Below, one piece after another: positions 1 through 64,000 of a stretch of 64,000 bases of DNA. Source of the DNA: a bacterium (GTDB lineage Bacteria; Bacillota; Clostridia; Lachnospirales; Lachnospiraceae); the NCBI GenBank assembly GCA_023663725.1, contig JAMPGX010000001.1, positions 62,001 through 126,000 on the forward strand. Direction: 5' to 3'. A program made the translations under genes and the position numbers. The notes under the pieces were generated by a model, which saw only the letters and a list, made by a program, of their open reading frames with translations, was not told where the DNA came from and did not search any database. How positions within the stretch are numbered: the first letter of the stretch is position 1; each line of letters opens with the position of its first letter.

Positions 1-1498
1 TTCCGTAGTCAGCCTGCCAGATATAACACTCAACCAATCTGCTGTCATAAACAAATTTTCCCATGATGACGGCCTTGTACATCCCATACAGAATCAATAC
101 GTAGTAAGCCAGCTTCTGCAGCCTGACCCAGTTCAGGCGGATGAGCAACCACCCGACCGTCACAAAGTCTACCAGAAGAACATACGCATACCCGTAGCGC
201 ATCAGAGGCGCGCTGAGCTGCCAGAACAGATAACAGCAATCCAGGGTCCCCAGCACCAGGAGCATGTCCAACTCCTCCCATCTCTTTTTTACAAATGTCC
301 AGCCAACTCCTCCCAGAAACAGGATAACACATATCCCGTTGCCAAGGACAAGCAGCTTTTCCGTATTGGATAGGGTACGTATAAACCAATTGGGCATCCA
401 CTCCATCACGGGCTTATCCAACAGCGCTATATCATACAATGCCTTTCCCCACGCGGAAATCTGGGCCGCATCCACCTCAATGAACACCGCGTCCATCTTC
501 CAGTCCACCTGAAACAGATCCAGCTTCGGGAAAGGGTAAAGCAGCCAGCCGGAGATGATTACCGTCCGCGCCAGCCATGGAGCGACTACCACCATCCCCA
601 AGCCCAGATACAGGACAATCTCCCTGATTCGTCTTTCCCGAATCAACTGAAATGCCGGCTTCAACACCAGCAGCAAAATCACGCCCGCCGTCAATTTCAG
701 CGACAGCGCATACACGCATGTCACACAGAGTAACGAGTAGGGAACCGTATCCTTTTTTTCTTCCAGGAGATCCAGCCACTTGATGACCACAAAGAAGATT
801 ACACACATGACGGGATAGTCCGTTGCCGGCGAAATCACCTCGTCCACGATGGTAGTCAGATAGTAAATTGCGCTTGCCCTAGCAAAGCCGCTCAAGGTAA
901 AACAATGCTTCTTCCTGCTTCTTACAATCCGTAGTATTGTCATGCTCAGCAGTAGAGCGAAAAAGCCGCTCATCGTATGCATAGACCTGCCGACCAGAAA
1001 TTCCATACTGTACAGAGCGCTCAATGGAAAATAGGAGCTGTTGTACGCAAATCTCTCATGCAGATTACCAAGACCAGGGACCACCCCATACTCTTCTATC
1101 CAACGAATACATTGAGCGTGATACAGATCCGTGTCAAAATGCATCACGCCCCGAGAAGTATAATATGCCCACAACAGAAAGAGAAGGACAATCAACAGCT
1201 TTTTGATGACAGAGGTCTCCCTCCACCAAATTCCAAGACGTTGCACGATCTGCCTGCGAAGAAAGAACAGTATCACAATGCATGCCGCGAGCAAAACGCC
1301 GTTGGTCAGAGCCCCCACCTTGTAAAAAAGGCTGAACGTCTGCGCATACACCGACAGAACCACCACGCCAGCCATCAAGATGCTGTCCATGCCCTGTATG
1401 TGGTAATGAAGCTTTTTTTCCACCACATACGCGACAACGTATCCTGTGCAAAAAGCGGTGACAATTATGTAGATCCAATTCAGGATAACACTCAGCAT
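1..1498 (-). CDS. Polytopic membrane protein, truncated by window edge (LIC_10190-like)
   Basis: The frame is open from an ATG at 1498 to the window edge (about 499 residues seen, no stop), so the C terminus is missing. The start has an AAGGGG ribosome site 8 bases upstream; an ATG at 1522 in the same frame lacks one. The product is strongly hydrophobic, with many membrane segments starting at the N terminus (MLSVILNWIYIIVTAFCTGY). A luminal-type stretch reads HFDTDLYHAQCIRWIEEYG followed by GLGNLHERFAYNSS. This Asp/Tyr/Gln plus GLxNLxxR...NSS pattern is what I associate with the LIC_10190 family of glycosyltransferase-like membrane proteins. That assignment is from memory and moderate. No catalytic role can be shown. 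An alternative is an uncharacterised GT-C fold or O-antigen-polymerase-like protein. Confidence 0.7.
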   Translation of the reverse strand, partial: MLSVILNWIYIIVTAFCTGYVVAYVVEKKLHYHIQGMDSILMAGVVVLSVYAQTFSLFYKVGALTNGVLLAACIVILFFLRRQIVQRLGIWWRETSVIKKLLIVLLFLLWAYYTSRGVMHFDTDLYHAQCIRWIEEYGVVPGLGNLHERFAYNSSYFPLSALYSMEFLVGRSMHTMSGFFALLLSMTILRIVRSRKKHCFTLSGFARASAIYYLTTIVDEVISPATDYPVMCVIFFVVIKWLDLLEEKKDTVPYSLLCVTCVYALSLKLTAGVILLLVLKPAFQLIRERRIREIVLYLGLGMVVVAPWLARTVIISGWLLYPFPKLDLFQVDWKMDAVFIEVDAAQISAWGKALYDIALLDKPVMEWMPNWFIRTLSNTEKLLVLGNGICVILFLGGVGWTFVKKRWEELDMLLVLGTLDCCYLFWQLSAPLMRYGYAYVLLVDFVTVGWLLIRLNWVRLQKLAYYVLILYGMYKAVIMGKFVYDSRLVECYIWQADYG

Positions 1499-1810
1499 CC
1501 ATTTATCCCCTTGCGTATACATTAGGTCTATAGAGAAATCAAGTCAGAATGCAAATGCCTCTTTAAATAATACGCTTTATCCCGCACTCGTTGCCGCTGT
1601 GACCCCGCTATATAAATTTATTATAGTGGAATTTCCATATTTTTACAACATAAAAAACATATGCCACACTGACTTGTTCCGGCCTGTCAGTTTCATGCAA
1701 AAAGTCAATGATGACTTGACTGGCAAACAACGAATTGATAATTGATTATTCAAGAGTCTCTTTGCTATACTGTAAGCACACCGGTGAATTGTAAATTGTA
1801 GGAGGACAGT
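1499..1810. other. Intergenic region, divergent promoters
   Basis: This 312-base gap separates the minus-strand membrane protein from the plus-strand regulator. Apart from the promoter listed next I see no gene, RNA or repeat. The stretch around 1560-1660 is A+T-rich and may hold the promoter of the membrane protein. Confidence 0.5.
1742..1771 (+). promoter_or_regulatory. Promoter of the XRE/TPR regulator
   Basis: TTGATT at 1742-1747 and TATACT at 1766-1771 are 18 bases apart, followed 39 bases later by the ATG with a GGAGG ribosome site. This is a sigma-A-type match by eye only. Confidence 0.5.
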
Positions 1811-2935
1811 ATGCAAATCAAACTTGGAGAAAAAATCAAGGAACTGCGCGGGCGCGACCGAAGAAAGCAGGAGGATCTTGCAATAGCTCTCGGTGTCACT
1901 AATCAGGCCGTCTCCCGCTGGGAGGCAAACGGCGGATACCCCGATATAGAATTGCTTCCGGCGATCGCCAACTACTTTCATATCACGATAGACGAGCTTT
2001 TCGGCTATGACAGCGACAGGCAAACAAAACTGCAAACGTATATCGAACAGGCAGACCGGCTATTCAAACACGGAGATAATATGCCGCTTGTTGAGTTCCT
2101 TCGAGATGCGATTTCAGAGTTTCCATCGGAATGGCAGCTTCAGTACCGTCTTGCGAATGCCCTGGTATCCTTGGGACATCAAAAAAGCGATCCACATAAA
2201 ATAGTTGTCAAGGTAAGCGACTATTCTCAGTATAACGCGGAGTATAATGCTCAAAACGAATACTGGAAAGAAGCGGTATCTCTATTTGAAGAAGTTTTGA
2301 AACAGGAAATTGACGATGATATCCGTACATCGGCAATCTGTTCCCTCATGTGGCTTTATTCCTGGATGGGTGATCAGGAAAATGCGGAGAGAACAGCTCT
2401 TTCCCAATCACCCGTCAGAATCAGCAGAGAGGTACTTCTTGCAGACACGACTGTAGACCAAACAATTGAAAAATATAGCGGAGAGGCAATTCTTGCCCTG
2501 ATGCACGAGTTATACAAGGTGCTCAGACCCGCTGTTATGGGAAGACATTCGCTCTCACATTCACAGGCGGGGCTTGACGTGTTGCTTGCCGTTGTACGGT
2601 TATATGAAGGTATATTTGACGATGGGAACTACGGAATGTATCACAACGACATGTGTATGCTTTACTTGCACTGTTCTTCCATAGCCGTTCATCTGAATGA
2701 TTCTGAACGTGCCTTGAGTTATTATGAGGTTGCATTAGATCATTTTCTGGAATTCAAACAGATACAGAGAATGCCTCAGCTTACGGCGCCGCTAATCAAT
2801 AAGGCAAAGGATTACAGACCCAGTATCGTTCTGCTGGACCGTGAATGGTTTGAGGAGCATATGCAAGCTTTCCCTGTGGAATGTGTGGATGCGATCAAAA
2901 ATAATCCCAAGTATGCAGCGATTTTTGCTCAATAA
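1811..2935 (+). CDS. XRE-family transcriptional regulator with TPR-like C-terminal domain
   Basis: This is a 374-residue predicted cytoplasmic DNA-binding protein. Residues 1-65 form a helix-turn-helix of the Cro/C1 type: LGEKIKELR, then KQEDLAIALGVTNQAVSRWE, then PDIELLPAIANYF and the LFGYD ending usual for this class. Residues of about 90-340 are helical with repeated acidic/aromatic pairs and look like a TPR-type array, as in peptide-sensing regulators. The start has TAGGAGG 5 bases upstream. It stands alone and diverges from the membrane protein upstream, which is a plausible but untested target. The ligand is unknown. An acidic helix-rich sensor of another kind is possible. Confidence 0.85.
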   Translation: MQIKLGEKIKELRGRDRRKQEDLAIALGVTNQAVSRWEANGGYPDIELLPAIANYFHITIDELFGYDSDRQTKLQTYIEQADRLFKHGDNMPLVEFLRDAISEFPSEWQLQYRLANALVSLGHQKSDPHKIVVKVSDYSQYNAEYNAQNEYWKEAVSLFEEVLKQEIDDDIRTSAICSLMWLYSWMGDQENAERTALSQSPVRISREVLLADTTVDQTIEKYSGEAILALMHELYKVLRPAVMGRHSLSHSQAGLDVLLAVVRLYEGIFDDGNYGMYHNDMCMLYLHCSSIAVHLNDSERALSYYEVALDHFLEFKQIQRMPQLTAPLINKAKDYRPSIVLLDREWFEEHMQAFPVECVDAIKNNPKYAAIFAQ

Positions 2936-3037
2936 ATATTGCAGCTTCAGTCAACCACCCTGCTGCATTTGCCAATTGTCCGTGAAAATATGGTCGCTTG
3001 GTCCATCACTCGCGGAAATAAAATGCCAGAATATAAG

Positions 3038-3066
3038 GGCTTGGGAGATTACATAACTCTCAAGCC
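3038..3066. terminator. Hairpin between the XRE gene and the sigK remnant
   Basis: Arms GGCTTGGGAG (3038-3047) and CTCTCAAGCC (3057-3066) form a 10-pair stem with one G-T pair and a 9-base loop. No run of T follows on the plus strand; the minus strand continues T-rich. It lies just beyond the sigK-like 3' fragment, so it could be the original sigK terminator left on the far side of the island. Confidence 0.4.
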
Positions 3067-3080
3067 TTGCATATCCGCTT

Positions 3081-3144
3081 CTTACCCCTGCTCAAACTTC
3101 TCCCGCAGTTTCCCCAGCACCTTCTTCTCGATCCGACTCACATA
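3081..3144 (-). pseudogene. Detached 3' end of sigK (direct repeat copy A)
   Basis: Minus-strand translation gives YVSRIEKKVLGKLREKFEQG and a TAA stop, matching the last 20 residues of the intact sigma factor at 8675-9310 except one Ala-to-Val change and the stop codon (TAA here, TGA there). At DNA level 3084-3144 equals 8677-8737 with one mismatch (3119) in 61 bases. The upstream part of the gene is absent: identity ends abruptly at 3144/8737. I infer this is the displaced native 3' end, or one attachment-site half, of the island lying between the two copies. Confidence 0.85.
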
Positions 3145-3172
3145 CTCTCCTGTCAAGTTAGGGCTAAAAAAT

Positions 3173-4063
3173 CTACTCCAATTTCACAATCTCTGTTCGC
3201 TCCTCATCTGGATATATGTAAAGATATATAATGTCCTGCTCCTTATAGAAATACAGAACTCCACAAGCATTTCCTGTCTTTAGCCACTCTGCTTTCTTTT
3301 CTCGCTCTACAATAGGCCCTCTTCTTTTCATACCCGCATAATCAGTAACACGAATTTCACAATAATATGTACTTCCACAATACTCCACCCTCAAATCTAA
3401 ATCATCGTCAGCAAAAAGGAGTTTGTATTTTATCCCTTTTTCTTTTAATTTCTCTAATACCGCATATAGATCTTCTCCTGCCTTAGAGGTTCCACATCGA
3501 AACTCATCACTTTTTTCCTTTATTAAGGTACCATTTTCCAAATATGCTTTAATCTGCCAATCGATTTCAGAAAACCGAAGATCAGATGACTCATTTAACA
3601 CTTTATAAATTGTTTTTCTGATTTCCTCATTTTGCGCCTGTATTTGACGTATTTTACGGTAATAGCGTGAATTCAACTTTAAATAATCAATAAACTGTTT
3701 TCCTTGTAATGTAACACCTTGCAGTTTATAATAATTTTCCGCTCCCAGCCTAAGTATATGTGGATGTTCTCCCTCGTAAATATCATCTTTACACGGATTC
3801 AATATCATCTCTATATTCTGATCACTTTTGGTTCTATTGCATTTACAGCAAGAGTAAACCAAATTATCATAACAGTCAACATTCCATTCTACATCTGATT
3901 TCCTGGATACGAAATGGTCTTTCTCAAATAACTGTTCCCCCACCACATTATCCTTTTCCTGCATTCCACAATATGCACACTCGAAGTTAAAATCATTCCG
4001 AAGATACATTTTACATTTTTCAGAATTATAGGTGACCCAATGTCTTTTTCGTATATATGTCAT
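3173..4063 (-). CDS. HNH endonuclease, putative effector of the island
   Basis: This 296-residue protein has an N-terminal zinc-binding HNH nuclease module: C29-x2-C32, D49-H50 (EKDHFVSRKS), N67 and the C72/C73-K-C75-N76-R-x-K79 cluster. Those are all the elements expected for metal-dependent DNA cleavage. Residues of about 100-200 are helical. The last 95 residues (around DLDLRVEYCG, YYCEIRVTDYAG and GVLYFYKEQDIIYLYIYP) are beta-rich and could be a target-recognition or nuclease-like fold; I do not recognise them. The start abuts the receiver gene's TAA stop, with AAGGG 8 bases upstream, so translation is probably coupled. As the last gene of the methylase operon it is the likely restriction component. 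That role is inference from context. Confidence 0.85.
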   Translation of the reverse strand: MTYIRKRHWVTYNSEKCKMYLRNDFNFECAYCGMQEKDNVVGEQLFEKDHFVSRKSDVEWNVDCYDNLVYSCCKCNRTKSDQNIEMILNPCKDDIYEGEHPHILRLGAENYYKLQGVTLQGKQFIDYLKLNSRYYRKIRQIQAQNEEIRKTIYKVLNESSDLRFSEIDWQIKAYLENGTLIKEKSDEFRCGTSKAGEDLYAVLEKLKEKGIKYKLLFADDDLDLRVEYCGSTYYCEIRVTDYAGMKRRGPIVEREKKAEWLKTGNACGVLYFYKEQDIIYLYIYPDEERTEIVKLE

Positions 4064-4561
4064 TTATTCTTCCCTTTTTGTAGCTTTACTGATTTGCCGC
4101 AGTAAAAGATTCAGTTCTTCGTTTTTTTCATTCATAAGTGACAGTACATCATTATCCTTTCGCAAAGCACACGCTCGCCTTATTTTGGCTATCAATTCAC
4201 TCATTTTTTTCGTGTCTTTTAGTTCTGCCTTATTCAACTGATAATCATACTCTCCCAACTCATCCTTATAATCGTCCAGAGGATAATTTGTCAATAAAAC
4301 TGCATAAATATTACTATCATGACTCCTTATTTCTCGTAACACCTCAATTCCATTGTAGTCAACCGAAGCCTTTTCCAGTTCATGATCTATCAGTAAAAAG
4401 TCCACATCATTTTCGACCACAAAATCGTAAAACTCATCTAATGATTGCGGATATGAATCTATTCCTATCAATTTAATTCCAGGAAATAAGCTGAATCGTC
4501 CCTGCATCAAAGTGATATTTTTGGGTTCATCCTCAATATACAATCCTGTCAAAGTCTGCAT
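4064..4561 (-). CDS. Stand-alone response-regulator receiver protein
   Basis: This 165-residue protein has a complete receiver domain: acidic pair E10-D11, phospho-acceptor D59 (FLLIDHEL), T91 (VLLTNYP) and K111 (QLNKAEL). No DNA-binding or enzymatic output domain follows; the last 50 residues are a charged helix ending LLRQISKATKREE. Its ATG overlaps the stop of the ATPase/kinase gene as TAATG, with GGAGG 7 bases upstream. The neighbouring kinase carries a DHp-like His, so D59 is the obvious phosphate acceptor. I infer it acts by protein contact, for instance on the HNH nuclease or the methylase. Confidence 0.88.
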   Translation of the reverse strand: MQTLTGLYIEDEPKNITLMQGRFSLFPGIKLIGIDSYPQSLDEFYDFVVENDVDFLLIDHELEKASVDYNGIEVLREIRSHDSNIYAVLLTNYPLDDYKDELGEYDYQLNKAELKDTKKMSELIAKIRRACALRKDNDVLSLMNEKNEELNLLLRQISKATKREE

Positions 4562-6984
4562 TAAGCGTCCTCCTTCATAAAATGAACAACAAATTTCGCC
4601 CCGCCTAGATCTTTTGATTCTTCTACATATACCTCACCACTATAACTTGCCACAATATCCTTTACAATATTCAAGCCCAGCCCAATTCCATCTTCTTTTG
4701 TAGTTTTAAATGGCTTAAATATTTCCTCACGTATGTTTTCCGGCACCCCCAATCCGCTATCCTCAAAATATAGATAAATATCTTCTTCCCTCTGTTGAAA
4801 AATAATCTGTATCTTCTTTTTCTGTCTGGCCTTAATCTGCTCAAAGGCATTGGTAATCATATTAATAATAATGGATTCCAAATCAATCTGGCGCATCGTT
4901 CGACATATGCCGGCCTCTGTTATCAATTGCAAATCCACATGAAACGCCTCCAGCATACCCCGATACAGTCTGCAGATATTTCTCAGAACCTCACCAAAAT
5001 TTAAATCAGTTTGAGGACTTCTCTTTTTCTTTTTCAAGAATTCCACAATCATCAGACTATATCCCGAAATTCTGGTAAAATCTGATTTTATATTTTCCGT
5101 TATGTCAACAAAATACGGATTTTCAATCATTGAAGCCATCTCTGTATAAAAAGATAACGTGTTATCTATTCTGGAGATAATGTCCTGCGTTTCATGTCCA
5201 AAATTACCCGTTAAAATGCCAAGCGTGGCCAGATTCTTATACATGGACAGTTCCGTTTCCTGCATTTTCACATACTTTTCATATGCATTCTCTGTTTTTT
5301 CGTATTGCTCTTCTGTTTCCTTCTGCCTCTTCTCTTCTTTGGACTTCCACTGTTCCAATGAACTTGCTACAGTCTCAGGTGGCGCCCCTTTTTTTAATAG
5401 CTGTAACGTTTCTACAAATTGTTTTTCCTGAATATATTTCTGTTTCTCTGCTATTTGCTTTTGTTTCTGCCTTTTCTCTTTTTCCTTTTCCAGTTCAGGC
5501 TTTGACCTTTCATATTCTTCCCGCCTTATCTCCGATATCACTTCGATGCAAGTGAGAACAAATTTTTTCAGATGTTCATATGCCTCGTTTTCAATAATTC
5601 CCTCTCTGTTTGTCGCATCGATCAGGAGTGGATTTGTCTCATCGGATATCTTAATCACACCTATAGTCTGATTATTGCCAACGCGATATCCATGAGTATC
5701 GCTGACCTTAGATTTATCTAAGTTTAACCAGTCATTTTCAATATCCCCATATGGCTTTACTCGAAAATTGTCCCGATATATTTTTATTCCGGAATATAAA
5801 TTCAAAATTTCTATTGCCAGCCGATAATTATATGTTTCATTAGTCATATGAACGGAATCACGTAAAAAATAATACAATTCAAATGATATATCTCCGCAAA
5901 GCAAAGGCAATTCATATTCCATATTCTTTTCATCATTTTTGCCCGTTATATCCGAATACCTGATTTCAGACCTGGTTCCATTTGCATATATTCTGGCTGT
6001 CACCTTTGCATATTTTAAGTCCAAAATAGAGTTCACGCTGATTTCTTCCGGAATATTGAATTGATTGGCTATCAAATCAATATGAAAGGGATCTTTTTCA
6101 ATAAACTCAGGCGCTATAAGCAAGCGAAGTTCCTTCTGGAGCTTGTCAATATCTTTTTGTCTCCAGTTATCTCTCAAACCCTCCAAGACCATAACCAGAC
6201 CTGTATGCACAGACAGTTCCTCCCTGCCTTCCATTGCATACATTTCTTTTAATATATTATATGTCTCCTCACCCTCCCTGTTATCTATCTCCTCCAGAGG
6301 ATTGTAAATATTTTCCAGCTTTAGTTCCACTTTTTCCTGTTTCTTTAAAATCGGAATAATCTGGTTTTCAAAAAAATCCAAAAAAGCAGTATCATATGCC
6401 AGTTCATAATCACCGATTATCCCGCCAACTTTTTCCCTCACATAACCCTGCTCAATTCCATCACTCAACTGCAGAGACAAATAATATTCCACCTGATTTG
6501 CTATATATTTTGCCGCTGAAGCATCATTCTTATTACGTAAAATCTGAACTCTCTGCTGTAATCCGGAAATTGATATTTCTTCATAAAGATTCCAATTCAA
6601 AAAAACCTTAAATGACTCCTCCTTAGTAAAAGAATAAATAACTGCACGCTCTGCCAATCGCTCTACCGAGAAACGACCAATTCCCTTTTTACCTGCCTTT
6701 TTCCTTCCTTTTAGTGTATATGGCAAACTCAATTTATTGCTTGTCCCAATTACCATCCAACGGTTTTCAAACTCATATTCCGTCATGCCACATCCTGTGT
6801 CCGCTACAATAATGCGGCTATTGGGTGTATTAGCATTTTCTATCATTATCCGCACGCTTGGCGCATCCGCATCATAGGCATTTTTAACCAACTCTACCAG
6901 AGCTGTGACAAAGTCAGTGACCAGTTCACGGCCCAATTGCCCAATATGTCTGGAATTTGTTTTAAATTGTAGATTTTTCACCAT
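4561..6984 (-). CDS. Dual GHKL protein: MORC/Hsp90-like ATPase fused to histidine kinase
   Basis: This is an 807-residue soluble protein with two separate GHKL ATP-binding modules. The N-terminal one has ELVKNAYDADA (E31, N35, D38), ADTGCGM (62-67) and a GKKGIGRFS lid motif, as in MutL/Hsp90/MORC-type ATPases. A long charged coiled coil (about residues 490-590) leads to a DHp-like helix with H597 (GNFGHETQDI), then a kinase-type ATPase with N712 (MITNAFEQ), DSGLG (742-746) and GIGLGLNIVKDI (from about 767). There is no membrane segment, so it should sense a cytoplasmic signal. I chose the ATG at 6984: GAGGT lies 7 bases upstream, and it clears the methylase stop by 13 bases. A start at 7023 would overlap the methylase gene. 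GHKL ATPases of the MutL/MORC type are known to occur beside restriction-modification genes; the joint kinase/receiver arrangement here is the unusual part. Confidence 0.87.
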   Translation of the reverse strand: MVKNLQFKTNSRHIGQLGRELVTDFVTALVELVKNAYDADAPSVRIMIENANTPNSRIIVADTGCGMTEYEFENRWMVIGTSNKLSLPYTLKGRKKAGKKGIGRFSVERLAERAVIYSFTKEESFKVFLNWNLYEEISISGLQQRVQILRNKNDASAAKYIANQVEYYLSLQLSDGIEQGYVREKVGGIIGDYELAYDTAFLDFFENQIIPILKKQEKVELKLENIYNPLEEIDNREGEETYNILKEMYAMEGREELSVHTGLVMVLEGLRDNWRQKDIDKLQKELRLLIAPEFIEKDPFHIDLIANQFNIPEEISVNSILDLKYAKVTARIYANGTRSEIRYSDITGKNDEKNMEYELPLLCGDISFELYYFLRDSVHMTNETYNYRLAIEILNLYSGIKIYRDNFRVKPYGDIENDWLNLDKSKVSDTHGYRVGNNQTIGVIKISDETNPLLIDATNREGIIENEAYEHLKKFVLTCIEVISEIRREEYERSKPELEKEKEKRQKQKQIAEKQKYIQEKQFVETLQLLKKGAPPETVASSLEQWKSKEEKRQKETEEQYEKTENAYEKYVKMQETELSMYKNLATLGILTGNFGHETQDIISRIDNTLSFYTEMASMIENPYFVDITENIKSDFTRISGYSLMIVEFLKKKKRSPQTDLNFGEVLRNICRLYRGMLEAFHVDLQLITEAGICRTMRQIDLESIIINMITNAFEQIKARQKKKIQIIFQQREEDIYLYFEDSGLGVPENIREEIFKPFKTTKEDGIGLGLNIVKDIVASYSGEVYVEESKDLGGAKFVVHFMKEDA

Positions 6985-6997
6985 AAGACGTACCTCA

Positions 6998-8428
6998 CTA
7001 AAACCTATATTGCTTAATATCATTAACGGAAACCCTATATGATGTCTCTGTTGTAGGAGTGCCTACCATTTTGACATATTGATAGAAATCCATACTTTGC
7101 AGAATTCTTGCAGCATCATCTAAAGTATAACATGAATTCTCTTTCTGTGTAATAAAATACCCCGCATATGGAACCGCATCTCTGTCTCCCCAATATACCT
7201 TGGCCTGTTTTGTTATTACCATTGGTAAAACCAGTTTCTCTTTCCATAACTCCTTAAGTGCCTGAGATCTGCCATATTCAAACCATTGTGCATTTTTGTC
7301 ACTCTTTCTACTCTTCAGCCTCTTCTTAAATTGAGTCAAATATTGATATGCATATGGATACAACTGCTTAAATTCTCTTTCTCTATATTTTTCTATCTTC
7401 CTTTCTTCTCTTTTGTAGGGAAAAATTATATATTGTCTCTCTGCTTGCTTTTTCTTTTCACTTTTTGTACTTATCGCTTTCAAACAAATTGCCTTTTCCA
7501 CTTTTTGCTTTTCTATGTACAAGTAGCATTCATCTTCTTTTGTGGGCTTAATCAAAAATGCCTCATTTAGCAATGTGGCCACACTGTTACAGACATCAAA
7601 ATATTCGTCAAACTGCTCTTGTCCATTAACCACCTTCTGAAAGACCCATTTCTTATCGTCCTCACATAGATGTTTTTTTTGAATTATTATTTTTTTACCT
7701 GTTTTACTCACCTCATACAGTATCTTATCACTAACTTTTCCTTTTTTATAGAGAAGGAAAGCAACAGAGCAGGTAATGCCCGGAAAGACACTTTCTCCAC
7801 TTAAGTCAACCACTCCTGTCATCCCATCAACTATAAAGTTCCGTAGCTCTCTCGCATATCTATTTCTAAAAATACTAAACGGTATTAAGTAAATCATCTT
7901 TCCATCAGGTTCTAATGCGTTTATACTGGCCTCAATAAAAGCATAACAATAATCAAATCTTCCTTTTTTGCACACCTCATAATGCTTTTTAAGATACCGC
8001 CTCTCTTCTTCTGTCATATCATGATATGTGATATATGGAGGATTTCCAACAATAAATGATGCTTTGATTTCGTCAGTATTATAGGTTAAAAAATCGTGAT
8101 TCCGTATATTCCACCGCACATTCTCTATTCCACTGGAACTACAGGTTCTGTTGAGATGTTCGATACATTTCTCCCGTTGTTCTGGATCAACTTCAAATCC
8201 TATGATATTTTGGGACAAGCCTTCTGCTATATACTCATTTGTTAATCCCTGTGTCCTTGCATCTTTAATATATCTTTTAACTATCGACACCAGTATGTTT
8301 CCCTGGCCACACGAGTTTTCCAGAACAGTTTTACCTACCAGATTTTTTACATATCCTATTCGATCCAACATATCTTCCACATATTTGTCAGGAGTGAATA
8401 TCTGATCATTCCTATTCTTTTTCGCCAT
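6998..8428 (-). CDS. N6-adenine DNA methyltransferase (TaqI/Eco57I-like)
   Basis: This 476-residue predicted S-adenosylmethionine-dependent DNA methylase has the cofactor motif LENSCGQGN (36-44) and the catalytic NPPY motif (129-132, IVGNPPYITYHD). A downstream acidic motif lies around DGKMIYLIPFSIF. The C-terminal third (KLVLPMVITKQAKVYWGDRD to the end) resembles the TaqI-type target-recognition domain. At 476 residues it has no room for a fused nuclease like those of type IIG enzymes, so cleavage must come from elsewhere, presumably the HNH gene in the same operon. It is the first gene of the operon. The ribosome site before ATG 8428 is weak (AAGG 14 bases upstream). The recognition sequence cannot be read from the protein. 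Confidence 0.9.
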   Translation of the reverse strand: MAKKNRNDQIFTPDKYVEDMLDRIGYVKNLVGKTVLENSCGQGNILVSIVKRYIKDARTQGLTNEYIAEGLSQNIIGFEVDPEQREKCIEHLNRTCSSSGIENVRWNIRNHDFLTYNTDEIKASFIVGNPPYITYHDMTEEERRYLKKHYEVCKKGRFDYCYAFIEASINALEPDGKMIYLIPFSIFRNRYARELRNFIVDGMTGVVDLSGESVFPGITCSVAFLLYKKGKVSDKILYEVSKTGKKIIIQKKHLCEDDKKWVFQKVVNGQEQFDEYFDVCNSVATLLNEAFLIKPTKEDECYLYIEKQKVEKAICLKAISTKSEKKKQAERQYIIFPYKREERKIEKYREREFKQLYPYAYQYLTQFKKRLKSRKSDKNAQWFEYGRSQALKELWKEKLVLPMVITKQAKVYWGDRDAVPYAGYFITQKENSCYTLDDAARILQSMDFYQYVKMVGTPTTETSYRVSVNDIKQYRF

Positions 8429-8674
8429 GAGTCCAAACAGCCTTTCTGCATATTTCAGTCACAAATTAGTGAATAAATCTTACCAAGTGCGATTTCTTGT
8501 CCATTGGCCTTTTTATTATATGCAATTTACGCCCAAAAAGCAATACAGATTTCCTATCCTTATACGCCTCCTGACAAAAATGTCTGCCTGTATGCTAATT
8601 AAGGCAAAATCTCTTTGCCACATACGGGACAATGGATTTTGCCTTATAGCTATGACACGTTTCCCCCTGTATAC
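8429..8674. promoter_or_regulatory. Island 5' region with 12-bp perfect inverted repeat
   Basis: This gap of 246 bases between the methylase start and the sigK stop holds the promoter of the island operon. A perfect inverted repeat, TAAGGCAAAATC (8600-8611) and GATTTTGCCTTA (8635-8646), with a 23-base spacer, lies 29 bases beyond the sigK stop. The long spacer and lack of a T run argue against a simple terminator. An operator or recombination-protein site is possible. No gene is seen. Confidence 0.5.
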
Positions 8675-8737
8675 TCACCCCTGCTCAAACTTCTCCCGCA
8701 GTTTCCCCAGCGCCTTCTTCTCGATCCGACTCACATA
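8674..8737 (-). repeat. Direct repeat copy B (sigK 3' end, intact gene)
   Basis: This is the partner of 3081-3144. The core 8677-8737 differs from the distal copy at one base in 61. It encodes the last 20 residues of SigK. The two copies mark the island ends; the crossover point lies somewhere inside the identical stretch. Confidence 0.88.
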
Positions 8738-9310
8738 GCTCCTCGAGATCCCCAATCTCTCCCCGATCTCGCTCTGGGTCAGCTCGCGGTTCCCCCACAG
8801 CCCGTACCGCAGCAGCAATATCTCCCTCTCCCGCTCCGTCAGTTCCTGCTGCATCAGCGCCATCAGCCTGCGGACATTGCCCCGCAGCTCCAGCGCCTCC
8901 ACCACATCCGGCTGCTCCTGCTCGATCACGTCCATCAGATGGATCTCGTTCCCCTCTTTGTCCTGCCCGATGGGTTCGTAGAGAGATACCTCCCTCGACG
9001 TCTTTTTCTTGCTGCGCAGCAGCATCAGCAGCTCGTTGTCAATACATCTACAGGCGTAGGTGGCCAGCCGGCCCTTCCCAGCGTCAAAGGTGTCTATGGC
9101 CTTGATCAAACCGATACAGCCAATGGATATCATGTCTTCCATATCTTCGTCCACATTCTGATATTTCTTGGCCACATGAGCTACCAGACGCAGATTACGT
9201 TCTATGAGAATGTCCTTGGCAGCTTTGGCCTGCTCAGCATCTCCCTCCCTGAGCAGGCGGACATAACAGGCTTCTTCTCCAGAGGTCAAAGGCTTTTGAA
9301 AGGTCTTCAA
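8675..9310 (-). CDS. sigK: RNA polymerase sporulation sigma factor SigK
   Basis: This 211-residue sigma-70-family protein has region 2 with [13 protein letters not shown] and [26 protein letters not shown], and region 4 with [25 protein letters not shown]. The N terminus [14 protein letters not shown] is typical of SigK (compare the KPLS/T-x-EEE start) rather than SigE, which has a longer pro-sequence. Translation starts at a TTG with GGAGG 6 bases upstream. In several Bacilli and Clostridia sigK is interrupted by a skin element; here it is continuous, but an island abuts its 3' end and a second copy of that end lies 5.6 kb away. It would direct late mother-cell transcription in sporulation. 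Confidence 0.88.
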   Translation of the reverse strand: [211 protein letters not shown]

Positions 9311-9456
9311 TCGTAGCCTCCACAGGATACTCTTACCTCTAGTCTATGTGCTTAGGACATTATGCGTGCCTTTCCCAAATTCAGATCATCCCTCACAGCT
9401 TACGCCTATAAGGAAAATACCTGCTTTGAGGTCTGTCACACCGACCGCGACCCCCG

Positions 9457-10617
9457 TCAAACCAGCGGGTCCAGAAAATCTGCCATCACATAATTGGCCA
9501 GGTCAAGCCCTCTTGGAGTCAAGTGCAGGAATCTGCCTGACGCTCCCTCCCGAAAGGCCAGTAAGCCCTGAGCGACATGCCTCCTGATGACCTCCCCATA
9601 GACCTGTTCCAAGGCGCAGTGGAAGGTTCTTTCAAACAAGCCTGCCTCAACCCCTTTCGTCAGACGAAGTCCCAGAAACATATACTCCTCCATCTGCTCT
9701 GCCACAGACAGTTGATGCTCCTGCTGGCGCTGTCCCAGGGGATTTTCCAGATAGACCTGTAAATCTTCCCCATTCTGGAATCTTCGATTCTCCATCAGAG
9801 ATGCCGCCCCGATGCCAAAACCCAGATAGTTCTCCCTGGTCCAATACCCTACATTGTGACGGCATTCACAGCCCGCTTTGGCATAGTTGGATATCTCATA
9901 ACGCCTGTATCCATACTCCCCCAAAACCTGCTCCGTCAGCCCGTACAGCTCCCGCTCCGTCTCCTCGTCCGGCAGCTTCAGTTCTCCTGCCTCATACCGC
10001 CTGATAAACGCCGTTCCTTCCTCCAGAATCAAGCTGTAGGCGGAGATATGCTCCGGCTCCGGTATCAGCTCCGCCACCCGCCGCAGAGTGGTCTCATAGG
10101 AGGTGAGGGTCTGCCCCGGCAGGCCGCACATCAGGTCCACATTCACATGGGTAAAGCCTGCTTCCCCCGCCGCCTCATATGCCTCCAGAAACTGCTGCCA
10201 GGTATGTATCCTCCCCAGAACTTTCAGCTCCTCATCCCAGGAGGATTGCAGCCCCAGACTCAGGCGGTTCACTCCCGCCCTGCGATACAGTGTCAGAGAA
10301 TCACCGTCCACGGTGCCCGGATTGGCCTCCATCGTGATCTCCGCTGCGGGTGACACCAGATAATGCCCCTTCAAGACCTTCAAAAGCCTCGCCATCTGCT
10401 CTGGCGTAAGCAGGCTGGGAGTCCCCCCGCCGAAATAGACGGTGGACACCTCATACTCCCCGCACTGCGCCGCTCTGCCCTCGATCTCGCATGCCAAAGC
10501 CTGTACATACCGCTCCCGAATATCCCCGCCTGCCGGTGCGGACAGGAAATCGCAGTACCCACATTTTTGCACGCAGAAAGGGACATGTATATAGATTTCC
10601 AGATTCCTTCGCTTCAT
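9457..10617 (-). CDS. hemW: HemW, radical SAM heme chaperone (HemN-like)
   Basis: This radical SAM protein of 386 residues has the iron-sulfur motif CVQKCGYCDF near the N terminus (C-x3-C-x2-C), followed by VSTVYFGGGTPSLL and NVDLMCGLPGQT, as in the HemW/YggW family. It is thought to deliver heme rather than oxidise coproporphyrinogen. I chose ATG 10617 because homologues start about seven residues before YIHVPFC. An ATG at 10641, six bases after the lepA stop, is also possible. The lepA-hemW order matches Bacillus. Confidence 0.93.
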   Translation of the reverse strand: MKRRNLEIYIHVPFCVQKCGYCDFLSAPAGGDIRERYVQALACEIEGRAAQCGEYEVSTVYFGGGTPSLLTPEQMARLLKVLKGHYLVSPAAEITMEANPGTVDGDSLTLYRRAGVNRLSLGLQSSWDEELKVLGRIHTWQQFLEAYEAAGEAGFTHVNVDLMCGLPGQTLTSYETTLRRVAELIPEPEHISAYSLILEEGTAFIRRYEAGELKLPDEETERELYGLTEQVLGEYGYRRYEISNYAKAGCECRHNVGYWTRENYLGFGIGAASLMENRRFQNGEDLQVYLENPLGQRQQEHQLSVAEQMEEYMFLGLRLTKGVEAGLFERTFHCALEQVYGEVIRRHVAQGLLAFREGASGRFLHLTPRGLDLANYVMADFLDPLV

Positions 10618-10647
10618 GGATTGCTTTTCCCCGCGTCGCATCAGCCG

Positions 10648-12465
10648 TCATTTCCTGTCGTCCAGCTTCAGCACACTCATAAACGCCTTCTGAGGGACTT
10701 CCACATTGCCCACCTGACGCATGCGCTTCTTGCCCTCCTTCTGCTTCTCCAACAGCTTCTTCTTGCGGGTGATATCGCCGCCATAGCACTTGGCCAGCAC
10801 GTCCTTGCGCATGGCCTTGACAGTCTCCCTGGCAATAATCTTGCCGCCTACCGCCGCCTGAATTGGAATCTCAAACAGATGCCGAGGAATCTCCTCCTTG
10901 AGCTTCTCACACATCTTTCGGCCCCGCTCATAGGCAGAGTCTGCATGCACGATGAAGGACAGGGCGTCCACCTCCTCCCGATTGATCAGGATATCCAGCT
11001 TCACCAGATTGGACTGCTCGTAACCCTTCAGATCATAGTCAAAAGAGGCATATCCCCGCGAGCGGGACTTAAGCGCGTCAAAAAAGTCGTAGATGATCTC
11101 ATTCAATGGAAGCTCATATTTCAGCAACGCTCGAGTTCCCTCAATATACTCCATACCCAGATAACGTCCCCGCCGCTCCTGGCACAGTTCCATAATAGAG
11201 CCGATGAATTCACTGGTCACCATGATCTCCGCGCTGACAATAGGTTCCTCCATATATTCGATCTCAGAGGGATCTGGCAGATTCGAGGGATTGGTCAGCT
11301 CGACGACTTCCCCGTTGGTGCGATATACCTTGTAGATTACGCTGGGGGCCGTAGTCACCAGGTCCAGATTGTATTCCCGCTCCAGTCGCTCCTGGATGAT
11401 CTCCAGATGCAGCAGCCCCAGAAAGCCGCAACGGAATCCAAAGCCCAGAGCCACAGAGGTCTCCGGCTCATAATTCAGGGAAGCATCATTTAACTGCAGC
11501 TTTTCCAACGCATCCCTCAGATCAGGGTACTTCGCGCCGTCCGCCGGATACATACCACAGTACACCATCGACTGCACCTTTTTATAGCCGGGAAGCGGCT
11601 CCGTACAGGGACGTGCGTCATCCGTGACCGTATCGCCCACCGCCGTATCCTTCAGATTCTTGATGGAGGCGGTGATATAGCCCACCATACCGGCCGAAAG
11701 CTCCTCACAGGGAATGAACTGCCCTGCGCCAAAATACCCAACCTCCACCACCTCCTGTCTGGCTCCAGTCGCCATCATACGGATCATGGTACCCTTTTTT
11801 ACCCTGCCCTCCATGATGCGGCAGAAAATGATAACACCCTTGTAGGGATCATACACCGAGTCAAAGATCAACGCCTGCAACGGATTCTCCGGACTGCCGC
11901 CGGGAGCGGGAATCTTATGGACAATCTGCTCCAACACCTGATCGATACCGATGCCGTTCTTGGCGGAGATCAACGGCGCATCCTGAGCCTCAAGTCCGAT
12001 CACATCCTCAATCTCCTCTATGACCCGCTGCGGCTCCGCACTGGGCAGATCGATCTTATTGATCACCGGAAACACGTCCAGATCATGATCCAGCGCCAGA
12101 TACACATTCGCCAACGTCTGAGCCTCTATTCCCTGAGCGGCGTCCACCACCAGGATAGCCCCGTCACATGCCGCCAGGGAACGACTGACCTCATAATTAA
12201 AATCCACATGTCCCGGCGTATCAATCAGATTGAACACATATTCCTCCCCGTCCTGGGCATGATAGACGGTGCGCACGGTCTGAGCCTTGATCGTGATGCC
12301 CCTCTCACGCTCCAGCTCCATATTGTCCAACACCTGAGCCTGCATCTCTCTGCTGGTCAACAGTCCTGTGCTCTCGATAATCCGGTCCGCCAGCGTAGAC
12401 TTGCCGTGATCAATATGCGCCACAATGCAAAAATTGCGTATTCTGCTCTGCTCTGTATGACTCAT
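10648..12465 (-). CDS. lepA: Elongation factor 4 (LepA), translational GTPase
   Basis: This 605-residue protein is full length for the family. G-domain motifs are [10 protein letters not shown], the effector/switch region [18 protein letters not shown] and NKIDLPSA. The C-terminal LepA-specific domain includes [25 protein letters not shown] and the basic tail with the [18 protein letters not shown] helix. LepA acts on stalled ribosomes, promoting back-translocation or initiation-phase checks. It sits in the gpr-spoIIP-lepA-hemW run that is conserved with Bacillus. Confidence 0.97.
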
Positions 12466-12580
12466 TCGTGTTTCCTCAAGCTTTCTTAGTCCAAAAATTC
12501 TTATTCATTTCTCTTTATTCAAACATGCCCCTATTCTAACAGAAAAGCGCTTTCTATGCAAGTTCTATGCAAGATAAATC

Positions 12581-13924
12581 CTACTCCCCTGACAGCACCA
12601 TATCCAACAGATGCGCAATCGGATCACAGGCGTTCATGGCCTCCTCCAACGTATTGTTCTGCGCCCCTAATTCGATCAGCAGGGTGCGCGGACGCACATG
12701 CATATTATAGCGGTAACCATTTATGTAATTCTTTCGGGTGAGTCCCGGATAATACTCTTCGGCCTTCAGCTTCATCTGAAAAGAAAATGCCAGATTATCC
12801 GCCAGATTGTCATTCTGCAGATAACCGATATTGCCAGTCTTGCGCGTCCAACTGATACCGTTAAAAAACATGAACCGAGCGGTAGGGCGTCCATCCAGAT
12901 CCATAACCAGATGCGTATTCTCATCCGCTACCGCATCCCGATGCAGGTCGATGACCACCTGAATCTGAGGATTCTCCTCCAAAATGCGAGTGATTTCTGG
13001 CAGGGAGCGGGAATAGGCATTATCCCTGGTCTCCTTGTCATAGGTTCCCAAATGGTGCAGCACCTGATACCCATACTGCTGTTCAAGAATATCTGCCAGA
13101 TGTTGTCCCACTCCCATAATGGTAGTCGAGGCATCCCCCGATACAGAATCCGCAAAGCCCTCCTGAGAGTGAGTGTGATAGATCAGGATGTGCGGCCCCT
13201 CCTGCCCCTTGTCTATCGTCATATCCCTCTGCGTCAGCTTTTCCACATCCAGCAGCTCCCTGCCAATATTGGTAATGCTGTCCACGGTATAAAAACGGTT
13301 TCGCAAGGTCTCATAGTTCTGTAGCTCCTCCATATTTACTGTCTGCTGACGGATATGAGGCACAAAGAGTTCTCCCTGTGTCATGAGCTCCTGATTCGCC
13401 TCAGCCATTTGAAACGGCTTTTCTCGGTCTGTCCCCTGCGCTTCTTCTGTATTTTGGGACTCTTCGGCCAGCAGGCTCTCCAGATCCAGCCGCTTTATAG
13501 TGCTGTCCCCATGTTGGCTCTCCTGATTCTCCAACCTCATCAGCTCCTCCAAGGACAGCTCGGTCTCTTCCTGTTCAGAGAGGCTACTTCCGTCCGCACT
13601 ATCGTTCAGCCCATCCTCTCCAATCACGCGCACTGCCACCTGGCCGGTCTGAGTTTGATATAGATACCCTGGCATCCACTCCTCCAGAGCCTCTCTCTGC
13701 AGGAGTGTTTCCTCCGGTGCTTCTGTCTGCGAACCCTGCCGTGCCAGAACGGGGAGTATTTCCCGAACGCTTTGGTCCCGTCCCATCTGCATCAACCGAT
13801 TGATCAGGCTGTCTTTATCCGCTCCGCCTCCGCCTGAAAACGCCTGCCATGCCAGCAGCAGGAATCCGCATGCCACGGTAATCAGAACTGCATTCATTTT
13901 CTTTCTGCTTTTGACAGGCCTCAC
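12581..13924 (-). CDS. spoIIP: Stage II sporulation protein P (peptidoglycan hydrolase)
   Basis: This 447-residue protein has an N-terminal membrane anchor (NAVLITVACGFLLLAWQAF) and a low-complexity acidic linker. The C-terminal SpoIIP catalytic domain starts near HILIYHTHSQEGFADS and includes QVVIDLHRDAV and LLIELGAQNNT. In the engulfment complex with SpoIID and SpoIIM it cleaves stem peptides as an amidase/endopeptidase. The conserved His residues of HTH and DLHRD are candidate metal ligands. It lies directly downstream of gpr, as in Bacillus; spoIIM is also in this window at 31749. Confidence 0.93.
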   Translation of the reverse strand: MRPVKSRKKMNAVLITVACGFLLLAWQAFSGGGGADKDSLINRLMQMGRDQSVREILPVLARQGSQTEAPEETLLQREALEEWMPGYLYQTQTGQVAVRVIGEDGLNDSADGSSLSEQEETELSLEELMRLENQESQHGDSTIKRLDLESLLAEESQNTEEAQGTDREKPFQMAEANQELMTQGELFVPHIRQQTVNMEELQNYETLRNRFYTVDSITNIGRELLDVEKLTQRDMTIDKGQEGPHILIYHTHSQEGFADSVSGDASTTIMGVGQHLADILEQQYGYQVLHHLGTYDKETRDNAYSRSLPEITRILEENPQIQVVIDLHRDAVADENTHLVMDLDGRPTARFMFFNGISWTRKTGNIGYLQNDNLADNLAFSFQMKLKAEEYYPGLTRKNYINGYRYNMHVRPRTLLIELGAQNNTLEEAMNACDPIAHLLDMVLSGE

Positions 13925-14000
13925 CTGCTCTCATCCGATATCCCTATTACTATATGCTTTTCATACCTGTGACATTCCTCGTCCTGGGACGCAAAGCCTT

Positions 14001-14918
14001 CTAACCCGAACATTCCAAAGCCATATTGATACCCTCGGACACGGTATAACTGACCCGTTTTACGACAGCGTCAATATCCTTACCCGTCATATACATGTTG
14101 TTCAGCTCCACAAAAGCGGTCCTGTGCTGTCCCATATATTTTACCCTGTCAAAGTCCTGTTCCGCCTCCATGATACGTTCCAGTGCGTCTCCAACAATCG
14201 TTGCCGCATCTACCACCGTCGGAACGCCGATGGCAATCACCGGCACCCCCAAGCTCTCTCTGGTCAATGCATTGCGATGATTGCCCACGCCAGAGCCGGG
14301 CTGTATGCCTGTGTTGGTGATCTGGATCGTGCGGTTCAGACGGCGGGTGCTGCGGGCCGCAAGAGCATCAATGACAATCAACAGATCCGGACAGGTCTCC
14401 TGTACCACGCCCTTGACGATCTCGGCTGTCTCCATACCGGTCTTAGCCATCACACCTGGTTCAATACTGCTGATCAGATTCATACGCTTCTTATTGTAGG
14501 CTGCCGAGCCATATTCTTTGACAATGTGTCTGGTGATAAACAGATTGTCTACCACCTGGGGGCCCAGGGCATCCGCCGTCACCTCTCGGTTGCCCAGTCC
14601 CACCACCAGCACTGACACCTCCTCCTGATCCAGCTCCATCATCTGTGATAGCTCTTGGGAGAGACACTCCGATATCTCCCTGTGGTAATCCTCATCCGGC
14701 TCCAGCATATCGGGAGCCTCGATCGTCACATAGGTTCCGATGGGCTTGCCCATGGCCTTGGCCGCATTCTTGGTGTCGATCATCACCTTGGTAACCCTGA
14801 TATCCTCCTGCTCCTGATAGTACTCCTCCACACGGACGCCGCGAAGTTCACTCTCAGCCTCCGTGATACTCTCCCTGGCCTCCAACGCCAGATCCGTCCT
14901 TACCTGAAACCCGCTCAT
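14001..14918 (-). CDS. gpr: GPR germination protease
   Basis: This aspartic-type protease of 305 residues degrades small acid-soluble spore proteins at germination. Recognisable parts are the N-terminal prodomain FQVRTDLALEARE, the core VLVVGLGNREVTADALGPQVV and SSIEPGVMAKTGMETAEIV, and DLLIVIDALAARSTRRLNRTIQITNTGI-type sequence. The start is ATG 14918 with AAGGAG 7 bases upstream. The frame stays open further upstream into a repeat element, but that extension is spurious. Confidence 0.95.
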   Translation of the reverse strand: MSGFQVRTDLALEARESITEAESELRGVRVEEYYQEQEDIRVTKVMIDTKNAAKAMGKPIGTYVTIEAPDMLEPDEDYHREISECLSQELSQMMELDQEEVSVLVVGLGNREVTADALGPQVVDNLFITRHIVKEYGSAAYNKKRMNLISSIEPGVMAKTGMETAEIVKGVVQETCPDLLIVIDALAARSTRRLNRTIQITNTGIQPGSGVGNHRNALTRESLGVPVIAIGVPTVVDAATIVGDALERIMEAEQDFDRVKYMGQHRTAFVELNNMYMTGKDIDAVVKRVSYTVSEGINMALECSG

Positions 14919-14949
14919 ACGAATTCTCCTTCTCACACGAAATAGACAG

Positions 14950-15159
14950 CTAGACATTTGCGAAACCGCATATTGGCAGTACCGAATTGTGCATATTGTA
15001 TATTCCATAAGTAGGCTCTTTCGAGCCGTCGGTACTTAGATGACGTATTTTGGCATCTTATGTACCGTTACGGTGAGAACGAAGCGAAAGCGTGCCTACG
15101 TTGGAGTATACAATGTGTACAATGACACTCGCACAGTATCCGAGTTCTACAATTATCTA
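14950..15159 (+). mobile_element. Miniature inverted-repeat element, copy 1
   Basis: This noncoding element of 210 bases begins near TAGACATTTGCGAAAC and ends CTACAATTATCTA. The long outer stem pairs ATTGTGCATATTGTATATTC near 14990 with GTATACAATGTGTACAAT near 15107. Inside are hairpins built on GGCTC/GAGCC and on CGGTACTTAGATG paired with CATCTTATGTACCG. CGAAATAGACAG is duplicated exactly at 14938-14949 and 15160-15171, a 12-base target duplication. The element lies between gpr and rpsT and encodes no protein. Related copies are at 22485, 22871, 22961 and 56075. Confidence 0.85.
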
Positions 15160-15215
15160 CGAAATAGACAGTGATATTTCTATTACAGTTTTTGCGATTT
15201 TTTGGGATTTATGTA

Positions 15216-15244
15216 TTGACAAACTTCCATTCTTTTACTAAAAT
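15216..15244 (+). promoter_or_regulatory. Promoter of rpsT
   Basis: TTGACA at 15216-15221 and TAAAAT at 15239-15244 are separated by 17 bases, a strong sigma-A match. It lies about 90 bases upstream of the rpsT start, just outside the miniature element. Confidence 0.8.
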
Positions 15245-15254
15245 ACAAGAGTAT

Positions 15255-15290
15255 GTTTGCCTTAGTTCTCCGTGTCTGACTAAAGCAAAC
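15255..15290 (+). promoter_or_regulatory. Leader hairpin upstream of rpsT
   Basis: GTTTGCCTTAGT (15255-15266) and ACTAAAGCAAAC (15279-15290) form a 12-base stem with one mismatch and a 12-base loop in the rpsT leader. It begins about 10 bases after the predicted start of transcription. No T run follows, so it looks more like an RNA-stability or S20 autoregulation element than a terminator. Function is inferred only. Confidence 0.5.
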
Positions 15291-15333
15291 CCTGTGACAA
15301 CAAGACAAATGTATCATAATTGGAGGTGTAATT

Positions 15334-15597
15334 TTGGCAAATATCAAATCCGCAAAGAAGAGAATTCTGGTAAACCGCACGAAAGCGGAGAGGAATAAAT
15401 CCGTCCGCTCCAGCGTGAAGACCTCAATGAAAAAGGTGCTGGCTGCTGTAGAGGCAGGGGACAAGGCTGCTGCCACAGAGACATTGAAGGCCGCGACCAA
15501 AACCATTGAGATGGCTGCATCTAAGGGCATCTATCACAAGAACAATGCCGCCAGAAAGGTTTCCCGTCTGAGCAAGGCTGTCAATCAGATGGCATAA
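15334..15597 (+). CDS. rpsT: 30S ribosomal protein S20
   Basis: This 87-residue basic protein starts MANIKSAKKRILVNRTKAERNKS, typical of S20, which binds 16S rRNA helices early in 30S assembly. The start codon is TTG with GGAGG 8 bases upstream; weak TTG/UUG starts on rpsT are known in other bacteria and reduce expression. It is monocistronic between its own promoter and a strong terminator. It is divergent from the gpr-spoIIP-lepA-hemW run, a layout shared with Bacillus. Confidence 0.97.
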   Translation: MANIKSAKKRILVNRTKAERNKSVRSSVKTSMKKVLAAVEAGDKAAATETLKAATKTIEMAASKGIYHKNNAARKVSRLSKAVNQMA

Positions 15598-15608
15598 ATA
15601 AAACGGAA

Positions 15609-15652
15609 CAAAAAATAAGCATCCATACCGTCATGTGGATGCTTATTTTTTA
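15609..15652. terminator. Bidirectional terminator after rpsT
   Basis: The stem ATAAGCATCCA / TGGATGCTTAT is flanked by A6 on the left and T6 on the right. It can end transcription of rpsT from the left and of the minus-strand TPM-domain gene from the right. Confidence 0.9.
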
Positions 15653-15672
15653 TGTATTGATCTGTATTTCCC

Positions 15673-16587
15673 TTATCTGCGATGACTCCCGCCGCCGTGA
15701 CTGTGGCCGCCGCTACTGCGATGGGCTCCTCCATGCCCGCGGCTGGATGAGCCCCCGCCCGACGAAGAGCTGGTCTGTATCCGCCTCTGCGTCACATGCT
15801 TGCGGATATAATCATCCTGCTGCCGATTCATCACCGGCTTGCCGCCCGCCACATAGGTGGTGACCGTGGTAGTCTTTTTGCCCTCCTTACTGCGCAGATG
15901 AGTTCCCACGAAGATACCTGCCACAATGAGAGGAACGATCACTGCTATCAGCATCACACTTGCGCCAGACTCGCTGTCTGTTGTACCACCCATCTTGTCT
16001 GCAATATAATTGATACAAGCGCTGTAAGCTCTAAAGGGATTACTTTCGATATACGCATCCACCTGATCCAATGCCCGATCTATTTCATCTGTGCCAAATT
16101 TGGCAAAAACCCTGCCGCTGGTAGAAAGATGTGTGCCTCCCTGACCGGTGTAACTATTGTCCAGAATCAGCGCGCCGTCCCCGTGGGGTGCGTCAAATCC
16201 AAATAAATTGATATCATAAAAATCGTCGGCAATATCCTGCATATTGCGTTCCCAGTCCGTAAACCGATAACCGTACTGCTCCTTGGCATCATTTCCCTCC
16301 ACCGGCTGATTTATCGTCATCAGCACCAGGTCACAGCCGATAAGCGCCTCCTGCCTGGCAATCAGCTCCCGCAGCTGCTCCTCCTCCTCATCTGTCAACA
16401 TATCTGCATAATCATAGACCCGCTCCGTCGGCGCCTGCGAATTGCCGCGCTCCTTTGGAGCTCTCATGACATTTTTAGCAATAACCACCAGAACCGTCAC
16501 AACAAACAATACGCCCAGAATCACAAACCAAATACGGAAAAAATGCAGATATTGTCTTCTGGCTTCCTTTTTTAAATCATTCTCCAT
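15673..16587 (-). CDS. TPM-domain membrane protein with Ser/Gly/His-rich tail
   Basis: This 304-residue protein has an N-terminal membrane segment (FFRIWFVILGVLFVVTVLVVI) and an extracytoplasmic TPM-type domain. The domain begins with the hallmark VYDYADMLTDEEEEQLRELI and continues through CDLVLMTINQPV and FDAPHGDGALILD. A second membrane segment, SVMLIAVIVPLIVAGIFVG, and a cytoplasmic or wall-facing tail rich in S, G and H (SSSSGGGSSSRGHGG) follow. TPM domains occur in YgcG-like and photosystem-repair proteins; their activity is unclear. The ATG at 16587 is preferred because AGGAA lies 7 bases upstream. It probably shares a transcript with the zinc-ribbon gene 79 bases upstream. Confidence 0.83.
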   Translation of the reverse strand: MENDLKKEARRQYLHFFRIWFVILGVLFVVTVLVVIAKNVMRAPKERGNSQAPTERVYDYADMLTDEEEEQLRELIARQEALIGCDLVLMTINQPVEGNDAKEQYGYRFTDWERNMQDIADDFYDINLFGFDAPHGDGALILDNSYTGQGGTHLSTSGRVFAKFGTDEIDRALDQVDAYIESNPFRAYSACINYIADKMGGTTDSESGASVMLIAVIVPLIVAGIFVGTHLRSKEGKKTTTVTTYVAGGKPVMNRQQDDYIRKHVTQRRIQTSSSSGGGSSSRGHGGAHRSSGGHSHGGGSHRR

Positions 16588-16666
16588 TTTCGTTCCTTTC
16601 CCTCGCAATCGTATTCACGCCATCCAGCCGCCACTCTCCTGCCTTTGAAGCATCCCCTGCAGAATG

Positions 16667-17647
16667 TCACATGACGATGCAGCCGATCATCACGCACAAC
16701 GCTGTCACACAAGCCCACAGCGTTGCGCCGTAGGCCCACACCTTGGCCTTGGATATAGGCGTCACTCCGATGATCTTGCCCGTCTGCCCATTCACATAGA
16801 AAGGATACTCCTTATCCTTGTAGGTATAGCGGTATGTCCATACCGGCAACAGATCAAACTCCGTGTTCGGCGCGGGGGCTGTGACACTTCTGTTTACAGT
16901 ACTCATGGAGGAATACCCGCTGATGCTCTGCTGCAGCATCGTGGAAGCGCTGCTCTCCATCTTGGCATGAGCGCGACTCTCTATCATCTCCGCCGACATA
17001 TTATATTTTTCTCCCAGAAAGCCGGAGAGGTATTCCGGCTGGAAAGGAACCAGCTCGCCATAATTGTAGGGCTCCAGCAGATCCATCGTCCCATCCGGCA
17101 TCTTCACGGAGGCGTCCGCAGGGATACCCTCAAATGCGATACTCATATCCCGAACTACCTGATAGTAGGTAGATTCCGTGTACTCGGTATTCCCACTCAC
17201 CCAGACACGGCGCTTGACGCCCTCACCCTGGAACTGACAGCGCGTCTGATAACTATACAGCCAGAAAGGAATGTATTCACCCGTTATCGTATTGAGTCGT
17301 ACCTCCGACAGAAAATCTGTGGGCGCAAAAGTACATTTCTTGAATTTTTCGCGGATCAGGTTCTTAACATTCTCCTTGCTGAGCTTAAAGGGAATGATTC
17401 GGCCAGGTGCATAGGCTCCCTCGATCCGTTCATCAAGAATGATGTAATGATCACAATAAGGACACTGCAGAGCGCTTGTGTGTTCCGTATAAGTCACCTC
17501 GCCGCCACAGTTGGGACATATCTCCATCTGCGCGTGCTCGTGCTTGCGCTCATCACTTTTCTCGCTGTCGCAGAAAGGACAATACATCATCTTCTTCTCA
17601 GGACTGTAGACTGAGTTGCCGCCACAGTTCTTGCACTTAAATACCAT
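16667..17647 (-). CDS. Double zinc-ribbon membrane protein of unknown function
   Basis: This 326-residue protein has two N-terminal zinc ribbons: C-x2-C at KCKNCGG with YCPFCDSEK, then ICPNCGGE with CPYCDHY. The central domain is rich in Tyr and Trp (EYIPFWLYSYQTRCQF). The C-terminal hydrophobic segment is VWAYGATLWACVTALCVMIG. Such proteins are often annotated as TFIIB-type zinc-ribbon proteins, but the ribbons here look structural. Its partner is the TPM-domain gene downstream. I know of no demonstrated function. Confidence 0.8.
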   Translation of the reverse strand: MVFKCKNCGGNSVYSPEKKMMYCPFCDSEKSDERKHEHAQMEICPNCGGEVTYTEHTSALQCPYCDHYIILDERIEGAYAPGRIIPFKLSKENVKNLIREKFKKCTFAPTDFLSEVRLNTITGEYIPFWLYSYQTRCQFQGEGVKRRVWVSGNTEYTESTYYQVVRDMSIAFEGIPADASVKMPDGTMDLLEPYNYGELVPFQPEYLSGFLGEKYNMSAEMIESRAHAKMESSASTMLQQSISGYSSMSTVNRSVTAPAPNTEFDLLPVWTYRYTYKDKEYPFYVNGQTGKIIGVTPISKAKVWAYGATLWACVTALCVMIGCIVM

Positions 17648-17976
17648 CTTTCATTCTCCTTCCATAAAATATGTAATCGGTATTGTATAACTCGATGACC
17701 ATGCCAGTGTCATCGTGCAGACCTCTATGCATGTTATTCAACCAATTTCCTCTTTGATGTATCTTTATTCTATATTGTACCAAAAAGACTGAATTTTCGC
17801 AATGCACAATTCAGTTGCAACCAATGCCACGTCAAATGGCACAATTCGACTAAGCGCCCCACTAAAGCTTATGAAGGATGCACCGATATATGTATTAGTA
17901 AAATAATAATAGCCACGGAGGGCATGAAGGATTTCATGTTCTTCGTGGCTTTATTCAGCGATAGGAGGCAACAGTC
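17648..17976. other. Divergent intergenic region with two inverted repeats
   Basis: It separates the zinc-ribbon gene (minus) from an unknown gene (plus). ACTGAATT (17788-17795) and AATTCAGT (17808-17815) form an 8-base inverted repeat with a 12-base spacer, a possible operator. The larger hairpin at 17911-17950 is listed separately. No gene is seen. Confidence 0.5.
17911..17950 (+). promoter_or_regulatory. Leader hairpin upstream of 17977 gene
   Basis: AGCCACGGAGGGCATGAA (17911-17928) pairs imperfectly with TTCATGTTCTTCGTGGCT (17933-17950), a stem of about 18 with a 4-base loop, followed by TTATT. It ends 26 bases before the ATG of the next gene, so it may be an attenuator or a terminator protecting that gene. 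Confidence 0.5.
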
Positions 17977-18618
17977 ATGAAAATCAATACAGGTGTGGCG
18001 AGGACAAACTTGACGGACAGGCGTATTCCAAGAGTCGGTTCTACCGCCGGCAGGGTAGACAATTCTGATAGAATAACGACAGGAAATGCATTATTTCGGG
18101 AAAAGCTGGAAGAAGAGGCCAGGAAAACGGATGGGCAGGCCATGAGGGAGAACACATCGGAAATGCCCACCGGCCGCAGCGAGGCATCCTTGGTATGTGA
18201 GACTGCCTGCAAGGGTGAAAACAAAGCTTCCCTGACCAGTATCAGGACAGCACCCAAGGTGCCTTACGGCCATCTGGCCAAGGATGGCGTCATTGTCTAT
18301 AATGGGGTGACCTTCACCTGCGATGAGAAAACCAATAGCATCTGTCTGGGTGATACCTCGGACAAGAAGAATACCATCAATATCCCGCTCTCCGGCGGTG
18401 GGCATCTAAAAGTGAATCGGGCCAATCTGGGACAACTCTCCAAGGCCATCGGCATGTTCTCGCCGGAAGATGTAAACCGGATCCTGCGAGCCATTCATCT
18501 TGACACTAAGGTACAGTCCGTTCAGAAGGAGGTCGAGGATCTGGAGGCGGGCGTGGGAGAAGAAATAGCTGAGGGAAATACTGACAGCGCCGCCGACACC
18601 AAAGACAAGAGCCAATGA
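17977..18618 (+). CDS. Conserved-looking unknown protein, 213 residues
   Basis: I do not recognise a domain. The first 90 residues are polar and probably disordered (MKINTGVARTNLTDRRIPRV). A compact region runs from about 95 to 180: YGHLAKDGVIVYNGVTFTCD, then NTINIPLSGGGHLKVNR and MFSPEDVNRILRAIHLDTKV. The tail is acidic. No signal peptide or membrane segment is seen. The ribosome site is strong (AGGAGG, 9 bases before ATG). It stands alone between the hairpin at 17911 and the terminator at 18664, with the tpiA cluster convergent. Coding character looks real from codon use and the ribosome site. Confidence 0.72.
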   Translation: MKINTGVARTNLTDRRIPRVGSTAGRVDNSDRITTGNALFREKLEEEARKTDGQAMRENTSEMPTGRSEASLVCETACKGENKASLTSIRTAPKVPYGHLAKDGVIVYNGVTFTCDEKTNSICLGDTSDKKNTINIPLSGGGHLKVNRANLGQLSKAIGMFSPEDVNRILRAIHLDTKVQSVQKEVEDLEAGVGEEIAEGNTDSAADTKDKSQ

Positions 18619-18663
18619 ACAAATACAGTATACCATATACAGGAGACAGAGGACCGAAAGATA

Positions 18664-18702
18664 AACCCGATGCACATGCCAAACCGGAATGTGCATCGGG
18701 TT
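18664..18702. terminator. Terminator hairpin between convergent genes
   Basis: AACCCGATGCACAT (18664-18677) and ATGTGCATCGGGTT (18689-18702) form a perfect 14-base stem with an 11-base loop. It sits between the 17977 gene and tpiA, whose ends converge, so it can serve both strands. Confidence 0.8.
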
Positions 18703-18731
18703 CACTGTTCTCTATTAATCTACAGAATCTC

Positions 18732-19478
18732 TTAATAATTCACGATTTTGCCAAAATCAGGCTTTAAGGACGCACCACCCACCAGGCCTCCGTCAATATC
18801 GGGCTGTGCGAACAGCTCAGGAGCGCTGGAAGCGGACACGGAGCCGCCGTACTGGATGCGGATGGCTGCCGCAGTAGCCTCATCATAGATCTCGGCGATG
18901 CAATCACGGATAGCCTTACACACCTCCTGCGCCTGCTCGGTGGTAGCCACCTTGCCGGTGCCGATAGCCCAGATCGGCTCATAGGCGATAACTGCCGTCG
19001 CCGCCTGCGCAGCGGTCACATTCAGGAAAGCAATCTTGATCTGCTGGCGAATCCAGTCGATCGTGATACCCTGCTCTCTCTGGGTCAGCGACTCACCGCA
19101 GCAGATGATGGGAGTGATGCCATGCTCAAACGCCTTCAGAACCTTCCTGTTCACCGTCTCATCCGTCTCGGCAAAGTACTCTCTCCTCTCGGAGTGGCCA
19201 ATGATCACATACTTTACCCCCACATCCGTCAGCATATCGGGAGAGATCTCGCCTGTGTAAGCGCCCTTTTCCTCAAAGTACATATTCTCCGCGCCAATCT
19301 GGATATTCGTGCCTTTGGCGGCCTCCATAGCGGGAATGATATCGATGGCCGGCACACAGAACACCACGTCCACCTTGTCATTAACCACCAGGGGCTTTAA
19401 CGTATTGACCAACTCTACTGCCTGGCTGGGAGTCATGTTCATCTTCCAGTTGCCGGCAATAATCTTTTTTCTTGCCAT
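18732..19478 (-). CDS. tpiA: Triosephosphate isomerase
   Basis: This 248-residue enzyme is full length. It interconverts dihydroxyacetone phosphate and glyceraldehyde-3-phosphate. Seen are substrate-binding NWKMN at the N terminus, catalytic His in [10 protein letters not shown], catalytic Glu in [12 protein letters not shown] (flexible loop) and the phosphate site GGSVSASS / GLVGGASLK. It is last in the gap, pgk, MazG-like, tpiA series. The usual pgm and eno genes do not follow; an unrelated convergent gene does. Confidence 0.97.
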
Positions 19479-19514
19479 AATTTTTCCCTCGATTCTTGTT
19501 TAAATTGCACTTCT

Positions 19515-19844
19515 CTACTTCCAGCGGGTCATATTCCGCTCTATCTTTTCTGTATAGACCTGTTTTAGCTCGTCGGCTGTGATCCCATAGCACAGTAGCA
19601 CATCGCTGTAGAACATCAGGACATCCGCCATCTCCTCGACGAAATGCGCTCTGACCTGCGCATCCTCAACGACTCGCTGCGTGCCGTTTTTCTTGACCAC
19701 ATCGATCACTTCGCCGACCTCCCCGATCATCCACAGCAATTTGTCCTTGCCGTTTTCCGGACAATTGGGTTGCCACCAGTCTTGGTATTCCTTCTGGAGC
19801 TTTCTCTGCATCTCCAGCATTTCATTTACAGTGAAATCTTCCAT
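19515..19844 (-). CDS. MazG-like nucleotide pyrophosphohydrolase
   Basis: This 109-residue helical protein has the all-alpha NTP pyrophosphatase pattern: [18 protein letters not shown] (the E-x-x-E pair) and [18 protein letters not shown] (E-E-x-A-D-V). These supply the Mg-binding acidic residues. Such house-cleaning enzymes hydrolyse NTPs or dNTPs to the monophosphate and pyrophosphate. It lies between pgk and tpiA with gaps of 19 and 36 bases, so it is probably cotranscribed with glycolytic genes. The exact substrate cannot be told. Confidence 0.83.
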
Positions 19845-19863
19845 ACCGCTCTCGTCTCAAGTC

Positions 19864-21087
19864 TTATTTATCGTCGGCCGCCGCCACACCGGGAAGAGTC
19901 TTGCCCTCCAGGAATTCCAGAGATGCGCCGCCGCCAGTGGAGATATGGCTCATCTTGTCGCCAAAGCCCAACTGGTTCACAGCCGCCGCAGAATCGCCGC
20001 CGCCGATGATCGTTGTGGCGTCAGTCTCAGCCAGAGCCTTGGCCACGGCGATGGTACCAGCCGCCAGCGTGGGATTCTCAAACACACCCATGGGACCGTT
20101 CCATACCACAGTCTTGGCGCTCTTGACAGCCTCCGCATACATCTGAGCCGTCTTCGGTCCGATATCGCAGCCCTCTCTGTCCGCAGGCATATTCTCCACA
20201 CCGTACACCTCTGTCTCCACATCAGCGTCAATGGGATTGGGGAACGCCGTGATCGTCACAGAGTCCACAGGAAGCAGCAGCTTCTTGCCAAGCTTCTCCG
20301 CCTTATCCATCATCTCCTTACAGTAGTCCAGCTTCTCATTGTCCACCAGAGAGTTGCCGATCTCATAGCCCTGCGCCTTCAAGAAGGTGTAAGCCATGCC
20401 GCCGCCGATGATCAGCGTGTCGCACTTCTCCAGCAGATTGGAGATCACATTCAGCTTGTCGGCAACCTTGGCGCCGCCCAGGATCGCCACGAAGGGACGT
20501 ACCGGATTCTCTACTGCATTGCCCAGGAAATTGATCTCCTTCTGCATCAGATATCCCACGACGTTGGAGCCGCCCTTGGCGGTGATGCACTTGGTCACGC
20601 CCTCGACAGAGGCATGTGCCCTGTGGGAGGAGCCGAAAGCGTCACAGACATAATCGTCAGCCAGGTCAGCCAGCTCCTGAGAGAACTTCTCGCCGTTCTT
20701 GGTCTCCTCCGTGCCGCGGAAACGGGTGTTCTGCAACAGTACCACGTCTCCCTCCTTCATAGCCTCCACCGCTGCGGTAGCAGCCTCGCCGGTCACATTG
20801 TAATCGGCCACAAATACGACATCCTTGCCCAGCTTCTCAGACAGCCTCTTGGCCACGGGAGCCAGAGATTCCTTCTCATTGGGGCCTTCCTTCACCTTGC
20901 CCAGATGGGAGCACAGAATCACCTTGCCGCCATCATTAATCAGCTTCTTGATCGTTGGCAGTGCCGCCACGATACGAGTCTCATCAGTGATCTCTCCGTT
21001 CTTCAGAGGCACGTTAAAATCACATCTCACCAGAACTCTTCTTCCTTTTACGTTGATATCATCAACGGATTTCTTATTCAATCCCAT
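19864..21087 (-). CDS. pgk: Phosphoglycerate kinase
   Basis: This 407-residue enzyme transfers phosphate from 1,3-bisphosphoglycerate to ADP. Signature parts are [18 protein letters not shown] near the N terminus, [22 protein letters not shown] and the C-terminal GGGDSAAAV / [16 protein letters not shown] loop. The order gap, pgk, MazG-like, tpiA on the minus strand suggests a common glycolytic unit, although a terminator-like hairpin follows gap. Confidence 0.97.
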
Positions 21088-21171
21088 TTCCTGCTCTCCT
21101 TTACCATACTAAAGTTCCGCATATCCCCTACAGCCACTGTATGTCTCGAGGATATAGCGTTTAGAAGTTTC

Positions 21172-21202
21172 AAAAGGGTCCGGTCCAAGGACCGGACCCT
21201 TA
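21172..21202 (-). terminator. Terminator or attenuator between gap and pgk
   Basis: On the minus strand GGGTCCGGTCC-TT-GGACCGGACCC is followed by TTTTG: an 11-base perfect stem, G+C-rich, with a short T run. It would end most gap transcripts and make pgk expression partly independent or lower. Confidence 0.85.
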
Positions 21203-21222
21203 AGGTCATGCTTCAATCATGC

Positions 21223-22236
21223 TTAAGCCAGCTCACTGAAATACTTAATGGTGCGAACCATCTGAGAGGTGTAGCTGTTCTCGTTGTCATACCAGGAGAC
21301 AACCTGTACCAGAGAGTTGCCGTCCTCCATCTTGGATACCATCGTCTGTGTTGCATCAAAGATAGAACCATAGGTGCTTCCAACCACATCGGAGGATACG
21401 ATCTCATCCTCGTTGTAAGCGAAGGACTCGGTAGCAGCAGCCTTCATAGCGGCATTGATGCCCTCCTTGGTAACCTCGCCCTTGACAACAGCTACCAGAA
21501 TCGTGGTGGAGCCGGTAGGGGTAGGAACACGCTGTGCGGAACCGATCAGCTTGCCGTTCAACTCAGGGATAACCAGGCCGATAGCCTTGGCAGCGCCAGT
21601 GGAGTTGGGAACGATATTGCAGGCACCTGCGCGGCTTCTTCTCAGATCACCCTTTCTCTGAGGGCCATCCAGAATCATCTGGTCGCCGGTGTAAGCGTGT
21701 ACAGTGGTCATGATACCGCTCTGGATTGGAGCGAAATCGTTCAATGCCTTAGCCATGGGAGCCAGGCAGTTAGTGGTGCAGGATGCTGCGGAGATAACGG
21801 TATCCTCAGCCTTTAAGGTGTCATGGTTTACATTGTATACGATGGTGGGAAGGTCGTTGCCTGCAGGAGCAGAGATAACAACCTTGCGGGCGCCAGCGGT
21901 AACATGTGCGGAAGCCTTCTCCTTGGAGGTGTAGAAACCGGTACACTCCAGAACCACGTCAACCTTCAGCTCGCCCCAGGGAAGCTTGGAAGCGTCAGCC
22001 TCCTTATAAATCGTGATGGTCTTGCCGTTTACCGTAATGCTGTCCTCACCAGCCTCTACGCTGTCAGCGTACTTGTACTTGCCCTGAGAAGAGTCATACT
22101 TCAACAGATGCGCAAGCATCTTGGGGCTGGTCAGATCGTTGATAGCCACTACCTCATAACCCTCCGCGTCGAACATCTGTCTGAAAGCCAGACGACCAAT
22201 ACGGCCAAAACCATTGATTGCTACTCTTACTGCCAT
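21223..22236 (-). CDS. gap: Glyceraldehyde-3-phosphate dehydrogenase
   Basis: This 337-residue NAD-dependent enzyme has the Rossmann start [20 protein letters not shown] and the catalytic cysteine in [12 protein letters not shown]. It also has the HAYTGDQ active-site His region and the C-terminal [14 protein letters not shown]. The ATG at 22236 is chosen because AGGAGG lies 8 bases upstream; an ATG two codons earlier is only 2 bases from it. Upstream lie TTGACA-like hexamers near 22310-22330 and then the miniature-element cluster. Confidence 0.97.
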
Positions 22237-22484
22237 TTTCATTTCCTCCTAAATATATTAAATTATTTTGACAAAACTCCCGGAACTCCCTTTTATAACA
22301 GCCACAGGATTGTCAAAATTTTGTCAACACAGTTATTTTACCTAATTCCTGTCCAAAATTCAAGATGTAAATCAAAAATATTTGGCAAAACTGGGAATTT
22401 TTACACTTTGTTAATAAATTGATTCCAGCCCTAACTGTACACCAAACACCTTGTTTCTATATCCCCCTTGCCAAAGGGGGGGGG

Positions 22485-22695
22485 TGTGAAAGCTGGTTGC
22501 TTTGCTAGTGTCATTGTGCACATGGTATATTCCAACGCAGGCACGCTCTCGCTTCGTTCTCACTGTAGCGGTACTAAGCTCGTGCCGAATAAATTCGGCA
22601 GACCTCGCTAAGTACCGACAGCTCGAAAGAGCCTGCTTATGGAATATACCATGTGCACAATTCGGTACTGGCAGAAAACAATTTTGCAAACATCT
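22485..22695 (-). mobile_element. Miniature inverted-repeat element, copy 2
   Basis: This copy is inverted relative to copies 1, 3 and 4. Read on the minus strand it runs GCCAGTACCGAATTGTGCAC, then GGCTCTTTCGAGCTGTC, then CGGTACTTAGCGAGG, and ends at GGAATATACCATGTGCACAATGAC. Its central hairpin is the TGCCGAAT/ATTCGGCA version, as in copy 3. The left terminus is cut at TGTGAAAG beside a run of nine G (22476-22484), so that end is eroded. Confidence 0.82.
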
Positions 22696-22870
22696 CCTTT
22701 ATAGAACATGGACTGGATAATATAGACCAATTCTGTCACTTGTAGAGAGAGTTTCACAATCAACTTTGCCCTTGCAAAATGCCCTGTCCACCATAGCTAT
22801 CATTTATTATTTGACAAGTCCACCTCATACTGCTAACATAGATTACATGTACATCCTTTTATATAACTCC
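22696..22870. other. Spacer between miniature elements
   Basis: This is A+T-rich noncoding sequence of about 175 bases. I see no gene, promoter or RNA here. Confidence 0.4.
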
Positions 22871-22948
22871 AAAATAGTTTTTAGCCAGTACCGAGATGTA
22901 CAATGTGCACAATAACACTAACACGGTATCTAGTTTTACAAACACCTA
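22871..22948 (+). mobile_element. Miniature element remnant, internally deleted
   Basis: The element's 5' motif GCCAGTACCGA at 22883 jumps directly to its 3' end GTACAATGTGCACAATAACA and TTTTACAAACACCTA. The whole structured middle is missing. It lies 12 bases upstream of copy 3, which may have inserted next to it. The left edge is approximate. Confidence 0.65.
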
Positions 22949-22960
22949 CATTGCATTATA

Positions 22961-23205
22961 TAGACAATAGCGAAACCCTTTATTGCCAGTACCGAATTGT
23001 GCATATGGTATATTCCATAAGTGGGCTTCGTGTTACGGTTTGCAACCGTAACACCACGAACTGTCGGTACTTAGCGAGGTCTGCCGAATTTATTCGGCAC
23101 GAGCTTAGTACCGCTACAGTGAGAACGAAGCGAGAGCGTGCCCGCGTTGGAATATACCATATGCACAATGACACTCGCAAAGCAACCGGCTTTCACAAAC
23201 ATCTA
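22961..23205 (+). mobile_element. Miniature inverted-repeat element, copy 3 (long form)
   Basis: This copy of 245 bases runs from TAGACAATAGCGAAAC to CTTTCACAAACATCTA. GTGCATATGGTATATTCCA near 22998 and TGGAATATACCATATGCAC near 23148 are perfect complements. The first internal hairpin is enlarged to GTGTTACGGTT-TGC-AACCGTAACAC, where copies 1, 2 and 4 have the short GGCTC-type hairpin. The flanks GCATTATA and GCTTTATA look like a decayed target duplication. It ends 42 bases before the PHP phosphatase start and may affect its expression. Confidence 0.83.
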
Positions 23206-23246
23206 ATAACGCTTTATATTTTATTTTACAGAAAGGATTCAAAACC

Positions 23247-24065
23247 ATGTTCATCACAGCCGATTGTCATCTGCACTCCTCCCATTCCGGAGATTCCACC
23301 GCCTCCATGGAGGAAATGATCCGGGAGGGCATCCGACGGGGCTTGACCCATATGTGCTTTACCGAGCACAACGACTTTGATTTTCCCGTTTCGGAGGATA
23401 CGCCGCAGGGCATGTTCGAGCTGAATGCGGACGCTTATCTGTACGACCTGATCCGGCTGCGCGAAAAATACGCCGGACAGATTCAGCTTCTCTTTGGCGT
23501 GGAATTGGGCCTGCAGCCTCATCTGGCGCGGCGCAACGCCATCTTTGCCAAGGCGCATGACTACGACTTTATCATCGGCTCCTCCCATATCTGCGCGGGC
23601 AGAGACCCTTACTATCCTGCATTTTATGAGGGGCGCAGCCAGGAGGAGGCATACCGCGAATATTTTCAGTCCATCATAGATAATCTCAAAAAATTTAACA
23701 ATTTTGATGTATATGGACATCTGGACTATGTGGTGCGCTACGGACCGGAGAGAGATAAAGATTATTCCTATGAGAAATATCGGGATCTGTTTGACCAGAT
23801 AATCGAGCTGTTATTGGAGAAGGAAAAAGGACTGGAGGTCAATACCGGCGGCATCGGGGATGGTCTGAAGGACGTGCATCCCTGCCTGGAGGTGCTCCGC
23901 CGCTACAGACAAAAGGGAGGCGAGATCATCACCGTCGGCTCCGACGCCCATGATCCCGCCCACATTGCCGCTGATTTTCACATTGCCAGAGAGGTATTGC
24001 TGGAATGCGGCTTCTCCTACTATACCGTCTTTGAAAAGCGCCTGCCACAATTCATGCGCTTGTAG
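23247..24065 (+). CDS. Histidinol-phosphatase of the PHP family (HisJ-like)
   Basis: This 272-residue metal-dependent phosphoesterase of the PHP superfamily has motifs DCHLHSSHSGDS (H-x-H), FTEHNDFDFPV, GVELGLQPH, IIGSSHIC, VYGHLDYVVRYG and GSDAHDPAHIA. Together these give the full set of metal ligands of a HisJ/HisK-type enzyme, which removes phosphate from L-histidinol phosphate. It lies away from other his genes, and PHP proteins can act on other substrates, so the specificity is inferred from resemblance. Its 3' end overlaps the convergent gene by 14 bases. Confidence 0.85.
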   Translation: MFITADCHLHSSHSGDSTASMEEMIREGIRRGLTHMCFTEHNDFDFPVSEDTPQGMFELNADAYLYDLIRLREKYAGQIQLLFGVELGLQPHLARRNAIFAKAHDYDFIIGSSHICAGRDPYYPAFYEGRSQEEAYREYFQSIIDNLKKFNNFDVYGHLDYVVRYGPERDKDYSYEKYRDLFDQIIELLLEKEKGLEVNTGGIGDGLKDVHPCLEVLRRYRQKGGEIITVGSDAHDPAHIAADFHIAREVLLECGFSYYTVFEKRLPQFMRL

Positions 24066-24585
24066 GGCACAGCACCACGATTCTGGATGGAGTCGTCTGA
24101 GCTGGTATGCTCCTGGTGGAACTGCTGTATACGACCACCAAATCATTATCCGCCGGACTTCCCAGAAAACGCTGATTATTGGTGGTGGTAATGTCCACGC
24201 CCGCGATCAGATTCAACTGCAATGTCATATCTCGGTTCAGCAGAGACTTGTTGTAGTAGTCCACATCCACCATCTGTCCCTGCATCACGGGCACAGCCAC
24301 CGCCGCCCGATACTGAGGAGGATAGATCAGGGGCACCGGCTCATCCGTGCGATAGTACAGAATCACCTCCATCCCCTCCCTCATCATCACATAGTCCAGT
24401 ACAAAAGTGCTGGGGGACACCAGGAAGTTCACCAGATTCCCCTCCTGATCCTCCAGGCCCACAAACATGAGGCAGCCGTCCGCACGACGATTGCCGATGC
24501 GAGTGGGCTCTATACTCACAATCGTGCCCTGCACTCCCCGGTAACTCTTCTCTCTCCCTGGTCTTCCATTGAACTGCATATCCAT
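24052..24585 (-). CDS. Unknown protein, 177 residues
   Basis: I do not recognise the family. The product is beta-rich: SYRGVQGTIVSIEPTRIG, ADGCLMFVGLEDQEGN, FVLDYVMMREGMEVILYY, LIYPPQYRAAVAVPVM, then DMTLQLNLIAGVDITT. This might be an OB-fold or small barrel. No signal peptide or membrane segment is seen. The ATG at 24585 follows an AAAGGGG site at 5 bases. The frame stays open upstream to 24765, but that part runs through two inverted repeats and lacks a good ribosome site. It overlaps the convergent phosphatase gene by 14 bases. Confidence 0.65.
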   Translation of the reverse strand: MDMQFNGRPGREKSYRGVQGTIVSIEPTRIGNRRADGCLMFVGLEDQEGNLVNFLVSPSTFVLDYVMMREGMEVILYYRTDEPVPLIYPPQYRAAVAVPVMQGQMVDVDYYNKSLLNRDMTLQLNLIAGVDITTTNNQRFLGSPADNDLVVVYSSSTRSIPAQTTPSRIVVLCPTSA

Positions 24586-24601
24586 TCTTTCCCCTTTCCG
24601 C

Positions 24602-24661
24602 ATACCGCTGGCTTTGCCTGCGGTATTGTACCAATCAGTATTTGGAAGTCGTACTTCCAAA
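24602..24661 (-). promoter_or_regulatory. Two inverted repeats upstream of 24585 gene
   Basis: TTTGGAAGT-CGT-ACTTCCAAA (24641-24661) is a perfect 9-base palindrome with a 3-base spacer. ATACCGC (24602-24608) and GCGGTAT (24620-24626) form a second one. Both lie in the 5' region of the 24052-24585 gene and are operator-like or leader hairpins. The regulator is unknown. Confidence 0.5.
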
Positions 24662-24869
24662 CTTTTACCCTCCCGCATCACAGCACGCCGTTCCTGCGAT
24701 AACACCTGATATCCAGCTCCTGCCCATGGCCGGCCCCGGTATGTTTCTTCCCGACGGCAGACCACCAGGCATCGCTGTCTCCTTTATCCTATGCCGCGAT
24801 GCCTGTCTGGTTTCCACAGTATCTAAAGTATTTGCACACAGACAAACTCCACTGCCAAAAGACTTATCC

Positions 24870-25952
24870 TCATCCCTGCAGTATCGTCCCGCCTCCCAGC
24901 ACATACTCTCCCTCATAAAACACTGCCGCCTGCCCGGGAGCAGCGGCCCGCACCGGCTGTTCAAAATGACACAGTATTCTTCCCTCCGGCAGCTTCTCAA
25001 TCACACAGGGCGCACCGCTATGATTGTAACGGATCTTGGCCACAACATGTCTTGGCTCCGTCAACTCCTCTATGGCCATGTAATTCACCCCGTCGCATAG
25101 GACCTGAGAGGTAAAGGCTTCCTCATTCTCCCCCACTACCACCTCATTGGTTTCAGACCGGATAGCGGTCACAAACACCCTATGCCCCATTGCCAGCTCC
25201 AGACCTCTGCGCTGGCCGATCGTATAGTGAGTAATCCCCTTATGCCTGCCCAGTATCCGTCCATCCTCTGTGACGAAATTCCCCGGCGGTGGAACACTTC
25301 CCCCCGCCTCGCGGTCGATAAAGGCCGCATAGTCATGATCCGGAATAAAACAGATCTCCTGACTGTCAGGCTTATCAGCCACGGAAAGTCCCTGCTCCTC
25401 CGCGATCTGCCGGATCTGCTCCTTGGTATATTCCCCCACTGGCATCAGTGTGTGAGCCAACTGCTCCTGCGTCAGGCTATAGAGCGCATAGGTCTGGTCT
25501 TTCTGTGCCGTCACAGAATTTCTTATTGCATAACGACCGTTATCAAGTCTGTCTACCCGTGCATAATGACCGGTGGCAATATAGGCAGCTCCGATCTCCA
25601 GGCTTCGCTGCAGCAGGGATTCCCATTTCACATAGCGGTTGCAGGCAATGCAGGGATTGGGAGTTCTCCCCCGCAGATACTCCGCCACAAAATAGTCCAT
25701 CACCTTTTCCTGGAACTCCCTGCGAAAATTCATGACATAGTGAGGAATGTCCAGGCTCTCCGCCACTCTGCGGGCATCCTCCACCGCTGACAGACCGCAG
25801 CACCCTCCCTGCTCCCGTTGCCACTGAGCTTCCTCCCGCCAGATTTGCATGGTGACGCCAATCACCTCATATCCCTGCTCTTTCAACAAATAGGCTGCCA
25901 CGGAGGAATCCACGCCTCCCGACATGCCCACGACTACTTTTTGCCTGGCCAT
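24870..25952 (-). CDS. mnmA: tRNA-specific 2-thiouridylase MnmA
   Basis: This 360-residue enzyme makes 2-thiouridine at wobble position 34 of tRNAs for Lys, Glu and Gln. It has the PP-loop GMSGGVDSSVAAYLL, the sulfur-carrying cysteine pair in NPCIACNRYVKW and SQEICFIPDHDY, and the C-terminal barrel ending YVLGGGTI. It sits directly downstream of iscU and nifS, which supply sulfur, with 14 bases between iscU and mnmA. This gene order is common in Clostridia. Confidence 0.96.
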   Translation of the reverse strand: MARQKVVVGMSGGVDSSVAAYLLKEQGYEVIGVTMQIWREEAQWQREQGGCCGLSAVEDARRVAESLDIPHYVMNFRREFQEKVMDYFVAEYLRGRTPNPCIACNRYVKWESLLQRSLEIGAAYIATGHYARVDRLDNGRYAIRNSVTAQKDQTYALYSLTQEQLAHTLMPVGEYTKEQIRQIAEEQGLSVADKPDSQEICFIPDHDYAAFIDREAGGSVPPPGNFVTEDGRILGRHKGITHYTIGQRRGLELAMGHRVFVTAIRSETNEVVVGENEEAFTSQVLCDGVNYMAIEELTEPRHVVAKIRYNHSGAPCVIEKLPEGRILCHFEQPVRAAAPGQAAVFYEGEYVLGGGTILQG

Positions 25953-25966
25953 TCAGCTCCACTCCT

Positions 25967-26404
25967 CTAATACTGCTCTTCTTCCTCGTGCTCCCCGATA
26001 TCAGACTTCGGCTTCTCCAGCCCCTCTATGACGATGCCCTGTTTCTCCGCGTAATCCCACAGAGCGGCGTGAATAGCCTCCTCCGCCAACAGCGAGCAGT
26101 GTACCTTCACCGGCGGCAGACCGTCCAGCGCCTCCATCACCGCCCTGTTGGTGACCTGCATGGCCTCCTGTACGGTCTTGCCCTTGACCAACTCCGTGGC
26201 CATGGAGCTCGTGGCCACCGCCGCCCCGCAGCCGAAGGTCTTGAACTTGACATCTCGGATAATGCCCTCCTCGTCGATATCCAGAAAAATCCGCATGATA
26301 TCGCCGCACTTGGCATTGCCAACAGTGCCCACGCCGCTGGCATCCTCTATCTCTCCCACATTGCGGGGATTCTGAAAATGATCCATCACCTTTTCACTGT
26401 ACAT
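25967..26404 (-). CDS. iscU: Iron-sulfur cluster scaffold protein (IscU/NifU N-domain)
   Basis: This 145-residue scaffold has the three cluster-binding cysteines at C33 (GNAKCGDIMRI), C59 (TFGCGAAVATSS) and C103 (VHCSLLAEEAIHAA). It starts MYSEKVMDHFQNPRNVGEI, typical of the family. Sulfur comes from the cysteine desulfurase encoded upstream. The ATG at 26404 has AGGAGAG 6 bases upstream; the open frame that extends further upstream reads into the tandem repeats and is spurious. The acidic C-terminal tail EHEEEEQY is poorly conserved. Confidence 0.94.
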   Translation of the reverse strand: MYSEKVMDHFQNPRNVGEIEDASGVGTVGNAKCGDIMRIFLDIDEEGIIRDVKFKTFGCGAAVATSSMATELVKGKTVQEAMQVTNRAVMEALDGLPPVKVHCSLLAEEAIHAALWDYAEKQGIVIEGLEKPKSDIGEHEEEEQY

Positions 26405-26425
26405 TTCTCTCTCCTTATAATTAAA

Positions 26426-26770
26426 TCGCTGCGCGATAGCTCTGAAGAGTAAAGTCTCTTCGACGCACATACAGGAGAGACAAATTTCATTCGCAAATAC
26501 TCTCATGCAATTTGCTCTCGTGCGCCTTCGCGACTTTACTTCGCTGCGCGATAGCTCTGAAGAGTAAAGTCTCTTCGACGCACATACAGGAGAGACAAAT
26601 TTCATTCGCAAATACTCTCATGCAATTTGCTCTCGTGCGCCTTCGCGACTTTACTTCGCTGCGCGATAGCTCTGAAGAGTAAAGTCTCTTCGACGCACAT
26701 ACGGGAGAGACAAATTTCATTCGCAAATACTCTCATGAAATTTGCTCTCATGCGCCTTCGCGACTTTACC
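26426..26770 (-). repeat. Three tandem copies of a 115-bp palindromic unit
   Basis: Units start at 26426, 26541 and 26656, each beginning TCGCTGCGCGATAGCTC. The first two are identical over all 115 bases; the third differs at three internal positions plus its last base and contains the nifS stop codon. Within each unit GTAAAGTC pairs with GACTTTAC and flanking GCAC/GTGC stretches, so each can fold as a long hairpin. Because 115 is not a multiple of 3 the array cannot be a coding repeat. It separates nifS from iscU by 361 bases in what is otherwise a compact operon. Confidence 0.92.
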
Positions 26771-27938
26771 TGGCAAGCTTCAGAAAATCCTCATACAGCG
26801 GCGACATGGCTCGCAGCTTGCCCACGATCTCCGCGATAGCCTCCACCACCGTATCCATCTCCTCGCGGGTGTTCTCCTCGGACAATGTCAGCCGCAGGGA
26901 GCCGTGAGCCAACTCATGGGGCAGCCCCATGGCCAGCAGTACATGGGAAGGGTCTAAGGATCCTGATGTACATGCCGAGCCGCTGGAGCCACAGATCCCT
27001 TTCATATCCAGCATGATCAACAGTGATTCTCCCTCGATAAATCGAAAGCTGAAATTCACATTGCCGGGAAGCCGCCTGACGGGATCGCCGTTCAGATGAC
27101 AATAGGGAATCTTTTCCCTGATCTGTGCGATGAGGTAATCCCGCAGCTCCGTCTCCTTCTCAATCTTTTCGGGCATGATCCGCACCGCCCGCTCGATCGC
27201 TTTGCCAAATCCCACAATGCCGGGAATATTTTCCGTCCCAGCCCTTCTCGACCGCTCCTGGGCGCCGCCGTGAATCAGGCTGCGCAGCTTCAGCCCAGAG
27301 CGGATATAGAGGCAGCCCACGCCCTTGGGCCCGTTTACCTTGTGTGCGCTGGCGCTGAGCATATCGATATGCAGCTCGTCCACATTGATCGGCAATTGTC
27401 CGAACGCCTGCACCGCATCCGTATGAAACAGTATCCCTCTCTCTTGGGCGATCAGACCAATCTCCCTGATGGGCTGCAGCGTGCCGACCTCATTGTTCGC
27501 GTACATCACAGAGAGCAATATGGTGTCAGGGCGAATGGCTGCCCTCAACTCGTCCAGCCTGACGATACCGTTCTCATCCACCCCGACATAGGTTACTTCA
27601 TATCCCTGTCTTTCCAGATATTCGCAGGTGTGGAGTACCGCATGGTGCTCGATCTGCGTGGTGACGATATGCTTTCCCTTTCCCGCATAAGCCTCTGCTG
27701 CCGCCTTCAACGCCCAGTTGTCCGCTTCCGAGCCGCCGGCGGTAAAATAGATCTCCTCCTGCCTGGCCCCCAGATACTCCGCAAGGGTCCGACGGGCCTG
27801 GTTCAGCGCCTTCTTACTGACAGAGCCCAGAGTGTAGATGCTGCTGGCATTGCCGTAGCTCTCACTGAAAAAAGGAAGCATGGCCTCCACCACCTCCGGC
27901 GCCGTCCGAGTGGTGGCCGCATTGTCCAAATAGATCAC
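26766..27938 (-). CDS. nifS: Cysteine desulfurase (NifS/IscS)
   Basis: This 390-residue pyridoxal-phosphate enzyme takes sulfur from cysteine for iron-sulfur clusters and tRNA thiolation. Seen are IYLDNAATTRTAPEVVEAM at the start, EHHAVLHTCEYL, the Schiff-base lysine in SASAHKVNGPKGVG, and the sulfur-accepting cysteine in CGSSGSACTSGS. I chose a GTG start at 27938 with GGAGG 8 bases upstream. A longer frame from 28019 adds 27 residues (MTEQATRDILKPS...) not expected in the family. It is first in the nifS-iscU-mnmA series. Confidence 0.95.
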   Translation of the reverse strand: MIYLDNAATTRTAPEVVEAMLPFFSESYGNASSIYTLGSVSKKALNQARRTLAEYLGARQEEIYFTAGGSEADNWALKAAAEAYAGKGKHIVTTQIEHHAVLHTCEYLERQGYEVTYVGVDENGIVRLDELRAAIRPDTILLSVMYANNEVGTLQPIREIGLIAQERGILFHTDAVQAFGQLPINVDELHIDMLSASAHKVNGPKGVGCLYIRSGLKLRSLIHGGAQERSRRAGTENIPGIVGFGKAIERAVRIMPEKIEKETELRDYLIAQIREKIPYCHLNGDPVRRLPGNVNFSFRFIEGESLLIMLDMKGICGSSGSACTSGSLDPSHVLLAMGLPHELAHGSLRLTLSEENTREEMDTVVEAIAEIVGKLRAMSPLYEDFLKLAR

Positions 27939-28136
27939 GACAGATTCCTCCTTGTTAATTCCTAGCATTTCACTAAGATTTGATGGTTTCAATATATCAC
28001 GCGTAGCCTGTTCTGTCAACTCCCCTGTGGCATACCGATGCGCAGCCTGTCAGGAGGAGGGAATATCTCTCCCTATGCATAGCATGGGCAATCGGAAAAT
28101 ATAATAAAAGAAATCTAATCTATCACGAGGCTCTCC

Positions 28137-29498
28137 ATGGCGTCTTTCCTGAAAAAAAAATCTCCCTCCCGCGCACGACATCCCCTGATCATGGGCACTG
28201 CGATACTGACCGCCACTGGCCTGGTCACCCGTATTATCGGCTTTTTCTATCGCATCTACCTCTCTCGTCTGTTCGGCGAGGAGAACATGGGAATCTATCA
28301 GCTATTGTCTCCCGTGCTTGCCCTTTCTTTCTCTCTGACAGCGGCAGGCTTTCAGACCGCCATCTCCAAATTCGTAGCGGGACAGGTGGGGCTTCAGAGC
28401 GGCCGTACTCCCTCCCGCCGCCCCATGATCATGGGGCTGTTGCTGACCGTTCCTCTGTCTCTGGCCTGTACCGCCGGACTCTATCTGGGCAGCGACTATA
28501 TTGCAACGAGTCTGCTGCAGGAGCCCCGCACCGCCTCCATGATTCGGCTGCTTGCGCCCTCCGTCCCGCTGAGCGCCATTCACGCCTGTGTCAACGGATA
28601 TTTCTATGGCATTAAAAAGGCGGGCACACCCGCAGGTACTCAGCTCTTGGAACAGTGCTGTCGCGTGGGCTGTGTCTATCTGGTCTCCGCCATCATATTC
28701 TCTCAGGGACATACTCCCTCCATCAATGTGGCTGTGCTGGGCCTGACTATTGGAGAGGGCTGTTCCATGCTGGCCGCTCTGCTGGCCATGTGGTATCATT
28801 GCTCCCGCGTGGGCAAGAACGGTCTATTGCCCCAGCATTCGTCCTTTACCTATGGACAACTGCTGGGCATGGTCATTCCTCTGACCGCCAACCGGATCGT
28901 GTTGAATCTGCTGCAGAGCGTGGAGTCTGTGTCCATCCCCGCCGGACTGCGCAGCTATGGATATGACAACGCCACCGCCCTGAGCGTCTATGGCGTGCTC
29001 ACAGGCATGGCATTTCCAATGATCTTCTTTCCCAACGCCCTGACTGGCTCCGTATCTGTCATGCTGCTGCCCATGGTGGCCGAGAGCTATGCCAGAAAAG
29101 ATCTCGCCGGAATCCGTCGAGCGGTTCTGAGCACGGTAAAATACTGCCTGCTTCTGGGCTTTACCTGCATGGGCTTTTTCCTGATCACCGGAAAGCTTTT
29201 AGGGGAAGGACTATACCGGAGTCCTCTGGCGGGACATTTTATCCGCACTCTGAGCCTGATCTGCCCCTTTCTCTATCTTGACAACACCCTGTCCAGCATC
29301 CTCCAGGGGCTAGGGCTTGCGGGCCGCCTGTTTCTGATCAATGTCACCGCCCTGCTGGTACGACTGCTCTTTATCCTGCAGACAGTTCCTCTCCTGGGTA
29401 TCAGCGGTTACCTGTATGGGCTGCTGGTCAGCCAGATTCTGCAGTGCATCCTCTACCTGGGCTGCCTGTGGCTACATAGCCGCCGCGGAGAAATATAG
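28137..29498 (+). CDS. spoVB: SpoVB-like polysaccharide/lipid flippase (MOP superfamily)
   Basis: This 453-residue polytopic membrane protein has about 12-14 segments. The N terminus LIMGTAILTATGLVTRIIGFFYRIYLSRLFGEENMGIYQLL is diagnostic for the SpoVB/YtgP branch of MOP exporters. Internal marks are NGYFYGIKKAGTPAGTQLLEQ and FPNALTGSVSVMLLPMVAESYA. SpoVB is needed for spore cortex synthesis, presumably moving a lipid-linked precursor across the forespore membrane. It is divergent from nifS. A related but longer flippase is at 48647, so which one serves vegetative wall or sporulation is uncertain. Confidence 0.85.
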   Translation: MASFLKKKSPSRARHPLIMGTAILTATGLVTRIIGFFYRIYLSRLFGEENMGIYQLLSPVLALSFSLTAAGFQTAISKFVAGQVGLQSGRTPSRRPMIMGLLLTVPLSLACTAGLYLGSDYIATSLLQEPRTASMIRLLAPSVPLSAIHACVNGYFYGIKKAGTPAGTQLLEQCCRVGCVYLVSAIIFSQGHTPSINVAVLGLTIGEGCSMLAALLAMWYHCSRVGKNGLLPQHSSFTYGQLLGMVIPLTANRIVLNLLQSVESVSIPAGLRSYGYDNATALSVYGVLTGMAFPMIFFPNALTGSVSVMLLPMVAESYARKDLAGIRRAVLSTVKYCLLLGFTCMGFFLITGKLLGEGLYRSPLAGHFIRTLSLICPFLYLDNTLSSILQGLGLAGRLFLINVTALLVRLLFILQTVPLLGISGYLYGLLVSQILQCILYLGCLWLHSRRGEI

Positions 29499-29672
29499 AC
29501 AGCTCAAGGCAGGCATAGACCCCCACAAAATACTTGCCTTCCGTGAGGGGATATATTATAATTAAACGTGCTCCATGGCGTGTGTAAATAAGGAAGAATA
29601 AATACGGCTGTGGGTAGCCCAAAAATAGAAGGCGCTACGGCATATTACGATACAGAAAGGTCTGAAGATACG

Positions 29673-30701
29673 ATGAGTTTTACTTTTATTGAAAAATTAC
29701 CTACTCCGGACGAGATCAGAGAGCATTATAAGCTCCCCGAGGAGCTCGCCCTGCGCAAAGCGGAACGCGACCGAGAGATACGGGAAGTCCTCACCGGTCA
29801 GAGCGGCAAACTGCTGGTGATTATTGGCCCCTGCTCCGCAGACAATGAGGACGCTGTGTGCGACTATGTGAACCGCCTGGCCCGAATAAATGACAAAGTG
29901 TCCGACAAACTGATCCTGATTCCCCGAATCTATACCAACAAACCCCGCACCACAGGCGAGGGCTACAAGGGCATCGTTCACCAGCCCGACCCCGGAAAGC
30001 AGGAGGACTTTCTGGCTGGCCTGATCGCCATGCGGAAAATGCATATCCGCGCAGTGGAGGAGACCGGACTGACAGCGGCGGATGAGATGCTGTATCCGGA
30101 GAACTGGGGCTATGTGTCAGACATCCTCTCCTATGTGGCCATCGGCGCACGCTCTGTGGAGGATCAACAGCACCGCCTGACCGTCAGCGGGTTCGATGTG
30201 CCTGCCGGCATGAAAAATCCCACCAGCGGCGATTTTTCCGTGATGCTGAACTCCGTCTACGCAGCCCAGCACCCGCACTCCTTCATCTATCGGGGCTGGG
30301 CCGTACAGACGAACGGCAACGACCTGGCCCACACGGTACTGCGGGGAGCCACCAGCAAGCATGGCAACAATACACCCAACTACCATTATGAGGATTTAAA
30401 TCGGCTGCTGGAGATGTATAATAAGATGGACCTGAAGAACCCTGCCTGCATCATCGACTCCAACCACTCCAACTCCAATAAACAATTTGCCCAGCAGATT
30501 CGCATCGTCAAGGAGGTCATGCACAGCCGCAAGCTGAATACGGATATCCATCGGCTGGTCAAGGGCGTCATGATAGAGAGCTATATCGAGGAGGGCTGCC
30601 AGAAGGTAGGCGGCGGCGTATACGGCAAGTCCATCACCGACCCCTGCCTGGGATGGGCGGACACAGAGAGATTGATCTTTGATCTGGCAGAATACGAATA
30701 A
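29673..30701 (+). CDS. 3-deoxy-7-phosphoheptulonate (DAHP) synthase, class I
   Basis: This 342-residue enzyme of the AroF/AroG/AroH type condenses phosphoenolpyruvate and erythrose-4-phosphate, the first step of aromatic amino-acid synthesis. Motifs seen: LVIIGPCSADNEDAV, IPRIYTNKPRTTGEGYKG, the WAVQTNGNDLAHTVLRG stretch (metal and substrate ligands), IDSNHSNSNKQ and KGVMIESYIEEG. The ATG at 29673 fits the family length; a GTG at 29610 would add 21 unlikely residues. It stands alone and ends at a clear terminator. Confidence 0.93.
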   Translation: MSFTFIEKLPTPDEIREHYKLPEELALRKAERDREIREVLTGQSGKLLVIIGPCSADNEDAVCDYVNRLARINDKVSDKLILIPRIYTNKPRTTGEGYKGIVHQPDPGKQEDFLAGLIAMRKMHIRAVEETGLTAADEMLYPENWGYVSDILSYVAIGARSVEDQQHRLTVSGFDVPAGMKNPTSGDFSVMLNSVYAAQHPHSFIYRGWAVQTNGNDLAHTVLRGATSKHGNNTPNYHYEDLNRLLEMYNKMDLKNPACIIDSNHSNSNKQFAQQIRIVKEVMHSRKLNTDIHRLVKGVMIESYIEEGCQKVGGGVYGKSITDPCLGWADTERLIFDLAEYE

Positions 30702-30718
30702 TATAAGGCAACCATCAT

Positions 30719-30746
30719 GCCACCCCTAATCTCTGGGGTGGCTTTT
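30719..30746 (+). terminator. Terminator after DAHP synthase
   Basis: GCCACCCC (30719-30726) and GGGGTGGC (30735-30742) form an 8-base stem with an 8-base loop, followed by TTTT. The right arm lies within the last codons of the convergent xerD gene, so the two genes share this site. Confidence 0.88.
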
Positions 30747-31655
30747 GACATATTCCTCCCGCCCCCTGTGGCAATACATCTTAGCATAGACCCGCGTGGC
30801 CGCTATATCCGCATGCCCCAGCATCTCCTGCACACTCCGCAGGTCCGCGCCTCTCTCAAGCAGGTGCACCGCAAATGCATGTCGCAGGCTGTGGGGCGTT
30901 ACCTCCCTGCAAATACCGGCCTGTCTACCATATTTGTGTACCAGCTTCCACACTCCCTGACGGCTCATAGCCCCGCCACTGTAATTCACAAACAAGAGTC
31001 GTGACCCTGTGCCCGACAGCAATGCATCCCGCCCTCTATCGATATATTGCAGCAAGGCGTCCCTTGCATGGACGCCAAAGGGAATCACCCGCTCTTTGCC
31101 ACTCTCCCGACAATGTAAGAATCCCAGCCTGAGATCCACGTCCGATACGCTCAGAACCACCAGTTCAGACACTCTGATGCCCGTAGCATACATTAACTCC
31201 AGAATCGCCCGATCTCGCAATGCTCTGGGCTTGTCCCCTCTGGGTTGCTCCAGCACCGCCTGTACCTCCTCCGGCGTCAGAATCTCCGGTTGTTCCCGCT
31301 GTTGCTTTGGAACTTGTAAATCCTCTGACACATCCTCTTTTATCTGCCGTGTTTTCACCAGATAGCGGTACATTGCCCGCACAGTAGCCATATGTCTGGA
31401 AACGGTAGCGGAGCTTTTATCCTGTCCCAACATATGAAAATAGGCATCCAGTTGAGAGGGTGTTGCCAACCTGAAATCACTGATTCCCTGTTCTTTTTCC
31501 AGATATTGTCCCAGTTGCCGCAAATCTCGTCTGTAGGAGCTGCATGTGTTCTCGGACAACGCCTTGCTATGTTGCAGATATGCCATAAATTGCCCTATTT
31601 GCTCTTCCAGATATGACTCTCCAAGCTGTCTTTTCTGGCTATGCTTCTCCTGCAT
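30726..31655 (-). CDS. xerD: Tyrosine recombinase XerD-like
   Basis: This 309-residue site-specific recombinase has an N-terminal SAM-like domain (IGQFMAYLQHSKALSENTCSSYRRDL). The C-terminal catalytic domain has Arg in ATGIRVSELVVL, the Lys in the beta-hairpin RESGKERVIPF, HSLRHAFAVHLL (H-x-x-R), His in MLGHADIAATRVYAKM and the nucleophilic Tyr in the same stretch. Together with XerC it resolves chromosome dimers at dif. It sits beside spoIIM, the same neighbourhood as in Bacillus, so it is a housekeeping recombinase and not part of a mobile element. The ribosome site AGGAGG is 8 bases before the ATG. Confidence 0.93.
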   Translation of the reverse strand: MQEKHSQKRQLGESYLEEQIGQFMAYLQHSKALSENTCSSYRRDLRQLGQYLEKEQGISDFRLATPSQLDAYFHMLGQDKSSATVSRHMATVRAMYRYLVKTRQIKEDVSEDLQVPKQQREQPEILTPEEVQAVLEQPRGDKPRALRDRAILELMYATGIRVSELVVLSVSDVDLRLGFLHCRESGKERVIPFGVHARDALLQYIDRGRDALLSGTGSRLLFVNYSGGAMSRQGVWKLVHKYGRQAGICREVTPHSLRHAFAVHLLERGADLRSVQEMLGHADIAATRVYAKMYCHRGREEYVKSHPRD

Positions 31656-31748
31656 TTTTCTGACCTCCTTTCAGACACACTGTCAGACCTCTCAGATACA
31701 AGACCATATATCTTTATCTTATCACACCCCTCAACCATAGTCCATCCA

Positions 31749-32330
31749 TCATAGCAGCCGCAGCGCCAACCGCAGCAGGACAGGATTTACATAAGACTCG
31801 AGCCAGCAGCCTGCCGCCAATACAAAGAGAAGCAAACCGGACTGAGCAGACAGATGTATCCCCATACGCTTCAATCCACTCAATCCCTCATTACCATTCA
31901 GATAATAGAGACGTCTGCAGGTCCTCTCCGCCAGAGCAAGCAACAGCATCCATGCCGGAGCATAGAGCAATATCTGAGGAAATAAGCCTGCCAGCAGCAG
32001 AAGCATTCCCATGATTCCCCGTTCAGAAAACAGAGCTGCTATCAATATCCCCAGAGAAAAGCCATAGCGAAGCGCATAAAACCATACCGCCACCAGGCCC
32101 AAAAACGTTGTTGACAGAAGAATTAATAACACTGCCGCCCCTAACCTCTGTCCCAACAGACAGAGAAAAAGTGAACGGTTGTCAATCACGGCGTAACGCG
32201 CCTGAAACAAGGCGCTCTCCTGCAAAAGCTCCGTTCCTGACAACCATTCACTATCTATCAGATTGGCGAGTACAATCCCGCCGCATATTCCAACGATAAA
32301 CAGAATCAGCTGTTTATTGGCAAACTTCAA
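31749..32330 (-). CDS. spoIIM: Stage II sporulation protein M
   Basis: This membrane protein of about 193 residues has an N-terminal anchor (FANKQLILFIVGICGGIVLANL), then several segments including GLVAVWFYALRYGFSLGILIAALF and LLLLAGLFPQILLYAPAWMLLLALA, the SpoIIM pattern. It anchors SpoIIP and SpoIID at the septum during engulfment; spoIIP is at 12581. The start is unclear. A TTG at 32330 follows a GAGGG stretch closely, and a TTG at 32381 would add 17 Cys/Gly-rich residues that look non-native. It is 93 bases upstream of xerD on the same strand. Confidence 0.85.
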   Translation of the reverse strand: MKFANKQLILFIVGICGGIVLANLIDSEWLSGTELLQESALFQARYAVIDNRSLFLCLLGQRLGAAVLLILLSTTFLGLVAVWFYALRYGFSLGILIAALFSERGIMGMLLLLAGLFPQILLYAPAWMLLLALAERTCRRLYYLNGNEGLSGLKRMGIHLSAQSGLLLFVLAAGCWLESYVNPVLLRLALRLL

Positions 32331-32468
32331 ATCTCCCTCTTCCCTGCCACAGCCACAGGTCGCACCTGTACAGCCGCGCAATGCATATATAGAAATATGG
32401 TCTCTCTATCTATATGCCGCAGGAAATGCCCGCATGCCTGACATGGCAATTCATTTCACGCTAAGCCA

Positions 32469-33767
32469 TCAGGCTGCCAGCAGCTTCTCCACGCTGACCA
32501 GCTTCACACAGAGCACAAAGAGATCTGTAGCCATAGCCATCTCCTCCGGTGTCGGAAAAGAAGGAGCAATACGAATATTGCTGTCCTGCGGATCTCTGCC
32601 ATAGGGAAAAGTAGCTCCCGCTCCAGTCAACGTCACGCCCGCTTCCTTGCATTTAGCGACAATTGCCTTGGCACAACCCTCCATGGCATCAAAGGATATA
32701 AAATAACCACCGTTTGGTTTCGTCCAGCTGCCGATCTCCAGCCCCGAAAGCTCCCTCTCCAGCACATCCTGCACCGCCTCAAATTTGGGACGCATAATAG
32801 CCGCATGCTTTCTCATATGTGCCTTGACACCCTCAAAATCCTTGAAGTACCGTACATGCCGAAGCTGATTAATCTTGTCATAGCCAATCGTCTGAATGGT
32901 CATTGATTTTTTGATATAATCCAAATTTGCTCTGGAGGCGGCAATAGCTGCCACACCAGCTCCAGAAAAGCTGATCTTGGAGGTGGAGGCGAACTCATAC
33001 ACCATGTCCGGATTCCCTGCCTTCTCACACTCACTCAAGATCTCCAATATCTCATCCTGCCTGTCTTCATACAGATGATGTACCGCATAGGCATTATCCC
33101 AAAAGATACGGAAATCCCTTGCGGCAGGCTTCAATGCCGCAAACCGCCGGATGGTCTCGTCTGAATAGCTATATCCCTGTGGATTAGAATATTTAGGTAC
33201 ACACCAAATCCCTTTGACACTCTCATCCTCCGCCACCAGCCTCTCTACCATATCCATATCCGGTCCCTGAGGCGTCATGGGTACATTGATCATTTCAATG
33301 CCAAAATGCTCCGTGATGGCAAAATGTCTGTCGTAGCCCGGCACAGGGCACAGGAATTTCACCTTATCCAGCTTGCACCACGGTGTACTGCCCATCACGC
33401 CGTGGGTCATGGAACGTGATACCGTGTCATACATAATGGTCAGGCTGGCATTGCCGCACACGATCACATTATCCGCTGCGACCCCCATGATATCCGCCAT
33501 CATATGCTTAGCCTCCGTAATGCCATCCAGTACACCATAGTTACGGACATCCACGTTATCCATGCTTTTCATATCACTCCATGCGTTCAGCACATCAAAG
33601 ATATCCATACCCATATCAAGCTGTACCACACTGGGCTTTCCGCGAGACATATCAAGGCTCAGCCCTTTTCCCTTTGCCTCCTCATACGCTTTCACCAACT
33701 CTGTATGCAACTGTTGCAATTCCTCTCTGCTTAAGTCCTTATAAGCCCTTCTCTCCATGCCTTTCAA
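32469..33767 (-). CDS. Aspartate aminotransferase (PF12897-type, class I/II fold)
   Basis: This pyridoxal-phosphate enzyme of 432 residues has SLDMSRGKPSVVQLDMGMD near the N terminus, a diagnostic stretch for the type Ic aspartate aminotransferases. It also has NYGVLDGITEAKHMMADIMGV, CGNASLTIMYD, IWCVPKYSNPQGYSYSDET, the cofactor Asp in IFWDNAYAVHHL, and the Schiff-base Lys in EFASTSKISFSGAG. It interconverts aspartate and oxaloacetate with glutamate. The start is TTG 33767 (AAGG 6 bases upstream) or ATG 33758. It appears monocistronic. Confidence 0.9.
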   Translation of the reverse strand: MKGMERRAYKDLSREELQQLHTELVKAYEEAKGKGLSLDMSRGKPSVVQLDMGMDIFDVLNAWSDMKSMDNVDVRNYGVLDGITEAKHMMADIMGVAADNVIVCGNASLTIMYDTVSRSMTHGVMGSTPWCKLDKVKFLCPVPGYDRHFAITEHFGIEMINVPMTPQGPDMDMVERLVAEDESVKGIWCVPKYSNPQGYSYSDETIRRFAALKPAARDFRIFWDNAYAVHHLYEDRQDEILEILSECEKAGNPDMVYEFASTSKISFSGAGVAAIAASRANLDYIKKSMTIQTIGYDKINQLRHVRYFKDFEGVKAHMRKHAAIMRPKFEAVQDVLERELSGLEIGSWTKPNGGYFISFDAMEGCAKAIVAKCKEAGVTLTGAGATFPYGRDPQDSNIRIAPSFPTPEEMAMATDLFVLCVKLVSVEKLLAA

Positions 33768-33991
33768 CCTGATCCTTCCCGAGCCCGTAAGCTATCCTCC
33801 AATGACAGTCTGTAGGCTCTCCTGTATTAAACAGTAATGTATCATCTAGCCCCTTCCTTAAATATACCCGAAAAAGCCTGAGGAATACAATTGAATTATT
33901 GTATACAATCATACATCCCGTATATATTACTACAAAATCCATTATTAGACAAGACTTTTTTTACATAAATTTACACCCTTATTTACTGCAC
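33768..33991. other. Intergenic region between rny and aminotransferase
   Basis: This A+T-rich noncoding stretch presumably carries the aminotransferase promoter. I see no gene or RNA beyond the terminator that follows. Confidence 0.4.
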
Positions 33992-34023
33992 AAAAAAGAG
34001 CCCCGCTGAAGGGACTCTCTTTG
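33992..34023 (-). terminator. Terminator of rny
   Basis: On the minus strand AGAGAGTCCC-TTCAGC-GGGGCTCT is followed by six T. The stem holds one mismatch. It starts 30 bases after the rny stop. Confidence 0.88.
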
Positions 34024-34052
34024 TCCTATGAAATTGTCAGTAACTGGCCGCC

Positions 34053-35615
34053 CTATTTGGCATAATCAATTACTCGAGATTCTCGGATTACATTCACCTT
34101 GATCTGTCCGGGATATTCCAGCTCAGCTTCAATCTGCTTAGAGATATCACGAGCCAGCAGTACCATATCTGAATCTGTAATCTGTTCCGGTACCACCATC
34201 ACACGAACTTCACGACCTGCCTGAATAGCAAAAGACTTATCTACTCCCTTGAAATTGTTGGTTATTTCTTCTAACTGTTTTAATCTGCTAGTATAGGTCT
34301 CCAGAGTCTCCCTTCTAGCTCCCGGTCTTGCAGCGGAAATTGTATCAGAAGCCTGTACAATACATGCAATCAGGGAAGTGGCCTCCACATCTCCGTGATG
34401 AGATTCCACGGCATTGATAACGGTAGCATTCTCCTTATACTTCCTGCAAAGTTCTACTCCCAGCTGAATATGAGAGCCTTCCATCTCATGATCCACGGCC
34501 TTGCCGATATCATGCAGTAAGCCGGCACGCTTGGCTAATCTCACATCCAGTCCCATCTCAGCTGCAAACAAGCCTGACAGTTGGGCAACCTCGATGGAAT
34601 GCTTTAACGCATTCTGTCCATAACTGGTTCTAAACTTCATTCTGCCCAGAAGCTTGACAAGTTCGGGATGAATACCGTGAACGCCTACCTCCAGAGTAGC
34701 GGCTTCACCCTCTTCCTTGATCATTATCTCCACTTCCTTCTGAGCTTTTTCCACCATCTCTTCGATTCTGGCAGGATGTATTCGACCGTCCACAATCAGC
34801 TTCTCCAGCGCAATCCTCGCCACCTCGCGTCGAATTGGATCGAAGCCTGACAGAATAACAGCCTCCGGCGTATCGTCAATAATCAGATCCACACCGGTCA
34901 TGGTCTCCAAGGTGCGAATATTTCGCCCTTCACGGCCAATAATACGTCCTTTCATCTCATCGTTAGGAAGCTGCACGACCGAAATCGTGGTCTCAGACAC
35001 ATGGTCTGCAGCGCATCTCTGGATGGCCGATACCACATATTCTTTGGCCTTCTTGTCTGCTTCCTCCTTGGCCCGACTCTCCATTTCCTTGATCATCACG
35101 GCCGTTTCATGCTTTACTTCATCTTCAACAATTTTCAACAAGTAGTCTTTTGCCTGTTCAGAGGTTAATCCGGAAATTCTCTCCAGTTCCTGTACTCTCT
35201 GCTCGTTCAGCTTGGAAACCTCTTCCTTCATCTTGTTCAAAGCTTCCTCACGGGCAGTCAAGCTTGCTTCACGTTTTTCGATTGCGTCAGCTTTCTTATC
35301 AATGTTCTCCTCTTTCTGCTGAACTCTGCGCTCATAGCGCTGCGCCTCCGCTCTGCGTTCCTTGATCTCCTTGTCCAGCTCATTCTTGGTACGAATGGAC
35401 TCTTCCTTGACTTCAAGCAACGATTCACGTTTCTTGGCCTCCGCAGACTTGAGGGCTTCATCAATAATCTCTCTGGCCTTGTCCTGCGCGTTGCCGATAG
35501 TAGTGGACGTCACCTTCTTCTGGTAAGAAGAAACAACAACCGCTGTGACCACCGCAGTCACAAGGATACAGATTACCGCTGTAATAGCACAACCAATAAT
35601 TACGCTTGGATCCAT
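34053..35615 (-). CDS. rny: Ribonuclease Y
   Basis: This 520-residue membrane-anchored endoribonuclease starts mRNA decay. The N-terminal anchor is [24 protein letters not shown] long charged coiled coil follows (about 30-210), then a KH domain ([28 protein letters not shown]) and an HD catalytic domain with [15 protein letters not shown]. The C-terminal domain ends [14 protein letters not shown]. Length and order match Bacillus RNase Y. The ribosome site AAGGAGG precedes the ATG. Confidence 0.97.
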
Positions 35616-35787
35616 TACAGGAGCACCTCCTTATTAAATTTTCATTGTACAAATATCTAATATAGAATGTATGTACTTCTCACATTCTAACAGGCAATCT
35701 ACAACATTTAAATTCTAAACCGAAATGATCTTTATGTCAAGTAGAATATTTGAAATCCGTCCAAAATATGTGTAGCCCAAACACCTA

Positions 35788-36399
35788 TCACTCCGCCTGC
35801 AAAGCCTTTCGGATCACATCGCTCGAAAAACCTCTGTACATCAGAAAATTGTACATGCGCTGCTGTTGCCTGCGGTCGCTGGCTTCCCTGTCATAATGCC
35901 TTTTGTCCAGCAGCTCACAGGCCATCTGCAGCTCGTCCTGACCGCCGCACTGCTCCTGCCAGAGCTCCACAGCCTGTTCAATGACAGTTCTGGCAATCCC
36001 CTTCTGCTGTAGGTCCTGTTCCATCCTGCGCAAGGATTTCCTGCCGGCAAATGTAGTGAGATAATCTCCCGCATACCGCAAATCATCAACATAGCGGAAT
36101 GATTTCACATACTCCAGAGCCTGGGCAGTTACCGTCTCCGGATAACCGCCATCTCGCAGCTTATCCCGAAGCTGGCTCTCAGTATAGTCGCGGCTCTGAA
36201 GCAGATTCATGGCCCGCAGTTTTGCCCTGCGGGGAAGAAGCTCATCAAAAAGCTTACGATATAGTTCCTCCGCCAGCTCCTTCCCCTCCGCAATCCCATA
36301 TTGACTCAGCTCTCCCTTATACAACACGAAACATAATTCATGATCCACACATACTCTGCTCCGCTTCTTGGATAGCTCTACAATCTCTGTCACTGTCAT
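35788..36399 (-). CDS. recX: RecX, regulator of RecA
   Basis: This 203-residue helical protein consists of tandem RecX three-helix repeats: AMNLLQSRDYTESQLRDKLRDGGYPETVTAQALEYV, then RRMEQDLQQKGIARTVIEQAV, then MYNFLMYRGFSSDVIRKAL. It limits RecA filament growth. It follows recA by 30 bases on the same strand and is probably cotranscribed and SOS-induced with it. Confidence 0.9.
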   Translation of the reverse strand: MTVTEIVELSKKRSRVCVDHELCFVLYKGELSQYGIAEGKELAEELYRKLFDELLPRRAKLRAMNLLQSRDYTESQLRDKLRDGGYPETVTAQALEYVKSFRYVDDLRYAGDYLTTFAGRKSLRRMEQDLQQKGIARTVIEQAVELWQEQCGGQDELQMACELLDKRHYDREASDRRQQQRMYNFLMYRGFSSDVIRKALQAE

Positions 36400-36429
36400 G
36401 TGGTCTCGCTCCTGTCCATATGTCCGCTG

Positions 36430-37470
36430 CTAAGCCTGTGATGTGGAAGCCGACTGCGCCTCATCAGCCGCGCTGTCACCTAGCCCAAAGTGTTGCCGCA
36501 CCTTGCTCTCAAGCTCCTGACACACTGCCGGATTGTCCTTGAGATACTGCTTGGCGTTCTCTCGGCCCTGTCCAATCTTATCCCCATTGTATGCATACCA
36601 TGCGCCGGACTTATTTACAATATCCACGCTGACGGCCAGGTCAAGAATATCTCCAACTACGGATATCCCTTCACCAAACATTATATCAAATTCCGCCTCC
36701 TTGAAAGGCGGCGCAATCTTATTCTTAACTACCTTGACTCTGGTATGGTTACCAATGATCTCGCCACCTTGCTTTAGAGCTTCCACACGGCGCACATCCA
36801 TGCGCACAGAGGAATAAAACTTCAGCGCCCGACCGCCAGTGGTGGTCTCTGGATTGCCAAACATCACGCCCACCTTCTCCCGCAGCTGATTGATAAAGAT
36901 TACGGTACAGTTGGACTTGCTGATTACTGCCGTCAGCTTTCTCAACGCCTGGGACATCAAACGGGCCTGCAGACCCACATGAGAGTCTCCCATTTCTCCA
37001 TCAATTTCAGCCTTGGGCACCAACGCCGCCACAGAGTCCACAACCACGATATCTATAGCGCCGGATCGCACCATAGTCTCCGTGATCTCCAGAGCCTGCT
37101 CGCCATTGTCCGGCTGAGATATGTACAGATTGTCAATATCCACGCCAATGTTCTTGGCATAGACAGGATCCAGCGCGTGCTCCGCGTCAATAAATCCCGC
37201 AATACCGCCCCTTTTCTGCACCTCTGCAATCATGTGCAGCGTTACCGTTGTCTTACCACTGGATTCAGGTCCATAGATTTCGACAATCCTGCCCTTGGGG
37301 ATACCGCCCAGTCCCAGCGCAATATCCAGGCTCAGAGAGCCTGTGGGAATTGTCTCCACATTCATCTGGCTGGCAGGGTCACCCAGCTTCATCACGGCTC
37401 CTTTGCCATACTGCTTCTCAATCTGACTGATAGCCGCATCCAATGCCTTCAATTTCTCATTCTTTTCCAT
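36430..37470 (-). CDS. recA: Recombinase RecA
   Basis: This 346-residue DNA-strand-exchange ATPase also serves as LexA co-protease. Walker A is GPESSGKT, followed by [11 protein letters not shown] and [19 protein letters not shown]. Walker B is [14 protein letters not shown], and the L2 loop is [18 protein letters not shown]. Its promoter carries two LexA-type boxes (37571-37611), and recX follows. Confidence 0.98.
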
Positions 37471-37570
37471 ACTAACCTCTTTCCTGCGATACTACAGTGT
37501 CACTCCGTCACATCGCATTTGTCTGTATTTGGATGACTGGCATCCGGATAAGCTCCCTCTCAGGAGCAGG

Positions 37571-37622
37571 GAACAAACGTTCTTGTTTGTTCCAGAATAA
37601 AACATTTGTTCTGTTTTGTCAA
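37571..37622 (-). promoter_or_regulatory. recA promoter with two LexA (SOS) boxes
   Basis: On the minus strand TTGACA (37622-37617) and TATTCT (37599-37594) are 17 bases apart. Box 1, GAACAAACGTTC (37571-37582), fits the Gram-positive LexA core GAAC-N4-GTTC exactly. Box 2, AAACATTTGTTC (37600-37611), fits with one change and fills the promoter spacer. LexA bound at both would block polymerase, giving SOS control of recA-recX. Confidence 0.85.
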
Positions 37623-37830
37623 CACTTTTGGGATTACTTTTTCCACATTGTGTCTACATATTCATAATACTTTACTTCCAGTCCATTAAACAGTACTCAT
37701 AAACATTCCTCCCCTTTTCCATAGGACATGTTGCTTCATACATGACCACTATTCTGCCATCTTGATTATACATACATGAATTCAAGGGCGAAACGCCGGA
37801 CCGTATCAGAGTATAGCAGTTGAATTCAAA
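37623..37830. other. Intergenic region upstream of recA promoter
   Basis: This is about 208 bases of A+T-rich sequence between the recA promoter and the cinA terminator. I see no gene or RNA in it. Confidence 0.4.
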
Positions 37831-37880
37831 AAAAATGTATCATATTTTCCATACAAATGCAAGAAGATATGATACATTTT
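37831..37880 (-). terminator. Terminator of cinA
   Basis: On the minus strand AATGTATCATAT pairs with ATATGATACATT around a 20-odd-base loop and runs into TTTTTTTTG. It lies 33 bases past the cinA stop. Confidence 0.82.
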
Positions 37881-37912
37881 ATATTCTTTTTATAAAGTAA
37901 TCCGTACACGGG

Positions 37913-39181
37913 CTATTTTTTTTCGCCAAATGTAACTTTACTAAAATACTCCAGCATACATCCGCGCATCAGCGCCAGCGCTGCCGAAACCGCCGCTTCC
38001 CGAATTGTCTGGCGGTTTCCTGAAAAATGATATTCTCTGGTAGTCACCTCACCCTTCACGCAACAGGCGATATATACCAAACCTACAGGTTTATCCTCCG
38101 TCCCTCCGTCCGGACCAGCGAGGCCGGTTACGCTTACTGCCACATCGCCCTTAGCCACAAAAGCCAGGCCCTTGGCCATCTCCTCCGCTGTCTGACGGCT
38201 GACTGCACCATATTTCTCCAAAGTTCCTTTTTTTACTCCCAGTATCTTCCTCTTGGCTTTGTTCGAATAGGTCACATAGCCGGACTTATAGACATCGGAA
38301 GCGCCAGGCACATTGATCAGTCGGGCGGACAGCAATCCCCCCGTGCAGGACTCGGCACAGGTCACGGTAAGCTTGTTGGCCAGCAGCAATTCCACCACCG
38401 CTCTCTCCAACGTCACCTCCTCGTCCGTGGTATAGATATGGCTTCCCATCCGACTCTTGATCTCCTTGATCACCGGCTTAATCAATCTGCGGGCTTCCTT
38501 CTCCCCCTCAGCCCTGGCCGTCACCCGGATATGTACCTCGCCCGGCTTGGCATAGGTCGCCAGCGTTGGATTGGTCTGACTGTCAATCATATCCTTCAAC
38601 AGCGTCTCCACCTTGCTCTCTCCGATACCGCATGCCTTGACAGTCTGGGAAGTGATAATTCCCGGCTCCAGCTTTTTCAGATATGGAATAACATGCTCCT
38701 CAAACATAGGCTTCAGCTCATGAGGCGGACCAGGAAGCAATATCACATGGGTTTTGTCCCCCGCTATGATGACCCCAGGCGCGGTGCCATTGGGATTAGG
38801 CAATACAACCGCCCCCTCCGGGATCAACGCCTGCTTCCAATTATTATCCGTAGGCGTGACTCCCCTGCTTGCAAAATAGCGCTCAATATGCTTCCTGACG
38901 GCAACATCCTCCATCAGTTTTCGCCCCATGACCGCCGACGCCACTTCCTTGGTCAAATCATCCTCCGTGGGCCCCAGACCACCGGACAGAATTACCACAT
39001 CCGAGCGCCCCACCGCCATCCGCAGCGTCTGCTCGAGCCTTTGCTCATTGTCCCCCACCACAGACTGGTAATAGCAGGACAATCCCAGTCCAGCACATTT
39101 TTCCGCCAGATAAGCCGCGTTGGTATTCACGATATTGCCCAGCAAAAGCTCCGTTCCCACACAAATCAATTCCGCCGTCAT
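37913..39181 (-). CDS. cinA: CinA: competence/damage-inducible protein, NMN deamidase
   Basis: This 422-residue protein has an N-terminal MoCF-like domain (ELICVGTELLLGNIVNTNAAYLAEK, VILSGGLGPTEDDLTKEV, VILLPGPPHELKPMFEE). The C-terminal CinA amidase domain has the nucleophilic Ser region CAESCTGGLLSARLINVPGASDVYKSGYVTYSN and GLAGPDGGTEDKPVGLVYI. It probably recycles pyridine nucleotides. The ATG at 39181 has GGAGAGG 9 bases upstream. Its position next to pgsA and recA repeats the cinA-recA linkage seen in many Firmicutes. Confidence 0.94.
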   Translation of the reverse strand: MTAELICVGTELLLGNIVNTNAAYLAEKCAGLGLSCYYQSVVGDNEQRLEQTLRMAVGRSDVVILSGGLGPTEDDLTKEVASAVMGRKLMEDVAVRKHIERYFASRGVTPTDNNWKQALIPEGAVVLPNPNGTAPGVIIAGDKTHVILLPGPPHELKPMFEEHVIPYLKKLEPGIITSQTVKACGIGESKVETLLKDMIDSQTNPTLATYAKPGEVHIRVTARAEGEKEARRLIKPVIKEIKSRMGSHIYTTDEEVTLERAVVELLLANKLTVTCAESCTGGLLSARLINVPGASDVYKSGYVTYSNKAKRKILGVKKGTLEKYGAVSRQTAEEMAKGLAFVAKGDVAVSVTGLAGPDGGTEDKPVGLVYIACCVKGEVTTREYHFSGNRQTIREAAVSAALALMRGCMLEYFSKVTFGEKK

Positions 39182-39227
39182 TATAGTCGCCCTCTCCACT
39201 CCCGATATAAGCTCTGACTGACATCCC

Positions 39228-39794
39228 TCACGCCTGTTCCCCCATAACTGCCCTGTTTTTTATCAGATAATCCACCAGGGAAACTACTGTCAGCACCAGA
39301 GCAATCCACATCACCATATCCGTAACAATTTTCATTCCCGACCATATCCAAGACAAATCGACAATCATCAGACACACCATAACCATCTGAAAAACGGTCT
39401 TAAATTTGCCCCAATAGCTCGCCGCAATCACCACCCGATTATCAGCCGCCACAAGACGAAAGCCGCTGATGATAAATTCCCTGCTGATAATGATAATGAC
39501 CACCCAGGCCGGAATCCGTTCCATGGCAACCAGCGCGATCAGCGCCGCGCTGACCAGCAGCTTATCCGCGAGCGGGTCCATAAATTTGCCAAAATTGGTG
39601 ACCATATTGTATTTTCTGGCAATCTTGCCATCAATCAGATCCGTCAGACTGGCAATGATAAAGATAGCCAATGCCACGATCTCCGAGATCAGCAGGTTAC
39701 TGCCAAACCAACCCGCATCTCCTCCCAGCAGCGCAATGACAAACGGAACAATCAAAATCATACGGAATATCGTCAGTTTATTAGGTAAATTCAT
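39228..39794 (-). CDS. pgsA: Phosphatidylglycerophosphate synthase
   Basis: This 188-residue CDP-alcohol phosphatidyltransferase makes phosphatidylglycerol phosphate from CDP-diacylglycerol and glycerol-3-phosphate. The catalytic motif is complete: DLIDGKIARKYN followed by GKFMDPLADK, that is D-x2-D-G-x2-A-R-x8-G-x3-D-x3-D. Several membrane segments are present. The ATG at 39794 follows GGAGAA at 6 bases. The gene begins 17 bases after the rimO stop. Confidence 0.95.
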   Translation of the reverse strand: MNLPNKLTIFRMILIVPFVIALLGGDAGWFGSNLLISEIVALAIFIIASLTDLIDGKIARKYNMVTNFGKFMDPLADKLLVSAALIALVAMERIPAWVVIIIISREFIISGFRLVAADNRVVIAASYWGKFKTVFQMVMVCLMIVDLSWIWSGMKIVTDMVMWIALVLTVVSLVDYLIKNRAVMGEQA

Positions 39795-39811
39795 CACACA
39801 TTCTCCATTCA

Positions 39812-41158
39812 TTATCCATGCTGCTCCGACCAGAGCTCACCGATCAGATCATATTCATTGCATCCCGTCACCTGTGCCTGAACCAGATCACCGCTCATCA
39901 GTGTAACGGAGGCATGCAGGAACAAATAGCCATCCACTCCCGGCGCATCCCGGTAAGTGCGTGCCACATATATTTGCTCCTCTTCCCCTGCCATCCGGCC
40001 CTCGACCATAACCGTCAACACCTGCCCTATCATATCCTCCGCCTTGGCGAACGCAATCTCCTGTTGCAGCTCCATGATCTCCTCCCGCCAGGCCACCTTT
40101 TGCTCATCGGGAACCTGATCCGGCATCTCAGCCGCCGCTGTGCCCTCCTCCTGAGAATAGGTAAATACTCCCAGACGGTCAAATTCCATCTCATTTACAA
40201 AATCTACCAGCTTCTCATGATCCTCCTGGTTCTCTCCCGGGAATCCGGTAATCAATGTAGTGCGCAGACAGATATCAGGTATTTCCTCCCGCAGCTGACC
40301 GATCAACTCCCGCAGCTGACTCTGGGTGGCGCGTCTGCCCATGCGCCGCAGAATCCTGTCACTGGCATGCTGAATGGGAATATCCAGATAATGACAGACC
40401 TTGGGCTCCTTCTTGATCGCATCAATCAACTCCTGAGTGATTTCCTCCGGATAACAGTACAAGAGTCGAATCCAGCTGATTCCCGGAATCTGACCAAGCT
40501 CATGCAAGAGCAGGGGAAGAGTCTTCTCCCCATACCTGTCCTCACCGTATATCGTGGTCTCCTGGGCCACCAATATCAGCTCTCTGACCCCCTGCTGCGC
40601 CAGAATATTGGCCTGCTCCAGCAGAATCTCCATCGGCACGCTGCGGTAGCCTCCCCTGACCTGAGGAATGACACAATAACTGCATCTCTTATTACAGCCC
40701 TCCGCAATTTTCAGATAAGCATAATAACCGCCGGTGGTCAGCACCCTGTTGACATTGGGAATACGTGGAGCATCCGGATCCTGCACAAGCACTGTCGGGC
40801 GTCCCCCTTCCAGAACCAGTTCGACAGCATCCACGATCTGGTCGAGAGCCGTAGTGCCCACGATGGCGTCCACCTCGGGAATCTCGCTGCAAATCTCCCT
40901 GTAATATCGTTGAGCCAGGCATCCACAGGCCACCAGAGCACTGACTTTACCGCTTTTTTTCAGCTCGGCAGCCTCCAACAATGCTCTAATGCTCTCCTCC
41001 TTGGCATCCCCGATAAAGCAACAGGTATTCACCACTATGATATCACATTCCTCTTCATCATCCGTAAAAGAATATCCCTTCTGCTGCAGCAATCCCAGCA
41101 TCTCTTCCGTATCTGCCAGATTCTTGTCACATCCCAGGGAAATGAACAAAATCTTCAT
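39812..41158 (-). CDS. rimO: Ribosomal protein S12 methylthiotransferase RimO
   Basis: This 448-residue radical SAM enzyme methylthiolates an Asp of ribosomal protein S12. The N-terminal UPF0004 domain binds a second cluster (LGCDKNLADTEEM, NTCCFIGDAKEES, ACGCLAQRY). The radical SAM motif is CNKRCSYCVIP (C-x3-C-x2-C), and the C-terminal TRAM domain runs near QVLTVMVEGR. The LGCDKN start separates RimO from MiaB. It leads the rimO-pgsA-cinA series. Confidence 0.95.
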   Translation of the reverse strand: MKILFISLGCDKNLADTEEMLGLLQQKGYSFTDDEEECDIIVVNTCCFIGDAKEESIRALLEAAELKKSGKVSALVACGCLAQRYYREICSEIPEVDAIVGTTALDQIVDAVELVLEGGRPTVLVQDPDAPRIPNVNRVLTTGGYYAYLKIAEGCNKRCSYCVIPQVRGGYRSVPMEILLEQANILAQQGVRELILVAQETTIYGEDRYGEKTLPLLLHELGQIPGISWIRLLYCYPEEITQELIDAIKKEPKVCHYLDIPIQHASDRILRRMGRRATQSQLRELIGQLREEIPDICLRTTLITGFPGENQEDHEKLVDFVNEMEFDRLGVFTYSQEEGTAAAEMPDQVPDEQKVAWREEIMELQQEIAFAKAEDMIGQVLTVMVEGRMAGEEEQIYVARTYRDAPGVDGYLFLHASVTLMSGDLVQAQVTGCNEYDLIGELWSEQHG

Positions 41159-41240
41159 GTTCGCACCTCCGCACAGCGCAGGCCTTGTAAAGGGGAAGAA
41201 ACACTCCTCAAGCGAAACATTTCTCCCCCTGCTTTACCCT

Positions 41241-41561
41241 TTAAGCCTCTGTGTCCTGCGCTGATGCCTCCTGCTCCTGCGCATCCTCTGCTATGACCGC
41301 TTCCTGAGCGTCCATCTGTTCCTCCATTACCTCGTCCTCAGCAAGAATCTTGATTTTGCCCTGATTTAATTCCTCAACAGCCACCGACAGAGGCTTCTTG
41401 CCCATGCCATCCACCATCGGCTCGTCACCGCTGATGATCTGTCTGGCCCTCTTGGATGTGGCCATAACAATGGAATACCTACTGTTGACTACCGGCGCTT
41501 CTCCCTGCTCTACCTCACTGTTTACTACCTTCATCAAATCTGAATAAGATGGATGTAACAT
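41241..41561 (-). CDS. rpoZ: RNA polymerase omega subunit
   Basis: This 106-residue protein begins [16 protein letters not shown] and has the omega core NSRYSIVMATSKRARQII and KKPLSVAVEELNQGKI. The acidic, Gln/Glu/Ala-rich tail from about residue 78 is longer than usual and probably disordered. The start overlaps the gmk stop as TAATG. The remA-gmk-rpoZ order is standard in Firmicutes. Confidence 0.94.
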   Translation of the reverse strand: MLHPSYSDLMKVVNSEVEQGEAPVVNSRYSIVMATSKRARQIISGDEPMVDGMGKKPLSVAVEELNQGKIKILAEDEVMEEQMDAQEAVIAEDAQEQEASAQDTEA

Positions 41562-42193
41562 TACTGCGCTCCTTTCGAGAACTGACTCAGTCCTCCTCTA
41601 ATCTCTTCTATTAATGTCTGCTGCCTCGAAACGGTACAATGCGCATTCTGTATCATGCTGTGAATCTGCCGCACGCACGCCTCCAGGTCATCATTAATGA
41701 CAATATAATCATAGGCCTCTATGCCCTCTGACTCCTCCACCGCTCGGGCCAGTCTCCTGGCAATCACCTCTGGCGTCTCCGTACCTCTGCCCTCCAGTCT
41801 CCGTCTGAGCTCTGCTGCGCTGGGCGGCGTTACAAAGAGCAGCAGACAGTCTGGAATCAACCTCTTAATCTGCAGCGCCCCCTGTATCTCAATCTCCAGT
41901 ATCACATCGCGGCCCGCCTCAAGCTGCTCCTGCACATAATCGCGGGGAGTTCCATAATAATTTCCACAATAACAGGCATACTCCAACATCTGTCCCCGTC
42001 GGATACGCTCCTGAAAAGCGTCCGTATCCACAAAAAAATACTCTATGCCATCTCGCTCTCCCTCTCTTGGCCTCCGAGTAGTCATGGATACGGACAGGGA
42101 ATAATTGTCATAGTCCCGCATCAACCGCTTCATCAAAGTTCCCTTGCCCGCACCGGAAAAACCGGAAATCACAGTCAGCACGCCTCTACTCAT
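41561..42193 (-). CDS. gmk: Guanylate kinase
   Basis: This enzyme of 210 residues phosphorylates GMP to GDP. It has the P-loop [15 protein letters not shown], the GMP-binding region [36 protein letters not shown] and the lid [10 protein letters not shown]. The ATG at 42193 has GGAGG 8 bases upstream and lies 8 bases inside the end of remA. Confidence 0.96.
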
Positions 42194-42446
42194 CTTCATT
42201 ACCTCCACTCTCCGCCCTGGCTCTTCCGGCAATGGTCTCCGGCAGCAAGGCTGACAGTACGATACGGCTGTTCTCCATCACCAGCACTGCCTTGGTTTTG
42301 CGACCCTGGGTCGCGTCAATGACCGTGCCCTCCTCCTTGGCCCTCTGCACCAGCCGCTTGATCGGCGCGGATTCCGGACTGACAATGGCGATAATCTTGC
42401 CGGTGTTGACAATATTTCCAAATCCTATATGAATCAGTTTATTCAT
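42186..42446 (-). CDS. remA: RemA family DNA-binding regulator
   Basis: This 86-residue protein is the DUF370/RemA family: [33 protein letters not shown] and [27 protein letters not shown]. In Bacillus RemA activates matrix operons and osmoprotection genes as a ring-shaped DNA-wrapping protein. It is coupled to gmk, with an 8-base overlap, and follows the YicC gene by 15 bases. Confidence 0.95.
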
Positions 42447-42461
42447 GGAGTATCCTCACTG

Positions 42462-43340
42462 CTATTCAATGTTCTGAATCTGTTCCCGTATCTTCTCTAT
42501 CTCTGTCTTGAGCTCAATCGCACAGCCTGTGATCTCAAGATCGTTCGATTTTGACAGTGTGGTGTTGGCCTCCCGATTCATTTCCTGAGCGATAAAATCC
42601 AGCTTTCTTCCAATGCTTCCGCCCTCCAGAAGAGTCTTCTTCGTCGTCTCGATATGGCTGCGCAGCCGCACCAGCTCCTCATCCACGCAGACCTTGTCCG
42701 CAAAGATCGTCACCTCCATCAGCAATCGGTTCTCATCCACCTGGGCATCCCCCAGCAGGTCCCTCACCTTGTCCTCCAGCTTCTGCCGATATTCCCGCAC
42801 AATCTGAGGAGATCTCTCACTGATAAAGTCCACCATCTCCAACATACCGTCCAGCTTGTCTATAAGATCATCCCGCAGGTGCTCGCCCTCCGCAATCCGC
42901 GTCTGTACAAAGCCCTCCGCCGCGCCCCTGATAGCCTTCTGCAGCTCCTTCCACAGCTCCTCCTCATCGATGTTCTGCTCCTCCATCGTGAACACCTCTG
43001 GGTAGCGCGACAGGGTGGATACCCGCACATCATCGTCCAGCCCAAACTCCTCCTGCATCATTCGCAGATACTTCATATATTCCGCCGCCAGCTCCCTGTT
43101 GTATCGAATGCCCGCATTGTCCTCGTTGTAATCCTCATAAGTGACAAATACATCCACCTTGCCCCGCGAGATATAGTTCTTCAGCTCGGTGCGGATAGAC
43201 GACTCAAAAAAGTTGAGCTTCTTGGGCATCTTGATGTTCACATCCAGATATCGATGATTCACAGATTTCATCTCCACCGTTATCTTGTGATTGTTCTCGG
43301 CGATCTCACATCTGCCGAAGCCAGTCATACTCTTGATCAT
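42462..43340 (-). CDS. YicC/YloC family endoribonuclease
   Basis: This 292-residue protein begins MIKSMTGFGRCEI, the signature of the family, and has VEMKSVNHRYLDVNIKMPKKL and the C-terminal IAQEMNREANTTLSKSNDLEITG. Members are stress-linked endoribonucleases. The start at 43340 lacks a good ribosome site (GGGGG is too close); an ATG at 43352 would add four residues. It begins the yicC-remA-gmk-rpoZ series. Confidence 0.9.
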   Translation of the reverse strand: MIKSMTGFGRCEIAENNHKITVEMKSVNHRYLDVNIKMPKKLNFFESSIRTELKNYISRGKVDVFVTYEDYNEDNAGIRYNRELAAEYMKYLRMMQEEFGLDDDVRVSTLSRYPEVFTMEEQNIDEEELWKELQKAIRGAAEGFVQTRIAEGEHLRDDLIDKLDGMLEMVDFISERSPQIVREYRQKLEDKVRDLLGDAQVDENRLLMEVTIFADKVCVDEELVRLRSHIETTKKTLLEGGSIGRKLDFIAQEMNREANTTLSKSNDLEITGCAIELKTEIEKIREQIQNIE

Positions 43341-43527
43341 ATCATACCCCCGCATATCGCAAGCCCGCTTGCAATACTGCTTCTGCATCTCATCCTCTGT
43401 GCTGCATACTTCATTATATTATAGAGTAGAATGCCCAGATAGTCAAGTCCCGAAGAATAGATAACCAAAATAGAGGATACTAAAAAGGGAAAGGACCATG
43501 ACAGCCCCTTCCCGTACCTTATGACCT

Positions 43528-45957
43528 CTAACTGTGCTCCGCCAGATACAACCTCACCCTGCTCTGAATAATCCCTGCCACAGTGACCGCATCCTTGTCT
43601 CCAGCGAAAAAGCTCTCCGCCTCCTCCATCACAATCCTGGCTATGGCATCATCACTGCGCGGCAGGGGACCACTTTTCTCCGCCAGCTCCAGAAAATCAC
43701 CGATACAAGAGCTTCCATCCGGCTTCAATCGCAGAGCGGTATAGTGTCCATGGCCCCTATTTAGAAGTTCATATCCGGGATCGTCCTTATCCTGTCCAAT
43801 ATACCGGACATAAATCTCCCTGCACAGCGGAGTATCCTGCCTCCTCTGACGCCTCATGCTATAAAGGTACTCACCATATCCCTTTACTGTGTCCAGGCAG
43901 TCGGCGCCCTTTCTGACCACCAGAAAATAGTCGCAGCTCCAAAAGCTCCCGCAGCCGCTCTCCGTCGGGTATCCCACACAGTGGAAATCCTCCCCCAGAC
44001 TGCCTATCGTGTCACACAGCCTGTTCAGGGTACTGAAATTTCCCACATAAGCCAAGGCCTTCCCCTCCTGCATCAGCGTATTCGCCTCCGAGCCCACCGA
44101 CACCTTGCCATACTGTTTGCATAACTCCAACAGTCTGATGAACTCCTCACTGTCGAAACTGCAGGTGTTCTCCTGCAAATCCAGAAAAGGACTATTCACC
44201 ACATTCTGCAATACCAGATGTTGAAATATCCCTCTTCCTCCAAAGGGCGCCACACTCGTCGCCACGACCGCCTCCAGCTCTGAGCGGATCTCCTCCCGCC
44301 CCAGCAGTGAGAGTACATCCTCCACACTCCAGCTGTCCTCATCCCACACACTGCGATTCACCAGCATCGTCCGCAGCTCCGCGTCCAGGGCGAGTCCGAC
44401 CTGTCTGCCATCAATCCTGCCGCATTCCAGCACTCCTGGAAAGATGGAATCCCTCACCTCCTGCGACAGCACATCAGTCAGATCCTCCAGCAGTCCCTTT
44501 TCATACAGGGTCTCCATGTCCTCGCGGGAGACATACAGGGCCTCCGGCCCCCTCCCCGCCACCAGCTCCGCCATCAGACGGTCCCGGTACGCCTCCGGGT
44601 CCTCCGCGTCGTACTCCACTGTGATCCCTTGCTGCCGATGCTTCTTGGTATAATCCGCAGCGCATGCCTGCAGCTCGGCACAGTTCGATGTCAGGCTCGT
44701 CACTGTCATGTTGCCCTCTGTAGAGGGCTTCTCGGTATTCAACAGATATATCGCCACATCCTCCCCTCCGCCATAGTAATCCCTCTCACGGATGAGCAGC
44801 TTGCCCTCTGAGTTCCTGAACAGACTCAGGTCGCCGACATTGATGGAAATGTCCTCCGCCAGATAGTTCATCAGCTCCAGTATCCCACCCGTACACAGAT
44901 CCCATCGGTACAGAGTCCCCTCTGACAGATAGTAGAGCATTCCATCCTCCGTCATACAACAGCACATATCCATCCTGTCACCGTATGGCAGTGAGAGCAG
45001 CAGCTTCATCTCCTGCTTCTGCTGGTCATACATAAACAGCTTCGTCTCACCCCTGCCAAAATGCGCCATGCTAAATATCGGGGCTCCGTCCGGGTTCCTC
45101 ACCAGATAGCGTATCTCATCCGCTCCCTCCTCAGGCCCACCCTGGTCCTCTGTCGGAAAGGGTGTGATGACACAGGACGCATGGCCCTCGGCATCCAAAA
45201 CAGCTATCTTCCTCGCGGTCTCACTCGCCTCCATCGGCCGAGAATAATAATAATAGTTTCCCTGGCGGTCCACGCGCAGGCTATGCCACTGCCCCCATCC
45301 TCTGTCCGCCAGATAACCGCTCTCAGTCACGCCCTGGTACAGATCCACGGTCTTGACCAGATTGCCCTCCACATCCATATGCACCGCGGTCAGGGCGCGC
45401 ACCCTGTCGTCCTCCTCATGCCATCCCAGTCCGAAATCATGCCCCTCCTCATATGCCACCCGCAGGAACACATATTCCTCCTCATTGCGCATGCTAAATG
45501 TGCAGAGCTCCACCTCGCTCTCCCCGCCCGTGAGATCATCCGCATTCAACTCTGCATGGCTTACCTCTCCCGTGTCCCCATCAAAGCGGCTTACAAAATA
45601 GCGGGCCTCACCCTCTTCTGTGACAATGCGTTCCACAAAGCAATAGAGAGCTCCGTAAGATCCTCCGCCGACAACGGTGCGCGACTGATAGGCAAAGTCG
45701 GGATCGTACTGCAGATGATCGATATATTGCTCCACATAGAGTGTCTCCCCCTTGCCTCTGGACTTGGTCTGCTTCCACTCCGATGTCCTCCAGTCAAAGC
45801 CTGAGCGGTCCACAGCCTCCTCGCTCCCCTGATCCGCGGAGGGATTCGCCGCCGGGTCCACAACATTCCCGACGTTTCCACAGCCAGACAGACATAGTAG
45901 TATTAGGATACAGAATAGCGTAATCGTTGTCTTTAGGTTACCAGCTTTATTGTCCAT
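43528..45957 (-). CDS. Large lipoprotein with solute-binding-protein-like C-terminal half
   Basis: This 809-residue protein has a lipoprotein signal with lipobox LSGC (TTITLFCILILLCLSGCG). Residues of about 60-440 are rich in beta strands with repeated short blocks (YYYYSRPME, MLYYLSEGTLYRWDLCTGG) and look like a propeller or sensor fold. From about 440 the sequence resembles a family 1 extracellular solute-binding protein: TVTSLTSNCAELQACAADYTKK, VEYDAEDPEAYRDRLMAELVAGRGPEAL, LLEDLTDVLSQEVR and GKALAYVGNFSTLNRLCD. No permease or ATPase genes are adjacent, so a sensing or orphan binding role is as likely as transport. The ligand is unknown. The N-terminal fold call is weak. Confidence 0.8.
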   Translation of the reverse strand: MDNKAGNLKTTITLFCILILLCLSGCGNVGNVVDPAANPSADQGSEEAVDRSGFDWRTSEWKQTKSRGKGETLYVEQYIDHLQYDPDFAYQSRTVVGGGSYGALYCFVERIVTEEGEARYFVSRFDGDTGEVSHAELNADDLTGGESEVELCTFSMRNEEEYVFLRVAYEEGHDFGLGWHEEDDRVRALTAVHMDVEGNLVKTVDLYQGVTESGYLADRGWGQWHSLRVDRQGNYYYYSRPMEASETARKIAVLDAEGHASCVITPFPTEDQGGPEEGADEIRYLVRNPDGAPIFSMAHFGRGETKLFMYDQQKQEMKLLLSLPYGDRMDMCCCMTEDGMLYYLSEGTLYRWDLCTGGILELMNYLAEDISINVGDLSLFRNSEGKLLIRERDYYGGGEDVAIYLLNTEKPSTEGNMTVTSLTSNCAELQACAADYTKKHRQQGITVEYDAEDPEAYRDRLMAELVAGRGPEALYVSREDMETLYEKGLLEDLTDVLSQEVRDSIFPGVLECGRIDGRQVGLALDAELRTMLVNRSVWDEDSWSVEDVLSLLGREEIRSELEAVVATSVAPFGGRGIFQHLVLQNVVNSPFLDLQENTCSFDSEEFIRLLELCKQYGKVSVGSEANTLMQEGKALAYVGNFSTLNRLCDTIGSLGEDFHCVGYPTESGCGSFWSCDYFLVVRKGADCLDTVKGYGEYLYSMRRQRRQDTPLCREIYVRYIGQDKDDPGYELLNRGHGHYTALRLKPDGSSCIGDFLELAEKSGPLPRSDDAIARIVMEEAESFFAGDKDAVTVAGIIQSRVRLYLAEHS

Positions 45958-46155
45958 ACAATATCCATCCTCTCAACCTAACATTAATTGGCATAAAGGG
46001 AGTATCCGCCATTTTTTATTCCTTCAAGCAATGAGCCAAGTGTCGTGCTTATTACCAGGTATTTGATTCCAATGTAGGTACTCCCCTTGCATGCTCTTGC
46101 CTTACTCTGGCAGCATATCGCTGACTATGTCAGCCATATTGCATGAATCCATAAC
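45958..46155. other. Short intergenic region
   Basis: About 200 bases between the lipoprotein gene and the small secreted protein gene, both on the minus strand. It should hold the promoter of the lipoprotein gene. I see no distinct motif. Confidence 0.35.
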
Positions 46156-46431
46156 CTACTCATACTTGTCACTTGGAATATGATAAGTATCCAGCTTAGT
46201 TTCTTTGATTATTACTACCTGAAAACAGCTATGACATTCCACCACTTCCAGTCCATATAGATCATATACCTCACACCGATAATGCTCACTACATTTCCGG
46301 AAATCTCTTCTCTCCGTTGGATAAGAAGTAGTTGTCGCCGGATGCCCACAACCATTTGTTGCCGCATAGACACTAAATCCTGAGAACAACAGCATCCCAG
46401 CCAGGCCAAATATCACCAGTTTTTTCTTCAT
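46156..46431 (-). CDS. Small secreted cysteine-containing protein
   Basis: This 91-residue protein has a clear signal peptide (MKKKLVIFGLAGMLLFSGF then SVYAA). The mature part of about 68 residues has four to five Cys and several His (NGCGHPATTTSYP, KCSEHYRCEVYDL, VECHSCFQVVII), suggesting disulfides or a metal site. AGAGG lies 7 bases before the ATG at 46431. It is A+T-rich compared with its neighbours and stands alone. I do not recognise the family. Confidence 0.7.
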   Translation of the reverse strand: MKKKLVIFGLAGMLLFSGFSVYAATNGCGHPATTTSYPTERRDFRKCSEHYRCEVYDLYGLEVVECHSCFQVVIIKETKLDTYHIPSDKYE

Positions 46432-46858
46432 GTAAATACCTCTCTTTCTTAAAAATAATGGTTGATTTAACAACTATATTAACCGCGCGCGTTAATATCC
46501 TTTATATTACAAATCTATATCCACCTGCCGTACCGTATCTTCGCACGAGCGCTTTATATATTCATTTTCTAATTCTAATTTGTTTAGGTTGCTGTTCTAT
46601 ATTGTAAAATCTTGGATAAAATCCCTTTGATTGTCTTTTATTATAAGGCACCGCATTAAATTTGTAAATAGCATTTTTGAATTGTTTTAACCAGTTAGAA
46701 GAAAATATTGAATTCCTCTATGCCAAGGAACACACTTGTCTTTTTCCCGCAATTTGATATAATAAAATGTGCAAAACACAAAACAGCTCCCACCCTGTCC
46801 AACCGACAGTTCGCCTGCCAGAGACAGTCGCGGAGCTCTCAACGAGGAGGAAATACCC
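46432..46858. other. Divergent intergenic region
   Basis: This A+T-rich region of 427 bases lies between the small secreted gene (minus) and rqcH (plus). ATTAACCGCGCGCGTTAAT around 46478-46496 is a near-palindrome, 47 bases upstream of the small gene's start, and may be an operator. The rqcH promoter is listed next. No gene is seen. Confidence 0.45.
46736..46763 (+). promoter_or_regulatory. Promoter of rqcH
   Basis: TTGTCT (46736-46741) and TATAAT (46758-46763) are 16 bases apart, about 95 bases upstream of the rqcH ATG. Confidence 0.55.
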
Positions 46859-48598
46859 ATGGCTTTTGACGGCGTGACCATTGCCGCTATTGTAAAGGAA
46901 CTGAATGACACCTGTGTGGGAGGCAGAATCTACAAGATTGCGCAGCCGGAGAATGACGAGCTGCTGCTGACCATCAAGACTGCCGAGGGGCAGCGCCGCC
47001 TGCTTCTGTCCGCGGACGCTTCCCTGCCTCTGGTCTACCTGACGGAGCAAAACAAGCCCAGTCCCATGACGGCTCCTGGCTTCTGCATGCTGCTGCGCAA
47101 GCATCTGCAAAACGGCCGCATCACCGCCGTCAGTCAGCCGGACTTAGAGCGCATCATCCACATCGATGTAGAGCATCTGGACGAAATGGGAGATTTGCGC
47201 CGCAAGACATTGATCGTGGAGATCATGGGCAAGCACAGCAACATCATCTTCTGCAATGAGGACGGCATGATCCTGGACAGCATCAAGCATGTCTCCGGCC
47301 TGGTCAGCAGCCTGCGCGAGGTACTGCCCGGCAAACCCTATTTCGTGGCTCAGACGCAGGACAAGGCAGATCCCCTGACCTGCGGCGAGGAGGATTTCCT
47401 CGCGGCCATATCCGCCAGGCCCGCTGCGCTGCACAAGGCGATCTATCAGAGCTACACCGGCATCTCGCCCATACTGGCGCAGGAGCTCTGCTATCGCGGC
47501 GGTCTGGATGGGGATGCCCCGGTCGCCGCCTTTTCCCAGGAACAGCAAAGAGATGTCTACCGGGCGTTTCGAGAGATGATGGACCGGGTGCAAGGCGGAG
47601 AATTTTCCCCTGCCATCGCCTACACCGGCCGCCAGCCTGTGGAATATGCGGCTTTTCCCCTGACGCTGTACAGTCGGGGAGAGGATACCCTGCAGCCCTT
47701 TGTCTCCATATCCGCCCTGTTGGAGCGCTACTATGCGGAGAAAAACACACTGACCCGCATCCGGCAGAGATCCGCAGATCTGCGCCGGATCGTACAGACT
47801 GCGCTGGAGCGCAATGTAAAAAAATATGACCTCCAGACCCAGCAGATCAAGGACACGGAGAAACGCGACAAATACCGCATCTACGGCGAACTGATCAACA
47901 CCTACGGCTATCATGTCCCGGAGGGCAGCAAATCGATGGAGGCGTTGAATTACTACACGGACGAGATGATCACCATCCCTCTGGATCCGGACATGACTCC
48001 CGCGGAGAACGCCAAGCGCTACTTTGACAAATACGGCAAGCTGAAACGCACCTATGAGGCGCTCTCCGTTCTGACGCAGGAAGTCAAGTCCGAGATTGAG
48101 CATCTGGAGTCGATCTCCGCCGCGCTGGACATCGCGCTGCAGGAGGAGGATCTGGTGCAGATTCGTGAGGAATTGGCGGCAAGCGGCTATATTCACAGAC
48201 GCGGCGGCAAGCGGGAGAAGGTCACCAGCAGGCCCTTCCACTATATCAGCAGCGACGGCTTCCATATGTATGTGGGTAAAAATAATTATCAGAACGATGA
48301 ATTGACCTTCAAATTTGCCACAGGAGGCGACTGGTGGTTCCACGCCAAGGGAATTCCCGGTTCCCATGTGATCGTCAAATGTGAGGGCGTAGACACACTG
48401 CCCGATCGCACCTTTGAGGAGGCTGCGAGACTGGCGGCATTTTATTCCAGGGGCCGGAGCCAGGAAAAGGTTGAGATCGACTATATTCAGAAAAAGCATG
48501 TGAAAAAGCCAGGGGGAGCCAAGCCCGGATTCGTGGTATACTACACCAACTATTCCATGATGATCGACAGCGATATCTCAGGTCTGCAACAGGTGTGA
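46859..48598 (+). CDS. rqcH: RqcH, NFACT ribosome-quality-control protein
   Basis: This 579-residue protein has NFACT-N at MAFDGVTIAAIVKELNDTCVGGRIYKI with PGFCMLLRKHLQNGRI. Coiled-coil and helix-hairpin regions lie in the middle (about 290-440). The C-terminal NFACT-R domain includes YVGKNNYQNDELTFK and DWWFHAKGIPGSHVIVK. RqcH binds stalled 50S subunits and adds Ala tails; older names are fibronectin-binding protein A or FbpA. GAGGAGG is 8 bases before the ATG at 46859; the frame upstream of it is not expected to be translated. Confidence 0.94.
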   Translation: MAFDGVTIAAIVKELNDTCVGGRIYKIAQPENDELLLTIKTAEGQRRLLLSADASLPLVYLTEQNKPSPMTAPGFCMLLRKHLQNGRITAVSQPDLERIIHIDVEHLDEMGDLRRKTLIVEIMGKHSNIIFCNEDGMILDSIKHVSGLVSSLREVLPGKPYFVAQTQDKADPLTCGEEDFLAAISARPAALHKAIYQSYTGISPILAQELCYRGGLDGDAPVAAFSQEQQRDVYRAFREMMDRVQGGEFSPAIAYTGRQPVEYAAFPLTLYSRGEDTLQPFVSISALLERYYAEKNTLTRIRQRSADLRRIVQTALERNVKKYDLQTQQIKDTEKRDKYRIYGELINTYGYHVPEGSKSMEALNYYTDEMITIPLDPDMTPAENAKRYFDKYGKLKRTYEALSVLTQEVKSEIEHLESISAALDIALQEEDLVQIREELAASGYIHRRGGKREKVTSRPFHYISSDGFHMYVGKNNYQNDELTFKFATGGDWWFHAKGIPGSHVIVKCEGVDTLPDRTFEEAARLAAFYSRGRSQEKVEIDYIQKKHVKKPGGAKPGFVVYYTNYSMMIDSDISGLQQV

Positions 48599-48604
48599 GT
48601 CAAA

Positions 48605-48637
48605 AGCCCGCTTGTGTCCGTCTCGGACACGGCGGGC
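48605..48637. terminator. Hairpin between convergent rqcH and flippase genes
   Basis: GCCCGC-TT-GTGTCCG, loop TCT, CGGACAC-G-GCGGGC: a 13-pair G+C-rich stem with a small internal asymmetry. There is no T run, so its termination strength is uncertain. Confidence 0.65.
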
Positions 48638-48646
48638 ATCCCTCTC

Positions 48647-50305
48647 CTATCTGAGCAAACGACATTTTTTTGCTATTGCGATCAGTAAGTAGCCTTTGGG
48701 CATCCCCCGCAGTTCGTCCTCAGTCACTCCCCTGAACAGAATCAACAGCACAAAGTACACTGCCACTGCCACAAGGATGGCCGGCAGAACAGACACCACG
48801 ATGTAGCCGGTCAGCATCAGCAGTCCCTCATAGATCAACCAGGCGATGGCTCCCATGAAAGCAGACGCTATGAATGGAACAACAAATGTGTTCATAACTT
48901 CCTGACGGTATCCCAGAGCCTTGTGCATGGAAATCTGATTCAAAATGCACATCAGCCCAGAATATACGATAGTTGCGATAACCACGGCATACACGCCCAG
49001 ATCCGTGAAGATCAGCAGCGGCACCATAACCGCGGTCTGCAACAGCAGCGCAATGGCCGCATTGACGATGGGCGTATTCACCCTGCCTATGCCCTGCAGG
49101 ATGGAATTGCTCAGTGTGGACAGGGCGTAAAATATCACAGAGACAGCCAGCGCCATCAGAATCCTCGTCGCCGTCTCAATGGAGGACTCAATGGGAAACA
49201 GTAACCAGGTGACAGGCTTTGCCAGCACAAGGAGTCCCACAGCCGAGGGAATGGAGATCAGCATGATGGTCTTCACCGCCTGAGCAATCTTGTCCCTGGC
49301 ATCTGCCAGCTGCCTGCGGGCCAGCAGCTGGGACACCGTGGGAATGATGGCGGCAGCCATGGCAGACGAGAAGGCGATGGGAATATTCGTAATCTTCATA
49401 GCTTCCCCGCTGAACGCCCCGTAATCCTCCGCCACCAGACCCTCCGCACAATGGCGGAGTTTCATCATGATGTCCGTGTACAGCTTATTATTCAGAGAAC
49501 TGCTGAGATTGTAGATAGCCGTGCTCATGATAAAGGGCAAAACCACCCGCAGAATCATGCCGCTGATCTCCCGATAGGAATCCACCTGTCTTGCATGATC
49601 TCTCTTGATCCGCCGCTGGATCATCGGGCGGTTCAGAACATAGACTGCCGCCATAAACAACAGAGCTGCCAGCACTCCCGCGCCGGTTCCCAGCGCGCTT
49701 CCCATCGCTCCATACACAGCGCGGCTGTTCTGCTGCGCGGCAAGCTCGCTTTTCTCATAGGTCCCCATAAACAGCACGATAAACCCATAGGCCGCCCCTA
49801 TGCTCACCGCCGCGTTGACAATCTGCTCCAATATCTGGGAGAAGGAGGTCTGCACCATGCTCCTGTGAGCCTGAAAATATCCCCGCAGCACCCCCAGAAT
49901 GCCATAGATAAAGATCGTTGGTGCAAGCACCTGCAGCACTGGCACCGCCGACTCCGGCACCAGATACTTCGCACCAAAAAAGAGGAGCAAGCTCGCAACG
50001 AGTCCTACTCCCAGCACATAGTACATGGCACATATGAACACTCTGTGGGCATTGCGGTATTCCCGCAGTGACAGCTTCTGAGCTATCACCTTGGATATTG
50101 CTGAGGGAATGCTGTAGGAGGATATCATAAGCACTATCGCATAATAATTATACGCGTATTGGTAATATCCCAGGCCCACAGGTCCAATGATCCGGGTCAC
50201 CGGACTCACATACAGAAGCCCTATGACCCGGCTGATGAATCCCGCCGCGGCCAATATCCCCGCCTGCAGGATAAAGCTGTCTCTCTTGCTGCCTTTACCG
50301 CTCAT
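48647..50305 (-). CDS. Polysaccharide/lipid II flippase, YtgP/MurJ-SpoVB type
   Basis: This 552-residue polytopic MOP-superfamily membrane protein has about 14 segments. Marks are the N terminus FILQAGILAAAGFISRVIGLLYVSPVTRIIGPVGLGYYQYAYNYY, GVLRGYFQAHRSMVQTSFSQILEQIVN, and PIAFSSAMAAAIIPTVSQLLARRQ. It resembles the YtgP group, which can flip lipid II, more than the shorter SpoVB-like protein at 28137. It begins 4 bases after the glgA stop and is probably cotranscribed with it. The cargo is inferred. Confidence 0.83.
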   Translation of the reverse strand: MSGKGSKRDSFILQAGILAAAGFISRVIGLLYVSPVTRIIGPVGLGYYQYAYNYYAIVLMISSYSIPSAISKVIAQKLSLREYRNAHRVFICAMYYVLGVGLVASLLLFFGAKYLVPESAVPVLQVLAPTIFIYGILGVLRGYFQAHRSMVQTSFSQILEQIVNAAVSIGAAYGFIVLFMGTYEKSELAAQQNSRAVYGAMGSALGTGAGVLAALLFMAAVYVLNRPMIQRRIKRDHARQVDSYREISGMILRVVLPFIMSTAIYNLSSSLNNKLYTDIMMKLRHCAEGLVAEDYGAFSGEAMKITNIPIAFSSAMAAAIIPTVSQLLARRQLADARDKIAQAVKTIMLISIPSAVGLLVLAKPVTWLLFPIESSIETATRILMALAVSVIFYALSTLSNSILQGIGRVNTPIVNAAIALLLQTAVMVPLLIFTDLGVYAVVIATIVYSGLMCILNQISMHKALGYRQEVMNTFVVPFIASAFMGAIAWLIYEGLLMLTGYIVVSVLPAILVAVAVYFVLLILFRGVTEDELRGMPKGYLLIAIAKKCRLLR

Positions 50306-50309
50306 TCTC

Positions 50310-51758
50310 TCAATATCCTATCAACCAGTCATACATCTCCTGATACTTCTTGGCAGACACCTCCCATGAGAAATCTGTTGCCATCGCGCGATCCACGATC
50401 TTGTTCCACTCCCGCTTTCTGTCATAGTAGATCTGCTCCGCATAGCGGATAGCGGCCAACATCTCGTGGGCGTTGTAATTGGCGAAGCTGAAGCCTGTAC
50501 CCGTGCTCTCATACTCATTATATGGCTCCACCGTATCCTTTAGACCGCCGGTCTCCCTGACGATGGGCACAGTTCCGTAGCGCAGAGACATGAGCTGACT
50601 CAGTCCGCAGGGCTCAAACAAAGAGGGCATCAGGAAAGCATCACAGGATGCATATATCTTGTGCGACAGCTCCTCGGAATAGAAGATATTTGCCGATACC
50701 TTGTCGCTGTATTTCCAGTCAAAGTGCCGGAACATGTTCTCATAGCGCTCCTCGCCAGTACCCAGCACCACCAGCTGGATATTGTCCCGACACAGCTCAT
50801 CCATCACATAGGCGATGAGATCGAAGCCCTTCTGATCCGTCAGACGGGACACAACGCCGATCATCATCTTTTTCTCATCCACCGCCAGCCCCAGCTCCTC
50901 CTGCAGAGCCTTCTTGTTCTTGGCCTTCTCCTTGCGGAAGTTCACAGCATTATAGGGCTTCACAATATATTTGTCCGTCTCAGGGTTGAACTCCTCATAA
51001 TCTATTCCGTTGACAATCCCCCGCAGACTGTTGCTGCGGGCGTTCAGGAGGCCGTCCAGCCCCTCCCCATACTCCTTCGTCTTGATCTCCTCGGCGTAGG
51101 TATCGCTCACCGTGGTCACCGCGTCCGCAAACACAATACCGCCCTTTAACAGATTGGCGTCCTTGTAGGCCTCCAGCTTATCCGGCGTAAAATAGTACTG
51201 CGGCAGTCCGGTAATGCTCTGTACCACCTTGGGGTCCCACTTGCCCTGGAACTTCAGGTTGTGGATTGTGATCACGGATTTGATGCCGCGGAAAAAGTCA
51301 CTGCCCTGAAAACGCTCCTTCAGGTATACCGGCACCAGGCCTGTCTGCCAGTCATGGCAGTGAATCAGATCCGGCCTGAAGTCAAGGATGGGCAGCACCG
51401 ACAGCACCGCCTTGGAGAAAAAGGCATATTTCTCAATCTCAAACAGGGCATTGTCCCCATAGGGCTTGAAGCCGCCAAAATACCCCTCATTGTCAATAAA
51501 GTAATACTGGATTCCCTCCACCTCGGCCTTCAGTACGCCCACATAGGCATCCGTCCAGTTGAAGTCCATGTAGAAATGCGTCACATACTCCAGTTTATCT
51601 TTCATCTCCTGCTTCATGCAGGTATACTTGGGCAGGATCACCCGTACATCGTAATATTCCCTGTCAATACATTTCGGCAGGGACCCCACTACGTCGGCCA
51701 GACCTCCTGTCTTGATAAAAGGAACTCCTTCAGATGCTGCAAACAATATTTTTTTCAT
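50310..51758 (-). CDS. glgA: Glycogen synthase (ADP-glucose type)
   Basis: This 482-residue GT5 glycosyltransferase has the N-terminal KTGGLADVVGSLPK (ADP-glucose binding K-x-G-G-L), IHCHDWQTGLVPVYL, ITIHNLKFQGKW and the C-terminal SLFEPCGLSQLMSLRYGTVPIVRETGGLKDTV. It extends alpha-1,4-glucan. GGAGG is 7 bases before the ATG at 51758. No other glg gene is adjacent. A flippase gene follows at once. Confidence 0.95.
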   Translation of the reverse strand: MKKILFAASEGVPFIKTGGLADVVGSLPKCIDREYYDVRVILPKYTCMKQEMKDKLEYVTHFYMDFNWTDAYVGVLKAEVEGIQYYFIDNEGYFGGFKPYGDNALFEIEKYAFFSKAVLSVLPILDFRPDLIHCHDWQTGLVPVYLKERFQGSDFFRGIKSVITIHNLKFQGKWDPKVVQSITGLPQYYFTPDKLEAYKDANLLKGGIVFADAVTTVSDTYAEEIKTKEYGEGLDGLLNARSNSLRGIVNGIDYEEFNPETDKYIVKPYNAVNFRKEKAKNKKALQEELGLAVDEKKMMIGVVSRLTDQKGFDLIAYVMDELCRDNIQLVVLGTGEERYENMFRHFDWKYSDKVSANIFYSEELSHKIYASCDAFLMPSLFEPCGLSQLMSLRYGTVPIVRETGGLKDTVEPYNEYESTGTGFSFANYNAHEMLAAIRYAEQIYYDRKREWNKIVDRAMATDFSWEVSAKKYQEMYDWLIGY

Positions 51759-51859
51759 GCGCAAACCTCCATTTGTACCTTTTCGTAGTCAGTATTGATT
51801 ATACTACATCCCGCTTCTTTAGAAAAGCCTTTTTATGAAATTTTTACCAATATATCCGC

Positions 51860-52420
51860 CTATTCCCGATACTTTAGACGAATACGGTCCGCAATCAGAG
51901 CGATAAATTCGGAATTGGTCGGCTTGCCCTTGCCGGTATTTACCGTGTATCCAAACAGGGCGTCCAGCGTCTCCATCCTGCCTCTGGACCACGCCACCTC
52001 TATGGCATGGCGGATTGCCCTCTCCACCCGACTGGGAGTGGTCTGGAAACGCTTCGCAATCGTGGGATACAGCACCTTGGTGATCGAACTGATCATGGCG
52101 GGTTCCCTCACCGACATCATGATGGCTTCCCGCAGATACTGATATCCTTTGATATGCGCCGGCACACCGATCTCATGGATAATGTCGGTCACATCCTGCT
52201 CCAGGTCATATGCCTTCTCCTCTGTGTCCCTCGATGCAGGCTTCTCCTCAGCGGCCTGGATCAGCACCTCCCCCGCTGACTGCTGACGTTCCCTTCCCCC
52301 TCTCTTTCCTCCGGGTACAGTGATCATAATCTGAAACTCCTTGTCCCCGTTCATCAGATCTCCAAGTATTCTATACACCTTCTCATCGTCGTCGGCAGCG
52401 GTAATTCGCAACTGTTCCAT
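51860..52420 (-). CDS. Spo0A-like DNA-binding protein lacking most of its receiver
   Basis: In this 186-residue protein residues from about 73 to the end form a full Spo0A C-terminal DNA-binding domain: [62 protein letters not shown] and [19 protein letters not shown]. The N terminus [20 protein letters not shown] looks like the first strand and helix of a receiver with the acidic cluster D10-D12. It then passes into a polar linker ([17 protein letters not shown]). The phospho-Asp, Thr and Lys parts of a receiver are missing, and length is about 80 residues short of Spo0A. AAAGGGG precedes the ATG at 52420. The frame is clean, so this is probably a functional paralogue rather than a broken gene. 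Confidence 0.88.
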
Positions 52421-52656
52421 AATTTCCCCTTTCCTCCACATATTGACTTTTTACCATTATCTATTATACGATTCTCCCATATCAGACATCAACTGCTATT
52501 CACCGCAAATTGCCCCGTTCATTTCCCTTTATCCTTCTTTTCTGCCAGCAAATGCCAGGATTCCCCACATGCACGGCAGGAGGGAGTCATGATATCCGGC
52601 AGTCGCTGAAAACACATACTAGAATAAGAATTTTTTCTCCGAAGAAAAATCAGGAC

Positions 52657-52684
52657 TTGCAATCTTTTGCAAGTGTGTTATAAT
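52657..52684 (+). promoter_or_regulatory. Promoter of tRNA-Ala
   Basis: TTGCAA (52657-52662) and TATAAT (52679-52684) are 16 bases apart, and the mature tRNA starts 9 bases after the -10 element, so the primary transcript has almost no 5' leader. Confidence 0.75.
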
Positions 52685-52692
52685 ACTGGCAT

Positions 52693-52765
52693 GGGGATAT
52701 AGCTCAGTTGGGAGAGCGATACGTTCGCAACGTATAGGTCACGAGTTCGAGTCTCGCTATCTCCA
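52693..52765 (+). tRNA. tRNA-Ala (anticodon CGC)
   Basis: This gene of 73 bases folds as a cloverleaf. The acceptor is GGGGATA/TATCTCC with the G3-U70 wobble that identifies alanine tRNAs. The D arm is GCTCAGTTGGGAGAGC. The anticodon stem is ATACG/CGTAT with loop TTCGCAA (anticodon CGC, codon GCG). The T arm contains TTCGAGT and has one A-C mismatch at its base. The discriminator is A, and CCA is not encoded. Confidence 0.93.
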
Positions 52766-52888
52766 TTTCATATTGCTTCGGTTATCAAGTAGCCGCTCCG
52801 CCGGAGATTTCCGACAGGGCGGCTATGAGATTATTGACGCAGGCTGAACATTTTCCCAAGTCGGATAAGCGGCAGAAAAGAGGTACAT
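52766..52888 (+). other. Spacer after tRNA with hairpin
   Basis: TAGCCGC near 52791 and GCGGCTA near 52819 can form a hairpin that may end the tRNA transcript. The rest is the leader of the DUF4317 gene, whose ATG follows an AAAAGAGG site. Confidence 0.4.
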
Positions 52889-54037
52889 ATGGTAAAACAG
52901 GAGATATCCGAGATCAAGAAACTCTTTACCCAGAACAATTGCTCCATCACGCGCATCTGCGGCTGCTATGTGGATGGTGAGAAGAATAAAAAAGCCCTCT
53001 TCCGGCAGGCTTTCCTGGCCCTGCCTGAGGAGGAGATGTTCAAATATTTTGAGATTCTGCGCAAGACCCTGTCCGGCTCCATCGGTAAGAATCTGCACAC
53101 TCTGGACTTTCCCCTTAAGGCGGAGGAGGCGGGAGGCACACAAGAGCTGCTGCTGCGCCTTCGCGACAGCAAGCTCAAGGATGATGAACTGCTGGAGCAG
53201 TTCTATCAGAACGTGATCGACTCCTACGAGTATGTGGGCAACTACCTGATCCTGTTGATCCATGACGTCTATGACGTACCCGGACGCACCCGCGACGGAC
53301 TGGAGATGGAGGATGCCTCCGACGAGGTGTATGAGTACATCATGGCCAGCATCTGTCCGGTAAACCTCTCCAAGCCCGGCCTGTCCTACGACGCGGAGGA
53401 GAACAGCTTCCACAACCGAATCCGCGACTGGGTGGTGGGAGCGCCGGACGCTGGCTTCCTGTTTCCTGCCTTCAATGACCGCGGAGCCGACCTTCACAGC
53501 GTCCTGTACTATTCAAAGAACGCAGAGGAGCTGAAGGAGGCTTTCGTGGACCTGTTGTTGGGCTGTCCCCTGCCCCTGTCCGCCGGAGGCCAGAAGGAAA
53601 CCTTTCAGATGCTGGTGGAGGAGACGCTGGGAGAGACCTGCAGCATAGAGGCCGTGAAAAATATTCACGAGAAAATCATCGAGATGGCGGAGGAGCACAA
53701 GGAAGACCCCGCTCCGCTGATGTTGGATAAAAACGAAGTGAAAACCGTGTTCGCCGACAGCGGCGTCGCGAATGATAAAATGGAGGCTTTTGATCAATGC
53801 TATGACGTCACCGCCGGAAGCGACACCCAGTTGTATGTCAGCAATGTGGTAAACAGTCGTTCCTTTGATGTCAAGACTCCGGAGGTAGTGGTAAAGGTAG
53901 ACCCCGGACGCACCGATCTGATCTCCACTCGCGTCATAGACGGCAGAGAATGTCTGGTCATCGAGCTGGGCGCCAATGTGGAGGTGAACGGCATCACGGT
54001 GCGGGGAAGCCTGGACGTTCCTACCGACGCCGATTAA
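52889..54037 (+). CDS. DUF4317 family protein
   Basis: This 382-residue soluble acidic protein starts MVKQEISEIKKLFTQNNCSITRICGCYVDGEK, the usual beginning of DUF4317, a family abundant in Lachnospiraceae. Other marks are YLILLIHDVYDVPGRTRDG, MASICPVNLSKPGLSYD and GAPDAGFLFPAFNDRGADLH. No catalytic motif or membrane segment is evident. It is the only plus-strand protein gene in this part of the window, just after tRNA-Ala, and its 3' end converges on the DnaJ-domain gene with 6 bases between. Its function is not known to me. Confidence 0.88.
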   Translation: MVKQEISEIKKLFTQNNCSITRICGCYVDGEKNKKALFRQAFLALPEEEMFKYFEILRKTLSGSIGKNLHTLDFPLKAEEAGGTQELLLRLRDSKLKDDELLEQFYQNVIDSYEYVGNYLILLIHDVYDVPGRTRDGLEMEDASDEVYEYIMASICPVNLSKPGLSYDAEENSFHNRIRDWVVGAPDAGFLFPAFNDRGADLHSVLYYSKNAEELKEAFVDLLLGCPLPLSAGGQKETFQMLVEETLGETCSIEAVKNIHEKIIEMAEEHKEDPAPLMLDKNEVKTVFADSGVANDKMEAFDQCYDVTAGSDTQLYVSNVVNSRSFDVKTPEVVVKVDPGRTDLISTRVIDGRECLVIELGANVEVNGITVRGSLDVPTDAD

Positions 54038-54043
54038 ATGCCG

Positions 54044-54754
54044 CTATATGCAAAAGAACCCTCTTCCGCAGCAGCACATATTACAGATCATATTGGCCAC
54101 GCAGAGCTTCATACACATATTGGCATCCCCCATGACCGGATAACCGTAACCGGCCTGGCGCTGGCGATACCATACGCCGCCGTTTTCCAGAGTCTGCTGG
54201 AGCTGCCTGTACTCGCTGTTCCCCGGCTCTAAGGATGCCGCTCTTCTGGCATGCTCCACGGCCGCCACATTGTTGCCCAGACTGGAGTGGGTAATCGCGC
54301 TGTAATAATACCATCTGGCGTTTCTCTCCCCGCTCTCCATCTGGTCCAGTGTGGTCCTGGCCTCTCGGTAACAGCCGTTGCGAATATAATTTCCCGCCGC
54401 CCGCAGATGAAGCTGCTCTTCGTCATGCGCGGCGCTGCTCCGCTGGCCATAAGCGCCAAAAAAGCTGCCAAAGGGTCCAAAGCCGAAAGGGTCCTGTCCA
54501 TCATAGCCCCCCTGACTTTGACCGGCTCTTGTGGAGCCGTATGCTCCTGTGGAGCCGTATCCGCCTGTTCTCTCCTTCATAACCTGCTGATATGCGGCCT
54601 GAATCTCCTTGAATTTCTCCTCCGCCTGTGCCTTGTTGGGGTTATTCACATTGGCGTCCGGATGATATCTGCGGCTGAGAGCCCGATATGCTTTTTTGAT
54701 TTCTTCTTCGGTAGCGCTGCGGGGTACCCCCAGCACCTGATAGGGATCACTCAT
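54044..54754 (-). CDS. DnaJ-domain protein with Cys-rich C terminus
   Basis: This 236-residue protein has a J-domain at residues 1-70: [25 protein letters not shown] with the HPD triad in [13 protein letters not shown] Gly/Tyr/Ser-rich linker ([17 protein letters not shown]) follows, then a short TPR-like helical region ([49 protein letters not shown]). The unusual end is [24 protein letters not shown]. The J-domain should stimulate a Hsp70/DnaK ATPase. The ATG lies 8 bases inside the DUF5685 gene, with GGAG upstream, so the two are translationally coupled. Confidence 0.88.
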
Positions 54755-55604
54755 CTTGTTCTCCGTCTTCTTTCCGCTCTTTTTCCATTCTCCTGCGGCG
54801 CACCGCCTCATATCGGCTCCACACACCGGAGTATAAAATGTTGCGCAGTATCCCCACATTGTCCAATATGGGAAGCTGTTCGAATTCCCTGCAGCAGGAT
54901 GACATCATCATCGTCAGGATATCCTGACAGCTCTGTTCAAAGTCGGGCTCGCCATACCGCTCCTTCAGCGGATTGTAGCGGTTTCTTTTGATATCCTCCT
55001 CCAAGTCCTCATAGGCATCCAACAGGTAGACAAATTTACCCAGGTAGAAGCCGAAACGATGCAGCGTACTCATCCACTCATCCTCGCGGCAGGCTACGAT
55101 CAGGGCCATCACCTGTCCAAAGTAACCCGCCACCTGGTCCAAATCCGTCACGCCCTGCTCCTCCGCCTGGGAGAGCTTTTCCATGGAGGCGGCAATCTGC
55201 TCCAGCTTCCTGGCATACCGCTGTTTGCTCTCTCCCGTCCTGCGCCCTAACATGTGGGCAGTCATCAGGCGCAGACGCTTTCCGTCATCCTTCCAGTCGT
55301 CCAGACATTTGTACTCCGCAAGCAGCATATTCATATCCGCCACATACTCCGTGAGCTCATTGTAGCGGTACTCGTGCTTTTTGCCCGGATGCACGATGCA
55401 GCGGCTTTTACCGCATATTGTCTCCGGCTCATAGAGTCCCGTGAGCAGCAGCAATACAAACGTCATATCATAACTCAGAGTGGTCTGTCCCACACGCCCG
55501 TACTTCTCCTTTAATATCCGACACAGCCCGCAGTAGTAAGAATGATAGATCTCCCATTCCCGAATACGCAGCTCAGGCTGGTTAACCACAATATATCCAA
55601 ACAT
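54747..55604 (-). CDS. DUF5685 family protein
   Basis: This 285-residue protein starts [36 protein letters not shown], the signature of DUF5685. It has conserved Cys ([14 protein letters not shown]) and a helical body with [18 protein letters not shown] and [20 protein letters not shown]. The last pattern recalls the acid-rich helices of prenyl-chain synthase folds, but I would not assign an activity. The ATG at 55604 follows GGAGG at 7 bases. It is coupled to the downstream DnaJ-domain gene, so the two may work together. Confidence 0.85.
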
Positions 55605-55646
55605 CTTCACGCCTCCGGCATATCGTGTCCTTGCAATAACAGCGCA

Positions 55647-56039
55647 TCAGGTCCTTTTAACAAACTCCGTGCCACATTTCCTGCAGCTGATGGCAATCCG
55701 CCCTCTGTGTCTGGGCACACGAAGCTTCTGCCCACAGCTGGGGCACTTAAAGACGCGATGCGTCCGACTCTGAATTAACGCCTGTTTTCTCGCCTTTAGC
55801 CTCGCACGCATTTTCCATTCAAGCTGCATATATCTCTGGTTTTCTGCCGCCCTCTTGCCAAGCTGCCTGGAGAACATCCGATAGTATGTCAACATCAGGA
55901 TCACCAGTCCAATGGTAGAGATAAACGGGATTCGGAACAGGGACAGCACAACACATGCCAGCGCCAGCATCAGCATCACCTGCCCCAGCCTGTCCCTGCC
56001 GTATCTGCCCTGCATAAACTGCATCATTTTCTCTCTCAT
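55647..56039 (-). CDS. Small membrane protein with C-terminal zinc ribbon
   Basis: This protein of 130 residues has two membrane segments (VMLMLALACVVLSLFRI, ISTIGLVILMLTYYRMF). A basic helix follows, then a zinc ribbon with CPSCGQKLRVPRHRGRI and CRKCGTEF (two C-x2-C pairs). The ribosome site is GAGG, 6 bases before the ATG. It is first in a three-gene run with DUF5685 and the DnaJ-domain gene, with 42 bases to the next start. Function unknown. Confidence 0.8.
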   Translation of the reverse strand: MREKMMQFMQGRYGRDRLGQVMLMLALACVVLSLFRIPFISTIGLVILMLTYYRMFSRQLGKRAAENQRYMQLEWKMRARLKARKQALIQSRTHRVFKCPSCGQKLRVPRHRGRIAISCRKCGTEFVKRT

Positions 56040-56060
56040 GCCAAACCTCGCCTTTCTAAG

Positions 56061-56298
56061 ACTTTCTAATCAGGTAGACGATTGTGAAACTATCTTATGC
56101 CAGTACCGAATTGTGTATATTGCATATTCCATAAGCATGGCTCTTTCGAACTGTCGGTACTTAGATGCCGTTCTTTGGCATCTTATGTACCGCTACAGTG
56201 AGAACGAAGCGAGAGCGTGCCTGCGTTGGAATATACAATGTACACAATGACACTCGTATAGTAATTGAGTTTTGTAAACGTCTAACTTTCTAATCAGG
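56061..56298 (+). mobile_element. Miniature inverted-repeat element, copy 4, with 14-bp target duplication
   Basis: The element proper is 56075-56284, 210 bases. It starts TAGACGATTGTGAAAC and ends GTTTTGTAAACGTCTA, imperfect terminal inverted repeats. ACTTTCTAATCAGG is repeated exactly at 56061-56074 and 56285-56298, an obvious target-site duplication. The internal layout matches copy 1: ATTGTGTATATTGCATATTC pairs with GAATATACAATGTACACAAT, and the GATGCC/GGCATC hairpin sits between CGGTACTTA and TATGTACCG. No open frame of note. It lies between the zinc-ribbon gene and the pnp terminator. Confidence 0.92.
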
Positions 56299-56375
56299 AT
56301 ATGAAAATTCATTCTTACTATATTCCCAATGGCCGAGAAAAACAATATATGATTTCTTAACAATTCTAAAGAATA

Positions 56376-56414
56376 TATAAAAAGCGTCACTATCAAACTG
56401 GTCAATAGTGACGC
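56376..56414 (-). terminator. Terminator of pnp
   Basis: On the minus strand GCGTCACTAT and ATAGTGACGC form a perfect 10-base stem with an 11-base loop, followed by TTTTTATAT. It lies 41 bases past the pnp stop. Confidence 0.93.
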
Positions 56415-56454
56415 CTGCTATCGTTATATCCCATATAAGCGCCGCGACACCACC

Positions 56455-58545
56455 TTATGCCTGCGCTACATCCTTCATGGAGAAGCTAATGCGGCCCATC
56501 TTGTCCTTACCCAGGCATACCACGGTAACGACATCGCCCAGAGTAAGCACATCCTCCACTCTGTTGATTCTCTCCTTGGCAATCTTGGAGATATGCACCA
56601 TTCCCTCCTTGCCGGGAGCAAACTCGATAAACGCTCCAAAATCCTTGATGCTGACCACCTTACCCTTGAAGACCTGACCCTCCTCAAAATCTGTGACGAT
56701 CATCTTGATCATCTCCACGGCCTTGTCCATCATCTCTTTCTCCGTTCCGCACACGGATACCTTGCCGTCGTCGGTGATATCAATCTTCACGCCGGTACGG
56801 GCAATGATCTCATTGATGGTCTTGCCTCTCTGACCGACCACGTCGCCGATCTTCTCCGGATCAATCTGGATAGAGATGATCTTGGGCGCATAAGGTCCCA
56901 CCTGCGGGCGCGGTGCGGAGATGGCAGGTTTCATGCAGGTATCCATGATAAACAGCCTTGCCTCACGGCAGCGGGCGATAGCGCCCTCCACAATCGGTCT
57001 GGTCAGGCCATGGATCTTGATATCCATCTGAATCGCTGTGATACCCTCCGTGGTGCCAGTCACCTTGAAGTCCATATCTCCAAAGAAGTCCTCCAGTCCC
57101 TGAATATCTGTGAGCAGTACAAAATCATCATCGGTCTCACCAGTCACCAGGCCGCAGGAGATACCGGCCACCATCTTCTTGATCGGCACGCCCGCTGCCA
57201 TCAGGGACATGCAGGATGCGCAGGTGGAAGCCATCGAGGTGGAGCCGTTGCTCTCAAAGGTCTCTGACACCGTGCGGATCGCATAGGGGAACTCCTCCTC
57301 GCTGGGCAGCACGGGAATCAGCGCTCTCTCAGCCAGCGCGCCATGACCGATCTCACGGCGTCCAGGGCCTCTGGAGGGCTTGGTCTCACCCACAGAGTAG
57401 GAGGGGAAATTATAGTGATGCATATATCTCTTGCTCACTTCATTCTCATCGAGACCGTCCAGCTTCTGCTGCTCGGACAGAGGAGCCAGAGTACACACAT
57501 TACAGATCTGCGTCTGTCCGCGGGTAAACATAGCGGAACCATGTACGCGGGGAATCAGATCCACCTCGGCCGCCAGAGGACGAATCTGGGTAATATCGCG
57601 CCCGTCAGGACGCTTGTGATCCTTCAGGATCATCTTGCGCACAGTCTTCTTCTCATACTGATATACTGCCTCGCCCAGCATCGCCAGCCACTCTTCCTGG
57701 TCAGCAAAAGCCTCCTCCAGCTTAGCTGTGATCTGACGGATATTCTCCTCGCGGGTCTGCTTGTCGTCGGTGAACACAGCCACCTCCATCTCCGCGGGAG
57801 GCACGAGCTTCATGATCTCGTCAAACATCTCCTGCGGAACAGCGCAACTGGTATAAGTGTGCTTGGGCTTGCCCTGCTCGGCTACAATCTTGTCAATAAA
57901 GGTGATGATGGTCTGATTGATCTCATGGGCCTTGTAGATCGCCTCAATCATCTTGGCCTCAGGAATCTCGTTGGCTCCCGCCTCGATCATAATCACCTTC
58001 TCACGGGTGGAGGCCACGGTCAGGTTCAGATCGCCCTTCTTCCACTGCTCCTGAGAGGGATTGATGATCAATTCCCCTTCCAGCATTCCCACCTGAGTCA
58101 TAGCGCAGGGGCCGTCAAAGGGAATATCAGAGATACTGGTCGCAATCGCCGCGCCCAACATCGCCACCAGTTCAGGACGGCACTCCGGATCCACACTCAT
58201 CACCATATTGTTCAGCGTCACATCATTGCGGTAATCCTTGGGAAACAGAGGACGCATGGGTCTGTCGATCACTCTGCTGGTCAGCACCGCGTTCTCGCTG
58301 GCCTTCCCCTCTCTCTTGTTAAAGCCCCCTGGAATCTTACCCACGGAGTACAACTTCTCCTCGAACTCCACACTCAGAGGGAAGAAATCAATACCCTCCC
58401 TGGGTTTCTCCGACGCCGTCGCGCAGCTCAGCACGGTCGTCTCTCCATAGTGCATAAAAGCACAGCCGTTGGCCTGTTTACCTACTCTGTTGATATCTAC
58501 CGTCAGAGTGCGGCCGGCCAGTTCCATTGAATAAGAATTATACAT
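56455..58545 (-). CDS. pnp: Polyribonucleotide nucleotidyltransferase
   Basis: This 696-residue 3'-to-5' phosphorolytic exoribonuclease has two RNase PH-like domains: YNSYSMELAGRTLTVDINRVGKQANGCAF and GRREIGHGALAERALIPVLPSEEEFPYAIR. An alpha-helical linker lies between them. A KH domain (IGDVVGQRGKTINEIIARTGVKIDI) and an S1 domain (GQVFKGKVVSIKDFGAFIEFAPGKEGMVHIS) follow. The ATG at 58545 has GAGG 5 bases upstream. It follows rpsO on the same strand, the classic order. Confidence 0.98.
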   Translation of the reverse strand: MYNSYSMELAGRTLTVDINRVGKQANGCAFMHYGETTVLSCATASEKPREGIDFFPLSVEFEEKLYSVGKIPGGFNKREGKASENAVLTSRVIDRPMRPLFPKDYRNDVTLNNMVMSVDPECRPELVAMLGAAIATSISDIPFDGPCAMTQVGMLEGELIINPSQEQWKKGDLNLTVASTREKVIMIEAGANEIPEAKMIEAIYKAHEINQTIITFIDKIVAEQGKPKHTYTSCAVPQEMFDEIMKLVPPAEMEVAVFTDDKQTREENIRQITAKLEEAFADQEEWLAMLGEAVYQYEKKTVRKMILKDHKRPDGRDITQIRPLAAEVDLIPRVHGSAMFTRGQTQICNVCTLAPLSEQQKLDGLDENEVSKRYMHHYNFPSYSVGETKPSRGPGRREIGHGALAERALIPVLPSEEEFPYAIRTVSETFESNGSTSMASTCASCMSLMAAGVPIKKMVAGISCGLVTGETDDDFVLLTDIQGLEDFFGDMDFKVTGTTEGITAIQMDIKIHGLTRPIVEGAIARCREARLFIMDTCMKPAISAPRPQVGPYAPKIISIQIDPEKIGDVVGQRGKTINEIIARTGVKIDITDDGKVSVCGTEKEMMDKAVEMIKMIVTDFEEGQVFKGKVVSIKDFGAFIEFAPGKEGMVHISKIAKERINRVEDVLTLGDVVTVVCLGKDKMGRISFSMKDVAQA

Positions 58546-58636
58546 ATCTACCTCTTTCCCGCATATCACAGCTAATCTGCGATATCGCATCCAGTTTGCT
58601 ATTCTTCCATAATATCTTTCATGGTATCTTCTATGG

Positions 58637-58676
58637 CAAAAAGGCGGAGTGCCGTATCCGGCTGCTGCTCCGCCTT
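58637..58676 (-). terminator. Terminator between rpsO and pnp
   Basis: On the minus strand AAGGCGGAG and CTCCGCCTT pair around an 18-base loop and run into TTTTTGCC. Readthrough or a separate promoter would be needed for pnp. Confidence 0.85.
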
Positions 58677-58685
58677 CCCAAAGTC

Positions 58686-58952
58686 TTACTTTCTCAGACC
58701 CAGTCTCTCGATCAGGGCACGATATCGCTCAATATCCTTGTTCTTCAGATATGCAAGAAGAGCGCGTCTCTGGCCCACCAGCTTCAGCAAGCCCCTGTTG
58801 GAATGATGATCCTTGGGATTCGCCTTCATGTGCTGTGTAAGCTCCTTAATCCTCTCAGTCAACACCGCGATCTGTACCTCGGGTGAACCGGTGTCTCCCT
58901 CTGATCTCGCGTACTCATTGATAATTGCCGTCTTCTTTTCCTTAGAAATCAT
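58686..58952 (-). CDS. rpsO: 30S ribosomal protein S15
   Basis: This 88-residue protein starts [28 protein letters not shown] and has [22 protein letters not shown], both standard for S15. It binds 16S rRNA helices 20-22. The ATG at 58952 has GGAGG 8 bases upstream. Confidence 0.98.
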
Positions 58953-59103
58953 GTTCTTTTCCTCCATATTTTTCTACCTGCCAAACACTAAGACTGGGTC
59001 GGAGCGTCCCATATCTGAGTGTCAGCGAACTCATACCGATTAAGAATAACATATCCTGAGCTATTTGTAAACCACTATTTTTGATCTCCTGCCATTATCT
59101 TGA

Positions 59104-60153
59104 TCAGTCCTTTATCACCCGCACATATTTTACCGGCGTGCGGTAATTATATTTGGTGATTCGGATACCCGTCTTGGGACTGCTGGCGCTGATCACCTTG
59201 CCACCGCCGATATAGATGGCCACATGATTGATGGTTCCGCTGCTGTCCGCATAGAACACCAGGTCGCCGGGCTGGATATCCGCATAGGATATCTTGGTCC
59301 CCTCCTTGGCCTGCGCCCTGGAGCTGTGGCTCAGGGTCATGCCGAAGTTCTTGAACACACTCATAACGAAGCCGGAGCAATCCGCGCCCTTGGTCAGGCT
59401 GGTGCCACCCCACACATAGGGGTTGCCCACAAACTGCTTGGCGTACTCCACCAGATCCACACGGATATCGGAGACGCCCTGTCCATACAGAAGCTCCGAC
59501 ATCGTGATCGCTGTGTCCAGACGCTCCTCCACATGAGAGAACTCCGCGGAGACATAGGCCTGCTCTCCGTCTATGTCCACCTCATACCAGCCCCCCAGCG
59601 CGCTCACATAGTCCAGCTCCTCGCCCTCTGGCACCTGGGTAAATACAGCGCTGTCCGTTCCCGCCTCATCTCTCACGCGCAGCCCGTCTGTGTCCGCCAC
59701 CACCACGGTCCGCACCAGCTCATTGGCGCGCAGCTTGGCGCTTGGTCCCATCAACAGGAACTCTGTGCTCACATATCCGTCCACCTCGCCGGACTTAATA
59801 TGGGCCCAGCCAATATCCGAAAACACCTCCAGCACTTCACAGGCAGATCCCTTAGGCATCTTGCCCACCAGCTTGCCATTGATGGAAGCCTCCGCGCGGA
59901 CATTCAGATTGCCCGATTCCACCTCGGCAATACCGATGTTCGTATATCCCCAGGATGCGCCCTGCGCCTCCTGCGCGACAGCTATGTACTCCTCCTCCGT
60001 GAGAGACATATCCATCACGGAAGCGATACCCGCCTGCTGCAGAACATCCTTGGCGCTGCTGTTCTCTGCCGCCTGCGCCTCCATGGGCAGCATCAGACAA
60101 GCCGCCAGACAGATCCCTATGGTTTTTTGTGCAACGCTCGCTTTTCTCCGCAT
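59104..60153 (-). CDS. Secreted SH3-NlpC/P60 peptidoglycan hydrolase
   Basis: This 349-residue secreted protein has a signal peptide (KTIGICLAACLMLPMEAQAAE) and two SH3b-type repeats (about 75-155, GNLNVRAEASINGKLVGKMPKGS; and 165-225, DGLRVRDEAGTDSAVFTQVPEG). The C-terminal NlpC/P60 domain has the catalytic Cys in KGADCSGFVMSVF, the His in INHVAIYIGGGKVI and the domain start AKQFVGNPYVWGG. It should cut the D-Glu to diamino-acid bond in wall peptides. The ATG at 60153 has GGAGG 4 bases upstream; the open frame before it adds non-signal sequence. Confidence 0.93.
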   Translation of the reverse strand: MRRKASVAQKTIGICLAACLMLPMEAQAAENSSAKDVLQQAGIASVMDMSLTEEEYIAVAQEAQGASWGYTNIGIAEVESGNLNVRAEASINGKLVGKMPKGSACEVLEVFSDIGWAHIKSGEVDGYVSTEFLLMGPSAKLRANELVRTVVVADTDGLRVRDEAGTDSAVFTQVPEGEELDYVSALGGWYEVDIDGEQAYVSAEFSHVEERLDTAITMSELLYGQGVSDIRVDLVEYAKQFVGNPYVWGGTSLTKGADCSGFVMSVFKNFGMTLSHSSRAQAKEGTKISYADIQPGDLVFYADSSGTINHVAIYIGGGKVISASSPKTGIRITKYNYRTPVKYVRVIKD

Positions 60154-60368
60154 ATTCCCTCCGTATATCAAAAGGAGTCTCACACCGCCGGCATGAAACT
60201 CCCTTCCTGTCATACCAGTCAACATTCTTTACGATTTTGTTACGAATTTATTAACTGATATGAATTATAGCAACATATATCCCCATTTGTCAACTGTTTC
60301 CTCATATTTCCTTATTTTTCCTGATATCATGCCATTATCCTTCCCGTATTACCGACAGAGCTCTCAGC
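60154..60368. other. Intergenic region
   Basis: About 215 A+T-rich bases between the Na/Pi cotransporter and the NlpC/P60 gene, both on the minus strand. It should hold the promoter of the hydrolase gene. No hairpin or gene stands out. Confidence 0.35.
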
Positions 60369-62000
60369 TTACAAGCCTTCCCCCTCCCGAATAGCGAAAG
60401 CGATGTTGGTGGCATGATCGGCCACTCTCTCCAGACCGGAGACAATATCGGAGAAGATCATGCCCGCCTCAGGGGTGCATTCCCCTCTGGCCAGACGCTC
60501 CACATGGCGCTGCTGCAACTCCCGCTCCTTGTTGTCCACCTTGTCCTCCAGAAGAATGACCTCCTTCATATGTCTGTCATCGCTCCTCGCAAACATCTCT
60601 ATGGAATACTGAATAATGGTATTGACCATATCCAGCATCTCTCCCAACTCTCTCTGGGCTTCCTTGCTGATATTGATGCCGCTCTCCTTGCGCTGCTTCG
60701 CCGCATCCGCCACGTTCTCCGCATGGTCACCGATACGCTCGATATCGTTGACCACATGAAACAGGGCGCCCAGGCTTTTCAAATCCTCGATAGGCAGAGT
60801 GGTCTGATTGATCTTCACCAGATAGTTGGTGATGGCATGATTGAGAAAGTTGATATTCTTCTCCACCTCATAGACTTCCGCAATGTCCTCCTCGTCCAAC
60901 GTGATGAGGGCATTCATAGCCCGATTCAGATTCTCTCCGGCCAGAGATGCCATACGATCCAACTCCTTGATGACCTCCACTACCGCCGTAGCCGGATTAA
61001 ACACCACCTTTTCCCCGATATATTTGAGCTGATAGCTCTCCCTGTAGCCCACCTTCTTATCCTCGCCCGGCACAGTGGCACTGGCCAGCTTGACAATGGC
61101 CCCCGAGAAGGGAAACAGAACGATCACCTGGAATATCTTAATGATTGTATGCGCATTGGCCACAAACCTGCCATTGTCCGCCGAGATGGTCTGAATCAAC
61201 TGAATAATCGGATCCTTCGCCACAAAGAGTATCACATAAATCAGCAGAGTGCCGATAACATTAAACCAAAAATGAATCAATGCCGCTCTCTTGGCGTCCT
61301 TCTTGCCCGGCAGGGATGTGATCAAAGCTGTGGCACAGGCGCCGATATTACAGCCCAATATGATGTACAGACATATCCCCGGGTCCAGAAATCCCTGATA
61401 AGCCAAGAGCAGCACGATGCTGACCGTCACGGAGGAGCTCTGAATCACCGCCGTCAACACGGTACCTGTCAACGTAGCCAGAAACGGACTGGTCAGAGAC
61501 TTCATCAGATTCACCACCTCCGGCACGTTCTTCATCTCCTCCATGCCGTTTGACATCGTATTTAATCCGGTGAAAAGGATGCCAAAGCCCACGATCACCT
61601 CTGCAAACTTCTTCACTTTTTCCTTTTTGCTGAACATCATGACCAGCACGCCGCAGAGCAGAATCACCGGCGCTGCTGCCGACAGATTTAATGATACCAG
61701 TTGGGAAGTGATAGTCGTACCGATATTGGCGCCAAAGATCACGCCTGCCGCCTGATAGAGATTCATCAGTCCGGAGTTGACAAAGCTGACCACCATGGAC
61801 GTACAGGCCGAGGAAGACTGGATAATTCCGGTGAATACAATGCCCACCAGCATACCCGTAAAACGGTTGGTGGTAAAGATCTCCAGGATGCGGCGAAGCC
61901 TTGCGCCCGCCACTTTTTCAATGGAATCACTCATCAGGTCCATGCCAAACAGAAATAGACCGAGACCACCTGCCAGAGATAAAACGATGCGTAAACTCAT
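60369..62000 (-). CDS. Na/Pi cotransporter with C-terminal PhoU-like domain
   Basis: This 543-residue protein's N-terminal two thirds hold two inverted Na/Pi repeats: FTGIIQSSSACTSMVVSFVNSG with GANIGTTITSQLVSL, and TAVIQSSSVTVSIVLLLAYQG with GCNIGACATALITSL. The paired QSSS motifs are the hallmark of the family. The last 170 residues are a helical PhoU-like domain (DIERIGDHAENVADAAKQR, GLERVADHATNIAFAIREGEG). It probably imports phosphate with sodium. The ATG at 62000 fits the family start; an ATG at 62033 would add 11 polar residues. Confidence 0.93.
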   Translation of the reverse strand: MSLRIVLSLAGGLGLFLFGMDLMSDSIEKVAGARLRRILEIFTTNRFTGMLVGIVFTGIIQSSSACTSMVVSFVNSGLMNLYQAAGVIFGANIGTTITSQLVSLNLSAAAPVILLCGVLVMMFSKKEKVKKFAEVIVGFGILFTGLNTMSNGMEEMKNVPEVVNLMKSLTSPFLATLTGTVLTAVIQSSSVTVSIVLLLAYQGFLDPGICLYIILGCNIGACATALITSLPGKKDAKRAALIHFWFNVIGTLLIYVILFVAKDPIIQLIQTISADNGRFVANAHTIIKIFQVIVLFPFSGAIVKLASATVPGEDKKVGYRESYQLKYIGEKVVFNPATAVVEVIKELDRMASLAGENLNRAMNALITLDEEDIAEVYEVEKNINFLNHAITNYLVKINQTTLPIEDLKSLGALFHVVNDIERIGDHAENVADAAKQRKESGINISKEAQRELGEMLDMVNTIIQYSIEMFARSDDRHMKEVILLEDKVDNKERELQQRHVERLARGECTPEAGMIFSDIVSGLERVADHATNIAFAIREGEGL

Positions 62001-62135
62001 GCTTTTCTTCCCTTCATTCGTACCGACATCCAATACACATACAATATTATTCTAAGGGAAAATAGGCAGGTTGACAATATCTATATTTTACAAAATTTTC
62101 ATTATTTTTTCATATTTCCTGATGCCATCCACAAA

Positions 62136-63095
62136 TCAGAGGCTTCTGTCCCCAGTACAATCCGGCGCCGCATTCGAACTCCGCCAATATTCACATCCGG
62201 CCTCCATATCCGCTTCCAGCTGCCCTTTTAGAGCCGCCACGGAGGGAAAATGTCTCTCCGGTCTGTGAAATAACAAAAGCTGCACCGCAATCTCCTCTCC
62301 GTAGAGTTGCCCGTCAAAGTCATACAAAAAAGTCTCCACGCCAGGCTGCCCTGCGTCCGTGACGGTCGGCTTGCACCCCACATTGCTGATGGCGGGAAAC
62401 CAGCGGTCCTTATAGCGCACTCTGGAAAAATATACGCCAAAGGGCGGCAGCAGCTTGGTCCGAGAGGGCAGCAGATTTGCCGTAGGCATCCCCAAGTCAT
62501 GGCCAAACCCCGCTCCATGACACACCTCACCCTCTATGGTATAGAAATCTCCCATCAGCTCTGCCACCTGTTTCATACGACCGGCCTCCACCTGGCCGCG
62601 CACATAGGTAGAACTGACCTCTCGCCCGTGAAGCTTTATCTTCTCTATCGTGTTTACGGCATATCCATAGCGCTCCCCCAGTCTCCGCAACAGAACCGCA
62701 TCCCCCGCCCCCTGGCGTCCAAAGGAAACATCCTCCCCCGCCGCCACATAGCGAGTCCTCATTCGCCCCACCAATATCTCTCTCACAAACTCCTCCGGCA
62801 TCATGGCGGCGGATTCCCTCGTCAGAGGAAATTCTACCAACAGCTCCACTCCCAGCTTATCAAAAGCCTTCCACTTTTCCTCTCTGGTCATCAGCTCTCT
62901 GCCGTCAGAGAGACCAAAAAGCACGGCAGGAGATGGATAAAAGGTAAACACACAGGGGGCAAGTCCCCATTCCCTCTGCTCAAGCACATGTTCCAAAAGC
63001 TTTCTGTGCCCGATATGGAGACCGTCAAACTTGCCCATCGCCACCGCCGTATCCCTGTTTAATTGAAAATCCAAAGTGTTATTGATTATTTCCAC
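62136..63095 (-). CDS. ribF: Bifunctional riboflavin kinase / FAD synthetase
   Basis: This 319-residue protein has the N-terminal adenylyltransferase domain GKFDGLHIGHRKLLEH and CVFTFYPSPAVLF. The ISSTK-like region is EVSSTYVRGQVEAG. The C-terminal kinase domain has HGAGFGHDLGMPTANLLP and PPFGVYFSRV. The first motif has GKFDG where GNFDG is usual. It makes FMN and FAD. The start overlaps the truB stop by one base, giving the usual truB-ribF pair. Confidence 0.95.
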   Translation of the reverse strand: MEIINNTLDFQLNRDTAVAMGKFDGLHIGHRKLLEHVLEQREWGLAPCVFTFYPSPAVLFGLSDGRELMTREEKWKAFDKLGVELLVEFPLTRESAAMMPEEFVREILVGRMRTRYVAAGEDVSFGRQGAGDAVLLRRLGERYGYAVNTIEKIKLHGREVSSTYVRGQVEAGRMKQVAELMGDFYTIEGEVCHGAGFGHDLGMPTANLLPSRTKLLPPFGVYFSRVRYKDRWFPAISNVGCKPTVTDAGQPGVETFLYDFDGQLYGEEIAVQLLLFHRPERHFPSVAALKGQLEADMEAGCEYWRSSNAAPDCTGDRSL

Positions 63096-64000
63096 TATTC
63101 CTGCTCCAAAAACATCTTTACCGGCTGGTATCTTCCTCTGCCCTCGTCATAGGCATAGATACCCGCAAAGCTGCCATCCAACCGACAGACCCGCACCCAG
63201 CGCCCCGAAGCGTGTCGCTCCCGCTCCACCGTCTGTTCCACAGCCAGCGCATTGCCATTATTCAGAAACCTTTCCATATCCTCCCGCACATGTATCACTG
63301 GACAGCTGCCAAATACACTTTCCACCGGAGCTATGATCTCTGCCAGACGCCCCTGATCCTTAAATGCCTGTATTTGCTCCAGCGTATAGGCGTCCTCCAA
63401 CCCAAAACCACCCACACGGGTGCGGACCAAACTCTCCATGGCTCCGCCGCAGCCCAGCTTTTCCCCTATATCCGCGCACAGCGTCCGAATGTAGGTGCCC
63501 TTACTGCACACCACCCGCAGCTTCACCAGCGGCAGATCTATTCCCTGTATCTCAATCTCCGGAATCTGCACCTCCCTGGCCTGGCGCTCTACCTCTCTGC
63601 CCTCCCTGGCCAGCTCGTACAGCTTTCTGCCATTCACCTTCAAGGCGGAATACATAGGGGGAAGCTGCCAATATCCGCCCTGAAAGGACAGCACCACCTC
63701 CCGCACCCGCTCCTCGCTCGCATCCACGGGATGCCTGTCCAACACACTGCCTGTCATATCCTGCGTGTCTGTCCTCACTCCGAGGCGCAACACGGCCTCA
63801 TATTCCTTGTCCTTGTCTGTCAGCATATCGCAGAGCTTCGTGCCGCTGCCCAGACACACAGGCAACACGCCTGTGGCCTCCGGATCCAAAGTGCCGGTAT
63901 GACCGATCTTTTTCTGTCCACAGATGCCCCGCAATTTAGCTACTACATCATGGGAGGTATAGCCTCTTTCCTTATAAACGATTATTATGCCATGATACAT
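63095..64000 (-). CDS. truB: tRNA pseudouridine-55 synthase TruB (start at window edge)
   Basis: This 301-residue enzyme makes pseudouridine 55 in the T loop of tRNAs. It has the catalytic Asp in IGHTGTLDPEATGVLPVCLG, YEAVLRLGVRTDTQDMTG and VRVVCSKGTYIRTLCADIG-type sequence, and a C-terminal PUA-like region. The ATG occupies the last three bases of the window. MYHGIIIVYKERGYTSHDV fits the family N terminus, so it is probably complete, but the ribosome site is outside the window. Confidence 0.94.
   Translation of the reverse strand: MYHGIIIVYKERGYTSHDVVAKLRGICGQKKIGHTGTLDPEATGVLPVCLGSGTKLCDMLTDKDKEYEAVLRLGVRTDTQDMTGSVLDRHPVDASEERVREVVLSFQGGYWQLPPMYSALKVNGRKLYELAREGREVERQAREVQIPEIEIQGIDLPLVKLRVVCSKGTYIRTLCADIGEKLGCGGAMESLVRTRVGGFGLEDAYTLEQIQAFKDQGRLAEIIAPVESVFGSCPVIHVREDMERFLNNGNALAVEQTVERERHASGRWVRVCRLDGSFAGIYAYDEGRGRYQPVKMFLEQE

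Follow-up and report, generated by a model that had tools for sequence, protein, structure and literature searches.

Closest Described Systems

Which described systems come closest to a module that combines a DNA methylase, a kinase, a receiver, and a nuclease? Two-component relays are the best-known signaling device of bacteria, and restriction is normally thought to use direct DNA recognition. Two-component elements are found in phage defense in Detocs, which has a nucleotide-degrading effector; to our knowledge Detocs has no methylase, unlike the module described here. The HNH protein of our locus resembles PtuB of Septu (PtuAB), but a PtuA-type ABC ATPase gene is absent among its four genes, which include a kinase, a receiver, and a methylase instead.

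GHKL ATPases have been proposed to control linked nucleases in the MORC and paraMORC families (PMC2292703). As in our locus, the ATPase stands beside methylases and nucleases in restriction-modification (R-M) operons—paraMORC1 with HNH endonucleases—but the portions of that paper drawn on here mention neither a histidine-kinase half nor a receiver. Control of a nuclease by a GHKL ATPase has likewise been proposed for VcSduA (GHKL-Shedu), for which phage defense has been shown; unlike our module, VcSduA is a single protein with a PD-(D/E)xK nuclease domain, and the relevant passages of its description name no receiver or methylase (PMC12137116).

In 2021, a cytoplasmic two-component system was proposed for HEF_HK and Response_reg_2 (PF19191/PF19192). 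According to the sections of that work used here, the receiver lies nearby (91.6% linkage within three genes), and the surroundings of the pair are enriched in R-M genes, among them methylases, Vsr, and HNH_2, with HNH_2 as the commonest endonuclease and C5 methylases dominating (PMC8011034). The HEF_HK kinase and ours are alike in combining HATPase_c_3, histidine helices, and HATPase_c and in having an adjacent receiver (PMC8011034); our locus differs in its fixed operon, N6-type methylase, and PtuB-like HNH protein. We rejected membership in the HEF_HK family: even with E allowed up to 10, PF19191 matched nothing in the module (best in the genome E = 0.39 or worse), neither PF19191 nor PF19192 was matched by the window's proteins at E up to 1, and, among the viral relatives treated below, PF19191 matched 0 of 61 kinases and PF19192 0 of 59 downstream proteins (E up to 1e-3).

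A single sentence published in 2010 on the Listeria monocytogenes island LGI1 assigns LM5578_1852/1851 to a two-component system and describes LM5578_1850/1853 as restriction-modification components (PMC2834635). The NCBIfam family named after LM5578_1851 (NF052378) matches our receiver with 255.7 bits (cut-off 150), and the two loci are likened through this family name rather than through the Listeria sequences. The island that contains the Listeria genes measures 50 kb and has serine recombinases, whereas our module is a 5.6-kb insertion at sigK; the part of the 2010 paper that concerns LM5578_1850-1853 does not analyze them as a system (PMC2834635).

The preliminary description of our locus, made from the DNA letters, had stated that its author knew of no described system with this exact gene set. 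This stands insofar as we found no paper in the open-licence literature that treats the four genes as one system, and no PADLOC 2023 model covers the kinase or the receiver over its length; it has to be qualified by the 2010 Listeria mention and the parallel pair of 2021. With these precedents and a receiver family already named in NCBIfam, the module is not wholly new; it represents a distinct branch, apparently unrecognized as a system, of a concept that had been published before.

A Four-Gene Module with Intact Catalytic Residues

What does the module consist of? The window—the whole 64,000-nucleotide stretch that was analyzed—comes from a gut bacterium and contains four tightly spaced genes, listed from upstream to downstream:

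6998..8428, minus strand: predicted stand-alone N6-adenine-type DNA methylase, Eco57I family, with NPPY (476-aa ORF; from Pfam and PADLOC)
4561..6984, minus strand: dual-GHKL protein (807 aa; the ORF could start at 7023; from Pfam and conservation)
4064..4561, minus strand: stand-alone receiver (165 aa; E10, D11, D59, T91, and K111 plus a C-terminal tail)
3173..4063, minus strand: predicted zinc-type HNH nuclease (296 aa; PtuB-like N-terminal half and a C-terminal part without assigned function)

The tight coupling reported earlier was confirmed: all four ORFs are present on the minus strand at these coordinates, the GHKL stop and the receiver start codon overlap in the sequence TAATG, and the HNH ORF abuts that of the receiver. 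Read from its first ATG, the GHKL ORF spans 4561-7023 (820 aa). Seventeen relatives retain this end, and in 13 of them the ORF opens at the position that corresponds to codon 14 or 15. Translation therefore probably starts at base 6984, which makes the protein 807 aa long and leaves 13 bases between its gene and that of the methylase; the residue numbers used from the outset (E31 and H597) agree with this reading. G+C is 36.2% in the module vs. 50.3% across the window. Promoter-like matches in the region number 27, against 20.6 (SD 4.1) in shuffles, and thus are not clearly beyond chance.

The preliminary description had read the four products as a stand-alone N6-adenine methylase, a protein with both a MORC/Hsp90-type and a histidine-kinase-type ATPase, a complete receiver, and a zinc HNH nuclease. 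The profile matches and invariant residues that follow bear out each of these assignments at the level of sequence family. The methylase matches Pfam Eco57I (E = 1.4e-19) and PADLOC MTase_II (E = 4.1e-60), and its NPPY and motif I residues are invariant across 11 rows (window plus 10); judging from these motifs, it would modify adenine at N6. Methylase and nuclease share one operon, the pairing that, by sequence family, would characterize a type II R-M system.

The dual-GHKL protein carries both ATPase domains in one polypeptide, HATPase_c_3 at the N-terminus (E = 3.9e-21) and HATPase_c at the C-terminus (E = 1.1e-23). Its domain order runs from the MutL/Hsp90-type HATPase_c_3 through a middle region and a long helical stretch to the H597 helix pair and the C-terminal HATPase_c kinase. 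The phospho-acceptor histidine and the N, G1, and G2 boxes of histidine kinases are present, and E31 and H597 show no variation across the 18 aligned rows (the window and 17 relatives). Across helix pair and ATPase, the last 230 residues can be aligned with 3a0r, a kinase of known structure (E = 4.4e-17), with the HE of our protein opposite the HE of 3a0r; the N-terminal domain matches TRAP1 (E = 0.0084) and PMS2 (E = 0.045) weakly. A structure model of low confidence (pLDDT 62.8, pTM 0.43) predicts helices at 467-531, 536-592, 597-617, and 623-651, followed by a helix/strand domain; after the N-terminal GHKL domain—the place considered for a MORC/paraMORC S5 domain—it suggests a mixed helix/strand region. 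PADLOC 2023 matches of the kinase (REase_II, TmtA, and MzaB) cover residues 26-146 only, which is the N-terminal ATPase part.

The receiver, a member of NF052378, matches Pfam Response_reg at E = 2.8e-5, which lies under Pfam's own cut-off. It has the acid pair (E10, D11) and the D, T, and K of a response regulator, and D59, T91, and K111 are invariant in 19 of 19 rows (window plus 18). A search for a DNA-binding domain by Pfam and alignment found none. Its best PADLOC 2023 match is PDC-M60B (E = 0.0084). An assignment to cREC (PF20274) was rejected, since the match reaches E = 0.014 only and both the full D/T/K set and the kinase partner speak against it. Because H597 of the GHKL protein and D59, T91, and K111 of the receiver are invariant, a working His-Asp relay between the two is likely.

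The HNH protein matches Pfam HNH (E = 1e-5) and PADLOC PtuB (E = 7.8e-12, over residues 12-164), and C29, C32, C72, C75, D49-H50, N67, N76, and K79 are the same in every one of 18 rows (the window and 17 relatives, without L045, whose gene is cut by the contig). We also considered a PD-(D/E)xK site for its C-terminal part. Although D223 and C235-E236 do not vary, no lysine follows where one would be expected, and we claim no second active site.

Recurrence and Methylase Exchange in Close Relatives

Does the gene set recur elsewhere? Scanning genome contigs with the GHKL protein gave 20 loci; L057 and L058, with short-segment matches, were dropped, leaving 18 close relatives (17 whole and one cut; L054 begins inside the GHKL gene). 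The order GHKL-receiver-HNH is kept in all 18, with the genes about 60 bases apart or less, and an N6-type methylase lies directly upstream in 17 of the 17 with upstream sequence. Some modules are near-duplicates (e.g., L049 and L055), so the 18 relatives are not 18 independent events. Labeled hosts are Lachnospiraceae, Clostridiaceae, Oscillospiraceae, and Acutalibacteraceae. The flanks mostly differ: a flanking homologue is common to 21 of 153 locus pairs, in a comparison where some flanks were short (one ORF in L040, two in L045, and none counted in L054) and several shared flanks reflect a common insertion site. In the 15 relatives for which G+C was determined, the module has a lower value than its flanks. 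Members of the close family are rare: of 391 genomes from the window's class, only the window's own has one at E = 1e-60, and the receiver family exceeds its cut-off in 1 of 299 genomes of the window's family.

Are the genes inherited together, or is any part exchanged? Identity-matrix correlations over 17 loci are 0.94-0.98 among GHKL, HNH, and receiver (e.g., GHKL-HNH 0.977, GHKL-receiver 0.937) and 0.80-0.91 vs. the methylase (receiver-methylase 0.796), indicating coinheritance. Ten of the upstream methylases belong to the window's family and seven to another N6-type family of about 635 aa (assigned by Pfam on three of the seven). The GHKL protein and receiver of L047 fall in a second clade (66-71% identity to L050 and L055); its methylase is of the window's family (41% identity to that of the window and <20% to the four second-family methylases compared). 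With the core of one clade and the methylase of the other, L047 therefore records methylase exchange around a constant core. In three relatives (L049, L050, and L055), an AbiEi-like gene, profile-checked for L050, lies directly upstream of the methylase.

A Wider Family in Viral Contigs and Plasmids

How far does the arrangement extend? An alignment search of viral contigs returned 66 GHKL relatives, 63 of them distinct. Both ATPase domains are present, and the phospho-acceptor histidine is invariant, in all 61 that were scanned (without L153 and L156). When 79 kinases were aligned by profile as a second approach, the histidine position was occupied in 54, each time by H, and fell in a gap in the other 25. 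A same-strand gene follows within 150 bases in 59 of 63 loci (three kinases are at a contig end, and one has an opposite-strand neighbor). The receiver aspartate (D59) is invariant in all 59 downstream proteins, in an alignment with a mean identity of 9%; five of the 59 reach PF00072 and four NF052378 (both at E up to 1e-3). Against PADLOC 2023, the 61 viral kinases matched only REase_II (52 and 34 members) and MzaB (1).

In all nine viral loci with an adjacent window-type HNH gene, the full set of four is present, and GHKL identity is 23-30%. The methylase is upstream in five and behind the HNH gene in four, and its match is weak in L108 (E = 3.3e-6) and L110 (E = 2.2e-4). Nine of nine distant receivers keep D59, T92, and K111, and profile comparison with the window gives a probability of 97.7% for the distant receivers and 99.5% for the HNH domains. 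The neighborhood comparison that had been proposed for our locus thus yields a recurrent four-gene unit, in 17 of 17 testable close relatives and nine of nine viral-contig HNH loci. Because this set of four is found together again in other bacteria and in sequences of viral origin, the module is probably a DNA-defense system, switched by a phosphate relay.

Effectors, too, are exchanged around the constant kinase-receiver pair. A metallo-beta-lactamase-fold (MBL) gene replaces HNH in three viral loci, a Vsr gene lies downstream of the receiver in two distant loci, and one downstream viral protein matches HNH_2. Among 43 upstream viral genes, methylase-model matches comprise Eco57I (13), C5 (7), and N6_N4 (7). 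Forty-six of the 59 downstream viral proteins are long (at least 260 aa), and the nine HNH and three MBL partners are all among the 13 short ones; therefore, a separate nuclease is not in every case what the relay serves. Similar arrangements occur on plasmids: a Burkholderia plasmid has methylase, ATPase, response regulator, and MBL; a Hymenobacter plasmid has a related layout, likewise with MBL; a Pseudanabaena plasmid has kinase and MBL, with no methylase within the stretch seen; and a Klebsiella plasmid is of the HNH type, with a broken kinase frame.

The window's kinase matched two plasmid records at 27% coverage and had no match among phages; its HNH protein and receiver had none among plasmids at E = 1e-8, and the L108 module had no near match in Escherichia coli genomes. 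A distant viral kinase used as query retrieved 64 plasmid records, 41 of them from Campylobacter.

A Possible Relay between DNA Sensing and Cutting

How might the four proteins work together? We give slightly more credence than doubt to a mobile restriction-type defense system under two-component control, in which the methylase provides the self-mark, a GHKL protein acts as the sensor kinase, and the receiver licenses the HNH nuclease. The methylase would mark host DNA. The dual-GHKL protein would be a soluble sensor kinase in which the N-terminal MutL/MORC/Hsp90-type ATPase replaces the sensor domain and detects unmarked or foreign DNA, and the helical rod would pass the signal of this ATPase to the C-terminal histidine kinase. 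The kinase would autophosphorylate on H597 and transfer the phosphate to D59, and the phosphorylated receiver—without a DNA-binding domain—would bind and license the nuclease. Mark, sensor, relay, and licensing together give the simplest reading of which parts are constant and which are exchangeable. The ligand, the direction of the switch, the nuclease as output, and its gating by a phosphorelay are what we infer; among the sequence motifs, none points to what the N-terminal ATPase senses or to which receiver state activates.

The main rival reverses the role of the receiver. Here, the N-terminal ATPase would load or activate HNH directly, as in MutL, and the phosphorylated receiver would restrain the nuclease until infection drains the phosphate. 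Such direct control is in line with the proposals made for GHKL ATPases and linked nucleases in the relevant parts of the MORC/paraMORC (PMC2292703) and VcSduA (PMC12137116) papers, and the conserved residues would be the same as for licensing. Nothing in the present data separates the two, and the direction of signaling is not visible in sequence; we consider restraint by the receiver unlikely.

Two-component genes usually regulate transcription, and the methylase and HNH nuclease could form an ordinary type II pair with an adjoining two-component system that merely controls its expression. This is improbable, given a receiver without a detected DNA-binding domain, a kinase and receiver that persist in 18 of 18 close relatives despite a changing methylase family, and promoter-like matches that do not clearly exceed those in shuffles. 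The PtuB-like HNH domain and the AbiEi-like genes would suit abortive infection, with HNH killing the infected cell and the methylase shielding the chromosome until the relay fires. However, an AbiEi-like gene was recognized directly upstream in only 3 of 17 relatives, and a methylase in 17 of 17 testable relatives fits self/nonself discrimination better, which makes killing of the host cell quite improbable. A role in DNA repair or in the upkeep of a mobile element, to which the MutL-type ATPase, the Vsr genes behind two distant receivers, and the apparent mobility of the module might point, is very improbable, since restriction-type methylases of several families accompany the kinase and defense genes commonly sit in viral contigs, plasmids, and insertions.

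If the receiver does license the nuclease, a relay placed between the sensing of DNA and its cleavage would permit graded, reversible control of a dangerous nuclease. With a constant kinase-receiver pair and exchangeable methylases and effectors, the question is directly testable by point mutants (H597 and D59). More tentatively, and with somewhat less than even confidence, we suggest a broad immunity class in which a His-Asp phosphorelay would decide on restriction through a DNA-reading MutL/MORC-like clamp with a fused kinase, one receiver, exchangeable HNH or MBL effectors, and an exchangeable methylase self-mark; the window's branch would be its recombinase-less cassettes at the sigK 3' end.

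Insertion at the sigK 3' End

Inserted behind the last codons of sigK, the module is a mobile element of 5.6 kb, bounded by a 64-nt direct repeat of the sigK 3' end, the two copies of which are 97% identical. Its ends are marked by the following features:

8674..8737, minus strand: left attachment copy, the last sigK codons plus stop (64-nt repeat; probably carried by the element)
8590..8672, minus strand: strong hairpin just past the sigK stop (fold -27.2 kcal/mol, z -4.46)
3145..3163, minus strand: conserved 19-nt right-end sequence of the inserted element (from comparison with relatives)
3081..3144, minus strand: right attachment copy, the displaced sigK tail, directly behind the conserved right end (64-nt repeat)

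No recombinase was found among the ORFs inside the module. With both attachment sites and no internal recombinase, it fits a CIME-like, cis-mobilizable element. L039 has both element ends in common with the window, and an inverted repeat resembling the hairpin is readable there. Five of seven genomes with a candidate right-end match have neither a sigK tail nor a longer right end alongside, and these matches were treated as chance. L041 carries the same module with a decayed right end, and a right-end sequence with a further sigK tail lies just upstream. In a same-genus genome (G022), a pilT-like gene lies about 200 nt behind sigK; in the window's genome, a pilT homologue is found just outside the window, past the insertion.

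The sigK 3′ End Is a Shared Insertion Site

How widely is the insertion site of the four-gene module used? The 3′ end of sigK acts as a hot spot where cassettes with differing cargo have inserted; these cassettes have in common a single right-end sequence followed by a sigK tail (window 3145-8737; loci L193, L195, L196, L197, L198, L099 and L039, and likewise L041). Right-end sequence and sigK tail were found together in 7 of the 61 genomes of the window's genus, a count that includes the window's own genome; G833 resembles the L039 assembly. In G283, the genome of L099, two copies of this pair lie 3.0 kb apart.

Besides the four-gene module, the cargo, judged mostly by eye, includes an ABC-transporter-like gene, a gene for a protein of 1272 aa, an HNH gene and, assigned by Pfam, Uma2. 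In four cassettes the final gene before the right end encodes a related protein, AAA-ATPase-like by eye, which could be a cargo protein or a component of the machinery for insertion.

AAA-ATPase-like genes and the recombinase-like ORF at sigK insertions
L099 2637-4325, AAA-ATPase-like gene
L195 1617-3380, AAA-ATPase-like gene
L196 5399-7138, AAA-ATPase-like gene
L197 6519-8207, AAA-ATPase-like gene
L196 9182-9445, 87-aa ORF past the cassette's right end, resembling by eye a tyrosine recombinase C terminus

Inspection of the sigK-cassette stretches by eye revealed no complete recombinase. The 87-aa ORF may be the remnant of a mobilizing integrase.

Because the match of the window's sigK frame (8675-9310) to TIGR02846 begins only at model position 25, its N terminus is either short or starts elsewhere. 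At L041 a sigK-like gene is represented by its 3′ part only (6765-7199), as if split by another element in that genome.

A Possible Second Insertion Site and Sister Systems

Five modules (L042, L043, L044, L045 and L056) each have a gene of one shared type upstream, and this common upstream homologue suggests a second preferred insertion site. Three serine-recombinase-like ORFs, recognized by eye, occur near the L042 module.

Sister systems at L114, L115 and L119 and at L179, L180 and L182 carry a metallo-beta-lactamase-fold protein in place of the HNH nuclease. At 46 viral loci (e.g., L121, L123 and L157), the dual-GHKL kinase is followed by a long receiver-like protein of at least 260 aa, the C-terminal part of which matches almost no Pfam model; these proteins are possibly receiver-effector fusions.
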